Assembly (NCBI GenBank): GCA_943788835.1
Contig: CALSRU010000004.1
Location: 155,941-219,940 of the forward strand
Source: an uncultured Pseudomonadales bacterium
GTDB lineage: Bacteria; Pseudomonadota; Gammaproteobacteria; Pseudomonadales; UBA7434
Direction: 5' to 3'
Length of the DNA stretch: 64,000 bases
Each line of letters begins with the position of its first letter. The stretch's first letter is position 1. The position numbers and the translations under genes are program-made. Below are positions 1 through 64,000 of this stretch, piece after piece. Under the pieces are notes generated by a model. That model was given only the letters and a program-made list of their open reading frames with translations, ran no database searches and was not told where the DNA came from.

Positions 1-640
1 AGCGATGCAAAAAGGCTTGGGTGGCAACCCCTTGGCAGGCTATCAGGTGTTTTTAAAAACCCCGTTTTTGCTAGGCATTGGCTTATTCATTTTCTTATAT
101 GCCGGTATTGGTAGTTTCGTTTATTTTGAATTAAAGAATCTAATGGTCGATTTTAGCCGTGAGCAGCGCACCCAGTATTGGGCGCTTATTGACGTGGCAA
201 CCAATACATTAACAATTATCTCTGGCATGTTTATTACTTCGCGACTGGCGAGCCGCTTTGGACTTGCGCTAACGCTGGCACTGATACCGGTTTGTATTGT
301 GCTGGGTTTGTTAACGGTGGCATTGGTGCCGCTGGTGTGGATGGTGGTGGCGCTGCAAATATTTCGTCGCGCGGGTAACTACGGGATTACTCGTCCGGCG
401 CGAGAAATGCTTTTTACAATTGTTGACCGAGAAACGCGATTTAAAGCCAAGCAGGTGATTGATGTGGTGGTTTACCGTGGTGGCGATGTGTTTTGGGGTT
501 GGTCTTTCACAGCGTTGACCGCATTGTTGGGTTTAGGCGTGGCCGGTGTGGCATTAGTGGGGGCAGCGATCGCTGCTTTATGGGCGGCTGTTGGAGTTTT
601 TCTTGGTCGTCATTTTGCTACCCACGAAAGACCTGATTAA
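1..640 (+). CDS. MFS-type permease, C-terminal part (5' end outside window)
   Basis: The reading frame is open to the first base of the window, so the ATG at 5 is probably an internal methionine. About 212 residues are visible. They are very hydrophobic, with roughly six membrane segments (around residues 18-38, 60-80, 85-105, 108-128, 165-185 and 185-205) and short charged loops. This looks like the C-terminal half of a 12-helix transporter. The Arg-rich loop near residues 125-150 resembles the MFS-like NTP/NDP-exchange transporter group, but no substrate can be assigned. The stop at 638-640 lies about 85 bases before the formaldehyde dehydrogenase gene on the same strand. Inner-membrane location is inferred from composition. 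Confidence 0.7.
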   Translation, partial: AMQKGLGGNPLAGYQVFLKTPFLLGIGLFIFLYAGIGSFVYFELKNLMVDFSREQRTQYWALIDVATNTLTIISGMFITSRLASRFGLALTLALIPVCIVLGLLTVALVPLVWMVVALQIFRRAGNYGITRPAREMLFTIVDRETRFKAKQVIDVVVYRGGDVFWGWSFTALTALLGLGVAGVALVGAAIAALWAAVGVFLGRHFATHERPD

Positions 641-724
641 ATAGTGATTGCGGTTTATTTTTTTAATAGCCCGCTACGTATTAATTGCAGTAGAGATGAG
701 TATTTATCAATACAGGATGAGTTC

Positions 725-1832
725 ATGAAAACACGCGCCGCCGTTGCTTTTCAAGCGGGCAAACTGCTCGAAATAGCCGATGTTGAATTACAAGGCCCGC
801 AGGCCGGTGAAGTGCTGGTGGAAGTTAGGGCTACGGGCGTTTGTCATACCGATGCCTTTACCTTGTCTGGTGATGATCCGGAGGGCGCGTTTCCTGCAAT
901 TCTTGGGCATGAGGGAGCTGGGGTAGTGGTAGAGGTAGGCGCGGGAGTGAAGTCGGTGAGGCCTGGTGATCATGTCATTCCTTTGTACACGCCTGAATGC
1001 CGCGAGTGCAATTTTTGTTTGCACCCTAAAACTAACCTCTGCCAAGCTATTCGTGAAACGCAAGGTCGCGGCGTTATGCCTAATGGCAGCAGTCGGTTTA
1101 CGCTTGATGGTGAGCCTATTTTGCATTACATGGGATGCTCGACTTTTTCCAACTTCACGGTATTGCCTGAAATTGCCGTCGCTAAGGTGCGCGAAGATGC
1201 TCCTTTCGATAAAATTTGCTACATAGGTTGTGGCGTAACGACCGGCATTGGTGCGGTGGCTTTTGATGCGAAAGGTGGAGCCCGGTGCCAATGTTGTGGT
1301 GTTTGGTTTAGGTGGTATTGGATTGAACGTCATTCAAGGTGCCAAAATGGTGGGGGCCAATAAAATTATTGGTATTGATATTAATGAGAGTAAAATATCA
1401 CTCGCGAAGCAATTCGGTATGACGCATTTTATCAATCCGAGTAAAGTTGAAAATGTTGTTGATGCCATTGTTGATGTGACCGGTGGCGGTGCCGATTACA
1501 GTTTTGAATGTATTGGAAACGTCAATACTATGCGTCAAGCGCTTGAGTGTTGCCATAAAGGCTGGGGCGAGTGCTACATTATTGGTGTGGCGGGTGCGGG
1601 GCAGGAAATTTCTACGCGACCGTTTCAGTTGGTCACGGGGCGTTCATGGAAAGGCTCAGCATTTGGTGGAGCCAGAGGTCGCACGGATGTGCCGCGCATT
1701 GTCGATTGGTATATGGAAGGAAAAATCAACATTGATGATTTAATTACTCACACCATGCCACTGGAAAAAATTAACGATGCCTTTGACTTAATGCATGCCG
1801 GTCAATCCATCCGCTCGGTGGTGCTTTATTAA
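725..1832 (+). pseudogene. frmA: S-(hydroxymethyl)glutathione dehydrogenase (class III ADH), frameshifted
   Basis: This is a zinc-type medium-chain dehydrogenase that oxidises S-hydroxymethylglutathione (glutathione plus formaldehyde) to S-formylglutathione with NAD. The start is ATG 725. The frame from 725 carries the catalytic-zinc region (CHTD), GHEGAG and the structural-zinc cysteines (CRECNFC...C). It leaves the family sequence at about 1274, where the text reads gcgaaaggtggag, and stops at 1363. The rest ([16 protein letters not shown], the Rossmann NAD site) continues in the +1 frame to the stop at 1830-1832. Removing one G at 1274-1275 restores a 368-residue protein, the normal class III ADH length. 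Everything else looks intact, so the shift is either a very recent mutation or a sequencing error. The stop overlaps the fghA start by one base, as expected for a formaldehyde operon. Confidence 0.85.
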
Positions 1833-2674
1833 TGTTTGAAAAGTTAGCCTCTAACAAACTGTTTGATGGTCAGCAGCTGCAATACCAGCATCACTCCCAG
1901 GTACTGGCTTGTACCATGCGTTTTTCGGTTTACTTGCCGCCGCAAGCACTGCAGGGCCCAGTGCCGGTGATTTATTGGTTGTCAGGATTAACCTGTAATG
2001 AGCAAAATTTTGTGTTTAAAGCTGGTGCTCAAAAATATGCTGCACAGTATGGTGTTGCCATTGTCTGCCCCGATACCAGCCCACGTGGCGACCACGTAGC
2101 CGATGATCCGCAAGGTAGCTGGGACTTTGGTTTGGGCGCTGGATTTTACATTGATGCAACTCAGTCACCGTGGGTCGAAAATTATCAAATGTACAGTTAT
2201 GTCACGGCTGAGTTGCCCAAGTTAATAGCTAAGCATTTTCCTATTGATGCGAGTCGCTCGAGTATTTCAGGGCACTCGATGGGTGGGCACGGTGCATTAA
2301 TTGCGGCGCTAAAAAAACCAGCGCAGTACCGTTGTGTGTCGGCGTTTGCTCCCATTGTCTCGCCCTCGACCTGTGCATGGGGTGAAAAAGCCTTAGGTGG
2401 CTATTTAGGCGTTAATAGAGCCGTTTGGCAGGCCTATGATGCTTGCGCACTGGTGGGTCCAGCGAGTCACCATTTGCCGGTGTTGGTTGACCAAGGCACT
2501 GCCGATGAGTTTTTGCCTCAGCAACTACAAACTGAGCGTCTAGTTGAGGTGAGTACCGCAGCGAATTACCCCATGAATATTCGCTACCAAGAGGGTTATG
2601 ATCACTCGTATTTTTTTATTGCCAGTTTTATAGAAGAACACATTGCTTTTCATGCTGAATTTTTATCTACTTAA
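1832..2674 (+). CDS. fghA: S-formylglutathione hydrolase
   Basis: This esterase hydrolyses S-formylglutathione to formate and glutathione, the second step of glutathione-dependent formaldehyde detoxification. It is cytosolic and 280 residues long, the usual size. It has the esterase-D alpha/beta-hydrolase fold, with the nucleophile elbow GHSMGG (Ser149), an acid in the DQGTADEF segment and a histidine in YDHSYFF near residue 260. The SGLTCNEQNF oxyanion-hole region at 51-60 is typical. ATG 1832 overlaps the frmA stop by one base, so translation is probably coupled. The frmA frameshift would stop ribosomes at 1363 and could reduce fghA translation. Confidence 0.95.
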   Translation: MFEKLASNKLFDGQQLQYQHHSQVLACTMRFSVYLPPQALQGPVPVIYWLSGLTCNEQNFVFKAGAQKYAAQYGVAIVCPDTSPRGDHVADDPQGSWDFGLGAGFYIDATQSPWVENYQMYSYVTAELPKLIAKHFPIDASRSSISGHSMGGHGALIAALKKPAQYRCVSAFAPIVSPSTCAWGEKALGGYLGVNRAVWQAYDACALVGPASHHLPVLVDQGTADEFLPQQLQTERLVEVSTAANYPMNIRYQEGYDHSYFFIASFIEEHIAFHAEFLST

Positions 2675-2740
2675 TTTGGACGCTGTATTAGGTGTTTTGC
2701 CTAAGTCGTCAACCATCAGTTTTTATTGGAGCCATTAATA

Positions 2741-3406
2741 ATGAATGTTACTCAAGCCATGCAGTCACGCCGAACTATTCGAGGCTTTAAGCCGGACCCA
2801 GTGCCTGCTGAAGTGATTCGTGAGATATTTTCTATTGCGCAAGAAAGTCCATCTAACTGCAATACCCAGCCGTGGCATGTTTCGGTAGTTTCAGGTGAAC
2901 AACGCGATGCGCTTGAAAATGCCTTGGTGACTGAAATCATGCTGGGTAAAAAGCCAGAGCAAGCGTTCCAGGCTTTTGACCAAGATCTAGCCGGTGTATA
3001 CAAAGATCGGCAATACGCTTGCGCAGCTGGTTATTACACTACCATGGGTATTGCTCGTGAAGACAAAGATGCACGCAATGCGCTAATGGTAAAGAACTGG
3101 CAGTTTTTTGGTGCGCCGCACGTGGCATTTATCTCCATGCCGAAAACGATGGGGCCTATTAACGCAGTTGATATAGGTATTTATTTGCAGTCGCTTATGC
3201 TGCTGATGGTAGAACGAGGGTTGGCGAGTTGCCCCCAGGGCGCGCTGGCTTTTTTTCCGCAGCCGGTGTTTGATTTAGCCAACATCCCCAAAGACAACGG
3301 CATTCTTTGTGGGCTTTCATTTGGCTATGCCGATGCTGAGGCAAAAATTAACGAGGTTAAAATGGAGCGCGCGGAATTGGCTGACACCGTGCAATTTTTT
3401 GATTAA
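2741..3406 (+). CDS. Nitroreductase family FMN oxidoreductase
   Basis: A flavin-dependent NAD(P)H oxidoreductase of the nitroreductase fold, 221 residues from ATG 2741. The start is chosen because a GGAG sits about 10 bases upstream at 2727; an in-frame TTG at 2726 is less likely. The N-terminal Q-x2-SRRTIRGF segment and SPSNCNTQPWHV near residues 44-55 are the FMN-binding signatures. The C-terminal SCPQG and GLSFGYAD segments match the group acting on nitroaromatics or quinones. The true substrate is unknown. It follows fghA by 66 bases on the same strand and may be read through from it. Confidence 0.9.
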   Translation: MNVTQAMQSRRTIRGFKPDPVPAEVIREIFSIAQESPSNCNTQPWHVSVVSGEQRDALENALVTEIMLGKKPEQAFQAFDQDLAGVYKDRQYACAAGYYTTMGIAREDKDARNALMVKNWQFFGAPHVAFISMPKTMGPINAVDIGIYLQSLMLLMVERGLASCPQGALAFFPQPVFDLANIPKDNGILCGLSFGYADAEAKINEVKMERAELADTVQFFD

Positions 3407-3442
3407 AACAACGCCGTTGACAAGGCTCTCTGAACGACCCTG

Positions 3443-5074
3443 TTAGGCCGTCCACGAGACTTGTTCGCCATGTTGCTTGGCGATGACATCGCTATAGTGA
3501 GCTTCGATTTGATCGCGCTTGAGTTTTAACGTGGGGGTCAGCAAGTCATTCTCGACCCCCCATGGCTCGTCACATACCACAATACCCGACAAGCGCTCGT
3601 GCGATTCTAGCTGTCGGTTGGTCTCTTCAAGGGTGGCTAAAAGACTTTCGTGAAGCACTTCACGCGCGGTAGTGTCGCCTTCATTTATAACCACTAGTGC
3701 AATGGGCTGTGGCAAACCTGAACCTGTAACGCAGGATTGCTCTATATAGCTGTTAGTGCCCAACAGGTTTTCGATGGGTGTGGGTGCTACATACTTTCCT
3801 TTGGCAGTTTTGAATTGCTCTTTGACGCGACCAGTAATGCTCCAAGCGCCGTTGGCTTGTTGAGTTGCTCTGTCACCGGTTTTAAACCAGTCGCCGTCAA
3901 ACGCAGCAGCAGTGGCTTCAGGGTTCTTATAGTAGCGTTTCAGAATGGCAGGCCCGCGTACGAGTAATTCGCCATTCTCATCAACTTTTAGTTCATTGCC
4001 TTCGATAGGGCCGCCAATCGTGCCCAGGCGTGATGATTCAAATGGCAAGTTAAAACAAGCCGCGCCGCTGGTTTCCGTCATTCCCCAGCCTTCAGAAATG
4101 TCAATACCTATGCGAGAAAACCATTGGAGTAGGGCCGGTGCAATAGGCGCAGTGCCTGAGCCAAACGATTCGCAATAGTTAAACCCCAATTGCTTGCGTA
4201 ATTTTGCAGCTACCAAAGGCCCGATGAGCGGAATAGATAGTAGTTTCTGTAAGCGTCGGTCGGGAATTTTTTCGAGCGTTTTAGATTGAAATTTGGCCCA
4301 CAACCGAGGTACCGAAACAAACAGTGTGGGCTTGGTATATTTCAAATCATCCAAGAAAGTCGCCAGCGATTCATTGAAAAATATTTCTAAATCACTGTAA
4401 ACCGAGAGCATAGTAACGAGTGAGCGTTCGGTAATGTGCGCCATGGGTAAATAGGAAATGACGCGATTGGTTTTGTCTGGATAAAATGAAAGTGTGCCGG
4501 TTGCGGCGGCGGCAAGATTGCGTCCTGATAGTTCAACGCCTTTAGGCTTGCCGGTGCTGCCTGAGGTATATACGAGCGTGTAGACGCTGTCTAGCTCGTG
4601 CTTGGCGGTTTCGAGTAATGGTTCGTGCTCATCTAGCCAGTTTGCCCAGCGATAGTCGGCGACAACGTCGGGATAAGGAAAGCCAATAGTGGGTGGCTTA
4701 GTGTCAACTTGTTGAATGGCATCGTAGCTGTCTAGCTTACCAATCATGAGTGCTTTAGCGCCGCTGTGTTCTAGCACATAACTGATGGTGCTGGCTCCGG
4801 CGGTAGAGTAAATAGGTACGCTGATCATGCCGGCCATGGCTATCGCGAAATCTGTGACGACCCACTCCATACTGTTTTTGGCCAGAATAGCGACGCGATC
4901 ACCGTTGCTTAGCCCTAGTGAGAGCAAGCCAGTAGCTATTTTTCGCGCCATTTGATCAACTTCGCGCCATGTGTAGCTCGTCCAAGCCCCATCGCGCGGC
5001 TGGTTGAGGTAGCTTGCATCAGGGTTGGCTTTAACACGGAGGTTGAATTGCTCAAGAGGGCCCGTAAGGCTCAT
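3443..5074 (-). CDS. AMP-binding long-chain acyl-CoA synthetase
   Basis: An adenylate-forming enzyme that activates fatty acids with ATP and CoA. It has 543 residues and starts at ATG 5074. The phosphate-binding loop YTSGSTGKPKG lies at residues 169-179, followed by the GWGMTETSG adenylation motif, the TGDRA hinge region and a C-terminal GKYVAPTPIEN segment containing the usual catalytic lysine region. The order and length match the long-chain (FadD15/ACSBG-like) subgroup more than short-chain acetyl-CoA synthetases. It stands alone, convergent with the nitroreductase and divergent from the ferredoxin. Chain length and pathway are not determinable. Confidence 0.9.
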   Translation of the reverse strand: MSLTGPLEQFNLRVKANPDASYLNQPRDGAWTSYTWREVDQMARKIATGLLSLGLSNGDRVAILAKNSMEWVVTDFAIAMAGMISVPIYSTAGASTISYVLEHSGAKALMIGKLDSYDAIQQVDTKPPTIGFPYPDVVADYRWANWLDEHEPLLETAKHELDSVYTLVYTSGSTGKPKGVELSGRNLAAAATGTLSFYPDKTNRVISYLPMAHITERSLVTMLSVYSDLEIFFNESLATFLDDLKYTKPTLFVSVPRLWAKFQSKTLEKIPDRRLQKLLSIPLIGPLVAAKLRKQLGFNYCESFGSGTAPIAPALLQWFSRIGIDISEGWGMTETSGAACFNLPFESSRLGTIGGPIEGNELKVDENGELLVRGPAILKRYYKNPEATAAAFDGDWFKTGDRATQQANGAWSITGRVKEQFKTAKGKYVAPTPIENLLGTNSYIEQSCVTGSGLPQPIALVVINEGDTTAREVLHESLLATLEETNRQLESHERLSGIVVCDEPWGVENDLLTPTLKLKRDQIEAHYSDVIAKQHGEQVSWTA

Positions 5075-5419
5075 ACCTATTTCCTTTAATTCTTATAACG
5101 ATTAAAAATTTAGTTTGACGCTTTTATAAGGCAAACTCAAGTGTCGGTTTTTTCATGAAGTCTTTATCCTTGCACTCGCCCAAAGCCTTAATGGTTTGCG
5201 CTTTGAAGGCTGCTGAGTACGTTGCTCGCAAGCTTTAGCCTGAGTGATCAAAACGATGGAAGGCGGAGCATGTTGGTGCTAGGGGCGTTCAATAAAAATG
5301 TTCTACTTTTGTCATTCGCACGCAGCGAAGAGGCATAATTTTAGGTTAACATGTACCCTTGCGAAGCGTTGTCTCGCTATAGATAATCGGGTTAATCACT
5401 ATATTTAGGATGTCGTAGA
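5075..5419. other. Divergent intergenic region without a gene
   Basis: 345 bases between the acyl-CoA synthetase start and the ferredoxin start. It must hold the promoters of both. I see only very short ORFs (for example a 27-codon frame from the ATG at 5155) and no strong -35/-10 pair, hairpin or tRNA. Confidence 0.5.
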
Positions 5420-5740
5420 ATGATCACAGTCACATTTATTCATGCAGATGAGTCTGAGCAAAAAGTAACGGGTGTTGTGGGTAATACCGTCATGCAGTTG
5501 GCCATTGATGAGGGCGTTGAGGGTATTGTTGCTGAGTGTGGCGGTGGTTGCGCCTGTGCCACATGCCATTGCTATATCGGCGATGGTTGGGTCGAGCTGG
5601 TGGGTCCGCCCAACGATTTTGAAACCGAAATGCTTGATGGCACGGCTGCGCAGCGTAAAGAAAATAGTCGCTTGTCTTGTCAAGTGACCTTGAGTGATGA
5701 GCTAGACGGTTTGATTGTACATTTACCCGAGGAGCAATAA
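5420..5740 (+). CDS. Adrenodoxin-type [2Fe-2S] ferredoxin
   Basis: A small electron carrier of 106 residues. Ligand cysteines fit the vertebrate/putidaredoxin pattern: Cys40, Cys46, Cys49 (C-x5-C-x2-C) and Cys87 in SRLSCQV. Extra cysteines at 44 and 51 flank the cluster loop. The N-terminal MITVTF strand and the acidic 69-75 segment, which usually docks a reductase or P450, are typical. No hsc/isc genes, P450 or ferredoxin reductase lie nearby, so the partner is unknown. ATG 5420 is preceded by AGGA at 5408. The next gene follows after about 70 bases and may be co-transcribed. Confidence 0.92.
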   Translation: MITVTFIHADESEQKVTGVVGNTVMQLAIDEGVEGIVAECGGGCACATCHCYIGDGWVELVGPPNDFETEMLDGTAAQRKENSRLSCQVTLSDELDGLIVHLPEEQ

Positions 5741-5812
5741 GCTAGTTGATGTGTGATTAAAGCCATTGATGCTTTGATCGGTCGGACTAAATTTATTGCA
5801 GTGAGGCAGCCA

Positions 5813-6082
5813 ATGAGCAACCAAAAAATTCGCGAGTTGTTAGCGCAGTTGCAAACAGAGCTTGATGCGGCACATATTGATGATGAAACGCGCGCATTAA
5901 TCAATGCCCTGGATCGAGATATTCAGCAACATGTCCCGGAGGATGCTGCGCAACCAGTTGAAGAGAGTAGTGCGCTTTTCGAACGGGCTAAAGCGCTTGA
6001 AACTCGCTTTGCAGTAGAGCACCCGACGGCTGAATTATTTTTGCGTGAAATTGCTGACTTGCTGGGTAAGCTAGGTATTTAA
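5813..6082 (+). CDS. DUF4404-like small protein
   Basis: An 89-residue, mostly alpha-helical protein, acidic in the middle. Start ATG 5813 is preferred because GAGGCAG lies just upstream and the protein then begins MSNQKIRELL, which I recall for DUF4404 proteins. An upstream in-frame GTG at 5753 would add 20 residues of unrelated-looking sequence. Two helices (about 1-45 and 55-89) suggest a coiled-coil. Function unknown. Its 3' end overlaps the convergent membrane-protein gene by four bases. Confidence 0.75.
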   Translation: MSNQKIRELLAQLQTELDAAHIDDETRALINALDRDIQQHVPEDAAQPVEESSALFERAKALETRFAVEHPTAELFLREIADLLGKLGI

Positions 6083-6498
6083 TCTATTTTGAATGCGTTT
6101 TTATGCCGCCGGCGTCGAAGCCAATTGACGGCTGCTAGCACTTTGGGCTGTGCAATGACCTTCCTTATTAACTGATGCTTGCCCGGAAAGTTAGTCAGTA
6201 CCAAACCGACTAATAGCGTTAATACTCCTTGGCCTGGAAGTATCAGCATGGCCAGTCCGGCTAGTATGAGCATTACACCAATACAGTTTTTTAGACTGAG
6301 GCTAAGTAATGCCAGTAGGCTAATATTTTTACGAATGCCGCTAGGGCCGTGCTCTTTAATAAAATAGTCGTCGGGTATTGCTGCAATAAAGTAGGGTAAT
6401 ACAAGCACGCTCACTAGTAAGGTTACCAGTGAAAAGCCCGCCATCCACACACTTAGGTAGGCGTGCTCTGTTACCCATTGTTGAATCGTGTTCAGCAT
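6079..6498 (-). CDS. Small inner-membrane protein (PGPGW-like)
   Basis: A 139-residue protein with about three membrane segments: residues 15-40, 60-85 and 85-105. The ILPGQGVLTLLVGL stretch in the last resembles the core of the PGPGW putative transmembrane family, although the key PGPGW is PGQGV here. The C-terminal tail is strongly basic (RRRRHKN) and should face the cytoplasm. It lies 34 bases downstream of recQ on the same strand, so co-transcription is possible. No function can be assigned. Confidence 0.65.
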   Translation of the reverse strand: MLNTIQQWVTEHAYLSVWMAGFSLVTLLVSVLVLPYFIAAIPDDYFIKEHGPSGIRKNISLLALLSLSLKNCIGVMLILAGLAMLILPGQGVLTLLVGLVLTNFPGKHQLIRKVIAQPKVLAAVNWLRRRRHKNAFKID

Positions 6499-6532
6499 CT
6501 CTTGCGTCGGCTTAATTAAGTGTATACCGGGT

Positions 6533-8383
6533 TCAGCTCACGCTCTGGACATGGTCTGCCAGAACTTCTAAGAAGGCACTGCCATATTTTTCGAGTTTAG
6601 CATCGCCTACGCCATTGAGTTTTAGCATATCGCTCTGCGTTGCGGGGTGCAGCTCCATCATTTCCATTAGTGTTGCATCATGAAAGATCATATACGGTGG
6701 TATGTTGAATTGGTCTGCGAGCGCTTTGCGACATTCGCGCAGGTTATTCCATAAGGTTTCATCTTCCGGTGACACGCCAGAGCCTTTTGCGCCACTTTTT
6801 GGCTGTTTAAGCTTAGGCTGGGCGGTATCTTTACGCAGCTGCAGGGCCAGTTCGCCTTTGAGTAGAGCGCGCGCCGAATCGGTTAGTGCAAGTGCGCCAT
6901 AGCGGTCGGCATTGACAAAAATAAAGCCGCGTACGATGAGTTGTCGCACTAAAGAACGCCACTGGTTTTGTGACAGCTCCGCGCCAATGCCAAATGTTGA
7001 GAGCTGTGCGTGGCCAAACTGCTCAACCTTTTCGCTGGCTTTACCGCGCAGCACATCAATGGTGTGCATCACGCCAAAGCGCTGATCTAAGCGATAGATA
7101 CAGGATAATAATTTGCGTGCGTGTTCAGTCGCATCCCATGTCTCGGGTGGTTTCATGCAGTTGTCGCAATTGCCACAGGCACGACCATCGGTTTCGCCAA
7201 AGTAAGCAAGCAGCGGTAAACGGCGGCAATCGGTCAGTTCGCACCAGCCAAGCAAGGTGTCGAGCTTTTGTTTTTCGTTGCGTTTGAATTCAAGCGCGGC
7301 GTCGGATCGATCGATAAATTGCGAGAGCTGCACGATATCTTCAAGGCCATAAATCATATGGGCATGTGCGGCATTGCCATCGCGACCGGCGCGACCGGTT
7401 TCTTGATAATAAGCTTCCATGCTTTTGGGTAAATTCATATGCACCACAAACCTCACGTCAGGCTTGTCGATACCCATGCCAAAGGCTACCGTTGCAACCA
7501 TAATAATTTGCTCTTCGCGCAAAAAGCGCGATTGATTATGTTTGCGTTGATCGGCGCTTAGCCCCGCATGATAGGGCAATGCAGTGAGACCGCGATCAGC
7601 CAAAAAAATAGCGGTCGACTCTACCTGCTTGCGCGAAAGACAATAAACAATTCCGCTTTCTTCGCGGTGCGCCGTTAAAAAACGCAGCAACTGTTTTTTC
7701 GGTTCTGACTTTTGACTCACGGTATAATGGATGTTGGGTCGATCAAAACTGGTGACAAACGTTTTGGGTTGTTCAAGCCCTAGGCGTAGAGCAATTTCGT
7801 TGCGGGTGACGAGTGTGGCGGTAGCCGTCAAGGCCATGCGCGGCACAGTAGGGAAATAATTTTTTAGTTGATTGAGCTGGAGATAATCTTGTCGGAAATC
7901 ATGCCCCCACTGCGATACGCAATGAGCTTCGTCAATAGCGATTAGAGAGATGGCACAGTCACACAGCCAATTGAGCGTTGCCGGTTGATTGATGCGCTCC
8001 GGCGCGATGTAAATTAGATCAATGTCGCCTTGCTGCATTTGCCGACGAATTAACTGCTGTTGATCAGCACTCAGCGTTGAATTGAGAAAAGCTGCACGCA
8101 CTCCTAATTGCAGCAGCGCATCGACTTGATCTTGCATTAATGCGATAAGTGGTGAAATAACAATGCCGGTACCTTGGCGAAGCAGTGCCGGGATTTGATA
8201 GCAAATAGATTTGCCAGCGCCGGTGGGCATCAGTACTAGCGTGTCATGCCCGTCGACAGCGGCTTCAATGACAGCTTGCTGCTCACCACGAAAATCATCA
8301 TAGCCATACGTATGTTGCAGCAGCGATAGTGCATGATTGGCAGCAGGGTGTGTGTTTTTTGAATGGTTATGGGTATTCAGCAT
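6533..8383 (-). CDS. recQ: ATP-dependent DNA helicase RecQ
   Basis: A superfamily-2 3'-5' DNA helicase of RecF-pathway recombination and fork repair, 616 residues, the normal bacterial length. In order: the [12 protein letters not shown]-motif region; Walker A MPTGAGKS near residue 55; the DEAH box [15 protein letters not shown] with the RecQ aromatic-rich loop; the [10 protein letters not shown] motif VI; the zinc-binding cysteines (CRRL...CGNCDNC); the RQC winged helix; and a C-terminal HRDC domain ending near 610. ATG 8383 is used. It follows the ParA gene by about 110 bases on the same strand. No LexA box was recognised upstream. Confidence 0.97.
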
Positions 8384-8490
8384 ATCTCGATTCCTTTTGA
8401 TTATCGTCGCTGCATTCCATGCAGCGCTTCAATAGTGGTGTGTGATTGCAGAGCGTATTGTTAATTGATTGGGGCAGTACCTCAAGCGTG

Positions 8491-9333
8491 CTAATGGGCG
8501 CTAGCTGTTTCAGTTTGTGCTGCCGAATCTTTAAGCTGAAAACTGCCTGGCGGTATCTGTTCAATTTTCTCGAAGAGTGCGATGAACTGTTGAGTCAGTT
8601 TGTGCGAGCGGGCCATATACACAAGAGGCGTTTGTCGATAATGCGACTCTTTCATTTTTACTGAGCTGCCGAGGTAGCAATCGAGCACCGGCATTTCTTC
8701 GGCTTTTAGTTCTTCAACCAAAAGTGCAGGCAGGCTCGCTTGGGCATTAAACTGATTAATAACGATGCCCTCTATGCGAAGGTCTTCATTGTGATCTTCT
8801 TTGAGCTCCATCATGTTATCAATGAGGTTGTAGAGTGCTTGTTTGGAAAACGAATCGCAGTCAAATGGTATGAGCACAGTATTGGTGGCAATGAGAGCAG
8901 ATTTACTATAAAAATTAAAGTTGGGGGCAGTGTCAATATAGATACGATCGTAGTGCTGATCGAGTTGTTCCAGCGCTTTACGGAGTTGATATATTTTGTA
9001 GCGACTTTCAAGATCTTTTTCCATCGCCTCTAATTCAATACTGGCCGGTAATAAGAATAGATTCTCATGCTCGGTTGCCAGCACGTACTCATCCGGTGGC
9101 TGTTTAGTTGAGAGTAGGCCGCGCCGTTGTTTGAAGATGTTTGCCACGCTAGTGCCGGTGGTGAGCGCTTCTTCTGAATGAATGTCGTAGCCTAAGTACA
9201 TGCTGGAGTTGCCCTGAACATCGAGGTCAACAACTAATGTCGAGTAGCCCATCTCGGCACTAATAGCCGCCAGGTTGCAGGTGATGCTGGATTTACCGAC
9301 ACCGCCTTTTTGGTTGAACACCACGCGTATCAT
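8491..9333 (-). CDS. Orphan ParA-family ATPase
   Basis: A deviant-Walker-A P-loop ATPase of 280 residues. KGGVGKS is at 9-15, the VVDLDVQGN switch at 34-42 and the IYIDTAPNFN Walker-B-like strand near 130. Such proteins segregate DNA or position protein clusters on the nucleoid or membrane. There is no N-terminal DNA-binding domain, and neither ParB nor a parS-like palindrome is visible nearby, so it is not the chromosomal ParA locus. The C-terminal 20 residues are Ala/Ser/Gln-rich. Its neighbour is recQ downstream. Cargo is unknown. Confidence 0.85.
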   Translation of the reverse strand: MIRVVFNQKGGVGKSSITCNLAAISAEMGYSTLVVDLDVQGNSSMYLGYDIHSEEALTTGTSVANIFKQRRGLLSTKQPPDEYVLATEHENLFLLPASIELEAMEKDLESRYKIYQLRKALEQLDQHYDRIYIDTAPNFNFYSKSALIATNTVLIPFDCDSFSKQALYNLIDNMMELKEDHNEDLRIEGIVINQFNAQASLPALLVEELKAEEMPVLDCYLGSSVKMKESHYRQTPLVYMARSHKLTQQFIALFEKIEQIPPGSFQLKDSAAQTETASAH

Positions 9334-9705
9334 GTTAGCTATATCCTGTTAGTTTGCGTGCTTTTCGCCGCAGCGAAAAGCCGCTGTGGTTCGATGGAGC
9401 CTTGCAGATTTAAAGACTTTGCTCAATAACTTTTTCGTCAGCTGATCAGCCGTGCCACAGTCTTATCACAGACGCTATGGTAACTTTGGCGTTGGTGCTC
9501 GCGTTCCTGAGCGGGCAGACGCTGCTTTAAACCACGGCGTTCGAGGAGGTGCTTGATTTCTAGTGCGGGCTGAGAAGTACTAAGTTCGAATATTGTACGT
9601 GCTGACTCTGCAGATTACGATAGAAAAACGTGCCAAAAATAGCAAGGCGCGCCTCGCTAAAGTCATTTACTCAGTGCTCGATCAGGTGGCTGGATGAGTA
9701 GTGGC
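9334..9705. other. Intergenic region without a gene
   Basis: 372 bases between the ParA gene start and the 3' end of the YdjM-like gene, both on the minus strand. It should hold the parA promoter and the end of the upstream transcript. I saw no convincing ORF, tRNA or hairpin with a T-run. Confidence 0.45.
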
Positions 9706-10707
9706 TTAGTGTCCGCGCAGCATCTGCCAAAAACGGTTGAGCCTTGTGGGTCCAATTTGTCGATTGACCACATACTCGACGTGCGCATTAAGGTCACTGC
9801 TTGGGTCAAGCTGAATGCTCCACAGGCCGCTTTGTTCGGTGGGTAGCATCGCGTAACGAGCGTCGATTATCCGCAGAGGGGTGCTCGGATCGACTGCGCC
9901 ATAGCCCTGTGAAAACCAGTTAAAGCGTGCAATGTCGCGGGCTTGCTGCGATGCTGGATTGAGCCAGGGGTAGTCGCGCAGCTGATCGAGTAGCGGTATG
10001 GCGTTGCCCGGATAGTGACGTATATGTATACCTGTGTGCACGCCATCACTGTAGAGGCTGCCTTTATGGGTATACATTGTGCGCCACAAAATTATGTTGC
10101 CAAGGCTCGGTTTAGCCAGTACTTGATCAGGCGTATGGCCCCGCTGCTCGGCTAGTTGCCATCCCGTATGAATGGCACGCTGTTGCTGATAATAGCCAAG
10201 CCCCTGATATAGCACTACCCAGGCAACAGCCGCTAGGGCGAACCGACTCGTGCGATACCGGCAGGCTAAGCAAACCAGCGCAAGCAGCGGCAATGTGACT
10301 AGTGGGTCGATGACCGAGACCGTGTCCCAGGCAAAGCGGTGATGACTGAATGGCCACAGCAGCAGTGTGCCGTAGCTAGTGCAGGCATCGAGTAGCGCGT
10401 GCGTTCCATAGCCTAAAAAGCTAAATAGCAACGTTTGCTTAAACGAGAGAGCTAAAGGTCGTCTGAAGAGACCATATAAAAAACCGGCACACAGCAGGGC
10501 TCCTATAGGGATAAATAGAACTGAATGGGTAAATTGCCGGTGGTACTCCAGGAACAGAAGTGGATCGCTAGAAGAGCGAATAAGTACATCAAGGTCTGGC
10601 GCCATGCCTGCTATCACGCCAACAATGGCTGCCGAGCGCAACTGCTCGGGTTTGGCCACTGAACTTGGTAGAGCTGCGCCCAGAGCGCCCTGAGTGACAG
10701 GGTCCAT
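9706..10707 (-). CDS. YdjM-like membrane-bound metal-dependent hydrolase
   Basis: A 333-residue protein beginning MDPVTQGALGAAL, the usual start of the YdjM/DUF457 membrane family named as metal-dependent hydrolases. Conserved polar residues on helices include HRQFTHS near residues 56-62 and the GYGTHALLDACTSYGT segment. These His/Asp positions are the supposed metal ligands. Four or five membrane helices occupy the first 180 residues, followed by a soluble, probably periplasmic C-terminal half. It starts three bases after the stop of the TerB-like gene, so the two form an operon. The biochemical reaction is not established for the family. Confidence 0.8.
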   Translation of the reverse strand: MDPVTQGALGAALPSSVAKPEQLRSAAIVGVIAGMAPDLDVLIRSSSDPLLFLEYHRQFTHSVLFIPIGALLCAGFLYGLFRRPLALSFKQTLLFSFLGYGTHALLDACTSYGTLLLWPFSHHRFAWDTVSVIDPLVTLPLLALVCLACRYRTSRFALAAVAWVVLYQGLGYYQQQRAIHTGWQLAEQRGHTPDQVLAKPSLGNIILWRTMYTHKGSLYSDGVHTGIHIRHYPGNAIPLLDQLRDYPWLNPASQQARDIARFNWFSQGYGAVDPSTPLRIIDARYAMLPTEQSGLWSIQLDPSSDLNAHVEYVVNRQIGPTRLNRFWQMLRGH

Positions 10708-10710
10708 GGG

Positions 10711-11172
10711 TTAATCGCTTGTGCGCTTGTAGGCGGACACTGCACGGTGCTTGGCTCGCATAAAATCACTGTGGCTGACGTAAATGAGTTCGGCGATTTT
10801 GCGAATTGTGTGGTCTTCGTAGCGATCGATATTCCCGTCGACATAGGCAATGCGCCAGCAATCTATGATTAACTGAAATTTCTGGCTGGTATCAAAATCT
10901 TGATTAATGACATCGGTGAATTCATACAGCGATATGGAGTCCGACTTCTTAAGTTCGGCCGTTGAAAAAAAGTCAACGAGTTCTTGATCGGCCAAGTTAA
11001 ACGTCTTTTGAGCAATGGCTAGAATAGCCTCGGTTTCGGCCGTATCCACATGGTGATCGGCATGACTAACTTCAAGCAGCAGAGCGGTGGCGGCCAATTC
11101 GGCGAGGCGTTGTGGCGGCACTGCTTGCTCAGTAGGGCTTATGGCAAATAACTTTTTTAGTTGGTTGAGCAT
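10711..11172 (-). CDS. TerB-like (tellurite-resistance family) protein
   Basis: A 153-residue cytosolic helical protein. The segment AATALLLEVSHADHHVDTAETEAIL and the later DGNIDRYEDHTIRKIAELIYV are the paired acidic D-x-x-x-D/E motifs of the TerB/COG4103 group, presumed metal-binding. ATG 11172 (MLNQLKKLF) is preferred because family members begin this way. An in-frame ATG at 11232 would add 20 residues, and neither start has a clear ribosome-binding site. It directly precedes the YdjM-like gene. No ter operon is present, so tellurite resistance itself is not implied. Confidence 0.8.
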   Translation of the reverse strand: MLNQLKKLFAISPTEQAVPPQRLAELAATALLLEVSHADHHVDTAETEAILAIAQKTFNLADQELVDFFSTAELKKSDSISLYEFTDVINQDFDTSQKFQLIIDCWRIAYVDGNIDRYEDHTIRKIAELIYVSHSDFMRAKHRAVSAYKRTSD

Positions 11173-11433
11173 AGTGAGGTGGAATGTCCTATATTGAACT
11201 GATAAAGGTTTCGAGCTTGTTAGTGAGCGCATTCATCGCGGTCGTGTGACTTGCACCGGGGTGATGAAGTGTGGGGCGGCTAAAGCAGCGTTATATGATA
11301 CTAGAGCTCTGGCGCGATCTCTAGCTATGGTATTGCGGTATAGGCATTAGCAATTGCCAATCGGCTTAACAGAGCTGTCTGCGCATGCAACAATGCAGGC
11401 CGTGGCGAGGTAGGTTGAGGTTAGAGGAATAAC

Positions 11434-11844
11434 ATGCAGGTATCGAGCAGCATCAGCATTCCCGATTCGGAAATAGACCTATCGGCTATCCGAGCTCAGG
11501 GCGCGGGTGGTCAAAATGTTAATAAAGTGTCTTCGGCAATTCATTTGCGTTTTGATATAAATGCGTCGTCGCTGCCTCTTGCTTGCAAGCAGCGTTTGTT
11601 GCAATTGCGCGATCAGAGAATTAGCAAAGAGGGTGTCCTAATCATTAAAGCTCAGCGCTTTAGAACACAGGAAAAAAATCGTGATGATGCATTACACCGC
11701 CTGCGCGCATTAGTCGCCGCTGCATTGGTGCAAAAGAAAGCTCGCCGCGCTAGTAAGCCTACGCGCAGCTCACAGAAAAAACGAATGGACGGTAAGACTC
11801 GCGATGGCCGCACGAAAGCACTGCGCGGCAAAGTGTTCGACTAA
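11434..11844 (+). CDS. arfB: Ribosome-rescue peptidyl-tRNA hydrolase ArfB (YaeJ)
   Basis: A codon-independent release factor that frees ribosomes stalled on non-stop mRNA. It has 136 residues, matching YaeJ/ArfB length. The catalytic GGQ is at residues 25-27 within RAQGAGGQNVNK. After the compact catalytic domain (to about 100) comes a basic tail (KKARRASKPTRSSQKKRMDGKTRDGRTKALRGK), which in this family enters the empty mRNA channel. Full-length RF1/RF2 are excluded by size and by the absence of a codon-reading domain. It is monocistronic and convergent with the alcohol dehydrogenase. Confidence 0.95.
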   Translation: MQVSSSISIPDSEIDLSAIRAQGAGGQNVNKVSSAIHLRFDINASSLPLACKQRLLQLRDQRISKEGVLIIKAQRFRTQEKNRDDALHRLRALVAAALVQKKARRASKPTRSSQKKRMDGKTRDGRTKALRGKVFD

Positions 11845-11891
11845 AATACCCGCTGTTAGCAATTTTTTTCGATGCGCTGCAGTGATGAGTT

Positions 11892-13088
11892 TTATGCCAG
11901 AAGCGGCCTGACAAGGTCAGCGATTTCCTTTTTCGACATATAGCGTGGCACTGGATACAGTGAGCCCGCCTCTGCTAGCGCCTCTTTTACAACGTCAGCG
12001 ATATGCGACTCTTTCAGACCCTGTGGTTTCAGTGGGAGGTCCATTTGTTTGCGCATATCAATGACAGCTTGGATAAACTGTTGCGCTAGCTGCGCGTCGG
12101 TTTGATCGGTAGGCGCTATGCCAACAAGTTCGGCTAGTTTGGCCAACTTGCTGTGCACACAGTCGCCATAGGCCAGCAGCACTTCGGGTAACACCATTGC
12201 GTTTGCATTGCCATGTGGGGTTCCACACAAACGGCCGAGCTGATGAGCAATGCCATGAACGTAGCCAACGGATGTTTTGTCAAATGCAGCACCCGCGTAA
12301 AATGAGGCTTGAGCCATGGCGTCCCGCGCCACAAGATCGTCGCCATTTTTGAAAGCGCATAGTAGATAGTTAAATACCAATTTAATTGCAGCAAAGGCAT
12401 GCTCTTCGGATGCTTGATGAGAGGCCTTTGATAGGTATGACTCAACTGCATGCGTCAATGCATCCATGCCAGTTGCCGCTGTAATCGATGGCGGCATAGT
12501 TCGCATGAGTTCGGCATCTAAAGCAATATAACGTGGAAGCAATTTGCCATCGCCTATAGGCATTTTCATGTGTGATATGGGGTCGGTTATCACCGCAGCC
12601 AAAGTGATCTCAGAACCGGTTCCAGCGGTGGTAGGTATGGCAAATAATGGCGTACCGGCGTTCTTGGATGGTCGGATTCCAGTAAAACTGGCCAGATCGC
12701 CAGGGTTGGTGCGGAGCATAGCTGTCATTTTTGCTGCATCAAGAACCGATCCTCCGCCGATAGCGATAATCGCTTCGCAATTTTCGTCACGCAATTTTTT
12801 CTCAGCGGCTTGAACTTGATCGAAGGTCGGGTCCGGCAGGACGCCATCATAAACCGCAAAGCGGACATTGCTTGCCTCAAGGGTGCTGATGATGTTGTCG
12901 AGTAAACCAGAGGTAAAAAGAAAATTGTCGGTGACAATGAGTACTTTTTGGTAGCCTAGTACCGCGACTTGTTCGCAAAGTGCGAGGCTAGAGTTTGTGC
13001 CTTTGAATATCATGGGTGCTTGGCGCGGCATAAGACGTAACAGCCATGTGACCGCGACAGCGCGCATTTTGTAATAGAGGATTTTCAT
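11892..13088 (-). CDS. Iron-containing (group III) alcohol dehydrogenase
   Basis: An NAD(P)-dependent dehydrogenase of 398 residues. The nucleotide-binding GGGSVLDAAK motif lies near 112-121, and the Fe-ADH signature follows: AATGMDALTHAVESYLS, then GIAHQLGRLCGTPHGNANA, containing the metal-binding histidines. An N-terminal 25 residues (MRAVAVTWLLRLMPR) extend beyond many homologues and are basic-hydrophobic. ATG 13088 is the only good start in this area. Substrate range (butanol, lactaldehyde or other short alcohols) cannot be read from sequence. It stands alone. Confidence 0.92.
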   Translation of the reverse strand: MKILYYKMRAVAVTWLLRLMPRQAPMIFKGTNSSLALCEQVAVLGYQKVLIVTDNFLFTSGLLDNIISTLEASNVRFAVYDGVLPDPTFDQVQAAEKKLRDENCEAIIAIGGGSVLDAAKMTAMLRTNPGDLASFTGIRPSKNAGTPLFAIPTTAGTGSEITLAAVITDPISHMKMPIGDGKLLPRYIALDAELMRTMPPSITAATGMDALTHAVESYLSKASHQASEEHAFAAIKLVFNYLLCAFKNGDDLVARDAMAQASFYAGAAFDKTSVGYVHGIAHQLGRLCGTPHGNANAMVLPEVLLAYGDCVHSKLAKLAELVGIAPTDQTDAQLAQQFIQAVIDMRKQMDLPLKPQGLKESHIADVVKEALAEAGSLYPVPRYMSKKEIADLVRPLLA

Positions 13089-13375
13089 TGTAACGATGAT
13101 TCCTTTGTTATCGAGGTTTTTTTGGTGATCAGACGCCGGTGTTTAAAGAGTGTCATTATAAGCACGTATCTCTTTCCTTGTGTTGCAGCGCTGCTTGAGA
13201 AGCCAATCGAGTTGGCCGATTATGACAAAAAAAGTGCTGTTATATGTTTCGCTCTTGCTTACCATCCTGTAATTTGCAGCTCGGCGACGCCGGTGTTTTA
13301 CTTCCCAAAAGGACTGCAGCGCTGCATGGACACCAAGTCCACTGAGTCAGTCGCTATTCATGAAGAGGTTAATGC

Positions 13376-13849
13376 ATGACGAGTGATACTCAAATACCCG
13401 ATGACTTTACGTTGGTTCCTGCAGGCGTGGGTTTTGCCGACGTGCTCGCACCTCTGTTCGTTAAACAGAGTGAAGAAGAGACTGTGTTAGGTATGCGGGT
13501 AGAAAAAAACCATCTCAATGGTATTAATATTTGTCATGGAGGCGTTTCGATGATTTTGGCTGATATTTGTTGTGCTTGGAATATTCGGCGCAGGCTCGAT
13601 GAAGGCAACGCGCCTGCCACACTAAACTTGAGTTTTGATTTTTTGAGCGCCGCCAAGCGGGGTGATTGGATAGAAACCCATTTAGATTTGATAGCGGTCA
13701 AACGTCGGGTGGGTTTTGCTGGCGGCACGGTTGCTTGCGGTGAAAAAACCTTGGTGCGATTTAATGGCACTTTCTTTATTCCTGAGCCGGGGCGTTTTAC
13801 TATGCGTGAGGGGGTACGTGAACGGTTTGATTCATTACAAATCAAATAG
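13376..13849 (+). CDS. PaaI-type hotdog thioesterase
   Basis: A 157-residue acyl-CoA thioesterase-like protein. The signature HLNGINICHGGVSMILADICCAW, near residues 44-66, holds the Asn/Gly/His and acidic residues of the PaaI active site, followed by the long hotdog helix and the PATLNLSFDFLSAAKRGDWIE strands. ATG 13376 has GAAGAGG about 10 bases upstream. It shares an ATGA overlap with the end of an upstream 85-codon frame that I do not regard as a gene. The CoA substrate is unknown. Confidence 0.88.
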   Translation: MTSDTQIPDDFTLVPAGVGFADVLAPLFVKQSEEETVLGMRVEKNHLNGINICHGGVSMILADICCAWNIRRRLDEGNAPATLNLSFDFLSAAKRGDWIETHLDLIAVKRRVGFAGGTVACGEKTLVRFNGTFFIPEPGRFTMREGVRERFDSLQIK

Positions 13850-13964
13850 TTTGCACGACTTTCCGTATTAGCTGGGTTGTAACCACTTCCTTGAGTTGAC
13901 TAACGCGAACCTAAGCGATGGGCCGTGTTAGGGGGATCGACCGTTTTTTTAGGCCATTTTTCGG

Positions 13965-13970
13965 TATAAT
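13965..13970 (+). promoter_or_regulatory. Possible -10 box (TATAAT) for the nitronate monooxygenase gene
   Basis: A perfect TATAAT lies 82 bases before the gene start in an AT-rich stretch. No good -35 box is seen at 16-18 bases, so this is a weak prediction. Confidence 0.3.
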
Positions 13971-14052
13971 AAAATTTGGCACAATTAATGACATTTTTTT
14001 AAATACGGCACTAAGCCTATAAATTTTTAACCACATAACTAGGATATAACCT

Positions 14053-15024
14053 ATGAAAACAAAGATCACTGAATTGTTCGGTATTGAGCACCCCATTGTG
14101 CAAGGTGGTATGCATTATGTAGGTTTTGCTGAGCTGGCTGCCGCGGTTTCTAATGCGGGTGGCTTAGGCATTATTACTGGGCTTACGCAGGGCACGCCCG
14201 AAAAACTAGCTAACGAAATAGCTCGCTGTCGTGAAATGACCGATAAGCCATTTGGCGTAAACATTACATTTTTGCCTACCGTGAATTCGCCCGATTATGC
14301 AGGGCTTATGCAAGTCATTATTGATGGCGGTGTAACCGTGGTTGAAACGGCAGGTAATAACCCTGCTAAGTGGCTACCTATGCTGAAAGATGCTGGTATT
14401 AAAGTTATCCATAAATGCACAGCAGTGCGTCATGCCCTCAAGGCACAGAGCATCGGTTGTGATGCTGTGTCGGTAGATGGCTTTGAGTGTGGCGGGCATC
14501 CAGGTGAAGATGATATCCCTAACTTTATTTTATTGCCTCGCGCGGCCGATGAGCTAGAGATTCCGTTTGTGGCATCTGGCGGTATGGCCGATGCGCGAAG
14601 CCTCGTTGGGGCGTTAGCGATGGGTGCGGAAGGAATTAATATGGGCACGCGATTTATTGCTACGCAAGAAGCACCGGTGCATGAGAATGTTAAAGCGGCT
14701 ATTGTCGCGGCGAGCGAGCTCGATACGCGCTTAGTGATGCGACCTTTACGCAACACCGAAAGGGTTTTGACAAATCCAGCGGTAGAGCGTTTGCTTGAGA
14801 AAGAAAAAGCGTTGGGTGCGGATCTTAAGTTTGAAGATATTATTGAAGAGGTAGCGGGAGTTTATCCCCGTATTATGAGCAACGGTGACATGGATGCCGG
14901 CGCTTGGTCGTGTGGCATGGTGGCAGGCCTAATTAATGACATACCTACGGTGAAAGATTTGATTGACGAAATCATGACTGAGGCCGATAGCATCATCAAT
15001 CAGCGGCTCACAGGCTTGTGTTAG
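14053..15024 (+). CDS. Nitronate monooxygenase / 2-nitropropane dioxygenase family
   Basis: An FMN-dependent TIM-barrel oxidoreductase of 323 residues. Motifs in order: the N-terminal PIVQGGMHYVGFAELAAAVSNAG flavin-binding strand; VSVDGFECGGHPGED near residue 140-154, including the catalytic-type histidine; and the phosphate-binding ASGGMADARSLVGALAMGAEGINMGTRF. This fits class I nitronate monooxygenases, which oxidise propionate 3-nitronate or alkyl nitronates, but FabK-like enoyl reductases share the fold and specificity is uncertain. A strong terminator follows, so it is a single-gene transcript. Confidence 0.9.
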   Translation: MKTKITELFGIEHPIVQGGMHYVGFAELAAAVSNAGGLGIITGLTQGTPEKLANEIARCREMTDKPFGVNITFLPTVNSPDYAGLMQVIIDGGVTVVETAGNNPAKWLPMLKDAGIKVIHKCTAVRHALKAQSIGCDAVSVDGFECGGHPGEDDIPNFILLPRAADELEIPFVASGGMADARSLVGALAMGAEGINMGTRFIATQEAPVHENVKAAIVAASELDTRLVMRPLRNTERVLTNPAVERLLEKEKALGADLKFEDIIEEVAGVYPRIMSNGDMDAGAWSCGMVAGLINDIPTVKDLIDEIMTEADSIINQRLTGLC

Positions 15025-15057
15025 TTGTCAGTAAAAAACGTGAGTTAAAAAATTATA

Positions 15058-15088
15058 AAAAAAGGGCCGCATCATGCGGCCTTTTTTT
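15058..15088 (+). terminator. Rho-independent terminator after the nitronate monooxygenase gene
   Basis: The stem GGCCGCAT (15065-15072) pairs with ATGCGGCC (15074-15081), is flanked by an A-run and is followed by seven Ts. It lies about 40 bases after the stop codon and could act in both directions. Confidence 0.9.
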
Positions 15089-15163
15089 ATAAAAATAATA
15101 AGCGATGTGCGGCGCTAAAAATCAGTAAGCGCACGAATATTTATGCTATTGGGTGGTAAGCTC

Positions 15164-15183
15164 GCCATCTAAATTTAGATGGC
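15164..15183. repeat. Perfect 20-bp palindrome
   Basis: GCCATCTAAATTTAGATGGC is its own reverse complement over all 20 bases and is followed by AGTTTTT. With no loop it resembles a dimeric-regulator operator more than a stable RNA hairpin, although a second terminator is possible. No gene lies within 80 bases. Confidence 0.8.
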
Positions 15184-15316
15184 AGTTTTTGGCTAGGCTC
15201 TCTTCAATGCAGGACTTTAGTCCGGGTATGTTCCGGTAGGCTATGTTTGGTCGATGCCTGGAGCGGTATCGCGATTTGTAGGCGAAAAGCGACTTACAAC
15301 GTTAGTTATGTTAGTA

Positions 15317-15646
15317 ATGAGAAAGCTTTGCGTAAGTATGGCGTTTTTATGGAGTGTACTTCGTCTTTGTTGAATTCGATGCGTGTTGATCGGCTATGTG
15401 GGTGGAGGCTGGGCCTTCATTGACGATAAGGTCGCCAAAGGTGCAATATAGAGGCTGTAGAAGACGTATTTAGGCGGGTACCAGTAGGCTCTTGAACTGC
15501 CAGAGAGCGAAGATTATGCGCGCTATTGAGATAAGCGGGTAGCGTTTTTACAGAAGGTGCTATGTCTGATTTTGGATGGCCTTTTATGGCGCGTCTTAGT
15601 CTTAGGCGCTATTGTGATTGTAAGGGCTTTTCATCGAATATTTTGA
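15317..15646 (+). pseudogene. Possible decayed gene (about 110 codons, five in-frame stops)
   Basis: One frame from ATG 15317 to the TGA at 15644 reads like protein but is broken by TGA 15371, TAG 15449, TAG 15458, TAG 15485 and TGA 15527. The segments between are protein-like: a signal-like MRKLCVSMAFLWSVL, then IGYVGGGWAFIDDKVAKGAI, then ALELPESEDYARY, then DKRVAFLQKVL, and a hydrophobic end (LLWRVLVLGAIVIV). The three TAGs could each be a former CAG. I do not recognise the family. Chance similarity of non-coding DNA to protein cannot be excluded. Confidence 0.35.
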
Positions 15647-15716
15647 AAAATAGGCGGCCAGTACCGTAAGCCGGTCGGGCTATATCAAATAAGTTAAATA
15701 AGAGGGCTGAGTTTTT

Positions 15717-17069
15717 ATGTCGATGTCAGTTCAAGGCGTTATTGCAGCTAACCGATTTGGCTTGGGCGCCAAGTCAGGTGAAATTGCGGCTGCCTCTTTG
15801 AATCCTAGAGCGTGGCTCAAACAGCAGCTTCAGGCTCTTGATTTTAATGATGGTTTGGCCAGCTCTGGTGAACTCGAGATTGCGTTGGCGGAATATCAGC
15901 GTGACAGAAAAGCGGCAAAAAAAATGGCGGAAGAGAAAAATCCGTCGATTCAATTCGGCAAGTCTGCGCAGAAAATGTCTATCGCCGTAGCCAAGCGGGC
16001 TATCGATTCAAATATCAGTTTGAGTTGGCGGCTACTGGATTTTTTTTCAAATCATTTTAGTGTTTCTAGCTCGGGGCGGAGGATGGTCGCATTGGCTCCG
16101 ACGTTGGAGCGAGAGGCTATCGCGCCAAACTTAGATCAGCGTTTTGAAGAAATGCTGTTATCAGTGGTACGGCATCCTGCCATGCTTACTTATTTGAATA
16201 ATGAAAGATCTTTCGGGCCAAATTCGCGAGCAGGAAAGCGCGGGAGAGGGCTCAATGAGAACTTAGCGCGCGAAATTCTCGAGCTGCATACCCTGGGTGT
16301 TAATGCCGGCTATGGCCAGGCTGATGTGATTGAGCTTGCCAAAGCACTGAGTGGCTGGAGTGTTGCTATGCCCATTAAAGAAAAAGCGACAGGTTTTGTT
16401 TTTCGTGATAGGGGTCATGAGCCTGGAATAAGAACACTGCTCGGGAGGCGCTATAAGCAGAAAGCAGGTCCACTAGGTGTGAGGCAGGCCGAGGCTATGT
16501 TACGCGATTTAGCTAATCATCCGGCTACAGCTGAGCATCTGTGCTTTAAGCTTGCCCGACACTTTGTGGCTGATGAGCCGTCTGCAGATTTGCAGGCTAA
16601 GTTGACTGATGCTTGGCTTCAAAGTCAGGGTAACATTCGTCGTGTGATGGAGGCTTTGATTGATGCCGATGAGTCTTGGCAGACGCCCGCACAAAAATTT
16701 AAAACGCCGCGGGAATTTGTCATATCTGCGGCACGAGGTATTGCTCTACCGGCATTTAGCGGCAGAAAAATATGGAATGCGTTAGCGACCCTAGGCCAGC
16801 AACCTTTTCAATCAGGATCGCCGGCCGGTTACAGTGATCTAGGCTCAGACTGGCGCGGTGCTAGTGCGCTTATTGGTCGCGTAGAGTGGAGTACATCGAT
16901 TGCCAATCAAGCAAAGTTTTTGGCACAAACAACCAGTGAGCAAGCAATTATGCGCCAGTGTCTTGGTGATACTGTGAGTGAGCGGACCGCTCAATCAGTG
17001 CTGCGTGCCGAGAGCCGTGAACAGGCATTGACTTTACTGTTGATGAGTCCAGAGTTTTTGAGGAGGTAG
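15717..17069 (+). CDS. DUF1800 domain protein
   Basis: A 450-residue protein of the DUF1800 family. Landmarks are the N-terminal AANRFGLGAKSGEI, the central NENLAREILELHTLGVNAGYGQADVIELAKALSGW (about 181-216), which is the family hallmark, and HLCFKLARHFVADEP followed by PREFVISAARG. No clear signal peptide is visible from ATG 15717 or from the nearby ATG 15723. The downstream DUF1501 gene starts within a few bases of its stop. In many proteobacteria these two families occur as a pair. Their function is unknown, with links to secreted or surface material proposed only by context. Confidence 0.9.
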   Translation: MSMSVQGVIAANRFGLGAKSGEIAAASLNPRAWLKQQLQALDFNDGLASSGELEIALAEYQRDRKAAKKMAEEKNPSIQFGKSAQKMSIAVAKRAIDSNISLSWRLLDFFSNHFSVSSSGRRMVALAPTLEREAIAPNLDQRFEEMLLSVVRHPAMLTYLNNERSFGPNSRAGKRGRGLNENLAREILELHTLGVNAGYGQADVIELAKALSGWSVAMPIKEKATGFVFRDRGHEPGIRTLLGRRYKQKAGPLGVRQAEAMLRDLANHPATAEHLCFKLARHFVADEPSADLQAKLTDAWLQSQGNIRRVMEALIDADESWQTPAQKFKTPREFVISAARGIALPAFSGRKIWNALATLGQQPFQSGSPAGYSDLGSDWRGASALIGRVEWSTSIANQAKFLAQTTSEQAIMRQCLGDTVSERTAQSVLRAESREQALTLLLMSPEFLRR

Positions 17070-17071
17070 TG

Positions 17072-18253
17072 ATGAAGCGTCGAGAACTGTGTCGTTTAGC
17101 GGGCGTGTCGATGGCAGCTCTGTCGCTGCCACCGTTGATATTGGCAAAAGATGCTGAGCAGGGCTCACCAAAGGTTGTATGGGTAATGCTGCGTGGTGCC
17201 CTCGACCCGTTGCATACGTTGGTACCGACGTTCGACCCCGATTTATCTAAACTGCGGCCAACCCTTTACAAGGCGATTAAGCAAGACGTTTTGGCCTTAT
17301 CTAATGGCTATGCTTTGCATCCGAGCTTAGTGAATCTCCATGCGTGGTATCAGGCTAAAGAGTTGCTGCCGGTGGCCGCGGTGTCTTCTGGCTATCCGTC
17401 ACGCTCACACTTTGACGGGCAAGATTTTTTGGAGGCGGGGCTCGGTCGCATCGATCATGAATCGGGATGGTTGGGTCGAGCGGTGCAAGCGAAAAATAAA
17501 CGTGCTCTCGCGATCGCTCGTGCGACGCCGATTAGTTTACGCAGTGATGCTACGGTTAACACCTGGTACCCCAGCCGTTTGCAAGATGCGTCAACGGCGA
17601 CCTATGAGTCTTTGTTGAAATTGTATGAGCAAGACGAGCAGCTCAGTACCTTGTTGCAAGATGGGCTCGACCTGCAGGAGCAGGCTAACTCCATGCAAAC
17701 CACGCAAAGGCAAGGTCGCTTTATTGATTTAGTGCGCTCCTGTGCAAGCTTAATGGTGGGTCCTCAGGGAAACGATTGCGCGATGCTGGAGCTCGGAGGA
17801 TGGGACACGCACAAAGGGCAGGCAAATCGTCTTGCTCGAAGTTTAAAAGAGCTTGATAAAGGGCTTGCAGTGTTGAAGGAGGGTTTGGGTGGCGAGTGGC
17901 AAAATACGGTAGTGGTTGTCGGTACTGAATTTGGTCGCACAGCCAAGGAAAATGGAACAGGGGGAACGGATCACGGTACGGCTAGCGCTCTGTTTTTTGC
18001 TGGCGGGGCAATCAATGGCGGGCGAGTATTAGGTCAGTGGCCCGGCCTGTCAGAGAGCGCGCTGTTTCAAAAAAGAGACTTGAGGCCGACCAGTAATGTG
18101 TATTCATGGTTGGCTGCGGTGTTGGGCGAGCACTGGCAGATGAGTCAGCTGGAGCTTGCGCAAGTGTTTCCCTCAGCTAGCACTCTAGCTAATAGCGCTA
18201 GCTTGAGATTAGTTAGTCGCTCCGGTTTGTCCAGTTCCAAGCCGATGACGTAA
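17072..18253 (+). CDS. DUF1501 domain protein with twin-arginine-like signal
   Basis: A 393-residue protein of the sulfatase/alkaline-phosphatase-like DUF1501 family. ATG 17072 is preferred over GTG 17069 because a strong GAGGAGG lies at about 17060. The N-terminus (KRRELCRLAGVSMAALSLPPLILA) looks like a Tat signal, suggesting export of a folded, perhaps metal-bound, protein. Motifs include PSRSHFDGQDFLE near 110, LELGGWDTHKGQ near 240 and VVGTEFGRTAKENGTGGTDHGTA near 283-305, the conserved DTH/TDHG metal-type residues. It forms an operon with the DUF1800 gene. The substrate is unknown. Confidence 0.9.
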   Translation: MKRRELCRLAGVSMAALSLPPLILAKDAEQGSPKVVWVMLRGALDPLHTLVPTFDPDLSKLRPTLYKAIKQDVLALSNGYALHPSLVNLHAWYQAKELLPVAAVSSGYPSRSHFDGQDFLEAGLGRIDHESGWLGRAVQAKNKRALAIARATPISLRSDATVNTWYPSRLQDASTATYESLLKLYEQDEQLSTLLQDGLDLQEQANSMQTTQRQGRFIDLVRSCASLMVGPQGNDCAMLELGGWDTHKGQANRLARSLKELDKGLAVLKEGLGGEWQNTVVVVGTEFGRTAKENGTGGTDHGTASALFFAGGAINGGRVLGQWPGLSESALFQKRDLRPTSNVYSWLAAVLGEHWQMSQLELAQVFPSASTLANSASLRLVSRSGLSSSKPMT

Positions 18254-18641
18254 GAGAGCTGCGCTTATTTGCCTTTTTAAAGAGGAAGTAGAGAGGGGCA
18301 GAGAGGGGTTTTTATATTGACCAGTGATTGATCAACGGAGTTGGTGGCCAAGCGTGAGACACCTTTTGACGTTCCTGGTCGCGCAACCTCTTTTCATATT
18401 TTAGCAAAGGTTTTCCCTGTAAGCTATTGATAGATAATAAGTATACCAATGGGCTAAAACATTGCTGTAAATCAATATTTCAAAAACCAGTCCGAGTAAG
18501 CTAAGGCCTTATAGACGACCGCGCATGGGTTTTCTTTAAGTCGTTTGATCATGCTTAGCTTATTGTGATGATCTGCCGACAAGAAACCTGCGCCGGCCCT
18601 CTACTACCGACGTTCAATACATTCAGCGCAAGAGGTTACCG
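18254..18641. other. Intergenic region without a gene
   Basis: 388 bases between the DUF1501 gene and the coiled-coil gene. I saw no ORF, T-tailed hairpin or RNA gene. The ribosome-binding site AAGAGG of the next gene lies at about 18629. Confidence 0.45.
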
Positions 18642-18914
18642 ATGACTACCACCGAAGATATCCGCGAAGAATTTCAGGCCTTAGTTGAGCGGTTAGAAAC
18701 GCAGCGAGACGAGATCAAGGTGCAGGTGCATCTTGCCAACATGGAAGCGCACGATGAATGGAGGAAACTCGAAACGCAATGGCACCAGCTGCAAGCTAAA
18801 AGTAAGCAGCTAGGTAAGGAGGCCGGACGCACGGGTCACGAAGCGTTTGATTCGTTATTAGAATTGAGCCATGAATTAAGAGAGGGTTACAAGCGCATAG
18901 GGAAATTATTTTAA
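18642..18914 (+). CDS. Small coiled-coil protein of unknown function
   Basis: A 90-residue, highly charged, nearly all-helical protein. Heptad-like spacing runs through residues 5-60 (IREEFQALVERLETQRDEIKVQ, then WRKLETQWHQLQAKSKQL). ATG 18642 has AAGAGG at -13. No membrane segment, no cysteine. It may dimerise or scaffold, but I do not recognise a family. It stands alone between a DUF1501 gene and a convergent phosphodiesterase gene. Even codon usage and the ribosome-binding site support a real gene. Confidence 0.7.
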   Translation: MTTTEDIREEFQALVERLETQRDEIKVQVHLANMEAHDEWRKLETQWHQLQAKSKQLGKEAGRTGHEAFDSLLELSHELREGYKRIGKLF

Positions 18915-19066
18915 ATATTTTTTAAAGATCTCGTTTGCATCGTTTGCATCGTTTGTTCGTGGTTCTTGAACGCTTAGTGCCTATCTCAATAGGTCATGAT
19001 AGTTATTGGTTGCAAGTTTATGGCAAGCTGAACAGGATCTAACGCTTATGCCAAGCTTAAAATAGG

Positions 19067-19807
19067 CTAAGTAGCGGGGTCAAATAGCGGGAGTATTTTA
19101 CTTGGCAGGTCAGTGATGATGCTGTCGACATTGCGCTGGAATAATTCTAACGCTACTTCTTGCGAATTAACTGTCCAGCAAGAAATGTGCATTGCGCAGT
19201 CAGTTAAAGCTTTGATGAGTTCTTCACTGCAGTTTAGAATGAGATCATAGTGCAAGCACATAAATGCGCAGTTGAGCGCGGATGCGGTGTTGAATGCGGC
19301 AAGTAAATCGTGATTGGCGACAAGTCCTAGACGGATGTGTGAGGCGCGTTGGTGTAAAGCTTTAAGAATATTCGCGTCGTATGATGTGATCACGATCCGG
19401 CTTGCAGTGGTTGTGTCCCTCAGTTCACAAGCAAGTGCATCGACGGTTGCAGTAATATTTGTCGACGAGTCTGATTTGATTTCGAGTTGAATACACTCAA
19501 GTTCTGGTGTTTGCGTCAATAGCTCGGTTAAAGTCGGTATGGGGCAGGGGGCAGGGCTAGACCAATGCGTGCAGCTGAGCCGAGCATCGGCCGCATGCAG
19601 TTCATGCGAGGTTAGGGCGTCTATATTTTTGTTGATGCCGGCGGTTCGGCTCAGGTTGCGATCGTGTAGTAGGAAAAGCTGGCCATCCGCGGATAAGCGC
19701 AAATCCACTTCTATGTTTTTTACGCCTGCAGCTATAGCATGTCTAATGCCAGCAAGTGTGTTTTCGGGTGCTTCACCAGCAGCGCCTCGATGACCAAATA
19801 CAATCAT
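19067..19807 (-). CDS. Glycerophosphodiester phosphodiesterase
   Basis: Hydrolyses glycerophosphodiesters to glycerol-3-phosphate and an alcohol. It has 246 residues, the size of cytosolic UgpQ. GHRGAAGEAPENTLAG at 5-20 carries the catalytic histidine, followed by the metal residues in EVDLRLSADGQLFLLHD (catalytic His at the end) and the later QLEIKSD. The C-terminal SCWTVNSQEVALELFQRNVDSIITDLP is the family closing motif. No signal peptide, so a cytoplasmic UgpQ-like role is inferred. It is monocistronic, with no ugp transport genes nearby. Confidence 0.93.
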   Translation of the reverse strand: MIVFGHRGAAGEAPENTLAGIRHAIAAGVKNIEVDLRLSADGQLFLLHDRNLSRTAGINKNIDALTSHELHAADARLSCTHWSSPAPCPIPTLTELLTQTPELECIQLEIKSDSSTNITATVDALACELRDTTTASRIVITSYDANILKALHQRASHIRLGLVANHDLLAAFNTASALNCAFMCLHYDLILNCSEELIKALTDCAMHISCWTVNSQEVALELFQRNVDSIITDLPSKILPLFDPAT

Positions 19808-19962
19808 AAAATGATTCCTCTGTGCCGGAGTTTACCACTGTATCTGCGCGATGTTGGGTTACTTTAGGTGAGAGTTATGTGCCGCCGCTGTGCTTGCTTG
19901 CCGAGGTGATTTAGCTCAGGGACCCAGTATGTGGGCAATGGCTGGATATTGTGTCGGCTACT

Positions 19963-20802
19963 TTATTCAGAAAAAACAGCTGCGGCGAGCTCGATGTGTT
20001 CGATCATCTGATTTTGTTCTGCCTCGGTGGCAGCTTGACGTAAGCCCAGTCGATCAAAGGCTTTGACCTTTGCAATATCGATATGATGCAAGGGGTGCTC
20101 ACTATTTTCGGCTCCCTGCAGAGCCGATACGGCCACTAAGTCAGCATAATCTGCGTTAGGAATATCGCGTTCAAAATTTAAATATTGCTTAGGTACCACA
20201 ATGAGTTCATCGGGGAAGTCCCAGGCTCTGAGGATATGCATGCCAATATCTTGATGCACTGATTCAATAATGGTTTTGAGCAGCTCAGGATTCGACAGTA
20301 GTTTGGGGTTCTCTTCTGCAAAAGTAAGGATCGGTAATACACCAATGCGATAGGTTAGCCCTGCTAAGCTCGCCTGATCCGGATGTAACCCAGGCTGCAG
20401 TTGCGCATACGCATGCGCATAGGCCGCTATTTCTGTGCTGTTTGTCCATGTGGCGCGCAATATGTCATCAACCAGCGACGTGGTGGCTTGGAACATTTGC
20501 TTCATCGCAATACCGGTAGCAAGATTTGATGTGTAGCGAACACCGAGTCTGGTGGTGGCCGTTTTTAAATTATCAATGGCTTTGCCGCCGCGAAATAGAG
20601 GGCTGTTAGCAACCTTGATAACGCGCGCAGCAATGGCAGCGTCCTTTTCTAAGACTTTGCACAATGCATTAACCGTGGTGTCGGGGTTGCGTGCAACCTC
20701 GCGGACATTTAGGGCAACTTCAGGCAGCGTCGGTAAAGTGATGCGATCCGTTTTTATCGCATCAAGAATGCTGTCGCGTACGTTGTCTATGATGTCGGCC
20801 AT
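19963..20802 (-). CDS. HDOD domain protein
   Basis: A 279-residue protein made almost entirely of an HDOD domain (residues 20-215), a catalytically dead relative of HD phosphohydrolases used in signalling. LPTLPEVALNVREVARNPDTTVNALCKVLEKDAAIAARVIKVANSPLFRG is the classic N-terminal HDOD signature. There is no GGDEF, EAL or receiver domain attached. Such stand-alone proteins often act in stress or motility regulation, but no target can be inferred. ATG 20802. It is the only gene in its unit. Confidence 0.88.
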   Translation of the reverse strand: MADIIDNVRDSILDAIKTDRITLPTLPEVALNVREVARNPDTTVNALCKVLEKDAAIAARVIKVANSPLFRGGKAIDNLKTATTRLGVRYTSNLATGIAMKQMFQATTSLVDDILRATWTNSTEIAAYAHAYAQLQPGLHPDQASLAGLTYRIGVLPILTFAEENPKLLSNPELLKTIIESVHQDIGMHILRAWDFPDELIVVPKQYLNFERDIPNADYADLVAVSALQGAENSEHPLHHIDIAKVKAFDRLGLRQAATEAEQNQMIEHIELAAAVFSE

Positions 20803-21048
20803 AACAGTCCAGAAAAAATGGGCAAGAGCATTGTTTGTGAAATGCTCTTGATGAAAACAGTTGAGCGCTAGAGTTTTGCAGTAATCACCTTATCCGCAGC
20901 ATCACTAGCCTGCTATACCATTTGATTTTTTAACTCACCCGACCTTAGGTAAGCTGAAAAACCATCATTATCATTGCATTTTAGCGGCCAGGTTAGGGTT
21001 TTGAGCGCCGCCAAAGGCTTGATAATGATTGGTTGCTAGGTAGTAGCA

Positions 21049-22146
21049 CTAGTTATTAGGTATAGCATAAGGCGGCGGTGTTAGCGTGATGGGGATGGTC
21101 AATTTTTTGCCCTGAGTATCGGTCCAGCACAGGTGCAATGAGGCCTCAGCCTCAATCATAGACAGCTTGATTACCACTAAACCGTGGGCTGCCCCGAGGC
21201 TGTTAACCACTGAATTCACGACTTGCCCTGCTACTTGGTCACTGCTATTGCGAATCTCAGCACCGGCAGCAGCGCAGCGAGCGAATTGATCAATAGCTTC
21301 AATTCGTGTCAGTTGGGTTATTTCAAACGATGATAACTCCGCGCTAAAGCTCCAGCATCGGCGCTTGACGCTTCCGCGATACTTCATTCGGGCAATGATT
21401 TCTTGTCCCGTGTAGCAGCCCTTCGTGAAGCTGATCCCGTGGATGCAATCAAGGTTGAGCATTTGCGGAATGAATTCACCGCTAATGTTATCTTCTATAA
21501 ATCCGACGCCTCGCTGCATGATAATTTTTTGCCAATTGCCGGAGCCTAGCCAGTGCGTGTGGGTTTGTTCCAGGGCGTCAAGCAGATTATCTAGCTTGTC
21601 TCGCGGTATCCAGATGCAGCTGATGAGGTCATCGACCGCCACCTCAGTAATGACGCTTTGAATGGCCTCATGAGCAAGTATATCTTGCGCATGGGCAGGT
21701 GACTCAAGCCCAAAGCAGGCATATTGCGTTGACAGGTTTGTGATGAGGACTTTAGAAAAAACAGCGTATTTAGCGAGTGCGGTGCATTCCAGTTCGGCCG
21801 AAGAGTTGTGCAGTTGCAGCCAGTAATGCTGATCTGCCACTTTGTGCAATAAAAAGTTGGAGTGCATTCGTCCTTTTGCATCGCAGTGTGCGGCCATCGT
21901 GGTTTTTCCGACGGCTAGCGCGTTTACGTCAGCGCTGAGTTGACCCTGTAGAAAAGTCGTGGCGTCGTCTCCAGATATACAGAGCAAGCCAAGCTGATGC
22001 AGTGGTGCAATATGTCGGTGATTGTCAGGTTCGATAGTGGCTAGTGCAGTAGCAAACGAGTGTGCATTAAATAGTTCGAGCTCCGGTCGATGCTCGTAAA
22101 AATGTTGCCAAAAGGAGTCTAAATAAGCGTGTGCTGTTGAATTCAT
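21049..22146 (-). CDS. ygfZ: tRNA-modifying/Fe-S maintenance protein YgfZ (GcvT-like folate-binding)
   Basis: A folate-binding protein that supports repair or assembly of certain iron-sulfur enzymes. It has 365 residues. The diagnostic YgfZ motif KGCYTGQEIIARMKYRG lies near residues 241-257 with its essential cysteine. The N-terminal GcvT-like part contains LLCISGDDATTFLQGQLSADV. It is divergent from sdhE-cptA. The same neighbourhood (ygfZ, sdhE, cptA) is known in Escherichia coli, which fits a shared role in respiratory Fe-S and flavin enzyme maturation. Confidence 0.95.
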   Translation of the reverse strand: MNSTAHAYLDSFWQHFYEHRPELELFNAHSFATALATIEPDNHRHIAPLHQLGLLCISGDDATTFLQGQLSADVNALAVGKTTMAAHCDAKGRMHSNFLLHKVADQHYWLQLHNSSAELECTALAKYAVFSKVLITNLSTQYACFGLESPAHAQDILAHEAIQSVITEVAVDDLISCIWIPRDKLDNLLDALEQTHTHWLGSGNWQKIIMQRGVGFIEDNISGEFIPQMLNLDCIHGISFTKGCYTGQEIIARMKYRGSVKRRCWSFSAELSSFEITQLTRIEAIDQFARCAAAGAEIRNSSDQVAGQVVNSVVNSLGAAHGLVVIKLSMIEAEASLHLCWTDTQGKKLTIPITLTPPPYAIPNN

Positions 22147-22371
22147 GGTCCTAATTTTACTGTAAAAAGGAGTTAGATGGGGTTTATTGTTAGTTGATAA
22201 TAGCAGTAATCAAATAGCCTACTTCGCTTTACTCATTGAAATAAAACGGTGTCTTCGATGAGCGCGCCTGTGTAAAATACAGCGTAATATAGGTCCCCGC
22301 CTATCAGCCTTAAGCGTTTTTAACGCCCGGCCATTGAAAAGCTTAGTCTTATTAAAGGTGAGAGATCATTT

Positions 22372-22650
22372 ATGGATGCCTCGGAGCAGGAAAAGATCGA
22401 CCATAATCGAGCTATCTGGCACAGTCGACGCGGGATGCTTGAGCTTGACTTGGTGCTCGAGCCTTTTGTCAAGCTGCGCTATCCTGAACTCGACCTCGAT
22501 ACGCAAGCCCGCTATAAGTACTTACTTGAGTGCGAAGACCAGCAATTATTTGATTGGTTTTTAAAGAAGCAGGCTCCGCCTAGCGGTGAGCTTGCTCAAA
22601 TGGTAAGTGAAATTTTAGCCTATCAAGCGAGTCGTGAATTGGGCTTTTAG
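22372..22650 (+). CDS. sdhE: FAD assembly factor SdhE
   Basis: A small factor that promotes covalent flavinylation of succinate dehydrogenase and fumarate reductase. It has 92 residues. The essential RGMLELD motif (RGxxE) lies at residues 20-26, followed by VLEPFVKLRYPEL and the CEDQQLFDWFLKK helix. These match the YgfY/SdhE five-helix fold. ATG 22372 has GGTGAGAG about 10 bases upstream. It is followed by a CptA-like gene as in enterobacteria. The sdh genes themselves are outside this window. Confidence 0.95.
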   Translation: MDASEQEKIDHNRAIWHSRRGMLELDLVLEPFVKLRYPELDLDTQARYKYLLECEDQQLFDWFLKKQAPPSGELAQMVSEILAYQASRELGF

Positions 22651-22758
22651 ATAACGCGCACTCACGAGTTGTAAGGGTCGCGGCGCAGGCGCTCGCAGTG
22701 CGTTTAACAAAGCGTCAAATGATAATTTAGCGTTAAACACAGGCAACGGATTGCTGGC

Positions 22759-23190
22759 ATGGATGACAACGTTTTTATTTTCACCCGCTCTCGACTTAGT
22801 TGGGTCTGTTTGTTGGGGGTTTATTGCTCGGCTTTTGTTTTAGTGATCGCAAAGCTTCCCGGCAGTTGGCAGGGGGCGCTGTGTATGCTTACTTTTTTGC
22901 TGATTTTCGTTCTAGACATTTACCGCTGTGGGTTGTTGGGGGTTGCTCGTCCTGGAGGTGTTAAACTCTACGATCAGAGCTGGCAATTGCTCCTCAATGA
23001 TCAGTGGCAGCGAGTCGATTGCGCCGTCTATTATCGTTGCTTCTTTTTTTTAATGTTGCAGTGGCGCGATAACTCGTCAATGCGGTCGCGCTATTGTGTG
23101 ATTTGGCGTGACGCTCTTACGCCTGAGCAGTGGGTGCTTTTGCGAATGTATTTGGTTTTGTTGCCGGCCGCAAAAGTAAGTTGCCATTAA
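22759..23190 (+). CDS. YgfX/CptA-like membrane protein
   Basis: A 143-residue protein with two adjacent N-terminal membrane helices (about 14-35 and 37-57) and a soluble C-terminal domain rich in Trp, Arg and Tyr. This is the architecture of YgfX, described in E. coli as a cytoskeleton-targeting toxin (CptA), paired with the neighbouring SdhE/YgfY. Position after sdhE is the strongest evidence, because sequence conservation in this family is low. Toxin activity here is not implied. It ends one base before the convergent nadB stop. Confidence 0.75.
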   Translation: MDDNVFIFTRSRLSWVCLLGVYCSAFVLVIAKLPGSWQGALCMLTFLLIFVLDIYRCGLLGVARPGGVKLYDQSWQLLLNDQWQRVDCAVYYRCFFFLMLQWRDNSSMRSRYCVIWRDALTPEQWVLLRMYLVLLPAAKVSCH

Positions 23191-23191
23191 A

Positions 23192-24841
23192 CTAATCGTG
23201 ATAGTTTGGCGGAAATAGGACCGTGTTGTGGCCATGCGCATCGGTTTTCGGGTGATCGATTGTGAAGTGTAGGCCGCGGCTTTCTTTTCGGCGTATGGCC
23301 GATTCAATGATTAACTCTGCCACTTGGGCTAGGTTTCGCAACTCGATAAGGTCGTTAGTTACGCGGTAATGGCTGTAGTATTCGGCAATTTCGCTGCGCA
23401 GTAATTTAACTCGATGTTGAGCGCGCGCAAGCCGCTTGTTGCTCCGCACAATTCCCACATAATTCCACATAAAGCGCCGCAGTTCGTCCCAGTTGTGGGA
23501 AATAATGACGTCTTCATCTGAATCGGTAACCTGAGATTCATCCCAGTAGGGTGGCGCCGTTAGCCACTGGGTGGAGGTCAACTTGCCCAAGATATCGTTG
23601 GCGCTAGCTTGGGCGTACACAACACACTCCAATAGAGAGTTACTGGCCATGCGGTTGGCGCCATGCAGCCCTGTAAAACTGGTCTCGCCAATCGCGTACA
23701 GATTCTCTATATCGGTGCTGCCGCGATCATCGACCATGATGCCGCCACAGGTGTAGTGAGCAGCCGGTACCACGGGTATGGGTTCACGCGTCATGTCTAT
23801 GCCTAAGTCGAGGCAGCGCTGATAGATCGTTGGGAAGTGATCGATGATGAAGTCTGAGTCGCGATGACTAATATCGATATAGACACAATCACTTCCCAGT
23901 CGCTTCATTTCATGATCGATGGCTCTTGCCACTATGTCGCGCGGCGCTAATTCGGCGCGCGCATCAAAATCAGGCATGAATTGATGGCCGTTGGATAAAA
24001 GTAGCTTGCCGCCTTCGCCGCGGACCGCTTCGCTAATTAAAAATGATTTTGCTTGCGGATGGTACAGGCAGGTAGGGTGAAATTGATTGAATTCCATGTT
24101 GGCCACGCGGCAACCTGCGCGCCAAGCCATGGCGATGCCGTCGCCGCTAGCGCCATCGGGATTACTGGTATACAAATAGACCTTGCTAGCCCCGCCTGTG
24201 GCCAGCACAACAAAGCGAGCATGCAAAGTGATGACTTGTTGAGTGCTGCAGTCTAGGACATGCACGCCAGTGCAAACCGGTTTGGGTAAGTCTCGCTCTA
24301 CGATCAGGTCGATCGCAACATGATCTTCAAGGGTTTCAATGGATGGGTGTGCGCCTAGGTTTCCGAGCAGCGTTGTAGACACGGCTTGTCCGGTGGCATC
24401 TTTAGCATGGATGATGCGGCGGCTGCTATGGCCGCCTTCGCGGGTGAGGTGATAATTATTTTCACTTTGAGTGTGGCTTTCATTACTGCCATGAATAGGG
24501 GCTGATGTGGCCTGCACGTTCTCTTGTTGACGTGTGAACGGTACCCCTTGATCGACTAACCAGTCAATTGCACTACGGCTATTTTCAACAGTGAAGCGCA
24601 CGGCATCTTCGTCGCAAAGGCCGGCTCCAGCGCGCAGTGTATCGTTGCAATGTGACTCGACACTGTCAGTTGCATCGAGTACCGCAGCAATCCCGCCTTG
24701 GGCATATCGGGTCGAACCCTCGGCCAAGTCGGTTTTGGATATGACGGCGATCTTGGCATGGCCGGCAAGTGCGAGGGCAACTGTTGAACCGGCAGCGCCG
24801 CTTCCAATTACAACCACATCATATTGACGAGTAATATTCAT
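23192..24841 (-). CDS. nadB: L-aspartate oxidase
   Basis: An FAD-dependent oxidase turning L-aspartate into iminoaspartate, the first step of de novo NAD synthesis with NadA. It has 549 residues. In order: the N-terminal dinucleotide site [16 protein letters not shown] (10-25); the [12 protein letters not shown] flavin motif (43-54); [22 protein letters not shown]; the active-site [19 protein letters not shown]; and [17 protein letters not shown]. It belongs to the succinate dehydrogenase flavoprotein family, but the NadB-specific C-terminal helical region is present. It is divergent from the sigma-E operon, an order shared with E. coli. Confidence 0.97.
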
Positions 24842-25061
24842 TGTTGAGAGTTTCTAAAGTTCGCGATTGATAAATATACAAACTGGGAGTGCGTTACCCT
24901 GTTTGCTGGGATCGGCTTGTCACCCTTACTGGGTTGAAGGCGCGGTGTTTGTTATGATGCATTGATGGGTTCTGGGCGAGCAATCACATAAAACCGTTGC
25001 ATGGTGAACTCTATGGCATGTTAATGGTCACAGTCACTCGAAACAATAGGGCTTGGGCTTT

Positions 25062-25304
25062 TCATTGCGCCTTAGTGAAATGGAGTGTATGGCCCAGAGC
25101 ACTTATAGATGGCCGGCTAATGTCGCCGCTCGAGCATAGACAAAGTAAGACAAGGCCACCTATTATAAGGCCCAGAATAACGGACAGACGCAACAAATAA
25201 TTGGATACGTGCCCTGTGCACATTAAACAATCCTCGAAGGCCAGGTTTCGCGGGCACAGCCAGCATAGTGGCAAAGGAGCTACCCGATCATTAAGTGGAT
25301 TCAT
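25062..25304 (-). CDS. Possible small zinc-ribbon membrane protein
   Basis: An 80-codon frame starting at ATG 25304, divergent from rpoE. The predicted protein has two Cys pairs (C14-x2-C17 and C26-x2-C29), the spacing of a metal-binding knuckle, followed at once by a 20-residue membrane helix (37-57, LLRLSVILGLIIGGLVLLCLC). This coherent arrangement is unlikely in random sequence, but there is no visible ribosome-binding site and I recognise no family. It could be an unrecognised small gene or a chance frame. Confidence 0.33.
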   Translation of the reverse strand: MNPLNDRVAPLPLCWLCPRNLAFEDCLMCTGHVSNYLLRLSVILGLIIGGLVLLCLCSSGDISRPSISALGHTLHFTKAQ

Positions 25305-25330
25305 AGCAGCACTTGTTCATGTGTCATTGG

Positions 25331-25348
25331 CATGGGCTTTAGCCCATG
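25331..25348. repeat. Inverted repeat in the rpoE leader
   Basis: CATGGGCT and AGCCCATG are perfect 8-base arms separated by two bases, 43 bases before the rpoE start. It may be an operator or an mRNA hairpin. It is not followed by a T-run. Confidence 0.6.
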
Positions 25349-25390
25349 TTTGGCAGGCCGGTTGAATACTACCTTTATGGATATTCTGCC

Positions 25391-25960
25391 ATGAGCCAAA
25401 CAGATGCGCAGTTGGTGGCCAGGGTGCAGCAAGGTGATAAGCGCGCGTTCGATCTGCTCGTGCTTAAATACCAGCATAAAATCCATAGTTTAGTGGCCCG
25501 CTACGTGCGCTCGGCAGAAGTTCAAGATGTGGCACAGGAGGCTTTTATAAAAGCTTACAGGGCGATCAACAAATTTCGAGCCGAAAGCGCTTTTTATACG
25601 TGGTTGTATCGCATAGCGGTTAATACGGCCAAAAATCACTTGGTATCGCGTTCGCGGCGCCCACCCGACACCGATGTTGATGTTGCTGAGTCGGATGATT
25701 ATGCCGGTGCTAATGTGTTGCAAGATATCGAAACGCCCGAAGCTAGGCTGCACGGTGACGAGGTGGCTGCTGCCGTCCGGCGCGCGCTGCATAATTTACC
25801 CGAGGACCTCAGGACGGCGGTAACTTTGCGAGAATTTGACGGTCTGAGCTACGAAGATATAGCCGATGTAATGTCCTGTCCGGTGGGCACTGTGCGTTCG
25901 CGCATTTTTCGCGCTCGTGAGGCAATCGATAAATCGGTGGGTCCGATGTTAGATTCTTGA
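25391..25960 (+). CDS. rpoE: RNA polymerase sigma factor RpoE (AlgU)
   Basis: The extracytoplasmic-function sigma factor of envelope stress, 189 residues from ATG 25391. An in-frame frame opens earlier at 25346 but would add an unrelated 15 residues. Region 2 contains DVAQEAFIKAYRAINKFRAESAFYTWLYRIAVNTAKNHL (promoter melting and -10 binding). Region 4 contains LPEDLRTAVTLREFDGLSYEDIADVMSCPVGTVRSRIFRARE (-35 binding helix-turn-helix). It is near-identical in layout to AlgU/RpoE. The downstream rseA and rseB genes encode its negative regulators, so it should be held at the membrane until envelope damage triggers proteolysis. Confidence 0.97.
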   Translation: MSQTDAQLVARVQQGDKRAFDLLVLKYQHKIHSLVARYVRSAEVQDVAQEAFIKAYRAINKFRAESAFYTWLYRIAVNTAKNHLVSRSRRPPDTDVDVAESDDYAGANVLQDIETPEARLHGDEVAAAVRRALHNLPEDLRTAVTLREFDGLSYEDIADVMSCPVGTVRSRIFRAREAIDKSVGPMLDS

Positions 25961-26031
25961 CTCTATCTGGCAGTGGCCAGTATTTACTTAAAGCCGCTAT
26001 TTTTTATTATTAATAGAACCGGGACAACCCT

Positions 26032-26673
26032 ATGAATGACCAGCTTGATTCTCAGTTATCGGCGCTATCTGACGGTGAAATGACTGAACTTGAACTACGC
26101 AACGTACTCAAGCAGCTTGAAAATTGTAGTGAGGCTGAGCGAGCCATCCAGCTGAAAAAGTGGAGTCGGTATCAGCTGTTTTCTGAGGTATTGAGGGATG
26201 AGCGAGGCAGTCATGTAGCGCAGGCAAACTTTGCCACAGTCGTTGCTGAGGCAATTGCGCAGGAGCCCTCACATTTGCAGACAGGTGCAGACGATTCGCT
26301 AGGACTTGATGCGTCTGGCATAGCTGCAAGCTCAGGCGGCACACCTTTGTGGTCGCGCTTTGCCGTGGCGGCTACGGTGACCTTAGCGGTGATTGTTGGT
26401 GTTCAGCAATATCAATTAAATGGGGCTGGGGTAGGGTCAAGCACGCTCGCCTCTGATGACACCTCGAGCTATGTGGCTACGCCGGCCGGTGAAGCAGTAG
26501 CCATGCAAGTTAATGAGCAGCGGGCCAGCGCTAAAACCGATTTTGAGAGCGATAATTTGCGCGCACAAGAGCGTTTGCATGAATACCTGCTTGAACACGC
26601 TAACCATGCCGCCCGTCAAAACGGACAGGGCATTGTTCCTTTCGCCAGAGTAGCCAACTTTGAAGAGGATTGA
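26032..26673 (+). CDS. rseA: Anti-sigma-E factor RseA (MucA)
   Basis: An inner-membrane protein that sequesters RpoE through its cytoplasmic N-terminus. It has 213 residues. The N-terminal SALSDGEMTELELRNVLKQL is the RseA/MucA sigma-binding motif. A single membrane helix lies at about 109-125 (RFAVAATVTLAVIVGVQ), leaving a periplasmic tail of roughly 88 residues where site-1 cleavage and RseB binding occur in homologues. It ends VANFEED rather than the hydrophobic C-terminal signal known for protease activation in other species. It follows rpoE by 71 bases. Confidence 0.92.
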   Translation: MNDQLDSQLSALSDGEMTELELRNVLKQLENCSEAERAIQLKKWSRYQLFSEVLRDERGSHVAQANFATVVAEAIAQEPSHLQTGADDSLGLDASGIAASSGGTPLWSRFAVAATVTLAVIVGVQQYQLNGAGVGSSTLASDDTSSYVATPAGEAVAMQVNEQRASAKTDFESDNLRAQERLHEYLLEHANHAARQNGQGIVPFARVANFEED

Positions 26674-26818
26674 TGGGCCGTTGTGCTGCATCGCTAAAAA
26701 TTAATGAAACATTCCCCACTCAACAGTGCGTCCATCTTATGATGAATATGTTCGTATGATTATTCCCTTGATAGTTAGTACATCGCGCAAAAACAATTTC
26801 ACGCGGGTCGTTTTGGCA

Positions 26819-27814
26819 ATGCGTGTGTGCGTTTTTGTGGGCTGCTTCTTGCTTGCCTCGGTGTCATTTGCCTCGGAAGATCCGGAGCAGTGGTTGATGG
26901 ATATGAGCGACAACTCGGCGCAACTTAATTACAGCGGTAATCTTGTTTATACACAGGGTAGCCGCATGGACACTATGCGCATTTATCATGCCATAAAAGA
27001 GGGCGTTCAGCATGAAAGGCTGGTGCATATGAGCGGCCAGCATCGAGAATTTATTCGGCGTGGCAGTAGTGTTGTTTATATCGATGCGGTGAACGGTATG
27101 ACCAGCCTAGATGCGCAGGCTGGTGGTGCCGGTGACTATTTTTCCGAATCGGATTTTTCAAGTGGTTATTCTGCGCGCTTTGCTGCTCTGCGCGAACCGT
27201 ATGAAGTGTCTTTTGATGGGCATGATCGCGTTGCTGGCAGGGCTGTAGCATTGATTACATTGATGCCGAAAGATAATTATCGACATGGCTTTCAGCTGGC
27301 ATTAGATAAGTCGACTAAATTGTTATTGCGCTCATTGATGATGGACGCCGACCGCACGGTGCTTGAGCGGTTTGAATATACGCAAATTGATATTGGCACT
27401 GAAATAGCCGATGCCGATTTGGCTCCCGAGGTACTAAAAAAGCAGGCCAGTAAGCCGCTCGAACAAGATCAAAAAAAACCTCGAGCTCAATCGCGCCAGC
27501 ATGCTAGCTCAGCTTCTTGGCATGTTGGGTGGGTGCCGCCGGCGTTCACTCTGGCGAGTGACGATCGAGTATTGGGACCAGATCCTGGTCACGATCGGCC
27601 TTTAATGTATAGTGACGGCCTGACAGCATTTAGTGTGTTTGTTGAAGATAATGCGGATCTTGGGCAGCATTCGCGGCGGCGCGGTGCAACGATGGCTCAT
27701 ACGCTGGCTAAAGAAGATAGGAAGGGGCTTTTTAGCGTCACAGTGGTTGGTGAGATCCCGCTAGTAGCAGCAGAAAAAATTGCTAATTCTGTTACGCGAG
27801 CAAAAGTAAAATAG
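26819..27814 (+). CDS. rseB: Sigma-E regulatory protein RseB (MucB)
   Basis: A periplasmic protein that binds the RseA tail and protects it from cleavage. From ATG 26819 it has 331 residues and begins with a good signal peptide (MRVCVFVGCFLLASVSFA, then SEDPEQWL). Starts at GTG 26726 or ATG 26756 would place about 20-30 polar residues before it, so 26819 is preferred, although its ribosome-binding site is poor. LNYSGNLVYTQGSRMDTMRIYH and the C-terminal VGWVPPAF segment are family landmarks of the two lipid-sensing-like domains. No mucD protease gene follows rseC. Confidence 0.9.
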   Translation: MRVCVFVGCFLLASVSFASEDPEQWLMDMSDNSAQLNYSGNLVYTQGSRMDTMRIYHAIKEGVQHERLVHMSGQHREFIRRGSSVVYIDAVNGMTSLDAQAGGAGDYFSESDFSSGYSARFAALREPYEVSFDGHDRVAGRAVALITLMPKDNYRHGFQLALDKSTKLLLRSLMMDADRTVLERFEYTQIDIGTEIADADLAPEVLKKQASKPLEQDQKKPRAQSRQHASSASWHVGWVPPAFTLASDDRVLGPDPGHDRPLMYSDGLTAFSVFVEDNADLGQHSRRRGATMAHTLAKEDRKGLFSVTVVGEIPLVAAEKIANSVTRAKVK

Positions 27815-28032
27815 TAGATTTGCTGCTGGGTGAGTTAAGAACATAGATGATGCAGGCTAGCCGATTTGGGTTGTTTTTTAATGACCACAGATACGGGTCA
27901 ATTTAAGAGGCCGAGAATCAACCGCTTTTTTAAGAGAGTGCCCTGGGTACAATGCAGACTTTAGGAACCGATAACGAGCCATTGCCGGCAACGCGCGCTG
28001 CGCCGGAATCATTGCCAGCTGAGGTGGTTGGA

Positions 28033-28497
28033 ATGACCATAGAGCGTGCGTGCGTAGTGTCCGTTGAACAAACATCAACGCGCGGACAAAGCCTCGTTTG
28101 GCTGGAAGCATTTCGGCGTTCGACGTGTGGCGATTGCGCGGCACAGGATACTTGTGGCCAAGGCGTCTTAGGGCGTTGGTTCGCTAGAAAGCAACGCTAT
28201 TATAGTGTGCGCTGTCCTACTAATCGCGCCGGATTGCTGACTGTGGGTCAGTGGGTTGAGGTGGGCATTCCTGATGGCGTATTAGTCAGAGCTGCACTGA
28301 TGGCCTATCTACTCCCAATTGCTGGTCTTTTGTTGGCGGCAGCCATTGCCGATTGGCTACAGTTGGCCGATTGGGTGGTTGCATGTTCGGGTTTATTGGG
28401 GCTCGGAGCAGGTTTGCCAGTTGGGCGAGTTTGGGGCGAGCGACTAGTGGCAAACGGTGCCGCTGAGCCAACTTTGTTGGAATCTGTAGTTAGCTGA
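28033..28497 (+). CDS. rseC: SoxR-reducing system protein RseC (MucC)
   Basis: An inner-membrane protein of 154 residues. The start is ATG 28033 because GAGG at 28021 sits 8 bases upstream and the protein then begins MTIERACVVSVE as in relatives. A frame opening at 27952 is less likely. Cysteines at 32, 35, 41 and 61 form the conserved RseC cluster (STCGDCAAQDTCGQG), followed by two membrane helices (about 84-105 and 112-130). RseC is tied to SoxR reduction with the Rsx/Rnf complex and to the sigma-E operon. Confidence 0.9.
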   Translation: MTIERACVVSVEQTSTRGQSLVWLEAFRRSTCGDCAAQDTCGQGVLGRWFARKQRYYSVRCPTNRAGLLTVGQWVEVGIPDGVLVRAALMAYLLPIAGLLLAAAIADWLQLADWVVACSGLLGLGAGLPVGRVWGERLVANGAAEPTLLESVVS

Positions 28498-28815
28498 GGC
28501 TCTGGTCGGTTTTTTTGCAACCGCGCGAGACGCCTAGGCAGGCGGCCGGTGTCTCTTCTACCCGGTAAAAGTCCAACTATGTTCAGCAAACGCAAATAGC
28601 ATCGCTGTGGGGCTTGATATACAATCCCACGCAAATTCCCCCGCAGCAGTTCTGCCATTTGTCGGCCCAAAGATCTCTGGGTTGCAAGGCTAATTGCCTG
28701 CGAAATTAGTTATTGAAATTAGGCGCCTTGAAATCAACCTATCTATGCTACACATCCCGTTTTGCCCGCGTAATTGCTTATCGTTGCCATATCTTGGCCT
28801 AGGGTTTTAGTCGTT
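28498..28815. other. Gap between rseC and lepA
   Basis: 318 bases where Pseudomonas species carry the mucD protease gene. No ORF of that kind, or remnant I can recognise, is present. A T-run at 28511 has no good stem. It should contain the lepA promoter. Confidence 0.5.
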
Positions 28816-30615
28816 ATGAATCCTGCTGATAAACGCATCCGAAATTTTTCTATCATCGCTCATATCGATCATGGCAAATCAACGTTGGCCGATCGTTTTA
28901 TCCAAACCTGCGGAGGCCTTACGCAGCGCGAGATGGCCGAGCAAGTGCTCGACTCAATGGATATTGAAAGGGAGCGAGGAATCACGATCAAGGCACAAAG
29001 CGTCACCCTGTACTACAAAGCTAATGATGGTGAGACGTACCAACTCAATTTTATCGATACGCCGGGGCACGTCGACTTCTCTTATGAGGTATCTCGCTCA
29101 CTAGCCGCTTGCGAGGGAGCGCTTTTAATTGTCGATGCAGCGCAAGGTGTTGAAGCGCAATCGGTAGCAAATTGTTACACAGCGATAGAGCAGGGTTTAG
29201 AAGTCCTGCCAATTCTCAATAAAATAGACTTGCCGCAAGCTGAGCCGGATCGGGTGGCACAAGAGATAGAAGATATTATTGGTCTTGATGCGACCGATGC
29301 ATGCCAAGTAAGCGCAAAATCTGGCTTAGGTGTGGAGGCGGCTTTAGAGCATATTGTTGCCGATATCCCGCCTCCGCAAGGCGATCGTGACGCTCCATTG
29401 CAAGCGTTGATTATTGATTCATGGTTTGATAATTATTTAGGTGTGGTGTCGCTCGTACGCGTGATGCAAGGTACTTTACGCAAGCGCGATAAAATTGTAG
29501 CTAAGACCTTAGGTAAGCCACATCAAATTGATGAGTTAGGTGTTTTCACACCGCATAAAACACCATTAAATGAGCTTGCGGCAGGTGAAGTGGGCTATAT
29601 CGTTGCGGGTATTAAAGATATTCACGGCGCGCCGGTTGGCGACACGTTTACCCACGCTAGTACGCAGGATATTGACCCATTGCCGGGTTTTCAAACTGTA
29701 CAGCCCAAGGTGTATGCGGGTTTGTTCACGGTCAGTTCCGATGATTATGAGACATTTCGCGAAGCCTTAGCGAAGTTGACGCTTAATGATGCTTCATTGT
29801 TTTATGAACCTGAGGTTTCAGACGCGCTAGGTTTTGGTTTTCGCTGTGGCTTTTTGGGCATGCTGCATATGGAAATCATTCAGGAGCGCCTTGAGCGTGA
29901 ATATAATCTCGATTTAATTACCACGGCACCTACCGTAATTTATGAAGTGGTTACCAACAAGGGTGAGACGATTGAGGTCGATAACCCATCACGTTTGCCA
30001 GAATTGGGTAGTGTGGCTGAAATGCGCGAGCCGATCGTGCGCGCAAATATATTGGTACCGCAAGAATATTTAGGCAATGTCATTACCTTATGTGTAGAAA
30101 AGCGTGGTGTTCAAATCGATATGCAATTCTTGGGTAAGCAAGTTGCGTTAACTTATGAACTTCCTATGAATGAAGTGGTGTTAGATTTTTTCGACAGATT
30201 GAAATCTTGCAGTCGAGGCTATGCCTCCCTTGATTATCATTTTGTGCGCTTTGAGCCGGCTAAGTTGGCACGTCTTGATGTACTTATCAATGGTGAGCGG
30301 GTTGATGCATTAGCTATTATTGTGCATCGTGATTTAGCAGAGAGTCGCGGTCGCTCATTGGTTGAAGCTATGAAAGAGTTGATTCCGCGGCAAATGTTTG
30401 ATGTAGCGATTCAAGCGGCTTTAGGCGGTCATATTATCGCTCGCCAAACCGTTAAAGCCTTGCGTAAAAACGTAACAGCAAAATGTTATGGTGGCGATAT
30501 TACTCGTAAAAAGAAATTGCTAGAAAAACAAAAGGCCGGAAAAAAACGCATGAAAAAAGTGGGCAGTGTTGAAATTCCACAATCAGCGTTTTTGGCGGTA
30601 TTAAAAGTTGATTAG
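28816..30615 (+). CDS. lepA: Elongation factor 4 (LepA)
   Basis: A translational GTPase that binds elongating ribosomes and affects back-translocation and initiation. ATG 28816 gives 599 residues, the E. coli length. An upstream in-frame ATG at 28774 would add 14 residues. G1 [11 protein letters not shown] is near residues 11-21, G3 DTPGHVDF near 80 and G4 NKIDLP near 135. The EF-G-like domains and the unique LepA C-terminal domain ([39 protein letters not shown]) follow. It precedes lepB, as in most gammaproteobacteria. Confidence 0.98.
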
Positions 30616-30730
30616 TGCAGTGCTGCTAGTGACTCGATGAAGCCTTAAAAGTCTAATTACTGCACAGCGTTAGCTGTTAGCTTGAAGTCTGTGTGGTTAA
30701 ATATTTTTTCAAAAAAGGTAAGTGCATTTA

Positions 30731-31477
30731 ATGGATATTAATTTCCCCTTTATTTTATTGTGCCTGGTGTTGGCTGGGACTGGAATTTGGCTGGTCGATT
30801 TGCTGTGGCTGAGCAAGAAACGCATGCCGGGTCAAAAAGAATCGGCTTTGGTTGAGAATGCCAAGTCACTTACGCCCGTATTAGCGCTGGTTTTTGTTAT
30901 TCGATCATTTCTTTATGAACCTTTTCAAATTCCTTCGGGTTCGATGGAGCGAACATTATTGATTGGCGACTTCATCTTGGTGAATAAATATACCTACGGT
31001 ATTCGTCTGCCTGTTATACGCAACAAGATCCTCGATATTAACGAACCTGAGCGTGGCGATGTCATGGTGTTTTTTCCGCCGCACAAAGAACAGTACTACA
31101 TCAAGCGGGTAATCGGGTTGCCTGGCGATACCGTTGTTTACAGAAATAAAGTGCTGACGATTAACGGCGAAGTTCAGCAGCAGACACTCATTGACGGTGA
31201 CAAACGTTCGTTGTACCGACAAAAATATGAGCTTTTGGGCGATGTTGAGCATGAAATTCAACAAAATATCGCTGTCGACCGGAGTGATGATTTTTCGGTA
31301 ACTGTGCCTTCAGGCTATTATTTTATGATGGGTGATAATCGAGATAACAGCGCGGATAGCCGATCTTGGGGGCCTGTTCCAGAGTCAAGGATTGTTGGAA
31401 AGGCAGTGGCTATTTGGATGCATAAAGAGCCTGGCTGGAATTTACCTACTTTTGATAGAGTAGGGTCTTTCAAATAA
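30731..31477 (+). CDS. lepB: Signal peptidase I
   Basis: A membrane-bound leader peptidase removing Sec signal peptides. It has 248 residues from ATG 30731; GTG 30722 is a weaker alternative. Two N-terminal membrane helices (5-26 and 48-62) precede box B PSGSM with nucleophile Ser71, box C, and box D YIKRVIGLPGD with general-base Lys125. Box E GDNRDNSADSR is near 205. It lies 115 bases after lepA and is followed by the DUF4845 gene and rnc, a standard order. Confidence 0.97.
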   Translation: MDINFPFILLCLVLAGTGIWLVDLLWLSKKRMPGQKESALVENAKSLTPVLALVFVIRSFLYEPFQIPSGSMERTLLIGDFILVNKYTYGIRLPVIRNKILDINEPERGDVMVFFPPHKEQYYIKRVIGLPGDTVVYRNKVLTINGEVQQQTLIDGDKRSLYRQKYELLGDVEHEIQQNIAVDRSDDFSVTVPSGYYFMMGDNRDNSADSRSWGPVPESRIVGKAVAIWMHKEPGWNLPTFDRVGSFK

Positions 31478-31551
31478 GCTGCGATCGATACGGGTGTAAT
31501 GCTAAACTTTTACTGGGCGGAGCAAGCTAAAATAGCAGCAGAGGATGAAGC

Positions 31552-31977
31552 ATGAGCGTTGACAGGTATAGAAGCCTAACTCGGGGTCGTTTAGCGAGCC
31601 GCCATGGGCAAAAAGGCCTTGGTATGATTGGGTCTTTGCTTGTGATCTTGGTAGGTGGGTTGCTGCTTACCTGTGCAATTAAGATGATACCGATATATTT
31701 TCAGAACTGGAATATTCAATCGATATTGAATGATCTAGAGCCTGAGTTTGCTGACGTTGGCACAGTAACTAAAAATGCGATAGAGAATAAATTATCGAAG
31801 AGACTGAATATCGATATGATTAGTGCAATCAAGGTTAATGACATAGAGATTAAAAAAATAAAAGGTGTTTTTAAAATTACCGCAAATTACGAAAAGCGTA
31901 TTCATATTATTGGCAACGTCGATATTGTGATGGTGTTTGACAATAACAGCACAACCATTCCCGTTCGAGGAATGTGA
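31552..31977 (+). CDS. DUF4845 small membrane protein
   Basis: A 141-residue protein with a basic N-terminus (RGRLASRHGQKGLG), one membrane helix (about 23-46, MIGSLLVILVGGLLLTCAIKMI) and a periplasmic domain containing the NWNIQSILNDL segment. DUF4845 proteins commonly lie between lepB and rnc in gammaproteobacteria. Codon use is more A/T-rich in the C-terminal half than in its neighbours. ATG 31552 has GAGGATG just upstream. Function unknown. Confidence 0.85.
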   Translation: MSVDRYRSLTRGRLASRHGQKGLGMIGSLLVILVGGLLLTCAIKMIPIYFQNWNIQSILNDLEPEFADVGTVTKNAIENKLSKRLNIDMISAIKVNDIEIKKIKGVFKITANYEKRIHIIGNVDIVMVFDNNSTTIPVRGM

Positions 31978-32082
31978 TGTGCAGCAGTAAGTTGGTACAT
32001 CTATTGGGAATGCATCGTCATTTATACGATGCGAAAAGCCTCTTTTTTTCTTTTAGCCCGGCACTTCAGCCTGCGCCTCTTT

Positions 32083-32772
32083 ATGTCTAATACAATGTCT
32101 ACTGGTTTCGCTGCACTCGAAGCACTTATAGGTTATTCCTTTACTGATAGAAAACTTTTGAAGTTGGCTCTGCGCCACAAAAGCGCTGGCAAACCCAATA
32201 ATGAGCGGCTGGAGTTTTTAGGTGATGCCGTATTGAATGCGGTAGTTGCCGACAGTCTATATCGACAGCACGAGGGCGCTGCAGAAGGTAAGTTGACCAC
32301 AGCTCGTGCAACGTTGGTAAAAGGTAAGACCTTAGCGCAGGTGGGCGAAATGCTGAGTTTGCATGAATTACTAGAGCTGGGTATGGGCGAGCGCAAGTCT
32401 TTTGCCCGAGCAAGGCAGTCGATACTGGAGGATGCCGTAGAAGCGATGATTGGTGCTGTGTATCTCGATAGTGATTTTGATCGATGTAAGGTTGTGGTCA
32501 ACGGGTTGTTGGCTGGCAGGATGGATGAAATATCCTTGCTAGACGAAGGCAAAGACGCTAAAACACAGCTGCAAGAGTTGACTCAGGCTAAGCAGCTTGG
32601 CTTGCCGCGTTATGAGGTGGTAGCCACAGATGGTCCGGATCACAAGTTATTTTTTACCGTAGCTTGCCACATTGAGCAGCTTGCTCATGCTACTCGCGGC
32701 GAAGGTCATAGTCGGCGTGAGGCTGAACAACAGGCGGCAACGGTTATGTTGGGTAAGTTGCAGGCCCTCTAA
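32083..32772 (+). CDS. rnc: Ribonuclease III
   Basis: A double-strand-specific endoribonuclease for rRNA and mRNA processing. ATG 32083 gives 229 residues, close to the 226 of E. coli. An upstream frame from 32029 and ATG 32095 are alternatives, and none has a clear ribosome-binding site. The signature ERLEFLGDAVL at 41-51 carries the metal-binding acids. A second acidic site (SILEDAVEAMIGAVYLD) follows near 120, and a C-terminal dsRBD occupies about 158-227 (DAKTQLQELTQ...SRREAEQQAA). It is followed by era and recO. Confidence 0.96.
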   Translation: MSNTMSTGFAALEALIGYSFTDRKLLKLALRHKSAGKPNNERLEFLGDAVLNAVVADSLYRQHEGAAEGKLTTARATLVKGKTLAQVGEMLSLHELLELGMGERKSFARARQSILEDAVEAMIGAVYLDSDFDRCKVVVNGLLAGRMDEISLLDEGKDAKTQLQELTQAKQLGLPRYEVVATDGPDHKLFFTVACHIEQLAHATRGEGHSRREAEQQAATVMLGKLQAL

Positions 32773-32846
32773 GATTAATTGTTAACCATGGCTTTAAATA
32801 TTATGAGAGTAAATCCAATCAAATTAGCGGCACCGGTGACTCGCTA

Positions 32847-33749
32847 ATGACCGATGAAGATAAGCAATTTTGCGGGTTTGTGGCCATTCTCGGCCGCCCC
32901 AATGTGGGCAAGTCGACATTGCTCAATAAACTGCTGGGGCAGAAAATCAGCATCACCTCTCGCAAGCCGCAAACCACTCGGCACCGCATTGTAGGCATCG
33001 ATACGGAAGATGAGTACCAAACCATTTTTGTCGATACGCCTGGTGTTCAGCGCAAGCATGATAGTGCTATTCATCGTTACATGAATCGAGCGGCAACGAG
33101 TACTATTGAAGATGTTGATGCCATTATTCTTGTGGTTGATCGACTCAACTGGACCGACGAAGATGAATACGTGGTACAGAGTATTCGCCAGTCGACTGCG
33201 CCCGTTATTCTGGCGATCAACAAAGTGGATCACCTAGTAGAAAAAAACCGGTTGTTGCCACACATTCAGGCGCTATCGGCCAAACTGGCTTGGGCTGATG
33301 TAGTGCCCGTGGCTGCTAAAACTGGCTATAACCTTGAGCCTCTACAAACAGCTATTCGCAAACGCTTGCCTGCACGTGCGCATTTTTATGATGCCGAGCA
33401 AGTCACGGATCGCAGCGAACGATTTTTGGCGGCAGAAATCGTTCGTGAAAAAATCATGCGAATGATGGGCGATGAGTTGCCCCATAAAGTTGCGGTAGAA
33501 ATAGAGCAATATAAAACCACAAGTAAGCTCGTTACAATTAGTGCTGTGATATGGGTAGAGCGTGAGGGTCAGAAAAAAATATTGATTGGTGTTAAAGGTG
33601 AAAAACTTAAACTGATCGGTAGTCAGGCGCGCGCTGATATAGAAGTGTTAGTCGATCAAAAAGTGATGCTAAAACTCTGGGTGAAAGTTAAAGGTAGTTG
33701 GTCTGATGATGAGCGCATGCTCAAAAGTTTAGGTTATGCCGACCAATGA
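32847..33749 (+). CDS. era: GTPase Era
   Basis: A ribosome-assembly GTPase that binds the 3' end of 16S rRNA. It has 300 residues. G1 ILGRPNVGKST is at 14-24, the effector region RKPQTTRH near 40, G3 DTPG near 60 and G4 NKVD near 122. A C-terminal KH domain contains ILIGVKGEKLKLIGSQAR. The ATG at 32847 is preceded by a frame with no clear ribosome-binding site. The recO gene begins 9 bases after its stop, so co-transcription is near certain. Confidence 0.97.
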   Translation: MTDEDKQFCGFVAILGRPNVGKSTLLNKLLGQKISITSRKPQTTRHRIVGIDTEDEYQTIFVDTPGVQRKHDSAIHRYMNRAATSTIEDVDAIILVVDRLNWTDEDEYVVQSIRQSTAPVILAINKVDHLVEKNRLLPHIQALSAKLAWADVVPVAAKTGYNLEPLQTAIRKRLPARAHFYDAEQVTDRSERFLAAEIVREKIMRMMGDELPHKVAVEIEQYKTTSKLVTISAVIWVEREGQKKILIGVKGEKLKLIGSQARADIEVLVDQKVMLKLWVKVKGSWSDDERMLKSLGYADQ

Positions 33750-33758
33750 TAGGGCTCA

Positions 33759-34493
33759 ATGAATCGCGCTGAGAATGTCAAAGCCTTTGTGGTGCACCAG
33801 CGCCAATATCGAGAAACCAGCAGTATTGTTGAGTTTTTTACCGAGCATGGGCTGTTAAGTGCGGTATGCCGCGGAGTCTATGGTAGCGGCAAAGCGGCCG
33901 GCAGATTAAGAGGCACTTTGCAGCCTTTTGGCGAACTGTCATTGAGCTGGTTTGGGCGAGGTGAACTGAAAACCGTGAGGCAAGTAGAAACCATAAACAC
34001 TGCGCCAAATCTAAGTTACAGCGTGCTTTACTCTGGGCTATATTTGAACGAGTTATTGTTGCGCTTAGCACCTAGCAGTGAGCATGAAAATGGACTCTAT
34101 CTGCTTTATAAAAACACCTTACAGGACTTAGCCGCTCTGGCGAGTGATAGTGCGGATACCAATAGTTCAGTTGAAGCGATTTTGCGTACGTTCGAAATCC
34201 AATTACTTGAAGACCTGGGTTTTGCTATTGATTTTCAGCGTGAGTGGTGCGAGCACACACCTATTAACGAGGAGCTGCATTATAGCTTCGACTCAGGACA
34301 TGGTTTTGCGCGTTGCTATGCTGAGGTCGCAGGGAACCGATTGCGCTCCATTCCGGGCTGGGTAATCATGAGAATACGCGATGCGGACTATAGTGATGCT
34401 CGGGTGCGTCGCTATGCTAAGCAGGTTGTGCGCGAGGCGCTGGCTCCGCATCTTGGTGATCGGCCGCTCCGAACTCGAGAGCTCTACAGCTAA
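33759..34493 (+). CDS. recO: DNA repair protein RecO
   Basis: A mediator loading RecA on SSB-coated DNA in the RecFOR pathway. It has 244 residues. The N-terminal OB fold contains AFVVHQRQYRETSSIVEFFTEHGLLSAVCRGV, followed by a helical domain with YLNELLLRL near 91-99 and FEIQLLEDLGF near 144. The zinc-binding cysteine cluster of some RecO proteins is absent, as in many gammaproteobacteria. It closes the lepA-lepB-rnc-era-recO run; pdxJ, its usual next gene in Pseudomonas and E. coli, is not here. Confidence 0.95.
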   Translation: MNRAENVKAFVVHQRQYRETSSIVEFFTEHGLLSAVCRGVYGSGKAAGRLRGTLQPFGELSLSWFGRGELKTVRQVETINTAPNLSYSVLYSGLYLNELLLRLAPSSEHENGLYLLYKNTLQDLAALASDSADTNSSVEAILRTFEIQLLEDLGFAIDFQREWCEHTPINEELHYSFDSGHGFARCYAEVAGNRLRSIPGWVIMRIRDADYSDARVRRYAKQVVREALAPHLGDRPLRTRELYS

Positions 34494-34582
34494 TGGATAG
34501 TTCCCGAGTAAATGCTAAGTACCTATTAGTGAGGTTACTTGATCGAATAGGTCAGCTGTATTGATCAGTAAATAATGCCGGC

Positions 34583-34609
34583 GGACCATCAAGTTATGGC
34601 CCTTTTTTT
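34583..34609 (+). terminator. Possible terminator after recO
   Basis: GGACCAT (34583-34589) and ATGGCCC (34596-34602) form a stem with one mismatch, followed by seven Ts. It lies about 90 bases after the recO stop and before cysM. Confidence 0.5.
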
Positions 34610-34655
34610 GTTTCCCACTTAGCGTGATTGTCGGGGCAATCGGCATGACTTTCGT

Positions 34656-34661
34656 TATAAT
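34656..34661 (+). promoter_or_regulatory. Possible -10 box for cysM
   Basis: A perfect TATAAT, 45 bases before the cysM GTG. The nearest -35-like hexamer (TTGTCG at 34628) is 22 bases away, which is too far, so confidence is low. Confidence 0.35.
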
Positions 34662-34705
34662 GCGCCCAGCATTGATACCTTAATTTAAACAAGTGAGCGA
34701 ACTTA

Positions 34706-35605
34706 GTGGAATTTCCCACCATCGAAGATTATGTCGGCAGCACTCCATTGGTGCGGCTGCAGCGATTGTATGCCGGTAGTAATCAAATATTGCTTAAACT
34801 AGAAGGCAATAACCCCGCCGGCTCGGTTAAGGATCGGCCCGCGGTGAACATGATTCGGCAAGCCGAAATTCGTGGCGAAATTAAGCCCGGTGATACGCTC
34901 ATTGAAGCGACCTCTGGCAATACCGGTATTGCATTGGCGATGGCAGCGGCGATAAAAGGCTATCGCATGGTGTTGATCATGCCGAGTCACATGAGTGACG
35001 AACGAAAATTAGCGATGAGTGCTTACGGTGCCAAGCTGATCGAAGTGACTAGTGATTGTGGTATGGAAGGGGCTCGCGACCTTGCGTTAACGATGCAGGA
35101 GCGCGGTGAAGGCCGAGTGCTTGATCAGTTCGGTAATTCTGATAACCCCGCAGCGCATTACGAAAGCACGGGGCCTGAGATCTGGGAGCAAACTCGGGGC
35201 ACCGTTACACACTTTGTCAGCTCAATGGGCACCACCGGAACAATAATGGGGGTTTCGCGTTTTTTGAAAGAAAAAAATCCTGCAATACAGATTGTTGGAT
35301 TGCAACCTCAGGACGGTGCGAGTATTCCGGGTATCAGGCGCTGGCCGCAAGCCTATCTGCCAAAAATCTATGATGCTGCGGGCGTCGACAAGGTGCTTGA
35401 TATTGGCCAAAGGGATGCCGAGCGCACAATGCGAAAACTTGCTGAGCGCGAAGGCCTTTGCTGCGGTGTATCATCGGGTGGTTCGGTGTTCGCTGCAATG
35501 CAGGTTGCATCTACGGTAGAAAATGCTGTGATTGTTGCAATTATTTGTGATCGAGGCGATCGCTATTTATCAACTGGCGTTTTCAATGGTGATGGTTCTC
35601 AGTAA
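34706..35605 (+). CDS. cysM: Cysteine synthase B
   Basis: A PLP enzyme that forms cysteine from O-acetylserine and sulfide or thiosulfate. It has 299 residues, with a GTG start at 34706 giving the family beginning MEFPTIEDYVGSTPLVRLQRL. The PLP lysine is Lys42 in NPAGSVKDRPA. TSGNTGIALA, near residue 70, binds the cofactor phosphate and substrate. Length and the EQTRGTVTHFVSSMGTTGTIMG segment support CysM over CysK. It lies 28 bases before relA. In Pseudomonas the tRNA/rRNA methylase gene rlmD sits between these two; here it is missing. Confidence 0.95.
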   Translation: MEFPTIEDYVGSTPLVRLQRLYAGSNQILLKLEGNNPAGSVKDRPAVNMIRQAEIRGEIKPGDTLIEATSGNTGIALAMAAAIKGYRMVLIMPSHMSDERKLAMSAYGAKLIEVTSDCGMEGARDLALTMQERGEGRVLDQFGNSDNPAAHYESTGPEIWEQTRGTVTHFVSSMGTTGTIMGVSRFLKEKNPAIQIVGLQPQDGASIPGIRRWPQAYLPKIYDAAGVDKVLDIGQRDAERTMRKLAEREGLCCGVSSGGSVFAAMQVASTVENAVIVAIICDRGDRYLSTGVFNGDGSQ

Positions 35606-35633
35606 TTTTTTAAAAGCGATGTAGGCTGAAAAC

Positions 35634-37868
35634 ATGGTTCAGGTCCGCCGTCTTCCAGAGACTGATCAAGGCATATTTAATGTGGATGCGTGGCTTGCGC
35701 AGCTACCGGGCTTTGACGATGAAGCCGATCGAGAGCGCATGAGGCTGGCTTGTGGGCTAGCTAAAAAGGCACAGCCCCCAGCCCCGGGAAGTCTTAAGCG
35801 CGAAAGACCCAGCTACCTTGAGAGCGGCCTCGAGATGGCAGCCATTTTGAGTGAGCTGCAACTTGACGAGGAGTCGCTCATCGCTGCGGTTTTGTACCCA
35901 GTAGTGGCATCCAATCAAATCAAACAAAGCGAAATTGCCACGCAACTGGGTAAAGAAGTCGCAGACTTGATTACAGGCGTGTTGCGTATGGCGGCTATTT
36001 CAGAGCTTCACAGTGATAGGCAACCCGTTTTGGGTCAGCGTGGAGCGCAGGTCGACAATATTCGAAAAATGCTTGTTGCCTTAGTCGATGATGTGCGTGT
36101 TGGTTTGATTAAGCTGGCTGAACGTACACAAACTATTCGAGAATTAAAGAATGCGCCTGCCGATGTCCAGCAGCGAGTGGCTCGTGAGGTCAACGATGTC
36201 TACGCCCCGTTGGCCCATCGACTAGGCATAGGTCATATTAAATGGGAGTTGGAAGATCTAGCGTTCCGGTATTTGCATGTTGATGCTTATAAAAACATAG
36301 CGGGGCTTTTGGATGAGAAGCGACTGACTCGACAGGGCTATATCGAAAACGTTACTGAGCATGTTAAAAGTGAATTGTCAAAAGCTGGCATAGAAGCGGA
36401 AGTTGCTGGTCGCGCTAAACATATATCTAGCATCTGGAAAAAAATGCAGCGTAAAGGGATTTCCTTTGATCAACTTTATGATATCCGCGCTATCAGAATT
36501 ATGGTTGATGAGCTTCGTGATTGTTATGCCAGTCTCGGTGTGGTTCATACATTGTGGCGCAATATCCCCGGTGAGTTTGACGACTATATTGCCAACCCAA
36601 AAATAAACGGTTATCGATCCTTGCATACGGCGGTTATTGGTCCTGATGCGCAAATTTTGGAAGTGCAGATTCGCACGCGCGATATGCATCGTGAAGCAGA
36701 GCTGGGAGTATGCGCGCATTGGTTATACAAGGGCACCGACGTTGGCGCTAAGTCGCAGAGTTATGAGTTAAAAATTCAATGGCTGCGGAAAGCGCTTCGA
36801 GCCAATAATAAGCAGGGCGATATAGGTGATTTGGCACAAGAACTTAGTGAAGATTTTGCTAGCAGCCGCATCTATGTGTTCACTCCGCAGGGGCATGTGG
36901 TAGACGTAGCCGCCGGTTCGACCCCCGTCGATTTTGCCTACCATGTGCACACAGAAGTAGGGCACCGATGCCGAGGTGCCAAAGTCGATGGTCGTATTGT
37001 ACCGCTCGACACCGAGCTCTCAAACGGGCAACAAGTTGAAATTCTTACGGGCAAAGAAATAAAACCTAATCGAGATTGGTTAAGAGCTGACTTGGGATTT
37101 TTAAGCTCTAGCCGAGCTCGAGACAAAGTAAAAGCATGGTTTAAAAAGCAGGCGCGCGGACAAAATATTGAAGACGGGAAGGCTTTGTTGGAGCGTGACT
37201 TCAAACGCATGGCTTTGACCAGCGTTGACTACCAAATTCTGGCAGAGCATCTACATTGTAAAAACGTCGACGAAATGTATGTGGGGTTGGGTGGCGGCGA
37301 TATTAGTGCCAGTCAAGTATTGCGCATAGCTGAAAATTTATTTGTTGAGGCTGAGGATTTACAGGTATCGTTATTTAAGCCTGTGAAACCGTCGTCACCG
37401 GCGGTGCGAGACTCTGTGACGGTGGTGGGCGTGGGTAATCTAGTTACCCATATGGCCAAGTGCTGCAAGCCTCTCCCAGGCGACGAAATAGAAGGGTATG
37501 TGACTTTGGGCCGCGGCGTGACTATCCATCGAAAAGATTGCCATGAATTTCTTATAATAGGGGCACAGCATCCCGAGCGCGTGATTAGCGTGGCTTGGAA
37601 TGAATCCGACACGGATCACAGTAGCGAGCGTTTCCCTGTTGATGTGACTATCGAAGCGTTCGATCGCACGGGTTTGCTAGGCGACATCACAACGCTCTTG
37701 GCAGCTATGAGGGTTAACGTTGTTAACGTCAATACTTATACCGACCGCGAGAGTCACACAGCTTATATGAAGCTCAATATAGAGATATTTAATTTTGATC
37801 AACTGGTCAACGTTTTGGGCAGGCTGAGCAATCTCCCCAATGTCATCAGCGCGCAAAGAGAAACTTAG
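35634..37868 (+). CDS. relA: GTP pyrophosphokinase RelA
   Basis: The ribosome-associated (p)ppGpp synthetase of the stringent response, 744 residues. The N-terminal pseudo-hydrolase domain lacks the intact HD motif and its catalytic histidine pair, so this is RelA rather than SpoT. The synthetase domain contains YDIRAIRIMV and the PKINGYRSLHTAVIGPDAQILEVQIRT strand-helix. Then follow TGS (IYVFTPQGHVVDVAAGSTPVDFAYHVHT), a conserved-cysteine zinc-finger region (HMAKCCKPLPGDEIEGYVTLGRGVTIHRKDC) and a C-terminal ACT/RRM domain. The start codon is the ATG at 35634. mazG follows after 50 bases. Confidence 0.97.
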   Translation: MVQVRRLPETDQGIFNVDAWLAQLPGFDDEADRERMRLACGLAKKAQPPAPGSLKRERPSYLESGLEMAAILSELQLDEESLIAAVLYPVVASNQIKQSEIATQLGKEVADLITGVLRMAAISELHSDRQPVLGQRGAQVDNIRKMLVALVDDVRVGLIKLAERTQTIRELKNAPADVQQRVAREVNDVYAPLAHRLGIGHIKWELEDLAFRYLHVDAYKNIAGLLDEKRLTRQGYIENVTEHVKSELSKAGIEAEVAGRAKHISSIWKKMQRKGISFDQLYDIRAIRIMVDELRDCYASLGVVHTLWRNIPGEFDDYIANPKINGYRSLHTAVIGPDAQILEVQIRTRDMHREAELGVCAHWLYKGTDVGAKSQSYELKIQWLRKALRANNKQGDIGDLAQELSEDFASSRIYVFTPQGHVVDVAAGSTPVDFAYHVHTEVGHRCRGAKVDGRIVPLDTELSNGQQVEILTGKEIKPNRDWLRADLGFLSSSRARDKVKAWFKKQARGQNIEDGKALLERDFKRMALTSVDYQILAEHLHCKNVDEMYVGLGGGDISASQVLRIAENLFVEAEDLQVSLFKPVKPSSPAVRDSVTVVGVGNLVTHMAKCCKPLPGDEIEGYVTLGRGVTIHRKDCHEFLIIGAQHPERVISVAWNESDTDHSSERFPVDVTIEAFDRTGLLGDITTLLAAMRVNVVNVNTYTDRESHTAYMKLNIEIFNFDQLVNVLGRLSNLPNVISAQRET

Positions 37869-37918
37869 TCTCCGTTTGAGCTCTTTAACTTCAATAATTA
37901 CGAGCGAGTGAGCTATTG

Positions 37919-38848
37919 ATGCGGTATACCATTCAAGATCTACTTTATCTAATGGAGTGTTTGCGTGCGCCTGTGGGTGGTTGTCCATGGGATCTTGCCC
38001 AAAGCCCTTCGACAATTATCAATTATTCCATTGAAGAGGTTTATGAGCTTGCTGCGGCGATAGAGCAAAATGATTCAGCGGCAGTACAAGATGAGTTGGG
38101 TGATGTTTTGTTTCAAGTGGTTTTTCTGGCACAGCTTGCGCATGAGAGCAAAGAGTTTGCGTTTGATGATGTTGTGCACGGGGTTTGCAAAAAGTTGTTG
38201 CGAAGACATCCGCATGTATTCCCTCGTGGTGTGCTATACCCCACAAACGAAGTAACGCCACAAAGCGAAGCTATTGATGCAGAAACTGTGGTTAAAAATT
38301 GGGAAGCCATTAAGCAGCTTGAACGCAATGACAAGCAGTTAGAGGGTTTATTTGCCGATGTGCCATTGGCGCTACCCGCGATGGCGCGTGCCGTGAAATT
38401 GCAAAAGCGTGCGGCCAGTATTGGCCTCGACTGGCCTGACATACACGGTGCATTTGCTAGTTTGAGCAGTGAACTGAGCGAGCTTGAAGCAGTTTTGCAG
38501 GCAATGCGCCCGATGCCAGCCGGCGAGGGAGGCGCTCTAAACAGCGCACAGGAAGCCGCTGTTAATACCGATGCTGATGCCGAGACAGACCGAGCTATCA
38601 TTGAGCAGCAGTTAGCCGACGAGCTTGGCGATGTTTTATTTAGCTGTGTTAACGTTGCCAGAAAAGCTGGGCTGAACCCTGAGCAGTGCTTACGCCAAGC
38701 CAATCAAAAATTTGCTCGGCGGGCCGAGTTTGTTAAAAACCAGCTAAATGGAGGCATCGGGGCATCAGCAGCGTTAGATAATTCAGCGGATGCAGATTTA
38801 TCGAGTAGCCTTGAAGCATTATGGGTGCAGGCTAAGCACCAGATATGA
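37919..38848 (+). CDS. mazG: Nucleoside triphosphate pyrophosphohydrolase MazG
   Basis: Hydrolyses NTPs to NMP and pyrophosphate, and in E. coli dampens ppGpp during starvation; it commonly follows relA. It has 309 residues from ATG 37919, against about 263 in E. coli. The N-terminal repeat has GGCPWDLAQS (20-29), E39-E40-x2-E43 and DELGD at 58-62. The second has LSSELSELEAV and DELGD at 234-238. The extra length comes from a Gly/Ala/Asp-rich insert at about 197-227 and an Ala/Ser/Asp-rich tail after 277. Catalytic residues are present, so activity is expected. Confidence 0.95.
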   Translation: MRYTIQDLLYLMECLRAPVGGCPWDLAQSPSTIINYSIEEVYELAAAIEQNDSAAVQDELGDVLFQVVFLAQLAHESKEFAFDDVVHGVCKKLLRRHPHVFPRGVLYPTNEVTPQSEAIDAETVVKNWEAIKQLERNDKQLEGLFADVPLALPAMARAVKLQKRAASIGLDWPDIHGAFASLSSELSELEAVLQAMRPMPAGEGGALNSAQEAAVNTDADAETDRAIIEQQLADELGDVLFSCVNVARKAGLNPEQCLRQANQKFARRAEFVKNQLNGGIGASAALDNSADADLSSSLEALWVQAKHQI

Positions 38849-39121
38849 AAATGGTTGTCGGGTATTTTCGAAAGTCTAGTTTTGCGCCAATTGTAAGCAG
38901 ATTCTCAAAGCGGCTATGTTGGTCGAGTGCTTGTTATCCGCTGGGGGAATGTGTATTGTTCGCTCATAAAGTAAGACCCCAAGCTCATTAGCGTCGAGTC
39001 TATACGTTTATCAGTAGCCAGTTAAAGCCATCTATGTAATCACAAGCGAATACATTTGTGTGGGTTAGACCACGCTAAAGGTTACTGTTGTCGCCGTTTT
39101 GTATTTTATAAGAGGTAGTTT

Positions 39122-39784
39122 ATGCGCATCATTTTGCTCGGCCCTCCTGGTGCAGGAAAAGGCACGCAGGCTCAATTTATTATGGAAGAGTTTGGTATAC
39201 CGCAAATCTCCACCGGCGATATGCTTCGCTCAGCTGTTAAAGAAGGCTCAGAGCTTGGCTTGAAGGTTAAAGAGGTGATGGCTAGTGGCGGGCTAGTTTC
39301 TGACGAGATTATTATCGCATTGGTTAAAGAGCGTATTCAAAAGTCTGACTGTAACAACGGTTTTCTTTTTGATGGGTTTCCGCGAACAATCCCTCAGGCG
39401 CAAGCGTTAATTGATGCGGGCGTGCCGGTCGATAATGTATTGGAAATTTGCGTAGAGGACGAAGCTATAGTTAATCGACTAGGTGGGAGACGTGTGCATG
39501 AGGGGTCTGGCCGAGTGTATCATGTTGATCACAACCCGCCTAAGCAAGAAGGTGTCGACGATATAACTGGCGAACCACTTATTCAGCGCGAAGATGATCA
39601 AGAAGCGACAATTAAGAAAAGATTGTCTGTTTATCATGAGCAAACAGAGCTATTGGTCGACTTCTACAAAACGATGCAGCCTGACAGTGCGGCCGCAATT
39701 CAAGCGCCGGCCTATTTTAGCGTCGCGGGTGTTGGTTCGGTTGATGAAATTAAGGCGAAAGTACTTAATTGTTTAAAAAAATAA
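39122..39784 (+). CDS. adk: Adenylate kinase
   Basis: Interconverts ATP + AMP and 2 ADP. It has 220 residues. The P-loop GPPGAGKGT is at 7-15, the AMP-binding region [10 protein letters not shown] near 28-37 and [14 protein letters not shown] near 81. A long LID domain ([37 protein letters not shown]) has no zinc-binding cysteines, as in the gram-negative form. ATG 39122 has AGAGG about 8 bases upstream. The gene is alone; the next coding sequence is nearly 0.9 kb away. Confidence 0.98.
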
Positions 39785-39921
39785 GCATGTTACTCAAATA
39801 AAGCCCCTTTTTTGCCTTTGATGGACCGCAAGTGTTACTCGTTTTAATGCTGTTGTTTAAAGCCATGAATAAATAGGTTTTTTATCTTTATACAGTTTTT
39901 ATAGCATTTGGCACTTTGATC

Positions 39922-39941
39922 GGGCTTTTTATCTAAAGCCC
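39922..39941. repeat. Hairpin GGGCTTT/AAAGCCC
   Basis: Seven-base perfect arms with a six-base loop, 138 bases after the adk stop. No adjacent T-run, so a terminator role is uncertain. Confidence 0.5.
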
Positions 39942-40327
39942 CTGGATAGGCGAGTGAATTACTCAAGGAAGTTCGCAGGCAATGCGCAATGGCTGTTTTT
40001 AATCGCATGTCCCGCACCAGTTCCGAGTGAATATTTAAAATATAACGAAGAAAAATTCTTTTTTAGAATTGCGCGCCCTCTGATTCGGTTATTTACAATC
40101 GGCTTTATATCACCGTTGAGTATAAAAAGGCTTGTAGTGCTGAATCTATTGTTATCTTTGCAACATAGGCGTGTTTGCCGCCCAAAAAACTGAGCTAGTC
40201 AAAATCTGCTACATCGCTGATTAAGAAAAGCAGCTGTTTTTTATAATTGGTGCGTGGAACTTGTTGTACGGCGATTAAAAAATTTGGTTTTTTTAAGTAA
40301 CACTTGTTGTCTTAAATTGAGAAAAAA

Positions 40328-40356
40328 CAAAATAATATCCAATTGATATTATTTTG
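40328..40356. repeat. AT-rich perfect inverted repeat
   Basis: CAAAATAATATC (40328-40339) and GATATTATTTTG (40345-40356) are exact 12-base complements separated by CAATT. Such symmetry suits a dimeric DNA-binding protein or a weak hairpin. It lies about 300 bases before the H1-like gene. Confidence 0.8.
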
Positions 40357-40652
40357 AATAACTAACGACTAAATTGAATAAATTGTCTGTTTAAAGAGAT
40401 AACAGAGTTTTTTTTTCAAAAACAGGCATAAAAATTCATTTTTTCACAAAAAAAAACCTTGCAAGAGCGTGAATTTAGTTTACTTTTTAACTAAGATGAA
40501 GTGTCAGTTGTTAAATGTTGAGTTTTCTTAGAGAGTTGTTTCTTTATTCCCTTAGATTGCTTAAGCGCAGTATTTAATTTATTGGCTTTTGATCGATCAA
40601 CGTTGAAATTGTATTTGTCTAGACAACAACATGTAACGTGAGGAGACTCAAC

Positions 40653-41123
40653 ATGGCAATGGTAAAAAAGAAGGCCGCGACTAAACGCAAGGCCAAGAAA
40701 AAAGTAGCTGCTAAGAAGAAAACGGCAGTGAAAAAGAAAACAGCAGCCAAGAAAAAGGCTGTAGCCAAGAAAAAAGCAACAAAAAAGAAAGTTGTGAAGA
40801 AAAAAGCAGCGAAAAAGGCAGTTAAGAAGAAAGCAGTTAAGAAAAAAGTAGCCAAAAAGAAAGTCGCTAAGAAAAAAGTAGCTAAAAAGAAGGTAGCCAA
40901 GAAAAAAGTAGCTAAGAAGAAGGTAGCCAAGAAAAAAGTAGCTAAGAAGAAGGTAGCCAAGAAGAAGGTAGCCAAGAAGAAGGTAGCTAAGAAGAAGGTA
41001 GCTAAGAAGAAGGTAGCTAAAAAGAAGGTAGTTAAGAAAAAAGTAGCTAAAAAGAAGGTAGCCAAGAAGAAAGCAGTAAAGAAAACGGCTAAACGTAAGC
41101 CGGGCCGACCCCGCAAGGGCTAA
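40653..41123 (+). CDS. Histone H1/AlgP-like Lys-Ala repeat protein with C-terminal AT-hook
   Basis: A 156-residue, extremely basic protein built almost only from Lys, Ala and Val in KKxxAK-type repeats. Residues 66-140 are fifteen uninterrupted five-residue units, mostly VAKKK. The C-terminus [10 protein letters not shown] is a classic AT-hook (GRP core) that binds the minor groove of AT-rich DNA. It resembles AlgP and other eukaryotic-H1-like nucleoid proteins. ATG 40653 is chosen because GAGGAG (40640-40645) is 7 bases upstream. Likely a nucleoid-binding or condensing protein. A strong terminator follows. Confidence 0.85.
40848..41072 (+). repeat. Tandem 15-bp coding repeats (15 units)
   Basis: Units of the form GTA GCC/GCT AAG AAG AAG follow one another without a break. 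Units 4-5 (40893-40922) are identical to 6-7, unit 8 equals 9 and unit 10 equals 11, which points to recent duplication by slippage. The length probably varies between strains without breaking the frame. Confidence 0.9.
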
Positions 41124-41128
41124 GCTGA

Positions 41129-41157
41129 AAAACCCCTCCTAGTGAGGGGTTTTTTTT
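41129..41157 (+). terminator. Rho-independent terminator after the H1-like gene
   Basis: AACCCCTC (41131-41138) and GAGGGGTT (41144-41151) form a perfect 8-base stem with a five-base loop, followed by a T-run to 41157. It starts 6 bases after the stop codon. Confidence 0.93.
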
Positions 41158-41258
41158 ACCTAAATAAAAGGGGTGCAATCAAAGTAGCCAATACTTGTTG
41201 TGAGCATGCGTCATTCGAGAAGATTTCCCACTTCTTGGATGTACTTATCAGTGCTTTT

Positions 41259-41957
41259 TTAAGAACTGTACTGCTCGAGTTTGGCAAAGTCAGAGGGATA
41301 ATTAATATTAACGCCAATATCCTGGCCTGAAAGCGACAGAGTGCTGGTATTGAGTCGCTTTAGCCAGTGTTTGACTGAGAGATTGGCAGGCTGTTGGCAG
41401 GACGCATCGAGTGTTTGTTGCATAGCATATGTTGCACTCTCGACCTCCAGGAGTAATAGTAGTCGTGCATGATCATCACCGACTACCGGATAGGCTGCGC
41501 TGCTGTTTGTTTGGTCGAGGAGTTTCGCCAGATCATTCACCAAACCCTGGGGTATAACGGGACTATCACAACTGCATACCATGATATGGCTCGGTGTGTT
41601 GAAATCCCCATGATTGGTTTTTTTGTCGTACCATTCGAGCAGAGCAAAGATCCCCGATAAAGGCCCGCTATCGGCAGGTAGTATTGAATCACGCAATATC
41701 AGCGGTTGATATTGCGTGTGGTAGGGGTGGCGATATTTTTTTGATAACTGCTGATAGCGTTGTAAATTATTATTGCAACTGATGGTTACCTTGCTTACCT
41801 GCGGTGCAAGTCTTTTGACAACATGTTCAGTTAGCGGTAATCCGCGCCATAGTTGCAGTCCTTTATCAATGCTGCCAAAGCGACGGGAGCGGCCACCAGC
41901 CAATACCAGTCCGGCGATCTGTTGTTTCGCAATAGGCGTGCTAGTTAGCGTGGTCAT
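41259..41957 (-). CDS. mobA: Molybdenum cofactor guanylyltransferase MobA
   Basis: Transfers GMP to molybdopterin to form the guanine dinucleotide cofactor. ATG 41957 gives 232 residues; the frame opens further upstream, but family proteins start about here. The nucleotide-binding motif LVLAGGRSRRFGSIDKGL is at 17-34, followed by DSGPLSGIFALLEW near 97 and the metal-binding MVCSCDSPVIP near 120. No other molybdenum genes are in the window. It is divergent from tsaB and convergent with the H1-like gene. Confidence 0.93.
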   Translation of the reverse strand: MTTLTSTPIAKQQIAGLVLAGGRSRRFGSIDKGLQLWRGLPLTEHVVKRLAPQVSKVTISCNNNLQRYQQLSKKYRHPYHTQYQPLILRDSILPADSGPLSGIFALLEWYDKKTNHGDFNTPSHIMVCSCDSPVIPQGLVNDLAKLLDQTNSSAAYPVVGDDHARLLLLLEVESATYAMQQTLDASCQQPANLSVKHWLKRLNTSTLSLSGQDIGVNINYPSDFAKLEQYSS

Positions 41958-42097
41958 GTTTGCTCGGAAAATTCGCTGGGTTGTTTTTTTAATAATGTGG
42001 CAAAAGGCATTGCTTAGCTTGTGAATCCAGCTTTTAGTGTAACATTTGATTCCTACCAAGGTTTGCTTTCCTTACTTGCTTATACGGGGCCAATTTT

Positions 42098-42826
42098 TTG
42101 AATATTCTTGCGCTGGAAACCAGCGGCACACACAGTCAGGTGGCACTGTTACATGACGGGGTTTTACTTCAGCGCACGGAGCAGAAGCCATCGCACTCTC
42201 GAATCTTATTAAATCTGATTGAGGAGGTTCTTGAGCAGGCAGGGCTCGATTTGAAGCGTTTGGATTGTGTTGCGGTGTGTGTAGGTCCGGGCTCGTTTAC
42301 TGGGTTACGAATTGGTATTGCTGTTGCGCAGGGTTTAGCGTTTGCCGCCCAGTTACCTATTGTGCCGGTATCTTCGCTGGCAGTTTTGGCGTTTGATTTC
42401 TACATTGATCACAAACAAGAGAGAGACGCTGGCGCTTTAGTTTTAGCCACCATTGATGCACGCAAGAGCGAGGTCTATTGCGGTTGGTATTGCAGTGACC
42501 ATGGTGGTGTCAGACTCGTAGGTAAACAGCAGGTATTGCCGCCTAGCGAATTGCCCAGCGTGCCAGTTTCTTCATTGGTCGATAATAATTCTACATTGAC
42601 TGAGTTGGCGGTGGATAATGCAGCGAGGTATATCCTGGGGTCGGGCATGCTTTATAGGGCGCAGATGCCTGAGTGGGCTAGTAGTCTTTTGAGTCTTGAT
42701 AGCTGCAATGCGGCGCCGTCGGTAGGCGGAGTGATAGGATTGGCTGAGCACCAATTTATGCGTAGAGAAACCGTTAAATCTACCGAGTTGCGACCCATTT
42801 ATGTGCGCGACAAGGTTACCGACTAA
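42098..42826 (+). CDS. tsaB: tRNA threonylcarbamoyladenosine protein TsaB
   Basis: A partner of TsaD in making t6A37 on ANN-decoding tRNAs. It has 242 residues. The ASKHA-fold motifs are MNILALETSGTHSQVAL at 1-17, VCVGPGSFTGLRIGIAVAQGLAFA near 62-85 and VLATIDARKSEVYCGWY near 117. The only suitable start is a TTG at 42098, since family proteins begin M-x-ILALETS; this rarer start may lower expression. It is 140 bases from mobA on the opposite strand and 184 bases before uppP. Confidence 0.95.
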   Translation: MNILALETSGTHSQVALLHDGVLLQRTEQKPSHSRILLNLIEEVLEQAGLDLKRLDCVAVCVGPGSFTGLRIGIAVAQGLAFAAQLPIVPVSSLAVLAFDFYIDHKQERDAGALVLATIDARKSEVYCGWYCSDHGGVRLVGKQQVLPPSELPSVPVSSLVDNNSTLTELAVDNAARYILGSGMLYRAQMPEWASSLLSLDSCNAAPSVGGVIGLAEHQFMRRETVKSTELRPIYVRDKVTD

Positions 42827-43010
42827 GGCAATTTGAACTGCTATGCTTTTATAGGCTTGATAATAAAGAGCGACGTTCTTATTATAAAAACCGACTGTTT
42901 TGCGTAATGACTTAACGATTGGTGAATACTTAACGGTAGTTTTTGAGCCGTGATTTTACTTAATGACGTTAGCGCGCTCTCGTCTTTGACCAACTGGGTA
43001 TTTGCTTTAA

Positions 43011-43865
43011 ATGGATTTCATCCAAACATTTCTTTTGGCTCTCATTCAAGGGGTCTCCGAGTTTTTGCCTATTTCGAGCTCGGCTCATCTGATTTTGCCG
43101 GCGCAGCTACTCAAGTGGCCCGATCAAGGACTGCTATTTGATGTGGCCGTGCATGTGGGCTCACTCAGCGCGGTTATTTTTTATTTTAGGCATGAGTTGC
43201 GCGCAATGGCTAGGGCTTGGCTCGTAAGCTTTGCTTCTGTGCCTTTGCTACTCAATGGGCGTTCGGGGGTTGGCGTTAAAAGCTGGGTCAAAGATCCGCA
43301 GGCACAATTAGCCTGGATGCTCATCCTGGCTTCGTTGCCGACAGTGGCGGTGGGTTTTTTAGCGAAAGATTTTATTGGCACTCATTTGCGTTCAACCGCA
43401 GTTATTGCGACCACAACGTTGGTGTTTGGTTTATTGCTCGGTATAGCTGAGTGGCGCAGTAGGCGCAACGTACAAGCACTGCCACTGAGTTTCAGGCTAG
43501 CGATGCTCATCGGTGCCGCTCAGGTATTTGCACTGGTGCCCGGCACTTCACGCTCGGGCGTGACCATAACTGCAGCGGTGCTGCTGGGCATGTCAAAAAA
43601 AGAGGGCGCAAACTTTTCTTTCTTATTATCTATTCCGATCATTTTTGGCGCTGGTTGCCTGCTCAGTATCGAGTTATTTGAGCAAAATACGATCGTCCAT
43701 TGGCCGCAATTATTTACCGCAGTGTTGGTGAGTGCGGTGAGTGCCTGGTGTTGTATTGCGTTATTTCTGCGCGTAATTGAGCGCATTGGGCTCATGCCAT
43801 TTGTTTGGTATCGACTGGTTCTTGGCTTGGCGTTGATTGTGCTAATGATTACGTCAGGCGCTTGA
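43011..43865 (+). CDS. uppP: Undecaprenyl-diphosphatase UppP (BacA)
   Basis: An integral membrane enzyme that dephosphorylates undecaprenyl diphosphate to recycle the cell-wall lipid carrier and confers bacitracin tolerance. It has 284 residues and about eight membrane helices. Motif 1, LIQGVSEFLPISSSAHLIL (11-29), contains the essential glutamate, serines and histidine. Motif 2, VPGTSRSGVTITAAVLLGMSK, is near 177-197. ATG 43011. A hypothetical protein gene follows with its own likely promoter. Confidence 0.97.
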   Translation: MDFIQTFLLALIQGVSEFLPISSSAHLILPAQLLKWPDQGLLFDVAVHVGSLSAVIFYFRHELRAMARAWLVSFASVPLLLNGRSGVGVKSWVKDPQAQLAWMLILASLPTVAVGFLAKDFIGTHLRSTAVIATTTLVFGLLLGIAEWRSRRNVQALPLSFRLAMLIGAAQVFALVPGTSRSGVTITAAVLLGMSKKEGANFSFLLSIPIIFGAGCLLSIELFEQNTIVHWPQLFTAVLVSAVSAWCCIALFLRVIERIGLMPFVWYRLVLGLALIVLMITSGA

Positions 43866-43964
43866 GCCTGCAGCGTGCCAAACACCACACCCGCCATATT
43901 GCCCGTTTAGTGTCGCCGCAGTGTGCCGCGTTGGCATTGGAAGGGCTAGGCGGTGATCAGGCCC

Positions 43965-43992
43965 TTGCGCGAGCATCGACAGGCGCTATAAT
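43965..43992 (+). promoter_or_regulatory. Predicted sigma-70 promoter for the gene at 44069
   Basis: -35 TTGCGC (43965-43970), 16-base spacer, -10 TATAAT (43987-43992). It is 77 bases before the TTG start and is the best housekeeping-type promoter I could see in the window. Confidence 0.5.
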
Positions 43993-44068
43993 CGGGCGCA
44001 CTTACTCAGCGCAGCACCGCTTTAAACGCGGCTCGAGGCGCGGACAAGTTTCAGTTGAGGACGGCTAA

Positions 44069-44428
44069 TTGCCCATTTCGTCAGTTACCAATGGCTCTAC
44101 CTATCTTCCCGCCCAGGGGCGAGAGGCGCGCTCGCGTCCGGCCATTGTTGAAATTGATGATAAAAGTGGTGAGGTAAGCGATCAGCGTGGTGAGGCACAG
44201 CGGCAATTTGCGGAACTAGATGCTGGATCTGAACGCCGTGTTATCACATCGGTAAGTCAGCTTGATAGTCAAGATAGTAGTCAGCGCTTTCGCGCCAGTC
44301 CATCCTTTGAAAACTTGTCCTCGGCACAGAGTAATGCGGTGCTTAGCTATTTGTCGACCCAGAGCCTAGGTGCGACCGAAGCGCCTGCGGGTAGCGAATT
44401 AATTGTTGGTGTCGATACATTTGTTTAG
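44069..44428 (+). CDS. Hypothetical protein with polar, low-complexity N-terminus
   Basis: A 119-residue protein, rich in Ser, Glu, Gln and Arg, with no membrane segment. The TTG start at 44069 is supported by a GAGG ribosome-binding site (44057-44060) eight bases upstream and by the promoter at 43965. The frame has a stop immediately before, so nothing longer is possible. The second half (SFENLSSAQSNAVLSYLSTQSLG) may be helical. Similar short polar proteins follow cell-wall genes in other gammaproteobacteria, but I do not recognise a named family. Confidence 0.65.
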   Translation: MPISSVTNGSTYLPAQGREARSRPAIVEIDDKSGEVSDQRGEAQRQFAELDAGSERRVITSVSQLDSQDSSQRFRASPSFENLSSAQSNAVLSYLSTQSLGATEAPAGSELIVGVDTFV

Positions 44429-44624
44429 CCACAAATACTTCAGGCATATTGTTGTTTAGCTCGTGTTGCTGAGTACCAATGCTTGGCGCGCAATCTCTAC
44501 TTGCCTTATCGGGCTCGCCTATCAAATTCAGCTAAGACCGAGCAGCCTTTGCGTATGTTGTACCTATTCAAGATGGGCAGGATTGCCGAGGCTCATTGTG
44601 CGACTGTTAAGAAGTTATGGTTTG

Positions 44625-44654
44625 ATAGGCTATTGATTACTACAATAGATCTAT
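44625..44654. promoter_or_regulatory. Two ATAG/CTAT dyads upstream of the M18 aminopeptidase gene
   Basis: ATAGGCTAT (44625-44633) and ATAGATCTAT (44645-44654) are both symmetric, with centres about two helical turns apart and the second dyad ending 62 bases before the start codon. This could be a tandem operator. ATAG/CTAT half-sites occur in OxyR consensus sites, but the inner spacing does not fit that well. Confidence 0.35.
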
Positions 44655-44716
44655 CGATGTAATAAAAACTTGCCGTGATAAACAGTGGCTGAACCGATAA
44701 CTCCCCAGGAAAATGT

Positions 44717-46069
44717 ATGACCATCCAGCATGACAGCCAGCCCAACACAATAACCTCGCGACGCGAGGTTATTAACCGCGGGATCTGCAATTTCATTGAT
44801 CAGTCGCCGACGCCTTTTCATGCCACGCAGAGTATAAGTAAATTATTATCCGAGGCGGGCTTTCAGTTACTGGATGAGAGTGAGTGCTGGACACTTAAAG
44901 CGGGCAAAAAATATTACGTTACCCGCAATCAATCTTCATTGATCGCCTGGCAGCAAGGGGCAAAGCCTGTGGCTGAGTGCGGTTGGCGAATGCTGGGTGC
45001 GCATACCGATAGCCCATGCCTGAAAATAAAACCACAGCCAGATCTGCATAAGCATAATGCTTGGAGACTTGGTGTAGAAGTATATGGGGGCGCGCTGCTG
45101 AACCCATGGTTCGATCGAGATTTGTCTATTGCGGGCCGTGTGCATTACTCAGATGGCTCTGGAGCGATTCAATCGGCGTTAGTTGATTTTAAATGCCCGA
45201 TCGCAACAATTCCGAGCCTAGCTATTCACTTAGATCGCGAAGCGAATAAGTCTCGGACAATCAATCCTCAGCAGCATTTGCCGGTATTGTTAAGCGTCGA
45301 TGCGCAAGTAAGTGATGGTGATTTTCAGCAGTTGCTAATTGAGCAAGTCGAGCGTAACCAAGCGTCAGACAATGGAGTGGGCGAGCGAAAAGTTCTCGAT
45401 CATGAGCTGTACCTTTACGATACTCAGTCAGCAGCCATTATTGGTTTACATGGTGATTTTATTGCTGCAGCCAGGCTTGATAACTTGCTTTCTTGCTATG
45501 TCGACACCCAAGCCTTAATTCATGCGTGTGACGAACGGGGGCCTGCTGCGGATTGGTCGCTCTTAGTGTGTAGTGATCACGAAGAGGTGGGGAGCCAAAC
45601 GGCCGCTGGGGCAGGTGGTCCATTTTTGTCACAGGTGCTTCAGCGTATTGAATCAGAGCCGAGTAATCTAGCTCGTGCTTTATCTTGCTCGATGCTTATT
45701 TCTACAGATAACGCTCATGCACTGCACCCTAATTATGCCGATAAACTCGATGCGAATCATGCGCCTCTTATGAACGGAGGCCCAGTTATTAAAGTAAATG
45801 CGAATCAACGCTACGCATCAAATAGCGAGACGCAGGCCGTCTTTCGCGCTATTTGTAGTGCGCGAGATATCCCTGTGCAAAACTTTGTGATGCGCAGTGA
45901 CATGGCTTGCGGTAGTACGATTGGTCCAATTACTGCGAGCGAATTGGGAGTCAAAACACTCGATATTGGCTTGCCTACATTTGCCATGCACTCCATACGA
46001 GAACTGGCTGGCAGTCATGATGCACTGCTGATGCACGAAGCGCTCAAAGCGTTTTACGCTCGCTTGTAG
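44717..46069 (+). CDS. M18 family aminopeptidase (aspartyl/neutral, ApeB-like)
   Basis: A zinc aminopeptidase forming large tetrahedral cytosolic shells in the family. It has 450 residues. The metal site begins with LGAHTDSPCLKIKP near 93-106 (His, then Asp), followed by FIAAARLDNLLSCYV, SDHEEVGSQTAAGAGGPFL and the C-terminal PTFAMHSIRELAGSHD with the last metal histidine. The N-terminus has about 20 extra residues before the usual REVINRGICNFIDQSPTPFHA, and the codons of residues 12-19 form a 25-bp palindrome. No alternative start lies after the palindrome. Confidence 0.93.
   Translation: MTIQHDSQPNTITSRREVINRGICNFIDQSPTPFHATQSISKLLSEAGFQLLDESECWTLKAGKKYYVTRNQSSLIAWQQGAKPVAECGWRMLGAHTDSPCLKIKPQPDLHKHNAWRLGVEVYGGALLNPWFDRDLSIAGRVHYSDGSGAIQSALVDFKCPIATIPSLAIHLDREANKSRTINPQQHLPVLLSVDAQVSDGDFQQLLIEQVERNQASDNGVGERKVLDHELYLYDTQSAAIIGLHGDFIAAARLDNLLSCYVDTQALIHACDERGPAADWSLLVCSDHEEVGSQTAAGAGGPFLSQVLQRIESEPSNLARALSCSMLISTDNAHALHPNYADKLDANHAPLMNGGPVIKVNANQRYASNSETQAVFRAICSARDIPVQNFVMRSDMACGSTIGPITASELGVKTLDIGLPTFAMHSIRELAGSHDALLMHEALKAFYARL
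44749..44773. repeat. 25-bp perfect interrupted palindrome in the first codons
   Basis: AATAACCTCGCG and CGCGAGGTTATT are 12-base arms around a single A, 32 bases inside the aminopeptidase gene. In mRNA this would be a very stable hairpin just after the start codon. Confidence 0.85.
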
Positions 46070-46150
46070 GTTTGGTTTTTTAGATGCCTGCTCACTCGCT
46101 ACTGCAAGATCCTATCACCTCTCTTTCTCTACCAGTTTGACGGTTAAACC

Positions 46151-47356
46151 ATGCGTGTTTTATTGTTGTCTGCTTATGATGCATTGAGTCATCGCTATTG
46201 GCGCGAAGGCATGGTCGAAAATTTTCCCGATGTCGATTGGATCGTGCTGAGCTTGCCGCCACGCTATTTTAATTTTCGGGTGCGCACCAATCCTATTAGC
46301 TGGCTGTTAGAGCAGCGCGTGGCGTTAGAGCAAGACTATGACTTAATAATTGCGACGTCATTGGTTGATGTAGTGACCGTAAGAGGTTTGTTTGCCAACT
46401 TAGCGCAGGTGCCGCTGTGGCTCTACTGCCACGAAAATCAATTCGCCTATCCGAGTTCAGCGCAAACTGCGAATAATAAACGCGCATTACTTGAGCCACA
46501 GATGGTATTTTTATATGGCTGTTTGTGTGCTGATGCTATTAGTTTTAATTCCGACTGGAATCGTTCTACAGCTCTGGCGGGTATGCGGCAACTGGTGGCG
46601 CGATTTCCCGAAAAATGGAATTCCGCTTTGATTACTACTATTGCCAACAAGGCCGACGTGCTGCCCGTGCCGCTGCAACTCCATGCCTCACAGCCATTAT
46701 CCGCATTACTGCTGGACAGCGACCGTCAATCAAGCGATGAAGGCACGCATAATAATGTTCCCCTTGCAGCGTGGGGTGCCGATCGACCGTGTCAACTTGT
46801 TTGGAATCATCGCTGGGAATACGACAAGGGCCCAGAGCATTTATTAGCCCTAATCGTTGCGTTAAAAGACAGCGGTTTGCATTGCACTATCCATGTGGTG
46901 GGTCAGCAGTTTCGACAATTGCCGGATAGCTTTGAGCAGATTAAGCAGTTGCTCACCGTTGATGGGCCTGCATCGAATCGTTTACGTTTAGGACAATGGG
47001 GTTTTGTAGAATCGCGTACAGAATATGTAAGCCTGCTGAAGTCATGTGATGTCGTGATCTCAACTGCGCTACATGATTTTCAGGGTATTGCCGTTCTTGA
47101 GGCTGTACAGCAGGGCTGTTTACCATTGTTACCTAATCAGCTTGTCTATCCAGAGCAGTTCGCTGCGACGTATTTGTATGATTGGCATCCCGCACCGGCA
47201 ATTAATGCTGATGCAATGGTAGCTAAGCTAGGTGAGTGGCGGCGACCCCAAGCACGGCCACACTGTCCTGCACTTGACCATTATGCTTGGTCGCAGTTGC
47301 AGGCAAGATATGATCTGAAAATGACGGTACTCGCCACCCATGCGCCTGCGGCTTAG
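46151..47356 (+). CDS. DUF3524 glycosyltransferase, tRNA-queuosine mannosyltransferase-like
   Basis: A 401-residue GT-B glycosyltransferase. The N-terminal domain with VLLLSAYDALSHRYWREGMVENFPDVDWIVLSLPPRYFNFRVRTNP is the DUF3524 signature. The C-terminal half has NHRWEYDKGPEHLL and the nucleotide-sugar acceptor loop ISTALHDFQGIAVLEAVQQGCLPLLP (near 300-325). Human GTDC1 of this family mannosylates queuosine in tRNA-Asp, and bacterial members are thought to do likewise; here this is by homology only. It is convergent with the ClC gene. Confidence 0.82.
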   Translation: MRVLLLSAYDALSHRYWREGMVENFPDVDWIVLSLPPRYFNFRVRTNPISWLLEQRVALEQDYDLIIATSLVDVVTVRGLFANLAQVPLWLYCHENQFAYPSSAQTANNKRALLEPQMVFLYGCLCADAISFNSDWNRSTALAGMRQLVARFPEKWNSALITTIANKADVLPVPLQLHASQPLSALLLDSDRQSSDEGTHNNVPLAAWGADRPCQLVWNHRWEYDKGPEHLLALIVALKDSGLHCTIHVVGQQFRQLPDSFEQIKQLLTVDGPASNRLRLGQWGFVESRTEYVSLLKSCDVVISTALHDFQGIAVLEAVQQGCLPLLPNQLVYPEQFAATYLYDWHPAPAINADAMVAKLGEWRRPQARPHCPALDHYAWSQLQARYDLKMTVLATHAPAA

Positions 47357-47393
47357 CCAAACACATCTGCAAATTTTTCGTTAAAAAACCTAT

Positions 47394-49268
47394 CTACCAA
47401 CTGGCAATTAATTTTTCTAAGGTGCTCTTGCGCAGAATGCCACGCATCGGGCCGTAATGGTCAATAACGTAGAGACCGTCACATTGATCGTTGTGCAAGG
47501 CTTCGCGTGCTTCGGTCACCGTTGATTCAATGGCGATTTGCTGCAAGGATTGAACGGGTATGTCTGCTTGCTTTAAGCTTTCTAGTAGATGATCGACAGT
47601 GCGTATATTGTGCCTCTCCTCCATCGATAGTGCTTCGTACCACTGCAAAAATTCTTTGCGTGTTATTAAATAATAGCTGTCGGTGTCGCGCTGCAGAACT
47701 ACCGCTCGTGGCTCATCTTGTGCGATTAGCTCAAGTTGTTGCGCACTCACCACTGGGTCGATTTTTTCTATGTTTCTATCACACACAGCGCTCAAGCTAA
47801 TACGGTTGAGAGCTTGCGTGACAGGGTGAGTACTAAGGTTAATGCCCTGGCTTTTTAAAACTGTTGCAATGGCTGAGTCTTGTCCAAAGATTTGGTCTGA
47901 GCATAGCGTAGCAATAACGATGACAATAATGCCCGGCAGTAGGGCCTCGGGTGTGTGGGCCAATTCCAAAATCGCGATAATAGCCGCTAAAGGCGCATTT
48001 AATAGGGCCGCCATTACGCCGCCCATGCCTAACAGTGCATAAAAGCCGGGATCAGAGGAGAGTTCGGGTATCCAGGCGGCACCAAAAAAACCGAGACATC
48101 CACCTAAGCTCGCGCCAATAACTAAGCTGGGCCCGATGATGCCAATCGGCATGCCCATGCCGCTGCTGACTGCGGATGCCATGATTTTGGCCAGACACAA
48201 CATCAATAACCAATGCCAATGCGAGTTGCCAGCTAGCGCTGTATTAACGCTGTCGTAGCCGATCCCTAAAACGCCGGGTAGATACACGGCCAAGCTTCCC
48301 GTTAATAAACCCGCTAGAGTAAATTTAATGAGCACCGGCCAATGCTGCAATTTTTGTGTGAGTAATTGAATACGCATAAAAAGCAGTGCGGCAAAACCAC
48401 AGGCAAAGCCGAGTAAGGCTAAGTAGGGGATTTCCCAATGTGAGCTCATGCTCATATCGGGCACATTAAAGACGCGCGCATCACCAAAAATAATTTGTGA
48501 GAGGGTTGTTGCTGATATAGCCGAGAGAATAACGGGAACAAACCCAATGAGCGTGTATTCCATGATGATGACTTCCATTGCAAAAATAACGCCGGCAATG
48601 GGGGTGTTAAACGATGCGCCAATGGCGGCGGCAGCGCCACAGGCAATGAGCGTGCGCATGCTGTTGTGCGGCAGATGTAAACGGTTTGAAAGGTGGCTGT
48701 TCACTGCCGCACCTAAGTGAACGGCCGGACCCTCGCGGCCACCTGATTGACCACTGGCTAGCGCAACAATACCGCCAAAGAATTGCACTAGACCATTAGC
48801 CAACGGCGCACGCCCGTTGTGTTTGTGCAGCGTCACCAGCACATGGCTTAAACCAGTGTAGTGAAGGTGTTTTGGCAGCAGTTGATAGACTAGGCCAAGT
48901 AATATTGCGCCGCCTAAAGGCAAGCCAAAGCATAGCGCGGTATTGAGTATTTCAAAGCGGTCAGTATTAGTTGCGCTTGCGGTAGTTGCTTTGAGCAAAG
49001 CGCTGAGGCTGAACGGTATTGAGTTATTCGGCGTATCAGCTAGCGATTCAATGCTGTAGTGCGAAGCAGCTTCAATGGCTAAGCGAAATAGACTAATGAC
49101 AATGCCCGTTAATAAACCGGATATAACACCGAGTACGGCGAGTGGTAAAACAGCGTCGTGTTCGCCTAAACGATAGCGAAAATCGTTAAGTATTGTATTG
49201 GCATATCTAGCTAGAATTGTTGTGGCTCCATAAGCGAGAGAAAAAATATTTTTTAAGAGGGTCTGCAC
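47394..49268 (-). CDS. ClC-type chloride channel/transporter with CBS region
   Basis: A 624-residue protein with about ten membrane helices. Conserved pieces are GGREGPAVHLGAAVN (the anion-gate region with its glutamate), SFNTPIAGVIFAMEV and GMPIGIIGPSLVIGASLGG (the GxFxP-like selectivity motif). Residues from about 490 are soluble and resemble paired CBS domains that usually bind nucleotides. Proton-coupled antiport versus channel activity cannot be decided by eye. The start is a GTG at 49268 with a weak ribosome-binding site. Confidence 0.93.
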   Translation of the reverse strand: MQTLLKNIFSLAYGATTILARYANTILNDFRYRLGEHDAVLPLAVLGVISGLLTGIVISLFRLAIEAASHYSIESLADTPNNSIPFSLSALLKATTASATNTDRFEILNTALCFGLPLGGAILLGLVYQLLPKHLHYTGLSHVLVTLHKHNGRAPLANGLVQFFGGIVALASGQSGGREGPAVHLGAAVNSHLSNRLHLPHNSMRTLIACGAAAAIGASFNTPIAGVIFAMEVIIMEYTLIGFVPVILSAISATTLSQIIFGDARVFNVPDMSMSSHWEIPYLALLGFACGFAALLFMRIQLLTQKLQHWPVLIKFTLAGLLTGSLAVYLPGVLGIGYDSVNTALAGNSHWHWLLMLCLAKIMASAVSSGMGMPIGIIGPSLVIGASLGGCLGFFGAAWIPELSSDPGFYALLGMGGVMAALLNAPLAAIIAILELAHTPEALLPGIIVIVIATLCSDQIFGQDSAIATVLKSQGINLSTHPVTQALNRISLSAVCDRNIEKIDPVVSAQQLELIAQDEPRAVVLQRDTDSYYLITRKEFLQWYEALSMEERHNIRTVDHLLESLKQADIPVQSLQQIAIESTVTEAREALHNDQCDGLYVIDHYGPMRGILRKSTLEKLIASW

Positions 49269-49498
49269 TATAGCTCGAAGCCTAGTATTTTTGAAATGTA
49301 AGCATGCTAAAAAGCTACTCCTTTACGGACAATAAAAGGCTCAGTGCCCAAGGTATGCGGTATTGATTTGGGTGAGTGCTAATTGGGAATGCGCAATGAA
49401 TTCTTAAAAGCTGCGAGCTACAGAACAGTGACGCAAGTGCGTATCGATGGTTGAAGTATGCTGAGACACAGAAAACATAACGCCCATATAATCTTGTT

Positions 49499-49563
49499 TA
49501 AAAAAGCCCTCAATAGCATTGAAATATACAATTAAATCAGGATTTTCTGCCTTTTTGAGGGCT
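49499..49563 (-). terminator. Probable terminator of the YebC-family gene (long-loop)
   Basis: On the minus strand AGCCCTCAA (49555-49563) pairs with TTGAGGGCT (49505-49513), followed by a run of six Ts. The 41-base loop is unusual. A second hairpin lies just upstream. Confidence 0.45.
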
Positions 49564-49589
49564 CAGCGGCCGGACTGCGGGCGCTGAGC
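49561..49589. repeat. GC-rich hairpin next to the YebC-gene terminator
   Basis: GCTCAGCG (49561-49568) and CGCTGAGC (49582-49589) are perfect arms, without an adjacent T-run on either strand. Confidence 0.6.
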
Positions 49590-49618
49590 TAGCTTATTAA
49601 AGTTCAAGGAGGGGCCGG

Positions 49619-50338
49619 TTACACATTTTCTACGTTGTGATAGATGCGCTGCACATCGTCGAGGTCATCGATCATGGCAAGAAATTTTTCCAAACTCTCT
49701 GCATGCTCGGCATCTACGGGCGCAGTGTTTTGTGCCACAAATTGAATCTCATCGATTTCAAAGGCGAGCGTTCCAAAGGCTTCAGTAAGTGACTGCTTGG
49801 CTTTGAAGTATTCGGTATGCGGAACGAAGACAGTGATCATCCCTCCTTCATTTTCGAATTCGCCTACGTCAACATCTGCCATCATTAAAGCCTCAAGCAC
49901 GGCGTCTTCATCGTCGTGTTTAAAAACTAAGATCGCAACGTGGTCAAACATATGCATGACGGTGCCTTGGGTGCCAATTTTGCAATCATTCTTAGTGAAG
50001 CATAAACGTACATCATTGAATGTGCGGGTAGCATTGTCGGTGAGGCAATCGATAATCACCATCGATCCGCCCGGGCCATACCCCTCATAGCGCGCCACTT
50101 CAAAATCTTCGCCGGCTCCGCCCGACGCCTTGTCGATAGCCTTGTCAATCACATGGGTAGGCACTTGATCTTTCTTTGCGCGTTCAATTAGGCTGCGAAG
50201 GGTTAAATTGCCATCGGGGTCGATACCGCCGGATTTTGCGCAGACATAAATTTCTCTAGCATACTTACTATAAACGCGTGCCTTGGCATCTGACGTTTTT
50301 GCCATTGAGTCTTTGCGGTTTTGATAGGCACGGCCCAT
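49619..50338 (-). CDS. YebC/PmpR family regulator (YeeN-like)
   Basis: A 239-residue protein of the TACO1/YebC family, known as DNA-binding regulators and more recently as ribosome-associated factors easing poly-proline stalls. [38 protein letters not shown] is the YeeN-subgroup start. [24 protein letters not shown] near 93-116 is the family hallmark, with an acidic C-terminus. It is alone, followed by an unusual terminator. In the RuvC region of other species YebC is a different paralogue. Confidence 0.92.
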
Positions 50339-50495
50339 CGTATATCTCCTGTTAAAGCGGTCGCTGGCGACCAGTCTGGTTGAATTGAGTCAGTGTACAT
50401 GAGCAGCCGCTCTTTAAGCTTATGTTCGTCGTTAGCCCGTGAGTAGGGACATACTCAGGCAAAAAGATACGCTTAGATCAGCTCGGCTTTGTCTT

Positions 50496-51338
50496 TCATA
50501 AGCGGCCTGTGAGCGTAAGCGTGAAGGTATCGGTATTATCAATGCTGGCCGTGTCGTCTTCCTCTTGGAATATAGTAGTGGCGAAAGATGCGCCGACAGC
50601 AAAGGACTCGGCAATAAAGTAGCTAGCTTGTAGCCCGTAGGTATTTGCGTCGTTACCGTTGTTGGGTAATGATGTGGCAAAGCGGCCGCCTAAGCTAAAT
50701 CGCGGCGTAAAATAGTAGTCCATGCTGCCATCTAACTCGATTACCGTATTGGCGCCTGGGTTTTCGCTCACTGAGGCAGTGAAATCACCCACAGCTGTTT
50801 TTTCGCCATCAACATCGATAACGCTTTTTAAGTTGATCGACGTCGTATTAAAATCTTGATCTACGTCATCGATTTCTTTTTGTGCAAAGCCGACGACCAA
50901 AGACGTTGTGTCATTGATATACAAACCAGCACCCAAGCCAAAGTTAGTTTCGTCTACACCATTGATTGAATTATTATTGTAGTCTGCCTGAAAAATAAAG
51001 CGTTCACTTGCTACATATTTTCCATCAACGCTCCAGGCGCAACAGCTATCATCAATAGACGACACGGTTTCTTCATTATTGGCAACAGATAACGATATTG
51101 CGGATGCTTTATTAAGGAACGCAGCCTCTTGAAAGATAGCCTGTCCAGTATCGATTTTTTTAAAGTAAAACGTATTGCGTAAACGATAAGTCTCTTGCTG
51201 CATACCTGAATCCGCATCGCTATGTAAGCCATCCAAATCAATTTGTACCGTATAGGAGTCGGCGAAGCTCAAACTGCTAAATCCAGCCAAAAGAGAAACG
51301 AAAGCAGGGATAAGCCAGTAGTGATTAAAGGATTTCAT
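50496..51338 (-). CDS. Putative outer-membrane beta-barrel protein
   Basis: A 280-residue protein with a signal peptide (residues 1-26, cleavage after SFA). The rest alternates hydrophobic and polar residues with Asp/Asn-rich turns, as in a transmembrane beta-barrel: LGAGLYINDTTSLVVGFAQKEI, YYFTPRFSLGGRFATSL, TYGLQASYFIAESFAVGASFATTIF. It ends in TFTLTLTGRL without the usual final aromatic residue. I do not recognise a named porin family. ATG 51338. Confidence 0.75.
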   Translation of the reverse strand: MKSFNHYWLIPAFVSLLAGFSSLSFADSYTVQIDLDGLHSDADSGMQQETYRLRNTFYFKKIDTGQAIFQEAAFLNKASAISLSVANNEETVSSIDDSCCAWSVDGKYVASERFIFQADYNNNSINGVDETNFGLGAGLYINDTTSLVVGFAQKEIDDVDQDFNTTSINLKSVIDVDGEKTAVGDFTASVSENPGANTVIELDGSMDYYFTPRFSLGGRFATSLPNNGNDANTYGLQASYFIAESFAVGASFATTIFQEEDDTASIDNTDTFTLTLTGRL

Positions 51339-51638
51339 GATGTCGTTTCCTAAGTGAAGTTATTTTTAATTGGTGTTAAATTCAGCTGGATTTTGGAGGT
51401 TTTCGCTGAGCTGACAATTGGGCTAGTTTTCAATGGCTAAGCCAACGGTGAGGCGGGTTTGACCAGCCAATCGGTGATTGGCATTCTATGATCTGACCCG
51501 AGTGCGTGCAAGGGTCAAAAGCTTATGTTTTATTATCGATTTTGTTCGCGCAGTCGATCGCATTGAATAGTTCGTCTGGGGGGTTAAGGTTGGCTGATGC
51601 GAGGTTGGATATCTGTCGCTTTGCCAAATTTCGCCGGG
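51339..51638. other. Region upstream of the beta-barrel gene
   Basis: 300 bases with no supported ORF; it should hold the promoter of the beta-barrel gene and the end of the DksA-like transcript. No clear terminator or RNA was seen. Confidence 0.4.
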
Positions 51639-51977
51639 CTATTCGCGCAGCTTTGCACAGTCGACGCAACAGGGCGCGGTGGGCACGATTAGGAGGCGGT
51701 CCTGATCAATAGGCTCGCCACAATCTTCACACAAGCCAAAATAGCCTTCATCGAGCTTTTTAAGCGCTTTATTAATCCGAACTAGGCTGGCCTTGCCATC
51801 TTCGTCGAGTTGCTCAACAACTTGGTTGTTCTCAACTTCTACGGCCTGCTCTGCAAAGTCTTGGCTATAGGGCTCTTCACGACGATACAGGTGTTTATTA
51901 GTGCGCGCGATCAGTTCTTCCACGCGTTTTTTTTCATTGTGCAGCCGTTCTCGAAAAGAATCTTTGTTGCGTATCAC
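51639..51977 (-). CDS. TraR/DksA-type zinc-finger protein
   Basis: A 112-residue protein with a helical first half and a C-terminal four-cysteine zinc finger (Cys83, Cys86, Cys104, Cys107) around EDCGEPIDQDRLLIVPTA. This is the TraR/DksA fold. It is shorter than DksA (about 150) and lacks its acidic DxxDxA coiled-coil tip, so ppGpp-linked control of RNA polymerase is possible but not shown. GTG start 51977 has GGAG at good distance. Confidence 0.85.
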   Translation of the reverse strand: MIRNKDSFRERLHNEKKRVEELIARTNKHLYRREEPYSQDFAEQAVEVENNQVVEQLDEDGKASLVRINKALKKLDEGYFGLCEDCGEPIDQDRLLIVPTAPCCVDCAKLRE

Positions 51978-52188
51978 GGCACAATCTCCACGTCAGTTTT
52001 GCTGGCGTCAGGGTGGCGCCCCTTCAATGAACGGCTCAATTCTACCAATCTGTTGTTTTGTCAGCATATGACGAGGATCAATTTGAAGTAAAATAGACTG
52101 GAGAATCTGCCGTTGGGCGGTAAGTCTTGGCGTTACAATAAATCACGCGCGGCAACAGCTAGAGCAAATAGTCTGCAGGAGTAGCAAC

Positions 52189-53013
52189 ATGGGCACGGAT
52201 ACGAATAAAGATGCAAAAGGCGGTGGAAAAACTACCGTTAGTGAACAAGCAGTAACGCTTGAGGATGAACTAGCCGCGGCGTTCGAAGAAACTCCGCAAG
52301 ACGACCTTGCTGGGCAATCTGCCCGCGATCCTATAGCGTCAACGCTAGACGGTCTTGGCGCTTTGTTTGATGGTGTTAAGGGCGTATCAGGCGCCGCCTT
52401 AACGTATGCTGCGGGCAAGACACTTGACCAAGCTAACAGGGTTCTAAATAGAACGCCCGAGCAGCTCGAGCGCATGGGCATAGCTGGGCGCTCTCTCAAG
52501 GATTTACGTCAGGTGACTGGTGTGACGCTCGACGAATTAGCGGGTGCGATTGATATAAAGAATCCGGATATACTCAAAGCTATTGAAGACGGCCGTGCGG
52601 CGCTGCCGTTTGAAATATTACTGCGCTTGGCTTCGTTTTATGCGCGTAATAATCCGTTACCATTTATTCTGAAGTACGCACGAACATACAACCCACGCAT
52701 TTCAAACATGCTTGAAAAAATTGGTATTGATAAGCTCGTTATTGAGGCAGAGCGAGAAATGCAAATTGTACAAATCTACCGTAAGCGCGATGCCGCAAGG
52801 CAATTATCCGATGAGGGTTTTGAGCGAGTACGAGGATTCACCGAAAAAGCGTTTGATATGGCGCTGCACTTTGCTGCAAGTGGTGAAAATATTTTAATGG
52901 ACGACGAAATCGTTGATCAGCCGGTCGGCAATGACGACAGTTTGGCAGCTAAGACAAAAGCCAATTACAAGAGCGGGACTAGCAGCTCAAATTCTGAAGA
53001 GGAAGATCAATAA
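52189..53013 (+). CDS. Protein with possible helix-turn-helix domain
   Basis: A 274-residue cytosolic protein. The first 50 residues are acidic and disordered-looking. The middle, SLKDLRQVTGVTLDELAGAIDIKNPDILKAIEDGRAALPFEILLRLASFYA (about 102-152), has the shape of an XRE-like helix-turn-helix. Two further helices and an acidic tail follow. It ends TAA immediately before the ATG of the alpha/beta hydrolase, so translation is coupled. ATG 52189 has AGGAG about 8 bases upstream. Function unknown; a regulator of the operon is one guess. Confidence 0.6.
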   Translation: MGTDTNKDAKGGGKTTVSEQAVTLEDELAAAFEETPQDDLAGQSARDPIASTLDGLGALFDGVKGVSGAALTYAAGKTLDQANRVLNRTPEQLERMGIAGRSLKDLRQVTGVTLDELAGAIDIKNPDILKAIEDGRAALPFEILLRLASFYARNNPLPFILKYARTYNPRISNMLEKIGIDKLVIEAEREMQIVQIYRKRDAARQLSDEGFERVRGFTEKAFDMALHFAASGENILMDDEIVDQPVGNDDSLAAKTKANYKSGTSSSNSEEEDQ

Positions 53014-53931
53014 ATGGATACTATCGGGCAACGCGTGGTGCCCTACGAATCGCCGTATGCAATGCAACATACAGACTTTGGCACGGGCCTGGCCAGTTGG
53101 CAACGTTATTTGAGTCAGAGTAAGGAGCTATTGCATTTTGCGCCGGCTAATGGCCTGCCGGCTGCGACCTACCATTATTTTATTGAGCAATTGCTGCCTT
53201 ACTATACCGTGACCACATTAGATAATCGCGGAGCTTGGCCCAATGCGGGTAAGCCACATGGCCATATAAACTGGCGTAATCATGTGAGCGATTTTCTTAC
53301 TTTTGCAGAGCACAATTACGACGAACCTATCCATTATGTGGGACATTCGCTAGGAGCCACCATTGGTTTAATGGCGGCCATTCAAAAGCCCAACTTATTC
53401 AAATCACTCGTGATGATAGATCCAGGTACAGTGCCCCGCATAGGCGGGGCTATTTACATGAAAGTAGCCCCCAATTGGTTGAAAGATCGGTTGCCACTAA
53501 TTAAATCCACGCAAGAGCGCCGCGATGTCTGGCCTGATCGCGAATCTTTTATGAGTTACATTGTAAAGCGTTCAACGTACCGAGGCTTTACTCGTCGCGC
53601 ACTGTATGACTATGCGCAGGGTGGCTTAGAGGAAAGTACGGAAGGGTTGAAGTTGCGTTTTTCACCGCTATGGGAGGCACATAATTTTAAAACGACAGCC
53701 TATGTTTGGCCCTATTTAAAATCAGTTAAGGTTCCTACATTATTGCTGCGAGGTGAGCACTCTATTATTTTTACGCAGCAACGTTATGATCAGTTGGTCA
53801 ATCGTTTTAACAATCGAGTTGCTGGTGTGCTGCAGGTTCAGCAGTTAAATGGTCTGGGTCACTTAGCACCGCAAGAAGGGCCAGAGCAAACCGCGGAAGC
53901 TATTCGGCATTGGTTGCAAGTCCTCCGTTAG
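53014..53931 (+). CDS. Alpha/beta hydrolase
   Basis: A 305-residue enzyme with the nucleophile motif GHSLG (Ser112), an acid candidate in LLRGEHSIIF near 245 and a catalytic histidine in GLGHLAPQEGPEQTA near 288. DNRGAWPNAGK near 70 resembles the oxyanion-hole region of epoxide hydrolases and lactonases. No signal peptide. It is co-transcribed with the upstream helix-turn-helix-like gene and probably the YedK gene 21 bases downstream. Substrate unknown. Confidence 0.85.
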   Translation: MDTIGQRVVPYESPYAMQHTDFGTGLASWQRYLSQSKELLHFAPANGLPAATYHYFIEQLLPYYTVTTLDNRGAWPNAGKPHGHINWRNHVSDFLTFAEHNYDEPIHYVGHSLGATIGLMAAIQKPNLFKSLVMIDPGTVPRIGGAIYMKVAPNWLKDRLPLIKSTQERRDVWPDRESFMSYIVKRSTYRGFTRRALYDYAQGGLEESTEGLKLRFSPLWEAHNFKTTAYVWPYLKSVKVPTLLLRGEHSIIFTQQRYDQLVNRFNNRVAGVLQVQQLNGLGHLAPQEGPEQTAEAIRHWLQVLR

Positions 53932-53952
53932 TTTTTCTATGGCGTAATAATT

Positions 53953-54663
53953 ATGTGTGGTCGCTTCAATTTAACGGATAGCCCACAATTACACGATGCG
54001 CTTCAAGCATTTAGCCTCGATCGGGTAGTCATACCTGCTCGGTATAATATTGCGCCCACCGAGCCTGTAATGACTATTTACTCGCAGCCAAATAGTGCAT
54101 TAGTGGATGGCGAGGTAGCCTATGCAGCGCGAGACATGCGTTGGTGGCTTACCCCTCGTTGGGTAAAAGAACCGTCGCAAAAATTTGCCATGTTTAATGC
54201 CCGTGCCGAAACGGTTGCTAGCAGCAAGGCCTTCGCTCAACCGTTCAAACATCAGCGGGCAATTATTCCGGCGAGTTCTTTTATTGAATGGCAAACGGTA
54301 GCAGGTCATAAGCAAGCCTACGAAATTGCTTGCGAGCAAAGCATCTGTTTATTTGCTGCCATTTGGGAGCATTGGCAGCAGGGAGATCAAGAGATTTACT
54401 CGTGCGCCATCCTCACTACTGCTGCGGTCAGTCAGTTTGAGGTTGTTCATAAGCGTCAGCCACTTCTACTCAATATTGAAAGCGCTAAAGCTTGGTTGCA
54501 GCCCGGGCAGTCGCAGGACATACTGACCGACTTAATGCGGCCAGGGTTGCCCGTCCCATTGCTAGCGACACCAATTACCAACTCGCTCAACAATGCCCGT
54601 CATAAGTTACCTCCGGAATTTAATAACCACCCAGTTTTGAGAGTAGAAGCTACCGTCTCCTAG
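53953..54663 (+). CDS. SRAP/HMCES-type abasic-site-protecting protein YedK
   Basis: A 236-residue protein of the SOS-response-associated peptidase family, which forms a covalent bond with abasic sites in single-stranded DNA. The catalytic Cys2 follows the initiator Met (MCGRFNLTDSP). The DNA-binding RYNIAPTEPVM segment is near 30-40, SFIEW near 106-110 supplies the glutamate, and HKRQPLLL supplies the histidine. Full-length. It ends the HTH-hydrolase-YedK run. No LexA box was seen. Confidence 0.93.
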   Translation: MCGRFNLTDSPQLHDALQAFSLDRVVIPARYNIAPTEPVMTIYSQPNSALVDGEVAYAARDMRWWLTPRWVKEPSQKFAMFNARAETVASSKAFAQPFKHQRAIIPASSFIEWQTVAGHKQAYEIACEQSICLFAAIWEHWQQGDQEIYSCAILTTAAVSQFEVVHKRQPLLLNIESAKAWLQPGQSQDILTDLMRPGLPVPLLATPITNSLNNARHKLPPEFNNHPVLRVEATVS

Positions 54664-54709
54664 CGTCTGATTTTTATTTGACCTCTAACCTGATGTATTT
54701 GCAAAAGCT

Positions 54710-54733
54710 ATCGTTTTGATAAAAACAAACGAT
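54710..54733. repeat. Inverted repeat upstream of the peroxiredoxin gene
   Basis: ATCGTTT (54710-54716) and AAACGAT (54727-54733) are exact arms with a 10-base spacer, 70 bases before the start codon. Possibly a regulator site; an OxyR match is not clear. Confidence 0.4.
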
Positions 54734-54803
54734 TTTAGTTATGTGTGGTTTGTCTCTATGATTCTCCTCAATCAGCAAGCATTCACAACTCAGGAGAATA
54801 TCT

Positions 54804-55568
54804 ATGACAATGCAAGATAAAAGTGGCCAGCGCGTTCCCGATGTGACTTTTCAAACGCTAAGCAATGGCGGTTTTGTCCCGCTAACTAGCGGTGACCTGT
54901 TTGCCGGTAAAACCGTTGTGGTTTTTTCTTTGCCAGGCGCGTTTACACCGACCTGCTCAAGCACGCATTTGCCGCGCTACAATGAGTTAGTGCCTGCGTT
55001 CCGATCGTGCGGTGTCGATAGTATTGCCTGTGTCTCGGTTAACGACGCCTTTGTTATGCAGGCGTGGCGCGCGGATCAACAAGCAGACAATATTGAATTT
55101 ATTCCCGATGGCAGCGGTCTTTTTAGTCAGGGCATGGGTGCACTCGTCAACAAAGATGAGTTGGGTTTTGGTATGCGCTCATGGCGCTATTCGATGCTTG
55201 TGCGTGACGGCGTCATCGAGAAAATGTTTATCGAACCCAATGAGCCAGGCGACCCCTTCAAAGTATCAGATGCCGACACGCTGCTAAATTATCTCAATCC
55301 AACGGCAGTTCTGCCAAAGCGCATAGCGCTTTTTACTAAACCTAATTGTGGATACTGCACGAAAGCAAAACAAAAATTGCACGATGCAGGGTTTAATTTT
55401 GAAGAAATTGAGCTGGGTAAGGGCGGGCATAGCCTTAGCTTGCTAGCAGCGGTGAGCGGCGTGGCTACCACACCGCAAGTTTTTGTCGATGGGGAGTTGG
55501 TTGGTGGGGCCGATCAGTTGGCAACATGGCTACAAACTATCGAAAATTCAAAACTTCCCGCACAATAA
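54804..55568 (+). CDS. Hybrid peroxiredoxin-glutaredoxin (Prx5-Grx)
   Basis: A 254-residue fusion. The N-terminal peroxiredoxin-5 domain (1-165) has the peroxidatic Cys51 in PGAFTPTCSSTH. The C-terminal glutaredoxin domain has the CGYC redox site at 182-185 and TPQVFVDGELVGG near 223-235. Such hybrids reduce hydrogen peroxide and alkyl peroxides with glutathione directly. Cysteines at 69 and 76 may not be needed. ATG 54804 has AGGAG about 8 bases upstream. It stands alone and ends convergent with the partner gene of the di-heme protein. Confidence 0.93.
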   Translation: MTMQDKSGQRVPDVTFQTLSNGGFVPLTSGDLFAGKTVVVFSLPGAFTPTCSSTHLPRYNELVPAFRSCGVDSIACVSVNDAFVMQAWRADQQADNIEFIPDGSGLFSQGMGALVNKDELGFGMRSWRYSMLVRDGVIEKMFIEPNEPGDPFKVSDADTLLNYLNPTAVLPKRIALFTKPNCGYCTKAKQKLHDAGFNFEEIELGKGGHSLSLLAAVSGVATTPQVFVDGELVGGADQLATWLQTIENSKLPAQ

Positions 55569-55602
55569 TCCTTGTGAGTCTCTCGAGGAGGCGTGCAAAA
55601 AA

Positions 55603-56223
55603 TTAGGGTAGTGTCACATCAAGTAAAAAGCGGCCTTGCGAGGCATGTTGTTGCGTCGTGTGAGTTATGTCCACCATATGCATGCCTGAAGCCAAAGCAT
55701 GGCTAGGCAGCTGCACTTCGATAATATCAGCGACGATGGTCGTGTCGGCAATCCACCGGCCAGTATCGTTAATGATGCGAGCATGCGGTGGCGTTGCGTC
55801 TTGTGCGAGCCCAGGGTTATGAATTCGCAGTATTAAATTATTTTCAAGGTCTGCAAGGGTGATTTGGAAGGCGCTTCCACCTATTGGAATGGTGAAGCTG
55901 CCGCTGGGGTCGGCTAGAAGTTTAATGCTGTTTGCCATAAGATCTGGCGGCTCGGTTGAGCGTGCATTGCTAGCAGAGATTTTTATAAGTTCCTCGCGTG
56001 TTTTCGGTTTGTACATTTCTGGTTCACTAGTCGAACGTTCCCCCAGTCCATCCTCGGCTTGCTTTACAGCCCGCTCAGTTGGATCCGTTGATGAGCTAAT
56101 GGCCTCTGGTTCAGAGACCGACTCTTGCGGTGCTAGATTACGAAAATAAAGCGCAGCTAAAACCACTAGGGTTAAAGCAATGGGTAGCCTTGACTTCCGA
56201 TAAATTTTAGTCGCGTTCAGCAT
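55603..56223 (-). CDS. Membrane-anchored periplasmic protein, partner of the di-heme propeller
   Basis: A 206-residue protein with one N-terminal membrane helix (about 13-28, basic flank KIYRKSR), then an acidic Ser/Glu-rich linker to about 100 and a beta-rich C-terminal domain. No lipobox cysteine. Its ATG (56223) directly abuts the stop of the upstream 1040-residue gene, so the two are translated together and likely act together. I do not recognise the family. Confidence 0.7.
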   Translation of the reverse strand: MLNATKIYRKSRLPIALTLVVLAALYFRNLAPQESVSEPEAISSSTDPTERAVKQAEDGLGERSTSEPEMYKPKTREELIKISASNARSTEPPDLMANSIKLLADPSGSFTIPIGGSAFQITLADLENNLILRIHNPGLAQDATPPHARIINDTGRWIADTTIVADIIEVQLPSHALASGMHMVDITHTTQQHASQGRFLLDVTLP

Positions 56224-59200
56224 TCAAATCGATGGCTTTTGAGTGGTGTGGCGACGGCTGGCGATGCCGGCCATGGTTATAAATAACATAAAGCTGGCCA
56301 GCCAGGGTAAGAGCGGAATGTGGATAGTTTCCGGCGTCGAGATTATTGATAGCGGATCGGAACCCTGCGCCACCTCAAAACCATCGCTGAATGTATCGCC
56401 ATCGGTATCGTAAAGAATTGGATCCGTACCTAAAGCGGTCTCTTGGGTATCAGTTAAATCATCGTTATCGTCGTCAATATCACAGGCGTTACCTTGATTA
56501 TCGCCGTCACTATTGAGTTGATTGTTGTTATTGGTGGCAGGGCAGTTATCCAGCCCGTCGAGGAGTGCGTCTTCATCTCGATTTATGCCCATGCGCACAC
56601 CCGAACCAGGCACTGTGCAAGTAAAAGTTAGTGGGCCCGCAGTGGCCGGTAGCGCACGGAGTGCTGCCTCACTAATGCTGTTGCCAATATCGTCAACAAA
56701 TGAACCGTTAGCCTGCAGCAGCCAGCCACGCGCTTGGCCATTCACCGAACCTTTGACTATCAAATCGCACTCATGGGTTACGCCACCAAGAATTAAAGAT
56801 GTGAAGCTCGTTTGAGCTCGGTTAATCAATAGATCAACACGGGCATTGACCGATGAAGCATTACTGGCGGTAAGTGTAACTTGCTGGCCAACTATCGGCG
56901 CTAAGTCGGTTGGAAAGGCAAGCATAAACTGCTCAACATCAGCTCTCATCTGATTGGGCGTGCCATTTTGATCGAGTAATTGTGGAAATACAGGGGCACT
57001 TAAAAAATGGTCAACGCTTCCAATAGAGCCATCATGCAAAAAGCCCGCGCCACGAATTTGGTCGGTGCCGGGCCCTCCTACATGTGAAGTGCCAAACATC
57101 CCGACTTTTTGGTACAGATTACGCAGGTGCGAGATCTTCATGTTTTGCGGTTCCCCCTCAACCGATTCGCGTCCATCCGTGCCAAAAAAACCGTTGGCAG
57201 GGTCTAGCTTATGGCAGCCATCGCAATTAAAAATTTGATCGCTTGTTGGGCCAACAAAAAAACCTGCACCATTGGCTTGAGCCGGTGTGAAGCTGTTATC
57301 TAGGTTAGCAACGGGGTTGGGCGGCAGTCGCAGCTGTAAGATAAAGTCGGTAAATTGCTGCATTTGTGCAGGGCTGATCGTGCCGTGTTTGCCCAACAGC
57401 CCTTCAAAGGCCAAAATGAAATTGTTGAATGAGGCCTCCTCACTGCAGGCAGCCCCACTGGGTTCATTGCACAGGTCAGCACCAAAAAAGCCATCAACCC
57501 GATCGCCGCGCCAATGCATGGCTCCGTGAGTTGCCATACCGCGTAGCGTTTGAGTCGTCATTGGGCCTTTCATTGGGTGAAAGGGGCGAGGTCCAAATTG
57601 TGGGCCGATAAATCCAGTCGCGCTGGGCTGATTATTAGTAGCCGAAATCGCCTCGTCAGGATCACCTAGGTTCCAAGCTAGGTGATCTAGGTCGCCGAAT
57701 ACATGGCAGCTGGCACACGATGACTCACCATTACCAGAGCTCAGTTGTGAATCGTAAAGAAAGGGTCGGCCATTTTTAATGAGCGCCGGTTCTGGATCAG
57801 ACAATAAATGTGTGGCAAGTGTTGCGCCCGAATTTAAATCAATTTCAGCAATGCTATGATCGAAGCGCTGCATAACATAAAGTTTGCCATTGGCTTCGTC
57901 TAACGCTAATCCACTGGGGCCGCCTGCGGTATCAATATAATTGCCACTTGCAGCGGACGGGTCAAAATTCGTTGAAAAGTTAGCATCTTCAATTTCAGCT
58001 GCTGTAAACACACCAATTTTGCTGGAACCAAAAGCTGCCAAATACACAGTATCGCCTGTGCTATTAGTAACTATTTGTAATGGGATTGCCAGCGTGTGTG
58101 GCCGCATAGCAGCAATGTCGGCATGTGTTTGAGGATCATTTTCAGTGTGCAGTTTAGTGTAGTCAATATGTTGGTTTAAATGCTTAGGCGCTACATTTCC
58201 CGTCACAGGATCAATGACTGTGAGGCGCGTTTGAGAGAGATTACCTTGTACGGTGCTACCTCCAAAATCACCGGGGCCTTCAAAGCGAACGTCATTAGGT
58301 GATTCATGGTTAGACACGTAAAGTTTGCCAGTAACAGGATTTACAACCATGTTGTAGAGTACTGTGCCTGCCCCTGCATACTCAGTTAGATTGAGATCGC
58401 TAGGTGAGGTGGTGTTGGCATTGAAAGAAAAAACATCTTTGTCTGGAAGCCCGAAGTTCACAATGGCGCTCCAATCACGACCAACAGCGTCAAGCCAGCT
58501 ATTGCCGTCAAATTTGACGATTAAACCGGTTTCTGGTGCAACGCCGGAATTACCGCTCGCTGGATCATTGGTAAAGGGGCCGGGTACACCGCCGGGTGCA
58601 CCAGATTGGCAGTTTGAGCCGCCAGCCATTTGAAAACCGTTGCACACTGAGACTTCACTGACCGTTGTGGTGCGATTGCCCGACATAAATGCAGCCACAT
58701 AAATTGTATTGCCGTCGGGGCTTACAGCAAGTGCGCGCGGTGTATCTGAAAAGGTTGTAATAATACGTTGCGGTATGCCACCGATCGCCGTATTGAGGCC
58801 AGTATTGCTGGCATCGAATATCCAAACGTCCGCGCGCCCAACATCTGGGGTTGTTAGCTGTGGATCGCCAGCGCCGGCTACACTGTTTAACGACGAATGC
58901 GTACGGTGCTGCCCGCGGTGGGCGGTGCTAATAAATGCGCGATCGGCGTTCGTGCCGCCAAAAACAATATCGCGCGGTTCGTCGCCAACCAGCAGTGTTC
59001 CTGCAACTAATGGCAATGTTGCGCTGACATCAACGATGCTGACGCTATCAGATAAATGGTTTACCACCCAGACTTCATCATTGGTGCGAGCCGCAACGGC
59101 AACGGGCTCCATGCCTACCGGCACCGAACCGACGTGGTAGAGCCCTTCACTGGTGACAGAATAAATTTCGAGGCGATTGTCAGGGGTGTTCACTGAAAAT

Positions 59201-59346
59201 AACTTGCTGCCATCGGGCGACATGGCCATGGGCCTTACATGACCGCTTTCGAACAAGTGATAAGAGGGCTGTGCGCTGAGTGTTGATGCTATTATAAGAA
59301 GGAGGAGGCCGCTTAAATTTGTTAGCCATTTGAATTTTTGCAGCAT
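56224..59346 (-). CDS. Secreted beta-propeller/di-heme cytochrome c protein with type-3 repeats and sorting-like tail
   Basis: A 1040-residue exported protein. A signal peptide (1-25) is followed by a beta-propeller of YVTN type (about 30-520, for example RALAVSPDGNTIYVAA). A di-heme cytochrome-c-peroxidase-like part has heme sites CASCH (544-548) and CDGCH (708-712), and GAGFLHDGSIGSVDHFL (767-783) as in di-heme oxidoreductases. Calcium-type thrombospondin-3 repeats follow (923-1000, DGLDNCPATNNN, DTDGDTFSDGFE). The end, IPLLPW (1010-1015), a membrane helix and RRH (1031-1033), resembles exosortase-type or IPTL-type sorting signals. Electron or peroxide chemistry at the cell surface is inferred. 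Confidence 0.85.
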   Translation of the reverse strand: MLQKFKWLTNLSGLLLLIIASTLSAQPSYHLFESGHVRPMAMSPDGSKLFSVNTPDNRLEIYSVTSEGLYHVGSVPVGMEPVAVAARTNDEVWVVNHLSDSVSIVDVSATLPLVAGTLLVGDEPRDIVFGGTNADRAFISTAHRGQHRTHSSLNSVAGAGDPQLTTPDVGRADVWIFDASNTGLNTAIGGIPQRIITTFSDTPRALAVSPDGNTIYVAAFMSGNRTTTVSEVSVCNGFQMAGGSNCQSGAPGGVPGPFTNDPASGNSGVAPETGLIVKFDGNSWLDAVGRDWSAIVNFGLPDKDVFSFNANTTSPSDLNLTEYAGAGTVLYNMVVNPVTGKLYVSNHESPNDVRFEGPGDFGGSTVQGNLSQTRLTVIDPVTGNVAPKHLNQHIDYTKLHTENDPQTHADIAAMRPHTLAIPLQIVTNSTGDTVYLAAFGSSKIGVFTAAEIEDANFSTNFDPSAASGNYIDTAGGPSGLALDEANGKLYVMQRFDHSIAEIDLNSGATLATHLLSDPEPALIKNGRPFLYDSQLSSGNGESSCASCHVFGDLDHLAWNLGDPDEAISATNNQPSATGFIGPQFGPRPFHPMKGPMTTQTLRGMATHGAMHWRGDRVDGFFGADLCNEPSGAACSEEASFNNFILAFEGLLGKHGTISPAQMQQFTDFILQLRLPPNPVANLDNSFTPAQANGAGFFVGPTSDQIFNCDGCHKLDPANGFFGTDGRESVEGEPQNMKISHLRNLYQKVGMFGTSHVGGPGTDQIRGAGFLHDGSIGSVDHFLSAPVFPQLLDQNGTPNQMRADVEQFMLAFPTDLAPIVGQQVTLTASNASSVNARVDLLINRAQTSFTSLILGGVTHECDLIVKGSVNGQARGWLLQANGSFVDDIGNSISEAALRALPATAGPLTFTCTVPGSGVRMGINRDEDALLDGLDNCPATNNNNQLNSDGDNQGNACDIDDDNDDLTDTQETALGTDPILYDTDGDTFSDGFEVAQGSDPLSIISTPETIHIPLLPWLASFMLFITMAGIASRRHTTQKPSI

Positions 59347-59646
59347 TGTCCTATCTCCAACCGTTTTTTTTTGTAAATTTCGAGTTCTGCTACTACCTGA
59401 ATATTAATTTTTTATTGGTTATTTAGAGTAACTATCGCGCCAACTTTCTGTTGGTTGACAGCAGCCTTTTACTACTCAACCTATCTCCCTTTTTGATGAC
59501 TATTTAGGGCTGTCGCTACCAGTTGTCTTATATTTTAGCATATGAGAAATGCATGCTTTCAACGTATTGGCGACGTTTCGTACGCCAGCCTTTGGGCTTG
59601 TAATGTAGGCGTGAGCGCCCAGAAAGCGAATATTGGATAATCTGAT
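59347..59646. other. Region upstream of the di-heme propeller gene
   Basis: 300 bases between its start and the serine hydrolase stop. AGGA is well placed before the propeller ATG. No clear promoter, hairpin or ORF. Confidence 0.4.
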
Positions 59647-60873
59647 TTACAGACCCTTTGCAATTGTTTGAAATAAATCAACATAAGCTATCTTTGAACC
59701 TAAAATGTTTTTCGTAAAATGGGGGTTAGCCGTGGTTTTAACAATAACCAATGACTTTTCAGGGTTGACGTAAATGTATTGGTTGTAGATGCCCGAGGCG
59801 AAAAAATCATTGCCGTAGGGTTCAATGGGCACCCACCAGAAATAAGCATAGCCAAAGGCTTGGCTCGATAGCGGGTTGTCATAGCCAGGCATTAAATGCG
59901 GAGCATGCGGTACCGTCGATTGCTTAACCCAGTCGGCAGAGATTATCTGTTGATTGCCCCATTGCCCATTTTGTAAAAATAACTGACCCAATTTGGCATA
60001 GTCGCGCAAGGTGACGTTTAATCCGCCCAGTGCTAATTCCATGCCCTCGCTGTCTATCAGCCATTGAGCTTCGTCCTCAGCGCCTAACGGTTGCCAAAGC
60101 TTTTCCTGCATGTAATCGGCTAGTGATTGCTCGCCGATGGCCGCCCGCAAGACCATGCCAGCCACTTGCGCGTCCATACTATTATATTGGTTAAATTCGC
60201 CAGGCTTTCTTTGCGACGCCAACTCACTGATGAATTCGCTCATTACACCGCCCATGGCGTAATTTTTTTGAAAGCGATTAATGTCCGATTTTTTATCAGC
60301 ATAGTCTTCGTTGAATAAAATACCTCCGCTCATTTCTAGGCAGTCGGCTAACGTGGCGTTGGCATAACCACTATTTTTAAGCTCCGGTAAATACATCACA
60401 ACGGGATCATCTACACTGCCAATCAGCTGTTCATCGATTGCAATACCAATCAGTGCAGAGGTGAATGACTTTGCAACGGAAAAAGAAATGTGCGTGGTGT
60501 CTGGTTGCATGCCCTGCCAATATCGTTCGTAAACCGTTTGGCCGTTGCGGAGGATTAACATACCGGTTGAGCCGGTTTGCTGTAAAAATTCTTCGGTGTC
60601 ATTGGTTATTTGTTGGCTAACAAAAGAAACCGGCAGCTCAATTGGTTGTGACGATTCTGCAAACCGGTGCGGCATACTGGACGATGCGACACGACTAACG
60701 GGAACGCTTTTTTCAATTGACATGAAATTGCTTGCAATTTTATCGGCATCGGCCAGCGTAGCCAATGCATACACGCGTTGCATAATGGGCGCATATTGTA
60801 GGATCAGTGCGGTGCTAATTAAAACGGCCAGCAGTATCATTAATGGCCGTAGCATGGAACGATGACTTTTCAT
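59647..60873 (-). CDS. Beta-lactamase-family serine hydrolase (class C-like)
   Basis: A 408-residue exported or membrane-anchored hydrolase with an N-terminal hydrophobic helix (about 9-26). The SxxK active site is Ser132-x-x-Lys135 (SVAKS), and the QYNSMDAQV segment near 217 gives the Tyr/Asn motif. Glycine-rich LGGLNVTLRDYAKLGQLFLQNG near 281-302 is typical of the beta-lactamase/esterase EstB group. It is more likely an esterase or peptidase than a true beta-lactamase. ATG 60873. It is divergent from the acyltransferase. Confidence 0.88.
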   Translation of the reverse strand: MKSHRSMLRPLMILLAVLISTALILQYAPIMQRVYALATLADADKIASNFMSIEKSVPVSRVASSSMPHRFAESSQPIELPVSFVSQQITNDTEEFLQQTGSTGMLILRNGQTVYERYWQGMQPDTTHISFSVAKSFTSALIGIAIDEQLIGSVDDPVVMYLPELKNSGYANATLADCLEMSGGILFNEDYADKKSDINRFQKNYAMGGVMSEFISELASQRKPGEFNQYNSMDAQVAGMVLRAAIGEQSLADYMQEKLWQPLGAEDEAQWLIDSEGMELALGGLNVTLRDYAKLGQLFLQNGQWGNQQIISADWVKQSTVPHAPHLMPGYDNPLSSQAFGYAYFWWVPIEPYGNDFFASGIYNQYIYVNPEKSLVIVKTTANPHFTKNILGSKIAYVDLFQTIAKGL

Positions 60874-61279
60874 AAGACGCTTGTTCTCGCTAAAAATTAT
60901 CTTGTTTTGAAAAGGTGGCTGCTTAGCTTAGTCGCCGATTTTATTAGCCTCTTCAGCCTCTAAAGTGTACTGTTTTGCGCTGAGTGAGACAAACACAGGT
61001 TGACGAGCGGTCTTGTTGTATAAGCTTTTGCATGCTTATTGCTATTGTGAGGGAAGGGCTTTGCCGTCTATTATAAAATGAGATCGTGTTATAATTGAGC
61101 AGGTTTGAGGTTTAGAAAGCCGTGACCGTTCTGTTAGGCGCATGGAGCGTTGTAGAGCGAAAGCCTATGCTTGCGCGCTCTGGGTGGGAATATCTCACAG
61201 GTATTGATGGGAGTTGGGCACTAAAATGGGCGTCCGGCGAAAGAAACTTTGCCAATGTTTTCCTTTATAAGGCAGCTAT
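60874..61279. other. Region between serine hydrolase and acyltransferase genes
   Basis: 406 bases between divergent genes, containing an extended -10 element and a possible 55-codon gene. Otherwise no feature seen. Confidence 0.5.
61087..61095 (+). promoter_or_regulatory. Extended -10 element
   Basis: TGTTATAAT matches TGnTATAAT. No good -35 box is present, as is normal for extended -10 promoters. It lies 27 bases before a 55-codon frame and about 185 bases before the acyltransferase. Confidence 0.35.
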
Positions 61280-61289
61280 ATGTCATTGA
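61122..61289 (+). CDS. Possible short ORF overlapping the acyltransferase start
   Basis: A 55-codon frame from GTG 61122 to TGA 61287-61289, overlapping the acyltransferase ATG by 10 bases. The product is Trp-rich, hydrophobic and protein-like (for example GWEYLTGIDGSWALKW). An extended -10 element lies 27 bases upstream and GAGG sits 11 bases before the GTG, a rather long spacing. It could be a leader or coupled small protein. Only a weak call. Confidence 0.3.
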   Translation: MTVLLGAWSVVERKPMLARSGWEYLTGIDGSWALKWASGERNFANVFLYKAAICH

Positions 61290-62158
61290 AACAAAAAAAT
61301 TGCACCATGCGTGATAAAACCATTTTTGATGGGGTGGTTTTTAAGTTTTTTTTCAAATATTTCTATCGTGTTTGGTTTAAGCTCTCTGGGTGGCAAACTA
61401 CTAGCGATTTAGGCGACGGTGCTGGAGTGACTATTGCCGCACCTCATACATCCAATTGGGATTTTTTCTATGCACTAGGCGTCGCCATTTTATTGGATAT
61501 TAAAATTTATTTTTCTATCAAGAAAAGTTGGTGCGAACTGCCAGTAATAGGTTCATTTATGTTGTGGCTGGGTGGCATACCCATTGACCGCTCAGCATCG
61601 GGGCAAGTCGATCAAATAAAAACGTTTGTTAAACGGCATAAAAACGAGCGCATTTTCTTTTTGTTTACCCCCGAAGGCACTCGGGCCGGCGTAGCCAAAT
61701 GGAAAACAGGCTTCTATCATGTGGCTAAAGATTGCGGGTTGCCTATTTTTCTTGCCAAGGTAGATTACCGGGACAAAATGGCGGGTGTGTTTCATTCCTT
61801 CCAGCTTACCCTTAGCAAGGATGATGATATTGATGCAATGCAAGAGTCTTATAAAAGTGTTTGCGGGCGCTACCACGAGAAGCAATTTCCAGCTTATGCA
61901 GGACCACTGCACGAGTTTTCACAGCACGAGGCGCGTGTAATGCAAGCGCTGTACTCATTGCGGGGTATGGCAACCCAAGCCGAAATTGCCGCTAAAGCTA
62001 AGTTTGAAGAGCTATCGACTGAGATGCTCGACTTTTTAGTTGAGAAAGGCATCCTTGAAAGGCAGCAGCAGGTTGTTGATGGCAAAAGCGTAACGATATA
62101 TCGCTTAACACTGGCGGGTAACGGATGTTTGCTCCATTTGCGGCCTAGCCTTGCCTAG
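61280..62158 (+). CDS. PlsC-type acyltransferase fused to a winged-helix-like C-terminal domain
   Basis: A 292-residue protein. Residues 25-200 are a lysophospholipid acyltransferase: HTSNWD (the catalytic H-x4-D), GGIPIDRSA and TPEGTRAGVAKWK follow in family order. The short acyltransferases of this kind that I know are about 200 residues. Residues 215-285 add ALYSLRGMATQAEIAAKAKFEELSTEMLDFLVEKGILER and a beta wing (DGKSVTIYRLT), resembling a winged helix as in MarR or PadR regulators. ATG 61280 has AAGG at about -10. The role of the extra domain is unknown. Confidence 0.85.
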   Translation: MSLKQKNCTMRDKTIFDGVVFKFFFKYFYRVWFKLSGWQTTSDLGDGAGVTIAAPHTSNWDFFYALGVAILLDIKIYFSIKKSWCELPVIGSFMLWLGGIPIDRSASGQVDQIKTFVKRHKNERIFFLFTPEGTRAGVAKWKTGFYHVAKDCGLPIFLAKVDYRDKMAGVFHSFQLTLSKDDDIDAMQESYKSVCGRYHEKQFPAYAGPLHEFSQHEARVMQALYSLRGMATQAEIAAKAKFEELSTEMLDFLVEKGILERQQQVVDGKSVTIYRLTLAGNGCLLHLRPSLA

Positions 62159-62202
62159 CCCTACGATTTTTAGTCCTCACGAATAGATCGCCTAACACCG
62201 TG

Positions 62203-64000
62203 TTAGTCAACCGATGATGCTTCGCTGCTAGGGTCAGTATCTTTTTGTTGAATGGTCCACATCTCAAAATATTTGCCGCCTTGGCGCAGCAGTTGGGCGT
62301 GTGTGCCTTGTTCTATAAGCTGGCCTTGTTCAAGGACCACAATAGAATCTGCATCAACAATAGTCGACAACCGATGCGCAATCACGATACTAGTATGTTC
62401 GCGGGCAATCTCTGCAATCGCCGCCAAAATACTTTGCTCTGACTGGCTGTCGAGTGACGATGTGGCTTCGTCAAAAATCATAATAGGCGGCCTTTTGAGC
62501 ACCGCCCGAGCAATCGCGACACGCTGTTTTTCGCCGCCCGACAGTTTTAGTCCACGCTCGCCAACACGCGTTTTTTCTCGCTCGGGTAGGCGTTCAATAA
62601 AATCGTACAGGTGCGCCATGCGGATAGCTTCCCAAACATCGTCATCACTGGCATCTACTCGGCCATAGCGAATGTTGTCGAAAATACTGGCGTTAAATAG
62701 AACGGTATCTTGGGGTACTACACCAATAGCTGCACGTAAACTAGATTGACTGACTGAGTTAATGTTTTGCCCATCAATAGAAATACTGCCGCTAGTGCAA
62801 TCGTAAAATCGAAACAGTAATTTCATAATAGTCGATTTACCCGAGCCACTGCTGCCAACAATAGCAAGCTTTTGGCGTGGCTCGAGTGCAAAGTTTACCT
62901 TATGTAATATTGCCCGTTCGGGTTGGTATGCAAAGCTCACATTAGTGAATTCTATTTTTGCATTGTGAGCTACTAATGATTTAGCGTGAGGTAGGTCTTT
63001 GACTTTAGTCTCTATTTTTAACAGTGCAAACATCGCTTCAATATTGGCTAGCGAACTTTTCATTTCGCGGTAAACGAAACCCAAGAAATTAAGAGGTACA
63101 AATACTTGTATCATCATGGCGTTAATCAACACAAAGTCGCCAATAGTCATGGTGCCGTCTACCACATTAGCGCCTGCTAAAATCATGGCCAGTGTGGTGG
63201 CGATGGCTATGATGAGTGTTTGGCCTGCATTCAATGCAAACAGTGTGAGACGGTTGCGGCGGCGCGCATTTTCCCAGTTAGCCAGCTCGGTGTCGTAATG
63301 GTCGGATTCATATTGCTCGTTGGTAAAATATTTCACTGTTTCAAAGTTAATTAAGCTATCAATTGAGCGAGTGCTGCTACGCGACTCAGCCAAATTGACC
63401 TCACGGATAAAGCGCGTACGCCATTCGGTGGCAACCACCGAAAAGCCGATATAGGCTACTACGGCAACGAAAACAATAAGCGCGAAAGCCGGTTCGTAGT
63501 TCCATGCCAGCAAGCCAATTACCAAACCAAATTCTAGGAATGTAGGCACAATATTGAAAACCATAAAGCGCATTAAAAAGCTAATGCCATTAACGCCGCG
63601 CTCAATGTCACGTGATAAGCCGCCGGTGCGACGATCTAGATGAAAAGCCAGGTCCAGTGCGTGCAAGTGCGCGAACACTTTATAGCCGACGCGGCGCATA
63701 GCACGCTCGGTCACTCGTCCAAATAAGGTGTCGCGTAGTTGGCCAAAAAGTACATTGGCAAAGCGCACTATGCCGTAGGCAAGTAAGAGTGATAGCGGCA
63801 ACACTAAAAGAGCCGTTTGGCTGGTTTTGGTATCGAGTTGATCAACAATATCCTTGAGCACAAAGGGCAGCCCAACACTCGCGAGCTTGGCAGCCACTAG
63901 GCAGACTAAAGCGATGGCAATACGCAACCGAAATTCCAGCAGGTAAGGTAGCAGGTCGGTCAAACTAGACCAGCTTGCGGAGGTAGGAGCTAAATCACTG
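62203..64000 (-). CDS. ABC exporter of the Atm1/HMT1 type (5' end outside window)
   Basis: A fused membrane-ATPase half-transporter. At least 599 residues are visible; the frame stays open to the window edge (SDLAPTSASW precedes the TTG at 63963, which is probably not the start). Five or six membrane helices end near 310. The ATPase has Walker A VGSSGSGKST, the Q-loop VVPQDTVLF, the signature LSGGEKQRVAIARA and Walker B IMIFDEATSSLD. The membrane-part motif DRRTGGLSRDIERGVNGI is typical of mitochondrial-Atm1-like glutathione or metal-conjugate exporters. Confidence 0.92.
   Translation of the reverse strand, partial: SDLAPTSASWSSLTDLLPYLLEFRLRIAIALVCLVAAKLASVGLPFVLKDIVDQLDTKTSQTALLVLPLSLLLAYGIVRFANVLFGQLRDTLFGRVTERAMRRVGYKVFAHLHALDLAFHLDRRTGGLSRDIERGVNGISFLMRFMVFNIVPTFLEFGLVIGLLAWNYEPAFALIVFVAVVAYIGFSVVATEWRTRFIREVNLAESRSSTRSIDSLINFETVKYFTNEQYESDHYDTELANWENARRRNRLTLFALNAGQTLIIAIATTLAMILAGANVVDGTMTIGDFVLINAMMIQVFVPLNFLGFVYREMKSSLANIEAMFALLKIETKVKDLPHAKSLVAHNAKIEFTNVSFAYQPERAILHKVNFALEPRQKLAIVGSSGSGKSTIMKLLFRFYDCTSGSISIDGQNINSVSQSSLRAAIGVVPQDTVLFNASIFDNIRYGRVDASDDDVWEAIRMAHLYDFIERLPEREKTRVGERGLKLSGGEKQRVAIARAVLKRPPIMIFDEATSSLDSQSEQSILAAIAEIAREHTSIVIAHRLSTIVDADSIVVLEQGQLIEQGTHAQLLRQGGKYFEMWTIQQKDTDPSSEASSVD

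Follow-up and report, generated by a model that had tools for sequence, protein, structure and literature searches.

The minus strand of the window (the whole stretch of DNA that was analysed, 64,000 nucleotides from an uncultured Pseudomonadales bacterium) carries two abutting genes, encoding a large di-heme propeller protein (P0001) and a small partner with a likely membrane anchor (P0002). They are best explained as a two-component surface redox module, a reading to which we assign a probability of about 0.5. Coordinates and lengths given for both genes in an earlier, sequence-only reading were exact, and the abutment that it described is the sequence TGAATG, in which the TGA stop of P0001 is followed directly by the ATG of the partner. 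The two-gene module is real and extends beyond this host, as the partner adjoins propeller genes with tails both in Myxococcota and in the host genus, with differing gene orders. Taken as a whole, that first interpretation is partly supported.

Features of the locus (window coordinates, strand, description)
56224..59346, (-), di-heme propeller protein P0001, 1040 aa (ORF, domain search, alignment, model)
59272..59346, (-), likely Sec signal peptide, residues ~1-25 (by eye from sequence; model helix 2-23)
57826..59262, (-), seven-bladed propeller, HZS-beta-like, residues 29-507 (fold comparison and profile)
56857..57795, (-), di-heme CCP/MauG/HZS-gamma-like domain, residues 518-830 (domain and profile searches)
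57703..57717, (-), heme motif 1, C544-A-S-C-H548 (CASCH), invariant in 34/34 aligned relatives
57511..57513, (-), Trp612, candidate inter-heme Trp of CCP/MauG type, invariant in 34/34
57211..57225, (-), heme motif 2, C708-D-G-C-H712 (CDGCH), invariant in 34/34 aligned relatives
56602..56814, (-), small beta domain past the heme domain, residues ~845-915 (model strands, pLDDT ~90)
56347..56577, (-), TSP3-type Asp-rich stretch, residues ~924-1000 (PF18884 and thrombospondin TSP3 profile matches; boundaries set by eye)
56251..56319, (-), C-terminal sorting-type tail, residues 1010-1032 (sequence; model helix 1012-1031)
55603..56223, (-), membrane-anchored partner P0002, 206 aa, type A partner family
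56137..56190, (-), likely partner TM anchor, residues 12-29 (single N-terminal model helix, hydrophobic by sequence)
55612..55926, (-), partner beta-sandwich, residues ~100-204 (predicted model)

Architecture of the di-heme propeller protein

The propeller proposed by the sequence-only reading is borne out by its seven blades, by the Pfam Lactonase family, which matches residues 33-219 over its cut-off (24.8 vs 21.7 bits), and by comparison of the whole model with solved structures in VIA-align, where the top match is hydrazine synthase (HZS) beta (5c2v_B; Z 35.9, rmsd 2.6, 326 aligned residues). A family profile run against solved structures matched HZS beta at E 3.2e-11 and HZS gamma as well. 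The architecture of P0001 is closest to that of fused hydrazine synthase beta-gamma-like proteins, a name absent from the earlier reading. The whole-model fold search was filled by propellers and is therefore uninformative about the heme domain; the di-heme core is also where the model is least confident (pLDDT ~42-70 across much of residues 550-790).

Both of the CxxCH motifs read earlier from the sequence were located, at residues 544-548 and 708-712, and are conserved in all 34 aligned relatives, with a chance expectation for CxxCH of ~0.004 given the composition of P0001. Between them lies Trp612, equally invariant, which aligns with a Trp of the relative L006 and through it, at the sequence level, with a Trp of L002, a MauG/MbnH-like protein of the same genome, making the heme-domain link between P0001 and L002 an indirect one. 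A domain search of the heme region did return CCP_MauG at residues 525-614, but with a score of 21.3 bits, below the cut-off of 25.6. P0001 would carry two c-type hemes, and peroxidase or oxidase activity at the cell surface is our best guess for its function.

The C-terminal tail and short exosortases

The Asp-rich stretch of P0001 matches TSP3_bac (PF18884) at 31.4 bits (cut-off 25) in two stretches, the best at residues 980-999, and is followed by the tail (residues 1010-1032, IPLLPWLASFMLFITMAGIASRR). This tail is of a Pro/hydrophobic/Arg type, and its short motif, helix and basic end form the tripartite arrangement that had been called sorting-like. It is present in 4/4 full-length same-genus proteins (P0001 included) and in relatives in other phyla. 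A simple tail rule was passed by 25/90 family members vs 12/299 background ORFs, the latter being mechanical ORFs unverified as genes; tails of the same class as that of P0001 (class I) amount to 16/90, picked by eye among the 25 rule-passers. Other family members carry PEP-CTERM-like or MYXO-CTERM-like tails, an N-terminal lipobox-like Cys, or no anchor. For example, L068, L084 and L127, with PEP-, MYXO- or SCG-like tails, do not pass the rule and were included by eye, and lipobox-like N-termini were recognised by eye in L014, L016 and L033, which were missed by a lipobox script; the script flagged L015, L072 and L130, 0/3 of them tailed.

The sequence-only reading had proposed a search of the genome for XrtH or other exosortases, and the host genome does contain exosortase-family genes, two of them long and four short. 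The best host candidate is XrtM rather than XrtH: this short gene scores 136.3 bits against the XrtM cut-off of 125 and 62.8 against that of XrtH, which is 86. The same genome encodes two GspD secretins that score over cut-off, so an outer-membrane route is possible.

In a survey of 36 genomes among those of 80 kept loci, a short exosortase was found at E≤1e-8 in 9/9 genomes with class I tails vs 5/27 others (p 2e-5, phylogeny ignored); this threshold was set after the table had been seen, and at E≤1e-3 the counts are 9/9 vs 11/27. XrtM was over cut-off in 0/36 of these relative genomes. Ten short exosortases of relatives, detected with the XrtM profile, were typed, and the eight that come from genomes with class I tails are XrtH-like, four passing the XrtH cut-off of 86 (98.7, 95.8, 90 and 89.2) and four lying just under it (85.5, 84.1, 81.7 and 81.2). 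In the ninth class I genome (G300) the best match is a 505-aa protein, not short, and a short exosortase encoded elsewhere, unscored, belongs by eye to the same ECTG subfamily. A full XrtH (218.7 bits) accompanies the tailless relative L160, short exosortases also occur in the genomes of tailless relatives L065, L066, L076 and L125, and XrtM is also found in same-genus genomes without the propeller di-heme protein. Since the relatives have no XrtM over cut-off but short exosortases of XrtH-like or other type, the host genus and Myxococcota would use different enzymes.

Class I tails all fall within one 27-row clade. On supported branches, the tail-exosortase and tail-partner associations are represented by three independent pairs each, which is not significant, and because the tail associations lie mostly inside one clade their phylogenetically independent support is weak. 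The underlying tree was built with FastTree, which joins long branches more readily than IQ-TREE, and L062, whose contig ends 131 bases past the gene, was left out of the tail-partner count.

Alternatively, the tail could be an ordinary C-terminal anchor, with P0001 acting as an inner-membrane, periplasm-facing peroxidase or oxidase beside its partner and no sorting taking place. A hydrophobic helix with Arg after it can suffice as an anchor, the partner likewise looks membrane-anchored, cleavage is only predicted, and none of the NCBIfam CTERM models reported the tail at E≤1, although filters readily discard models this short. We nevertheless consider this somewhat unlikely: similar tails, recognised by eye, close other large TSP3-type proteins of the host genome, one of them encoded 2.4 kb from the XrtM gene; the tail class tracks short exosortases, though inside one clade; and PEP- and MYXO-CTERM-like tails occur within the family. 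We regard the P0001 tail as a plausible signal for an exosortase.

The partner protein family

The predicted model of P0002 consists of an N-terminal helix, a low-confidence linker and a beta-sandwich, and the helix at residues 12-29 agrees with the membrane anchorage suggested earlier for this protein. For the partner families, searches of Pfam and NCBIfam gave nothing over any cut-off (weak listings included DUF5538, DUF2749, Por_Secre_tail and GltJ); P0002 represents an uncatalogued anchored beta-sandwich family. The 50 VIA-align matches listed for it are generic beta-sandwiches, the best of them from phage baseplates (Z 9.3 to 5.5). Across 11 aligned partners, only the start Met, G180 and R198 are invariant, and no Trp, Tyr, His or Cys is conserved. 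Given the generic fold matches and the lack of conserved His or Cys, no functional reading follows from the partner fold. A copper site was considered after weak Foldseek matches to azurin and N2O reductase and was rejected for the same lack of conserved His or Cys.

A partner profile matched 11/13 genomes, with one match each in ten and two in the eleventh. A match adjoins a propeller di-heme gene in 10/11 of these genomes, seven of which were found by that very adjacency, and 7/12 matches, first found in this way, are included in the profile; among the matches outside the profile, 3/5 adjoin such a gene. At E≤1e-5 the partner was found in 3/40 further genomes, only tailed same-genus ones that are also in the profile. 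The G003 partner was unreported by a single-sequence search with P0002; it was located by position and then scored by the profile that includes it. A weaker match (G297 C3, E 3e-6) has no di-heme gene within the stretch fetched. The search gave no partner in G001, G002, G008 and G010, genomes of the host genus in which XrtM is present and the full-length large protein is absent; G010 carries a fragment of the large protein at a contig end. Partners of another type (type B) adjoin a separate propeller sub-clade, so that partner type follows paralogue.

These distributions bear on the possibility that the partner is a general component of a sorting system, located beside tailed TSP3 proteins of any function. 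Such a role would fit G304, where 1.9 kb separate the sole partner match from a tailed protein of TSP3 type that has no hemes. The usual single match per genome, its position beside a propeller di-heme gene in all but one of the 11 genomes, even though seven were found by that adjacency, and its absence from the four XrtM-bearing genomes just named make this role unlikely. Much less probable still, the partner could be an oxidation substrate in which tryptophan is converted to kynurenine, as in the MopE/CorA copper proteins encoded next to their di-heme peroxidases. Two-gene precedents for this are CorA-CorB and MopE-SACCP, as described in PMC3912023; a MopE-like Trp substrate was rejected because no Trp is invariant among the 11 partners, in which Tyr, His and Cys also go unconserved.

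A proposed surface redox module

The data establish the anatomy, the conserved heme motifs, the tail, the exosortase genes and the conserved gene neighbourhood. For the favoured two-component module, we infer heme occupancy, tail cleavage, final location, catalysis and partner role as follows. P0001 would be exported by Sec and loaded in the periplasm with two c-type hemes, while its C-terminal helix keeps it in the inner membrane. A short exosortase (here XrtM or any of the three other short enzymes) would then cut and re-anchor it, so that it ends on the outer membrane or the cell surface. At that site the heme pair, together with the invariant Trp of CCP/MauG kind, may oxidise an extracellular substrate in a peroxidase or oxidase reaction, with the propeller binding substrate or partner and the TSP3 stretch serving as a calcium-dependent spacer. 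The partner would remain anchored with a periplasmic beta-sandwich, dedicated to assembling, holding or docking its one di-heme protein.

More tentatively, the pair may belong to an undescribed two-component class in which HZS-beta-gamma-like di-heme propellers are displayed by short exosortases, each paralogue has its own anchored partner (from at least two unrelated families, A and B) and the whole has moved as one piece between Gammaproteobacteria and Myxococcota. Should this hold, hydrazine synthase would have among its relatives a large family of enzymes that bacteria display on their surface and anchor by several interchangeable means. Short exosortases would then have a redox substrate open to testing, and the partner families would constitute new proteins of the envelope, each linked to a single enzyme. 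We found no open-licence paper joining at least four of the five subjects hydrazine synthase, CCP, propeller and the two host groups, nor one joining 'exosortase' with 'XrtM'; a single paper joined 'exosortase' with 'diheme'.

Comparison with known systems

HZS beta and gamma are fused in Scalindua, and non-anammox fused homologues are described in PMC12758564. P0001 shares with HZS beta-gamma the seven-bladed propeller and the di-heme CCP-like domain with two CxxCH motifs. That paper reports for the non-anammox homologues of its clades I-III, in which the most important residues are not conserved, the same Trp that P0001 has at the putative position of HZS gamma His144. The TSP3-type repeats, the sorting-type tail and the anchored partner set P0001 apart from HZS. 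That P0001 nonetheless forms the fused beta-gamma portion of a complex like HZS, working as a hydrazine synthase or in NO chemistry of that type, is hardly credible: the top structural match and the beta and gamma profile matches favour it, but the alpha domain PF18582 has 0 matches at E≤1 in the host genome (98.97% complete), the beta-gamma fusion model scores 37.9 bits vs a cut-off of 1250, and the invariant Trp612 stands at the putative place of the His.

The YVTN surface-layer protein 1l0q has a propeller of the same type (Z 33.0) but combines it with PKD domains, with no heme domain in its title. The tripartite tail is common to the PEP-CTERM/exosortase, GlyGly-CTERM/rhombosortase and MYXO-CTERM/myxosortase systems; unlike these, P0001 has a [VI]P-type motif placed after TSP3 repeats, no NCBIfam CTERM model match and a cognate enzyme that is a candidate. 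The two CxxCH motifs, which flank an invariant Trp in the sequence, recall di-heme CCP, MauG and MbnH, from which P0001 differs in its below-cut-off CCP_MauG score and its fusion to a propeller. Finally, although P0002 differs from MopE and CorA in its apparent membrane anchor and its lack of conserved Trp, His and Cys, the locus resembles MopE-SACCP and CorA-CorB in that a surface or periplasmic di-heme peroxidase is encoded with a second envelope protein.

Gene pair and its surroundings

A sequence-only reading had placed both genes of the module at exactly the positions recovered here:

56224-59346 (-), P0001, 1040-aa di-heme propeller protein
55603-56223 (-), P0002, 206-aa anchored partner
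54804-55568 (+), peroxiredoxin-glutaredoxin fusion, convergent with the two-gene module

All elements reported for P0001 are present: the propeller, two CxxCH motifs (residues 544 and 708), TSP3-type repeats and a C-terminal tail (residues 1010-1032). The TGA stop runs directly into the ATG of P0002, as had been described, and a signal peptide is likely at the P0001 N-terminus. The genome is 2.76 Mb in size, with the window at C4:155941-219940. The peroxiredoxin-glutaredoxin fusion did not appear in the flanking stretches retrieved for two compared genomes, G009 and G003.

Anchoring devices and descent of the family

A scan of GTDB genomes returned at least 590 stretches, at least 559 of these relatives, of which 80 were kept; together with 10 members from the same genome, genus and order they made up a comparison set of 90. 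A tail rule (hydrophobic helix plus basic end) was passed by 25 of these 90 members vs 12 of 299 flanking ORFs. By eye, 16 members carry a class I tail (TSP3, then a Pro motif, as in P0001), and the remaining tails resemble PEP-CTERM or MYXO-CTERM or belong to a Ser-Cys-Gly type. Many members stop at the core without a tail, and tailless homologues from the same order (L014, L015, L016 and L033) have a lipobox-like Cys near the N-terminus; two more from that order, L017 and L019, gave an ambiguous reading. Since anchor types differ among members, anchoring devices are exchanged around an unchanging core in this family, as would fit a function at the envelope surface. Halieaceae-type relatives (L065, L066, L070, L071, L072 and L076) have C-terminal TSP3 repeats and then a terminal Gly-Cys, possibly a different C-terminal anchor, while L117, L126 and L135 end in dockerin-like repeats instead of a tail.

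In a FastTree tree, the own-genus proteins are nested (support 97-100) in a 27-row clade otherwise made up of Myxococcota and "Deltaproteobacteria" records, Halieaceae and unplaced gammaproteobacterial records. This make-up suggests transfer between phyla, although most records are metagenome assemblies and single cases could therefore reflect misbinning. L138, a Pseudomonadales record, groups with L014, L017 and L033 from the same order, so that the host is probably a gammaproteobacterium.

Short exosortases accompany class I tails

The genome encodes two long exosortases, one XrtD-like and one XrtA-like, both just under the cut-offs of those models, and four short ones, of which one is an XrtM above cut-off.

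Short exosortase-family genes of the genome (G000)
L056:1719-2288
L057:2569-3156
L058:1763-2317
L010:1333-1839

The L057 and L058 genes read GEGTDGL and TKHSDASM, and so lack the Cys of the RGCDGSG or RGCDASM motifs in the other two, which we take to be the active-site residue. A tailed protein (VPVPAFAAALLGLG...GRRR; L058:3064-3876) lies 0.7 kb from the Cys-less L058 gene. A tailed TSP3-type protein of 1159 aa is encoded 2.4 kb from the XrtM gene. Within the genus, the XrtM cut-off is passed in 8 of 12 genomes, including all four with a full-length P0001-type protein as well as genomes without one.

No genome passed that cut-off among the 36 relative genomes searched; XrtM-profile matches at E<=1e-8 occur in 9/9 with class I tails vs 5/27 others (Fisher p 2e-5, phylogeny ignored; the tailed proteins share the 27-row clade, so the tail associations amount to few independent events). 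A short exosortase was read in all nine class I genomes, seven of which, together with the PEP-tailed G304, hold an ECTG-motif subfamily recognized by eye. Enzymes were typed for eight of the nine, four scoring above the XrtH cut-off and four at most 5 bits under it. These results strengthen the earlier suggestion of a surface sorting module. One relative (G300) has a 505-aa open frame (L164:511-1986) in which a domain that looks exosortase-type precedes a second membrane part bearing its own Cys and Arg motif, possibly a fused exosortase. The genome also holds two GspD secretins; according to passages of PMC11980579, the T2SS carries MYXO-CTERM and GlyGly-CTERM proteins across the outer membrane.

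Partner type follows the paralogue

As sole query, P0002 matched only within its genus (3/293 genomes, its own included); G003 has a third, divergent partner at the equivalent place. When a profile of the three sequences was searched against 1825 ORFs flanking the 80 relatives, the top three matches (E 0.27-0.35, each weak alone) fell in one six-locus neighbour cluster. Profiles of the two groups match mutually (hhalign E 4e-4, probability only 34%), and each group combines a TM- or lipobox-like anchor with a variable linker; their C-terminal ends are also alike, most clearly in G-x-[YH]-x-[IV]..RRY. We therefore consider the groups probably homologous, with sequence alone falling short of proof; place and layout add weight.

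This type A family was found genome-wide in 11 of 13 genomes (12 matches, seven already in the search profile). Three of the five others adjoin propeller di-heme genes (L154, L155 and L158; the L154 gene contains a masked stretch and its tail, in another frame, is uncertain), a fourth is 1.9 kb away from a heme-free tailed protein of TSP3 type, and the fifth, a weaker match, has no di-heme gene in the fetched stretch. Across 40 further genomes, matches at E<=1e-5 occurred only in G003, G007 and G009, all in the profile, alongside three weaker ones (5e-4 to 4e-3). Partner placement varies: in the genus it is downstream on the same strand, in most Myxococcota it is convergent, and in L082 and L086 it lies upstream.

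Directly downstream of L077, L091 and L097, which form one sub-clade, is a different small TM-anchored protein (type B).

Genomes holding both paralogues (type A / type B)
G300: L080 / L091
G297: L155 / L077
G302: L154 / L097

Given this coexistence, each paralogue goes with its own partner type, an argument for a dedicated role over a general one. In the 27-row clade (L062 left out), 15 of 18 class I- or PEP-tailed members have an adjacent partner of either type vs 0 of 8 others; L069 and L085 have neither type adjacent.

Proposed mechanism

Alongside the observed genes, motifs, tail, exosortases and neighbourhood, we infer tail cleavage, final location, heme, substrate and partner role. Most likely, P0001 would leave the cytoplasm via Sec, receive heme after export and be held temporarily in the inner membrane by its tail, until an exosortase processes the tail and the protein is displayed at the surface. 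There the heme pair may perform peroxidase- or oxidase-type chemistry, with P0002 as a putative dedicated assembly or docking factor.

Fold and enzyme class

The predicted P0001 model has a pLDDT of 80.2 (much of the heme region <70) and a pTM of 0.84. Residues 29-507 best match hydrazine synthase (HZS) beta (Z 35.9, best among 963 chains aligned), and a 34-row family profile against PDB sequences recovers HZS beta (E 3.2e-11) and, over a short stretch only, HZS gamma (E 2.9e-6). By hhalign, the heme domain matches the one in L006 (98.8%), another tailed propeller di-heme protein encoded in this genome, and L006 in turn aligns with the MauG/MbnH-like protein of L002 (94.4%). C544, C547, H548, H611, W612, C708, C711 and H712 are invariant in 34/34 rows.

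Two related arrangements occur in the genome. A second propeller/di-heme/TSP3/tail protein (L060:235-5847, 1870 aa, extra N-terminal domains) ends ~23 kb before the window on C4, and at L002 a tailed TSP3 protein (328-1863) is followed 30 bases later by the MauG/MbnH-like di-heme enzyme (1894-3285).

P0001 itself is unlikely to be a hydrazine synthase, because the genome has no HZS alpha domain and the beta-gamma fusion model scores 37.9 bits vs a cut-off of 1250. PMC12758564 describes non-anammox fused beta-gamma homologues with Trp where HZS gamma has His144, a position to which W612 of P0001 probably corresponds. The label that fits its enzyme class best is HZS-beta-gamma-like, here joined to a sorting tail and a previously undescribed partner, a variation on known kinds.
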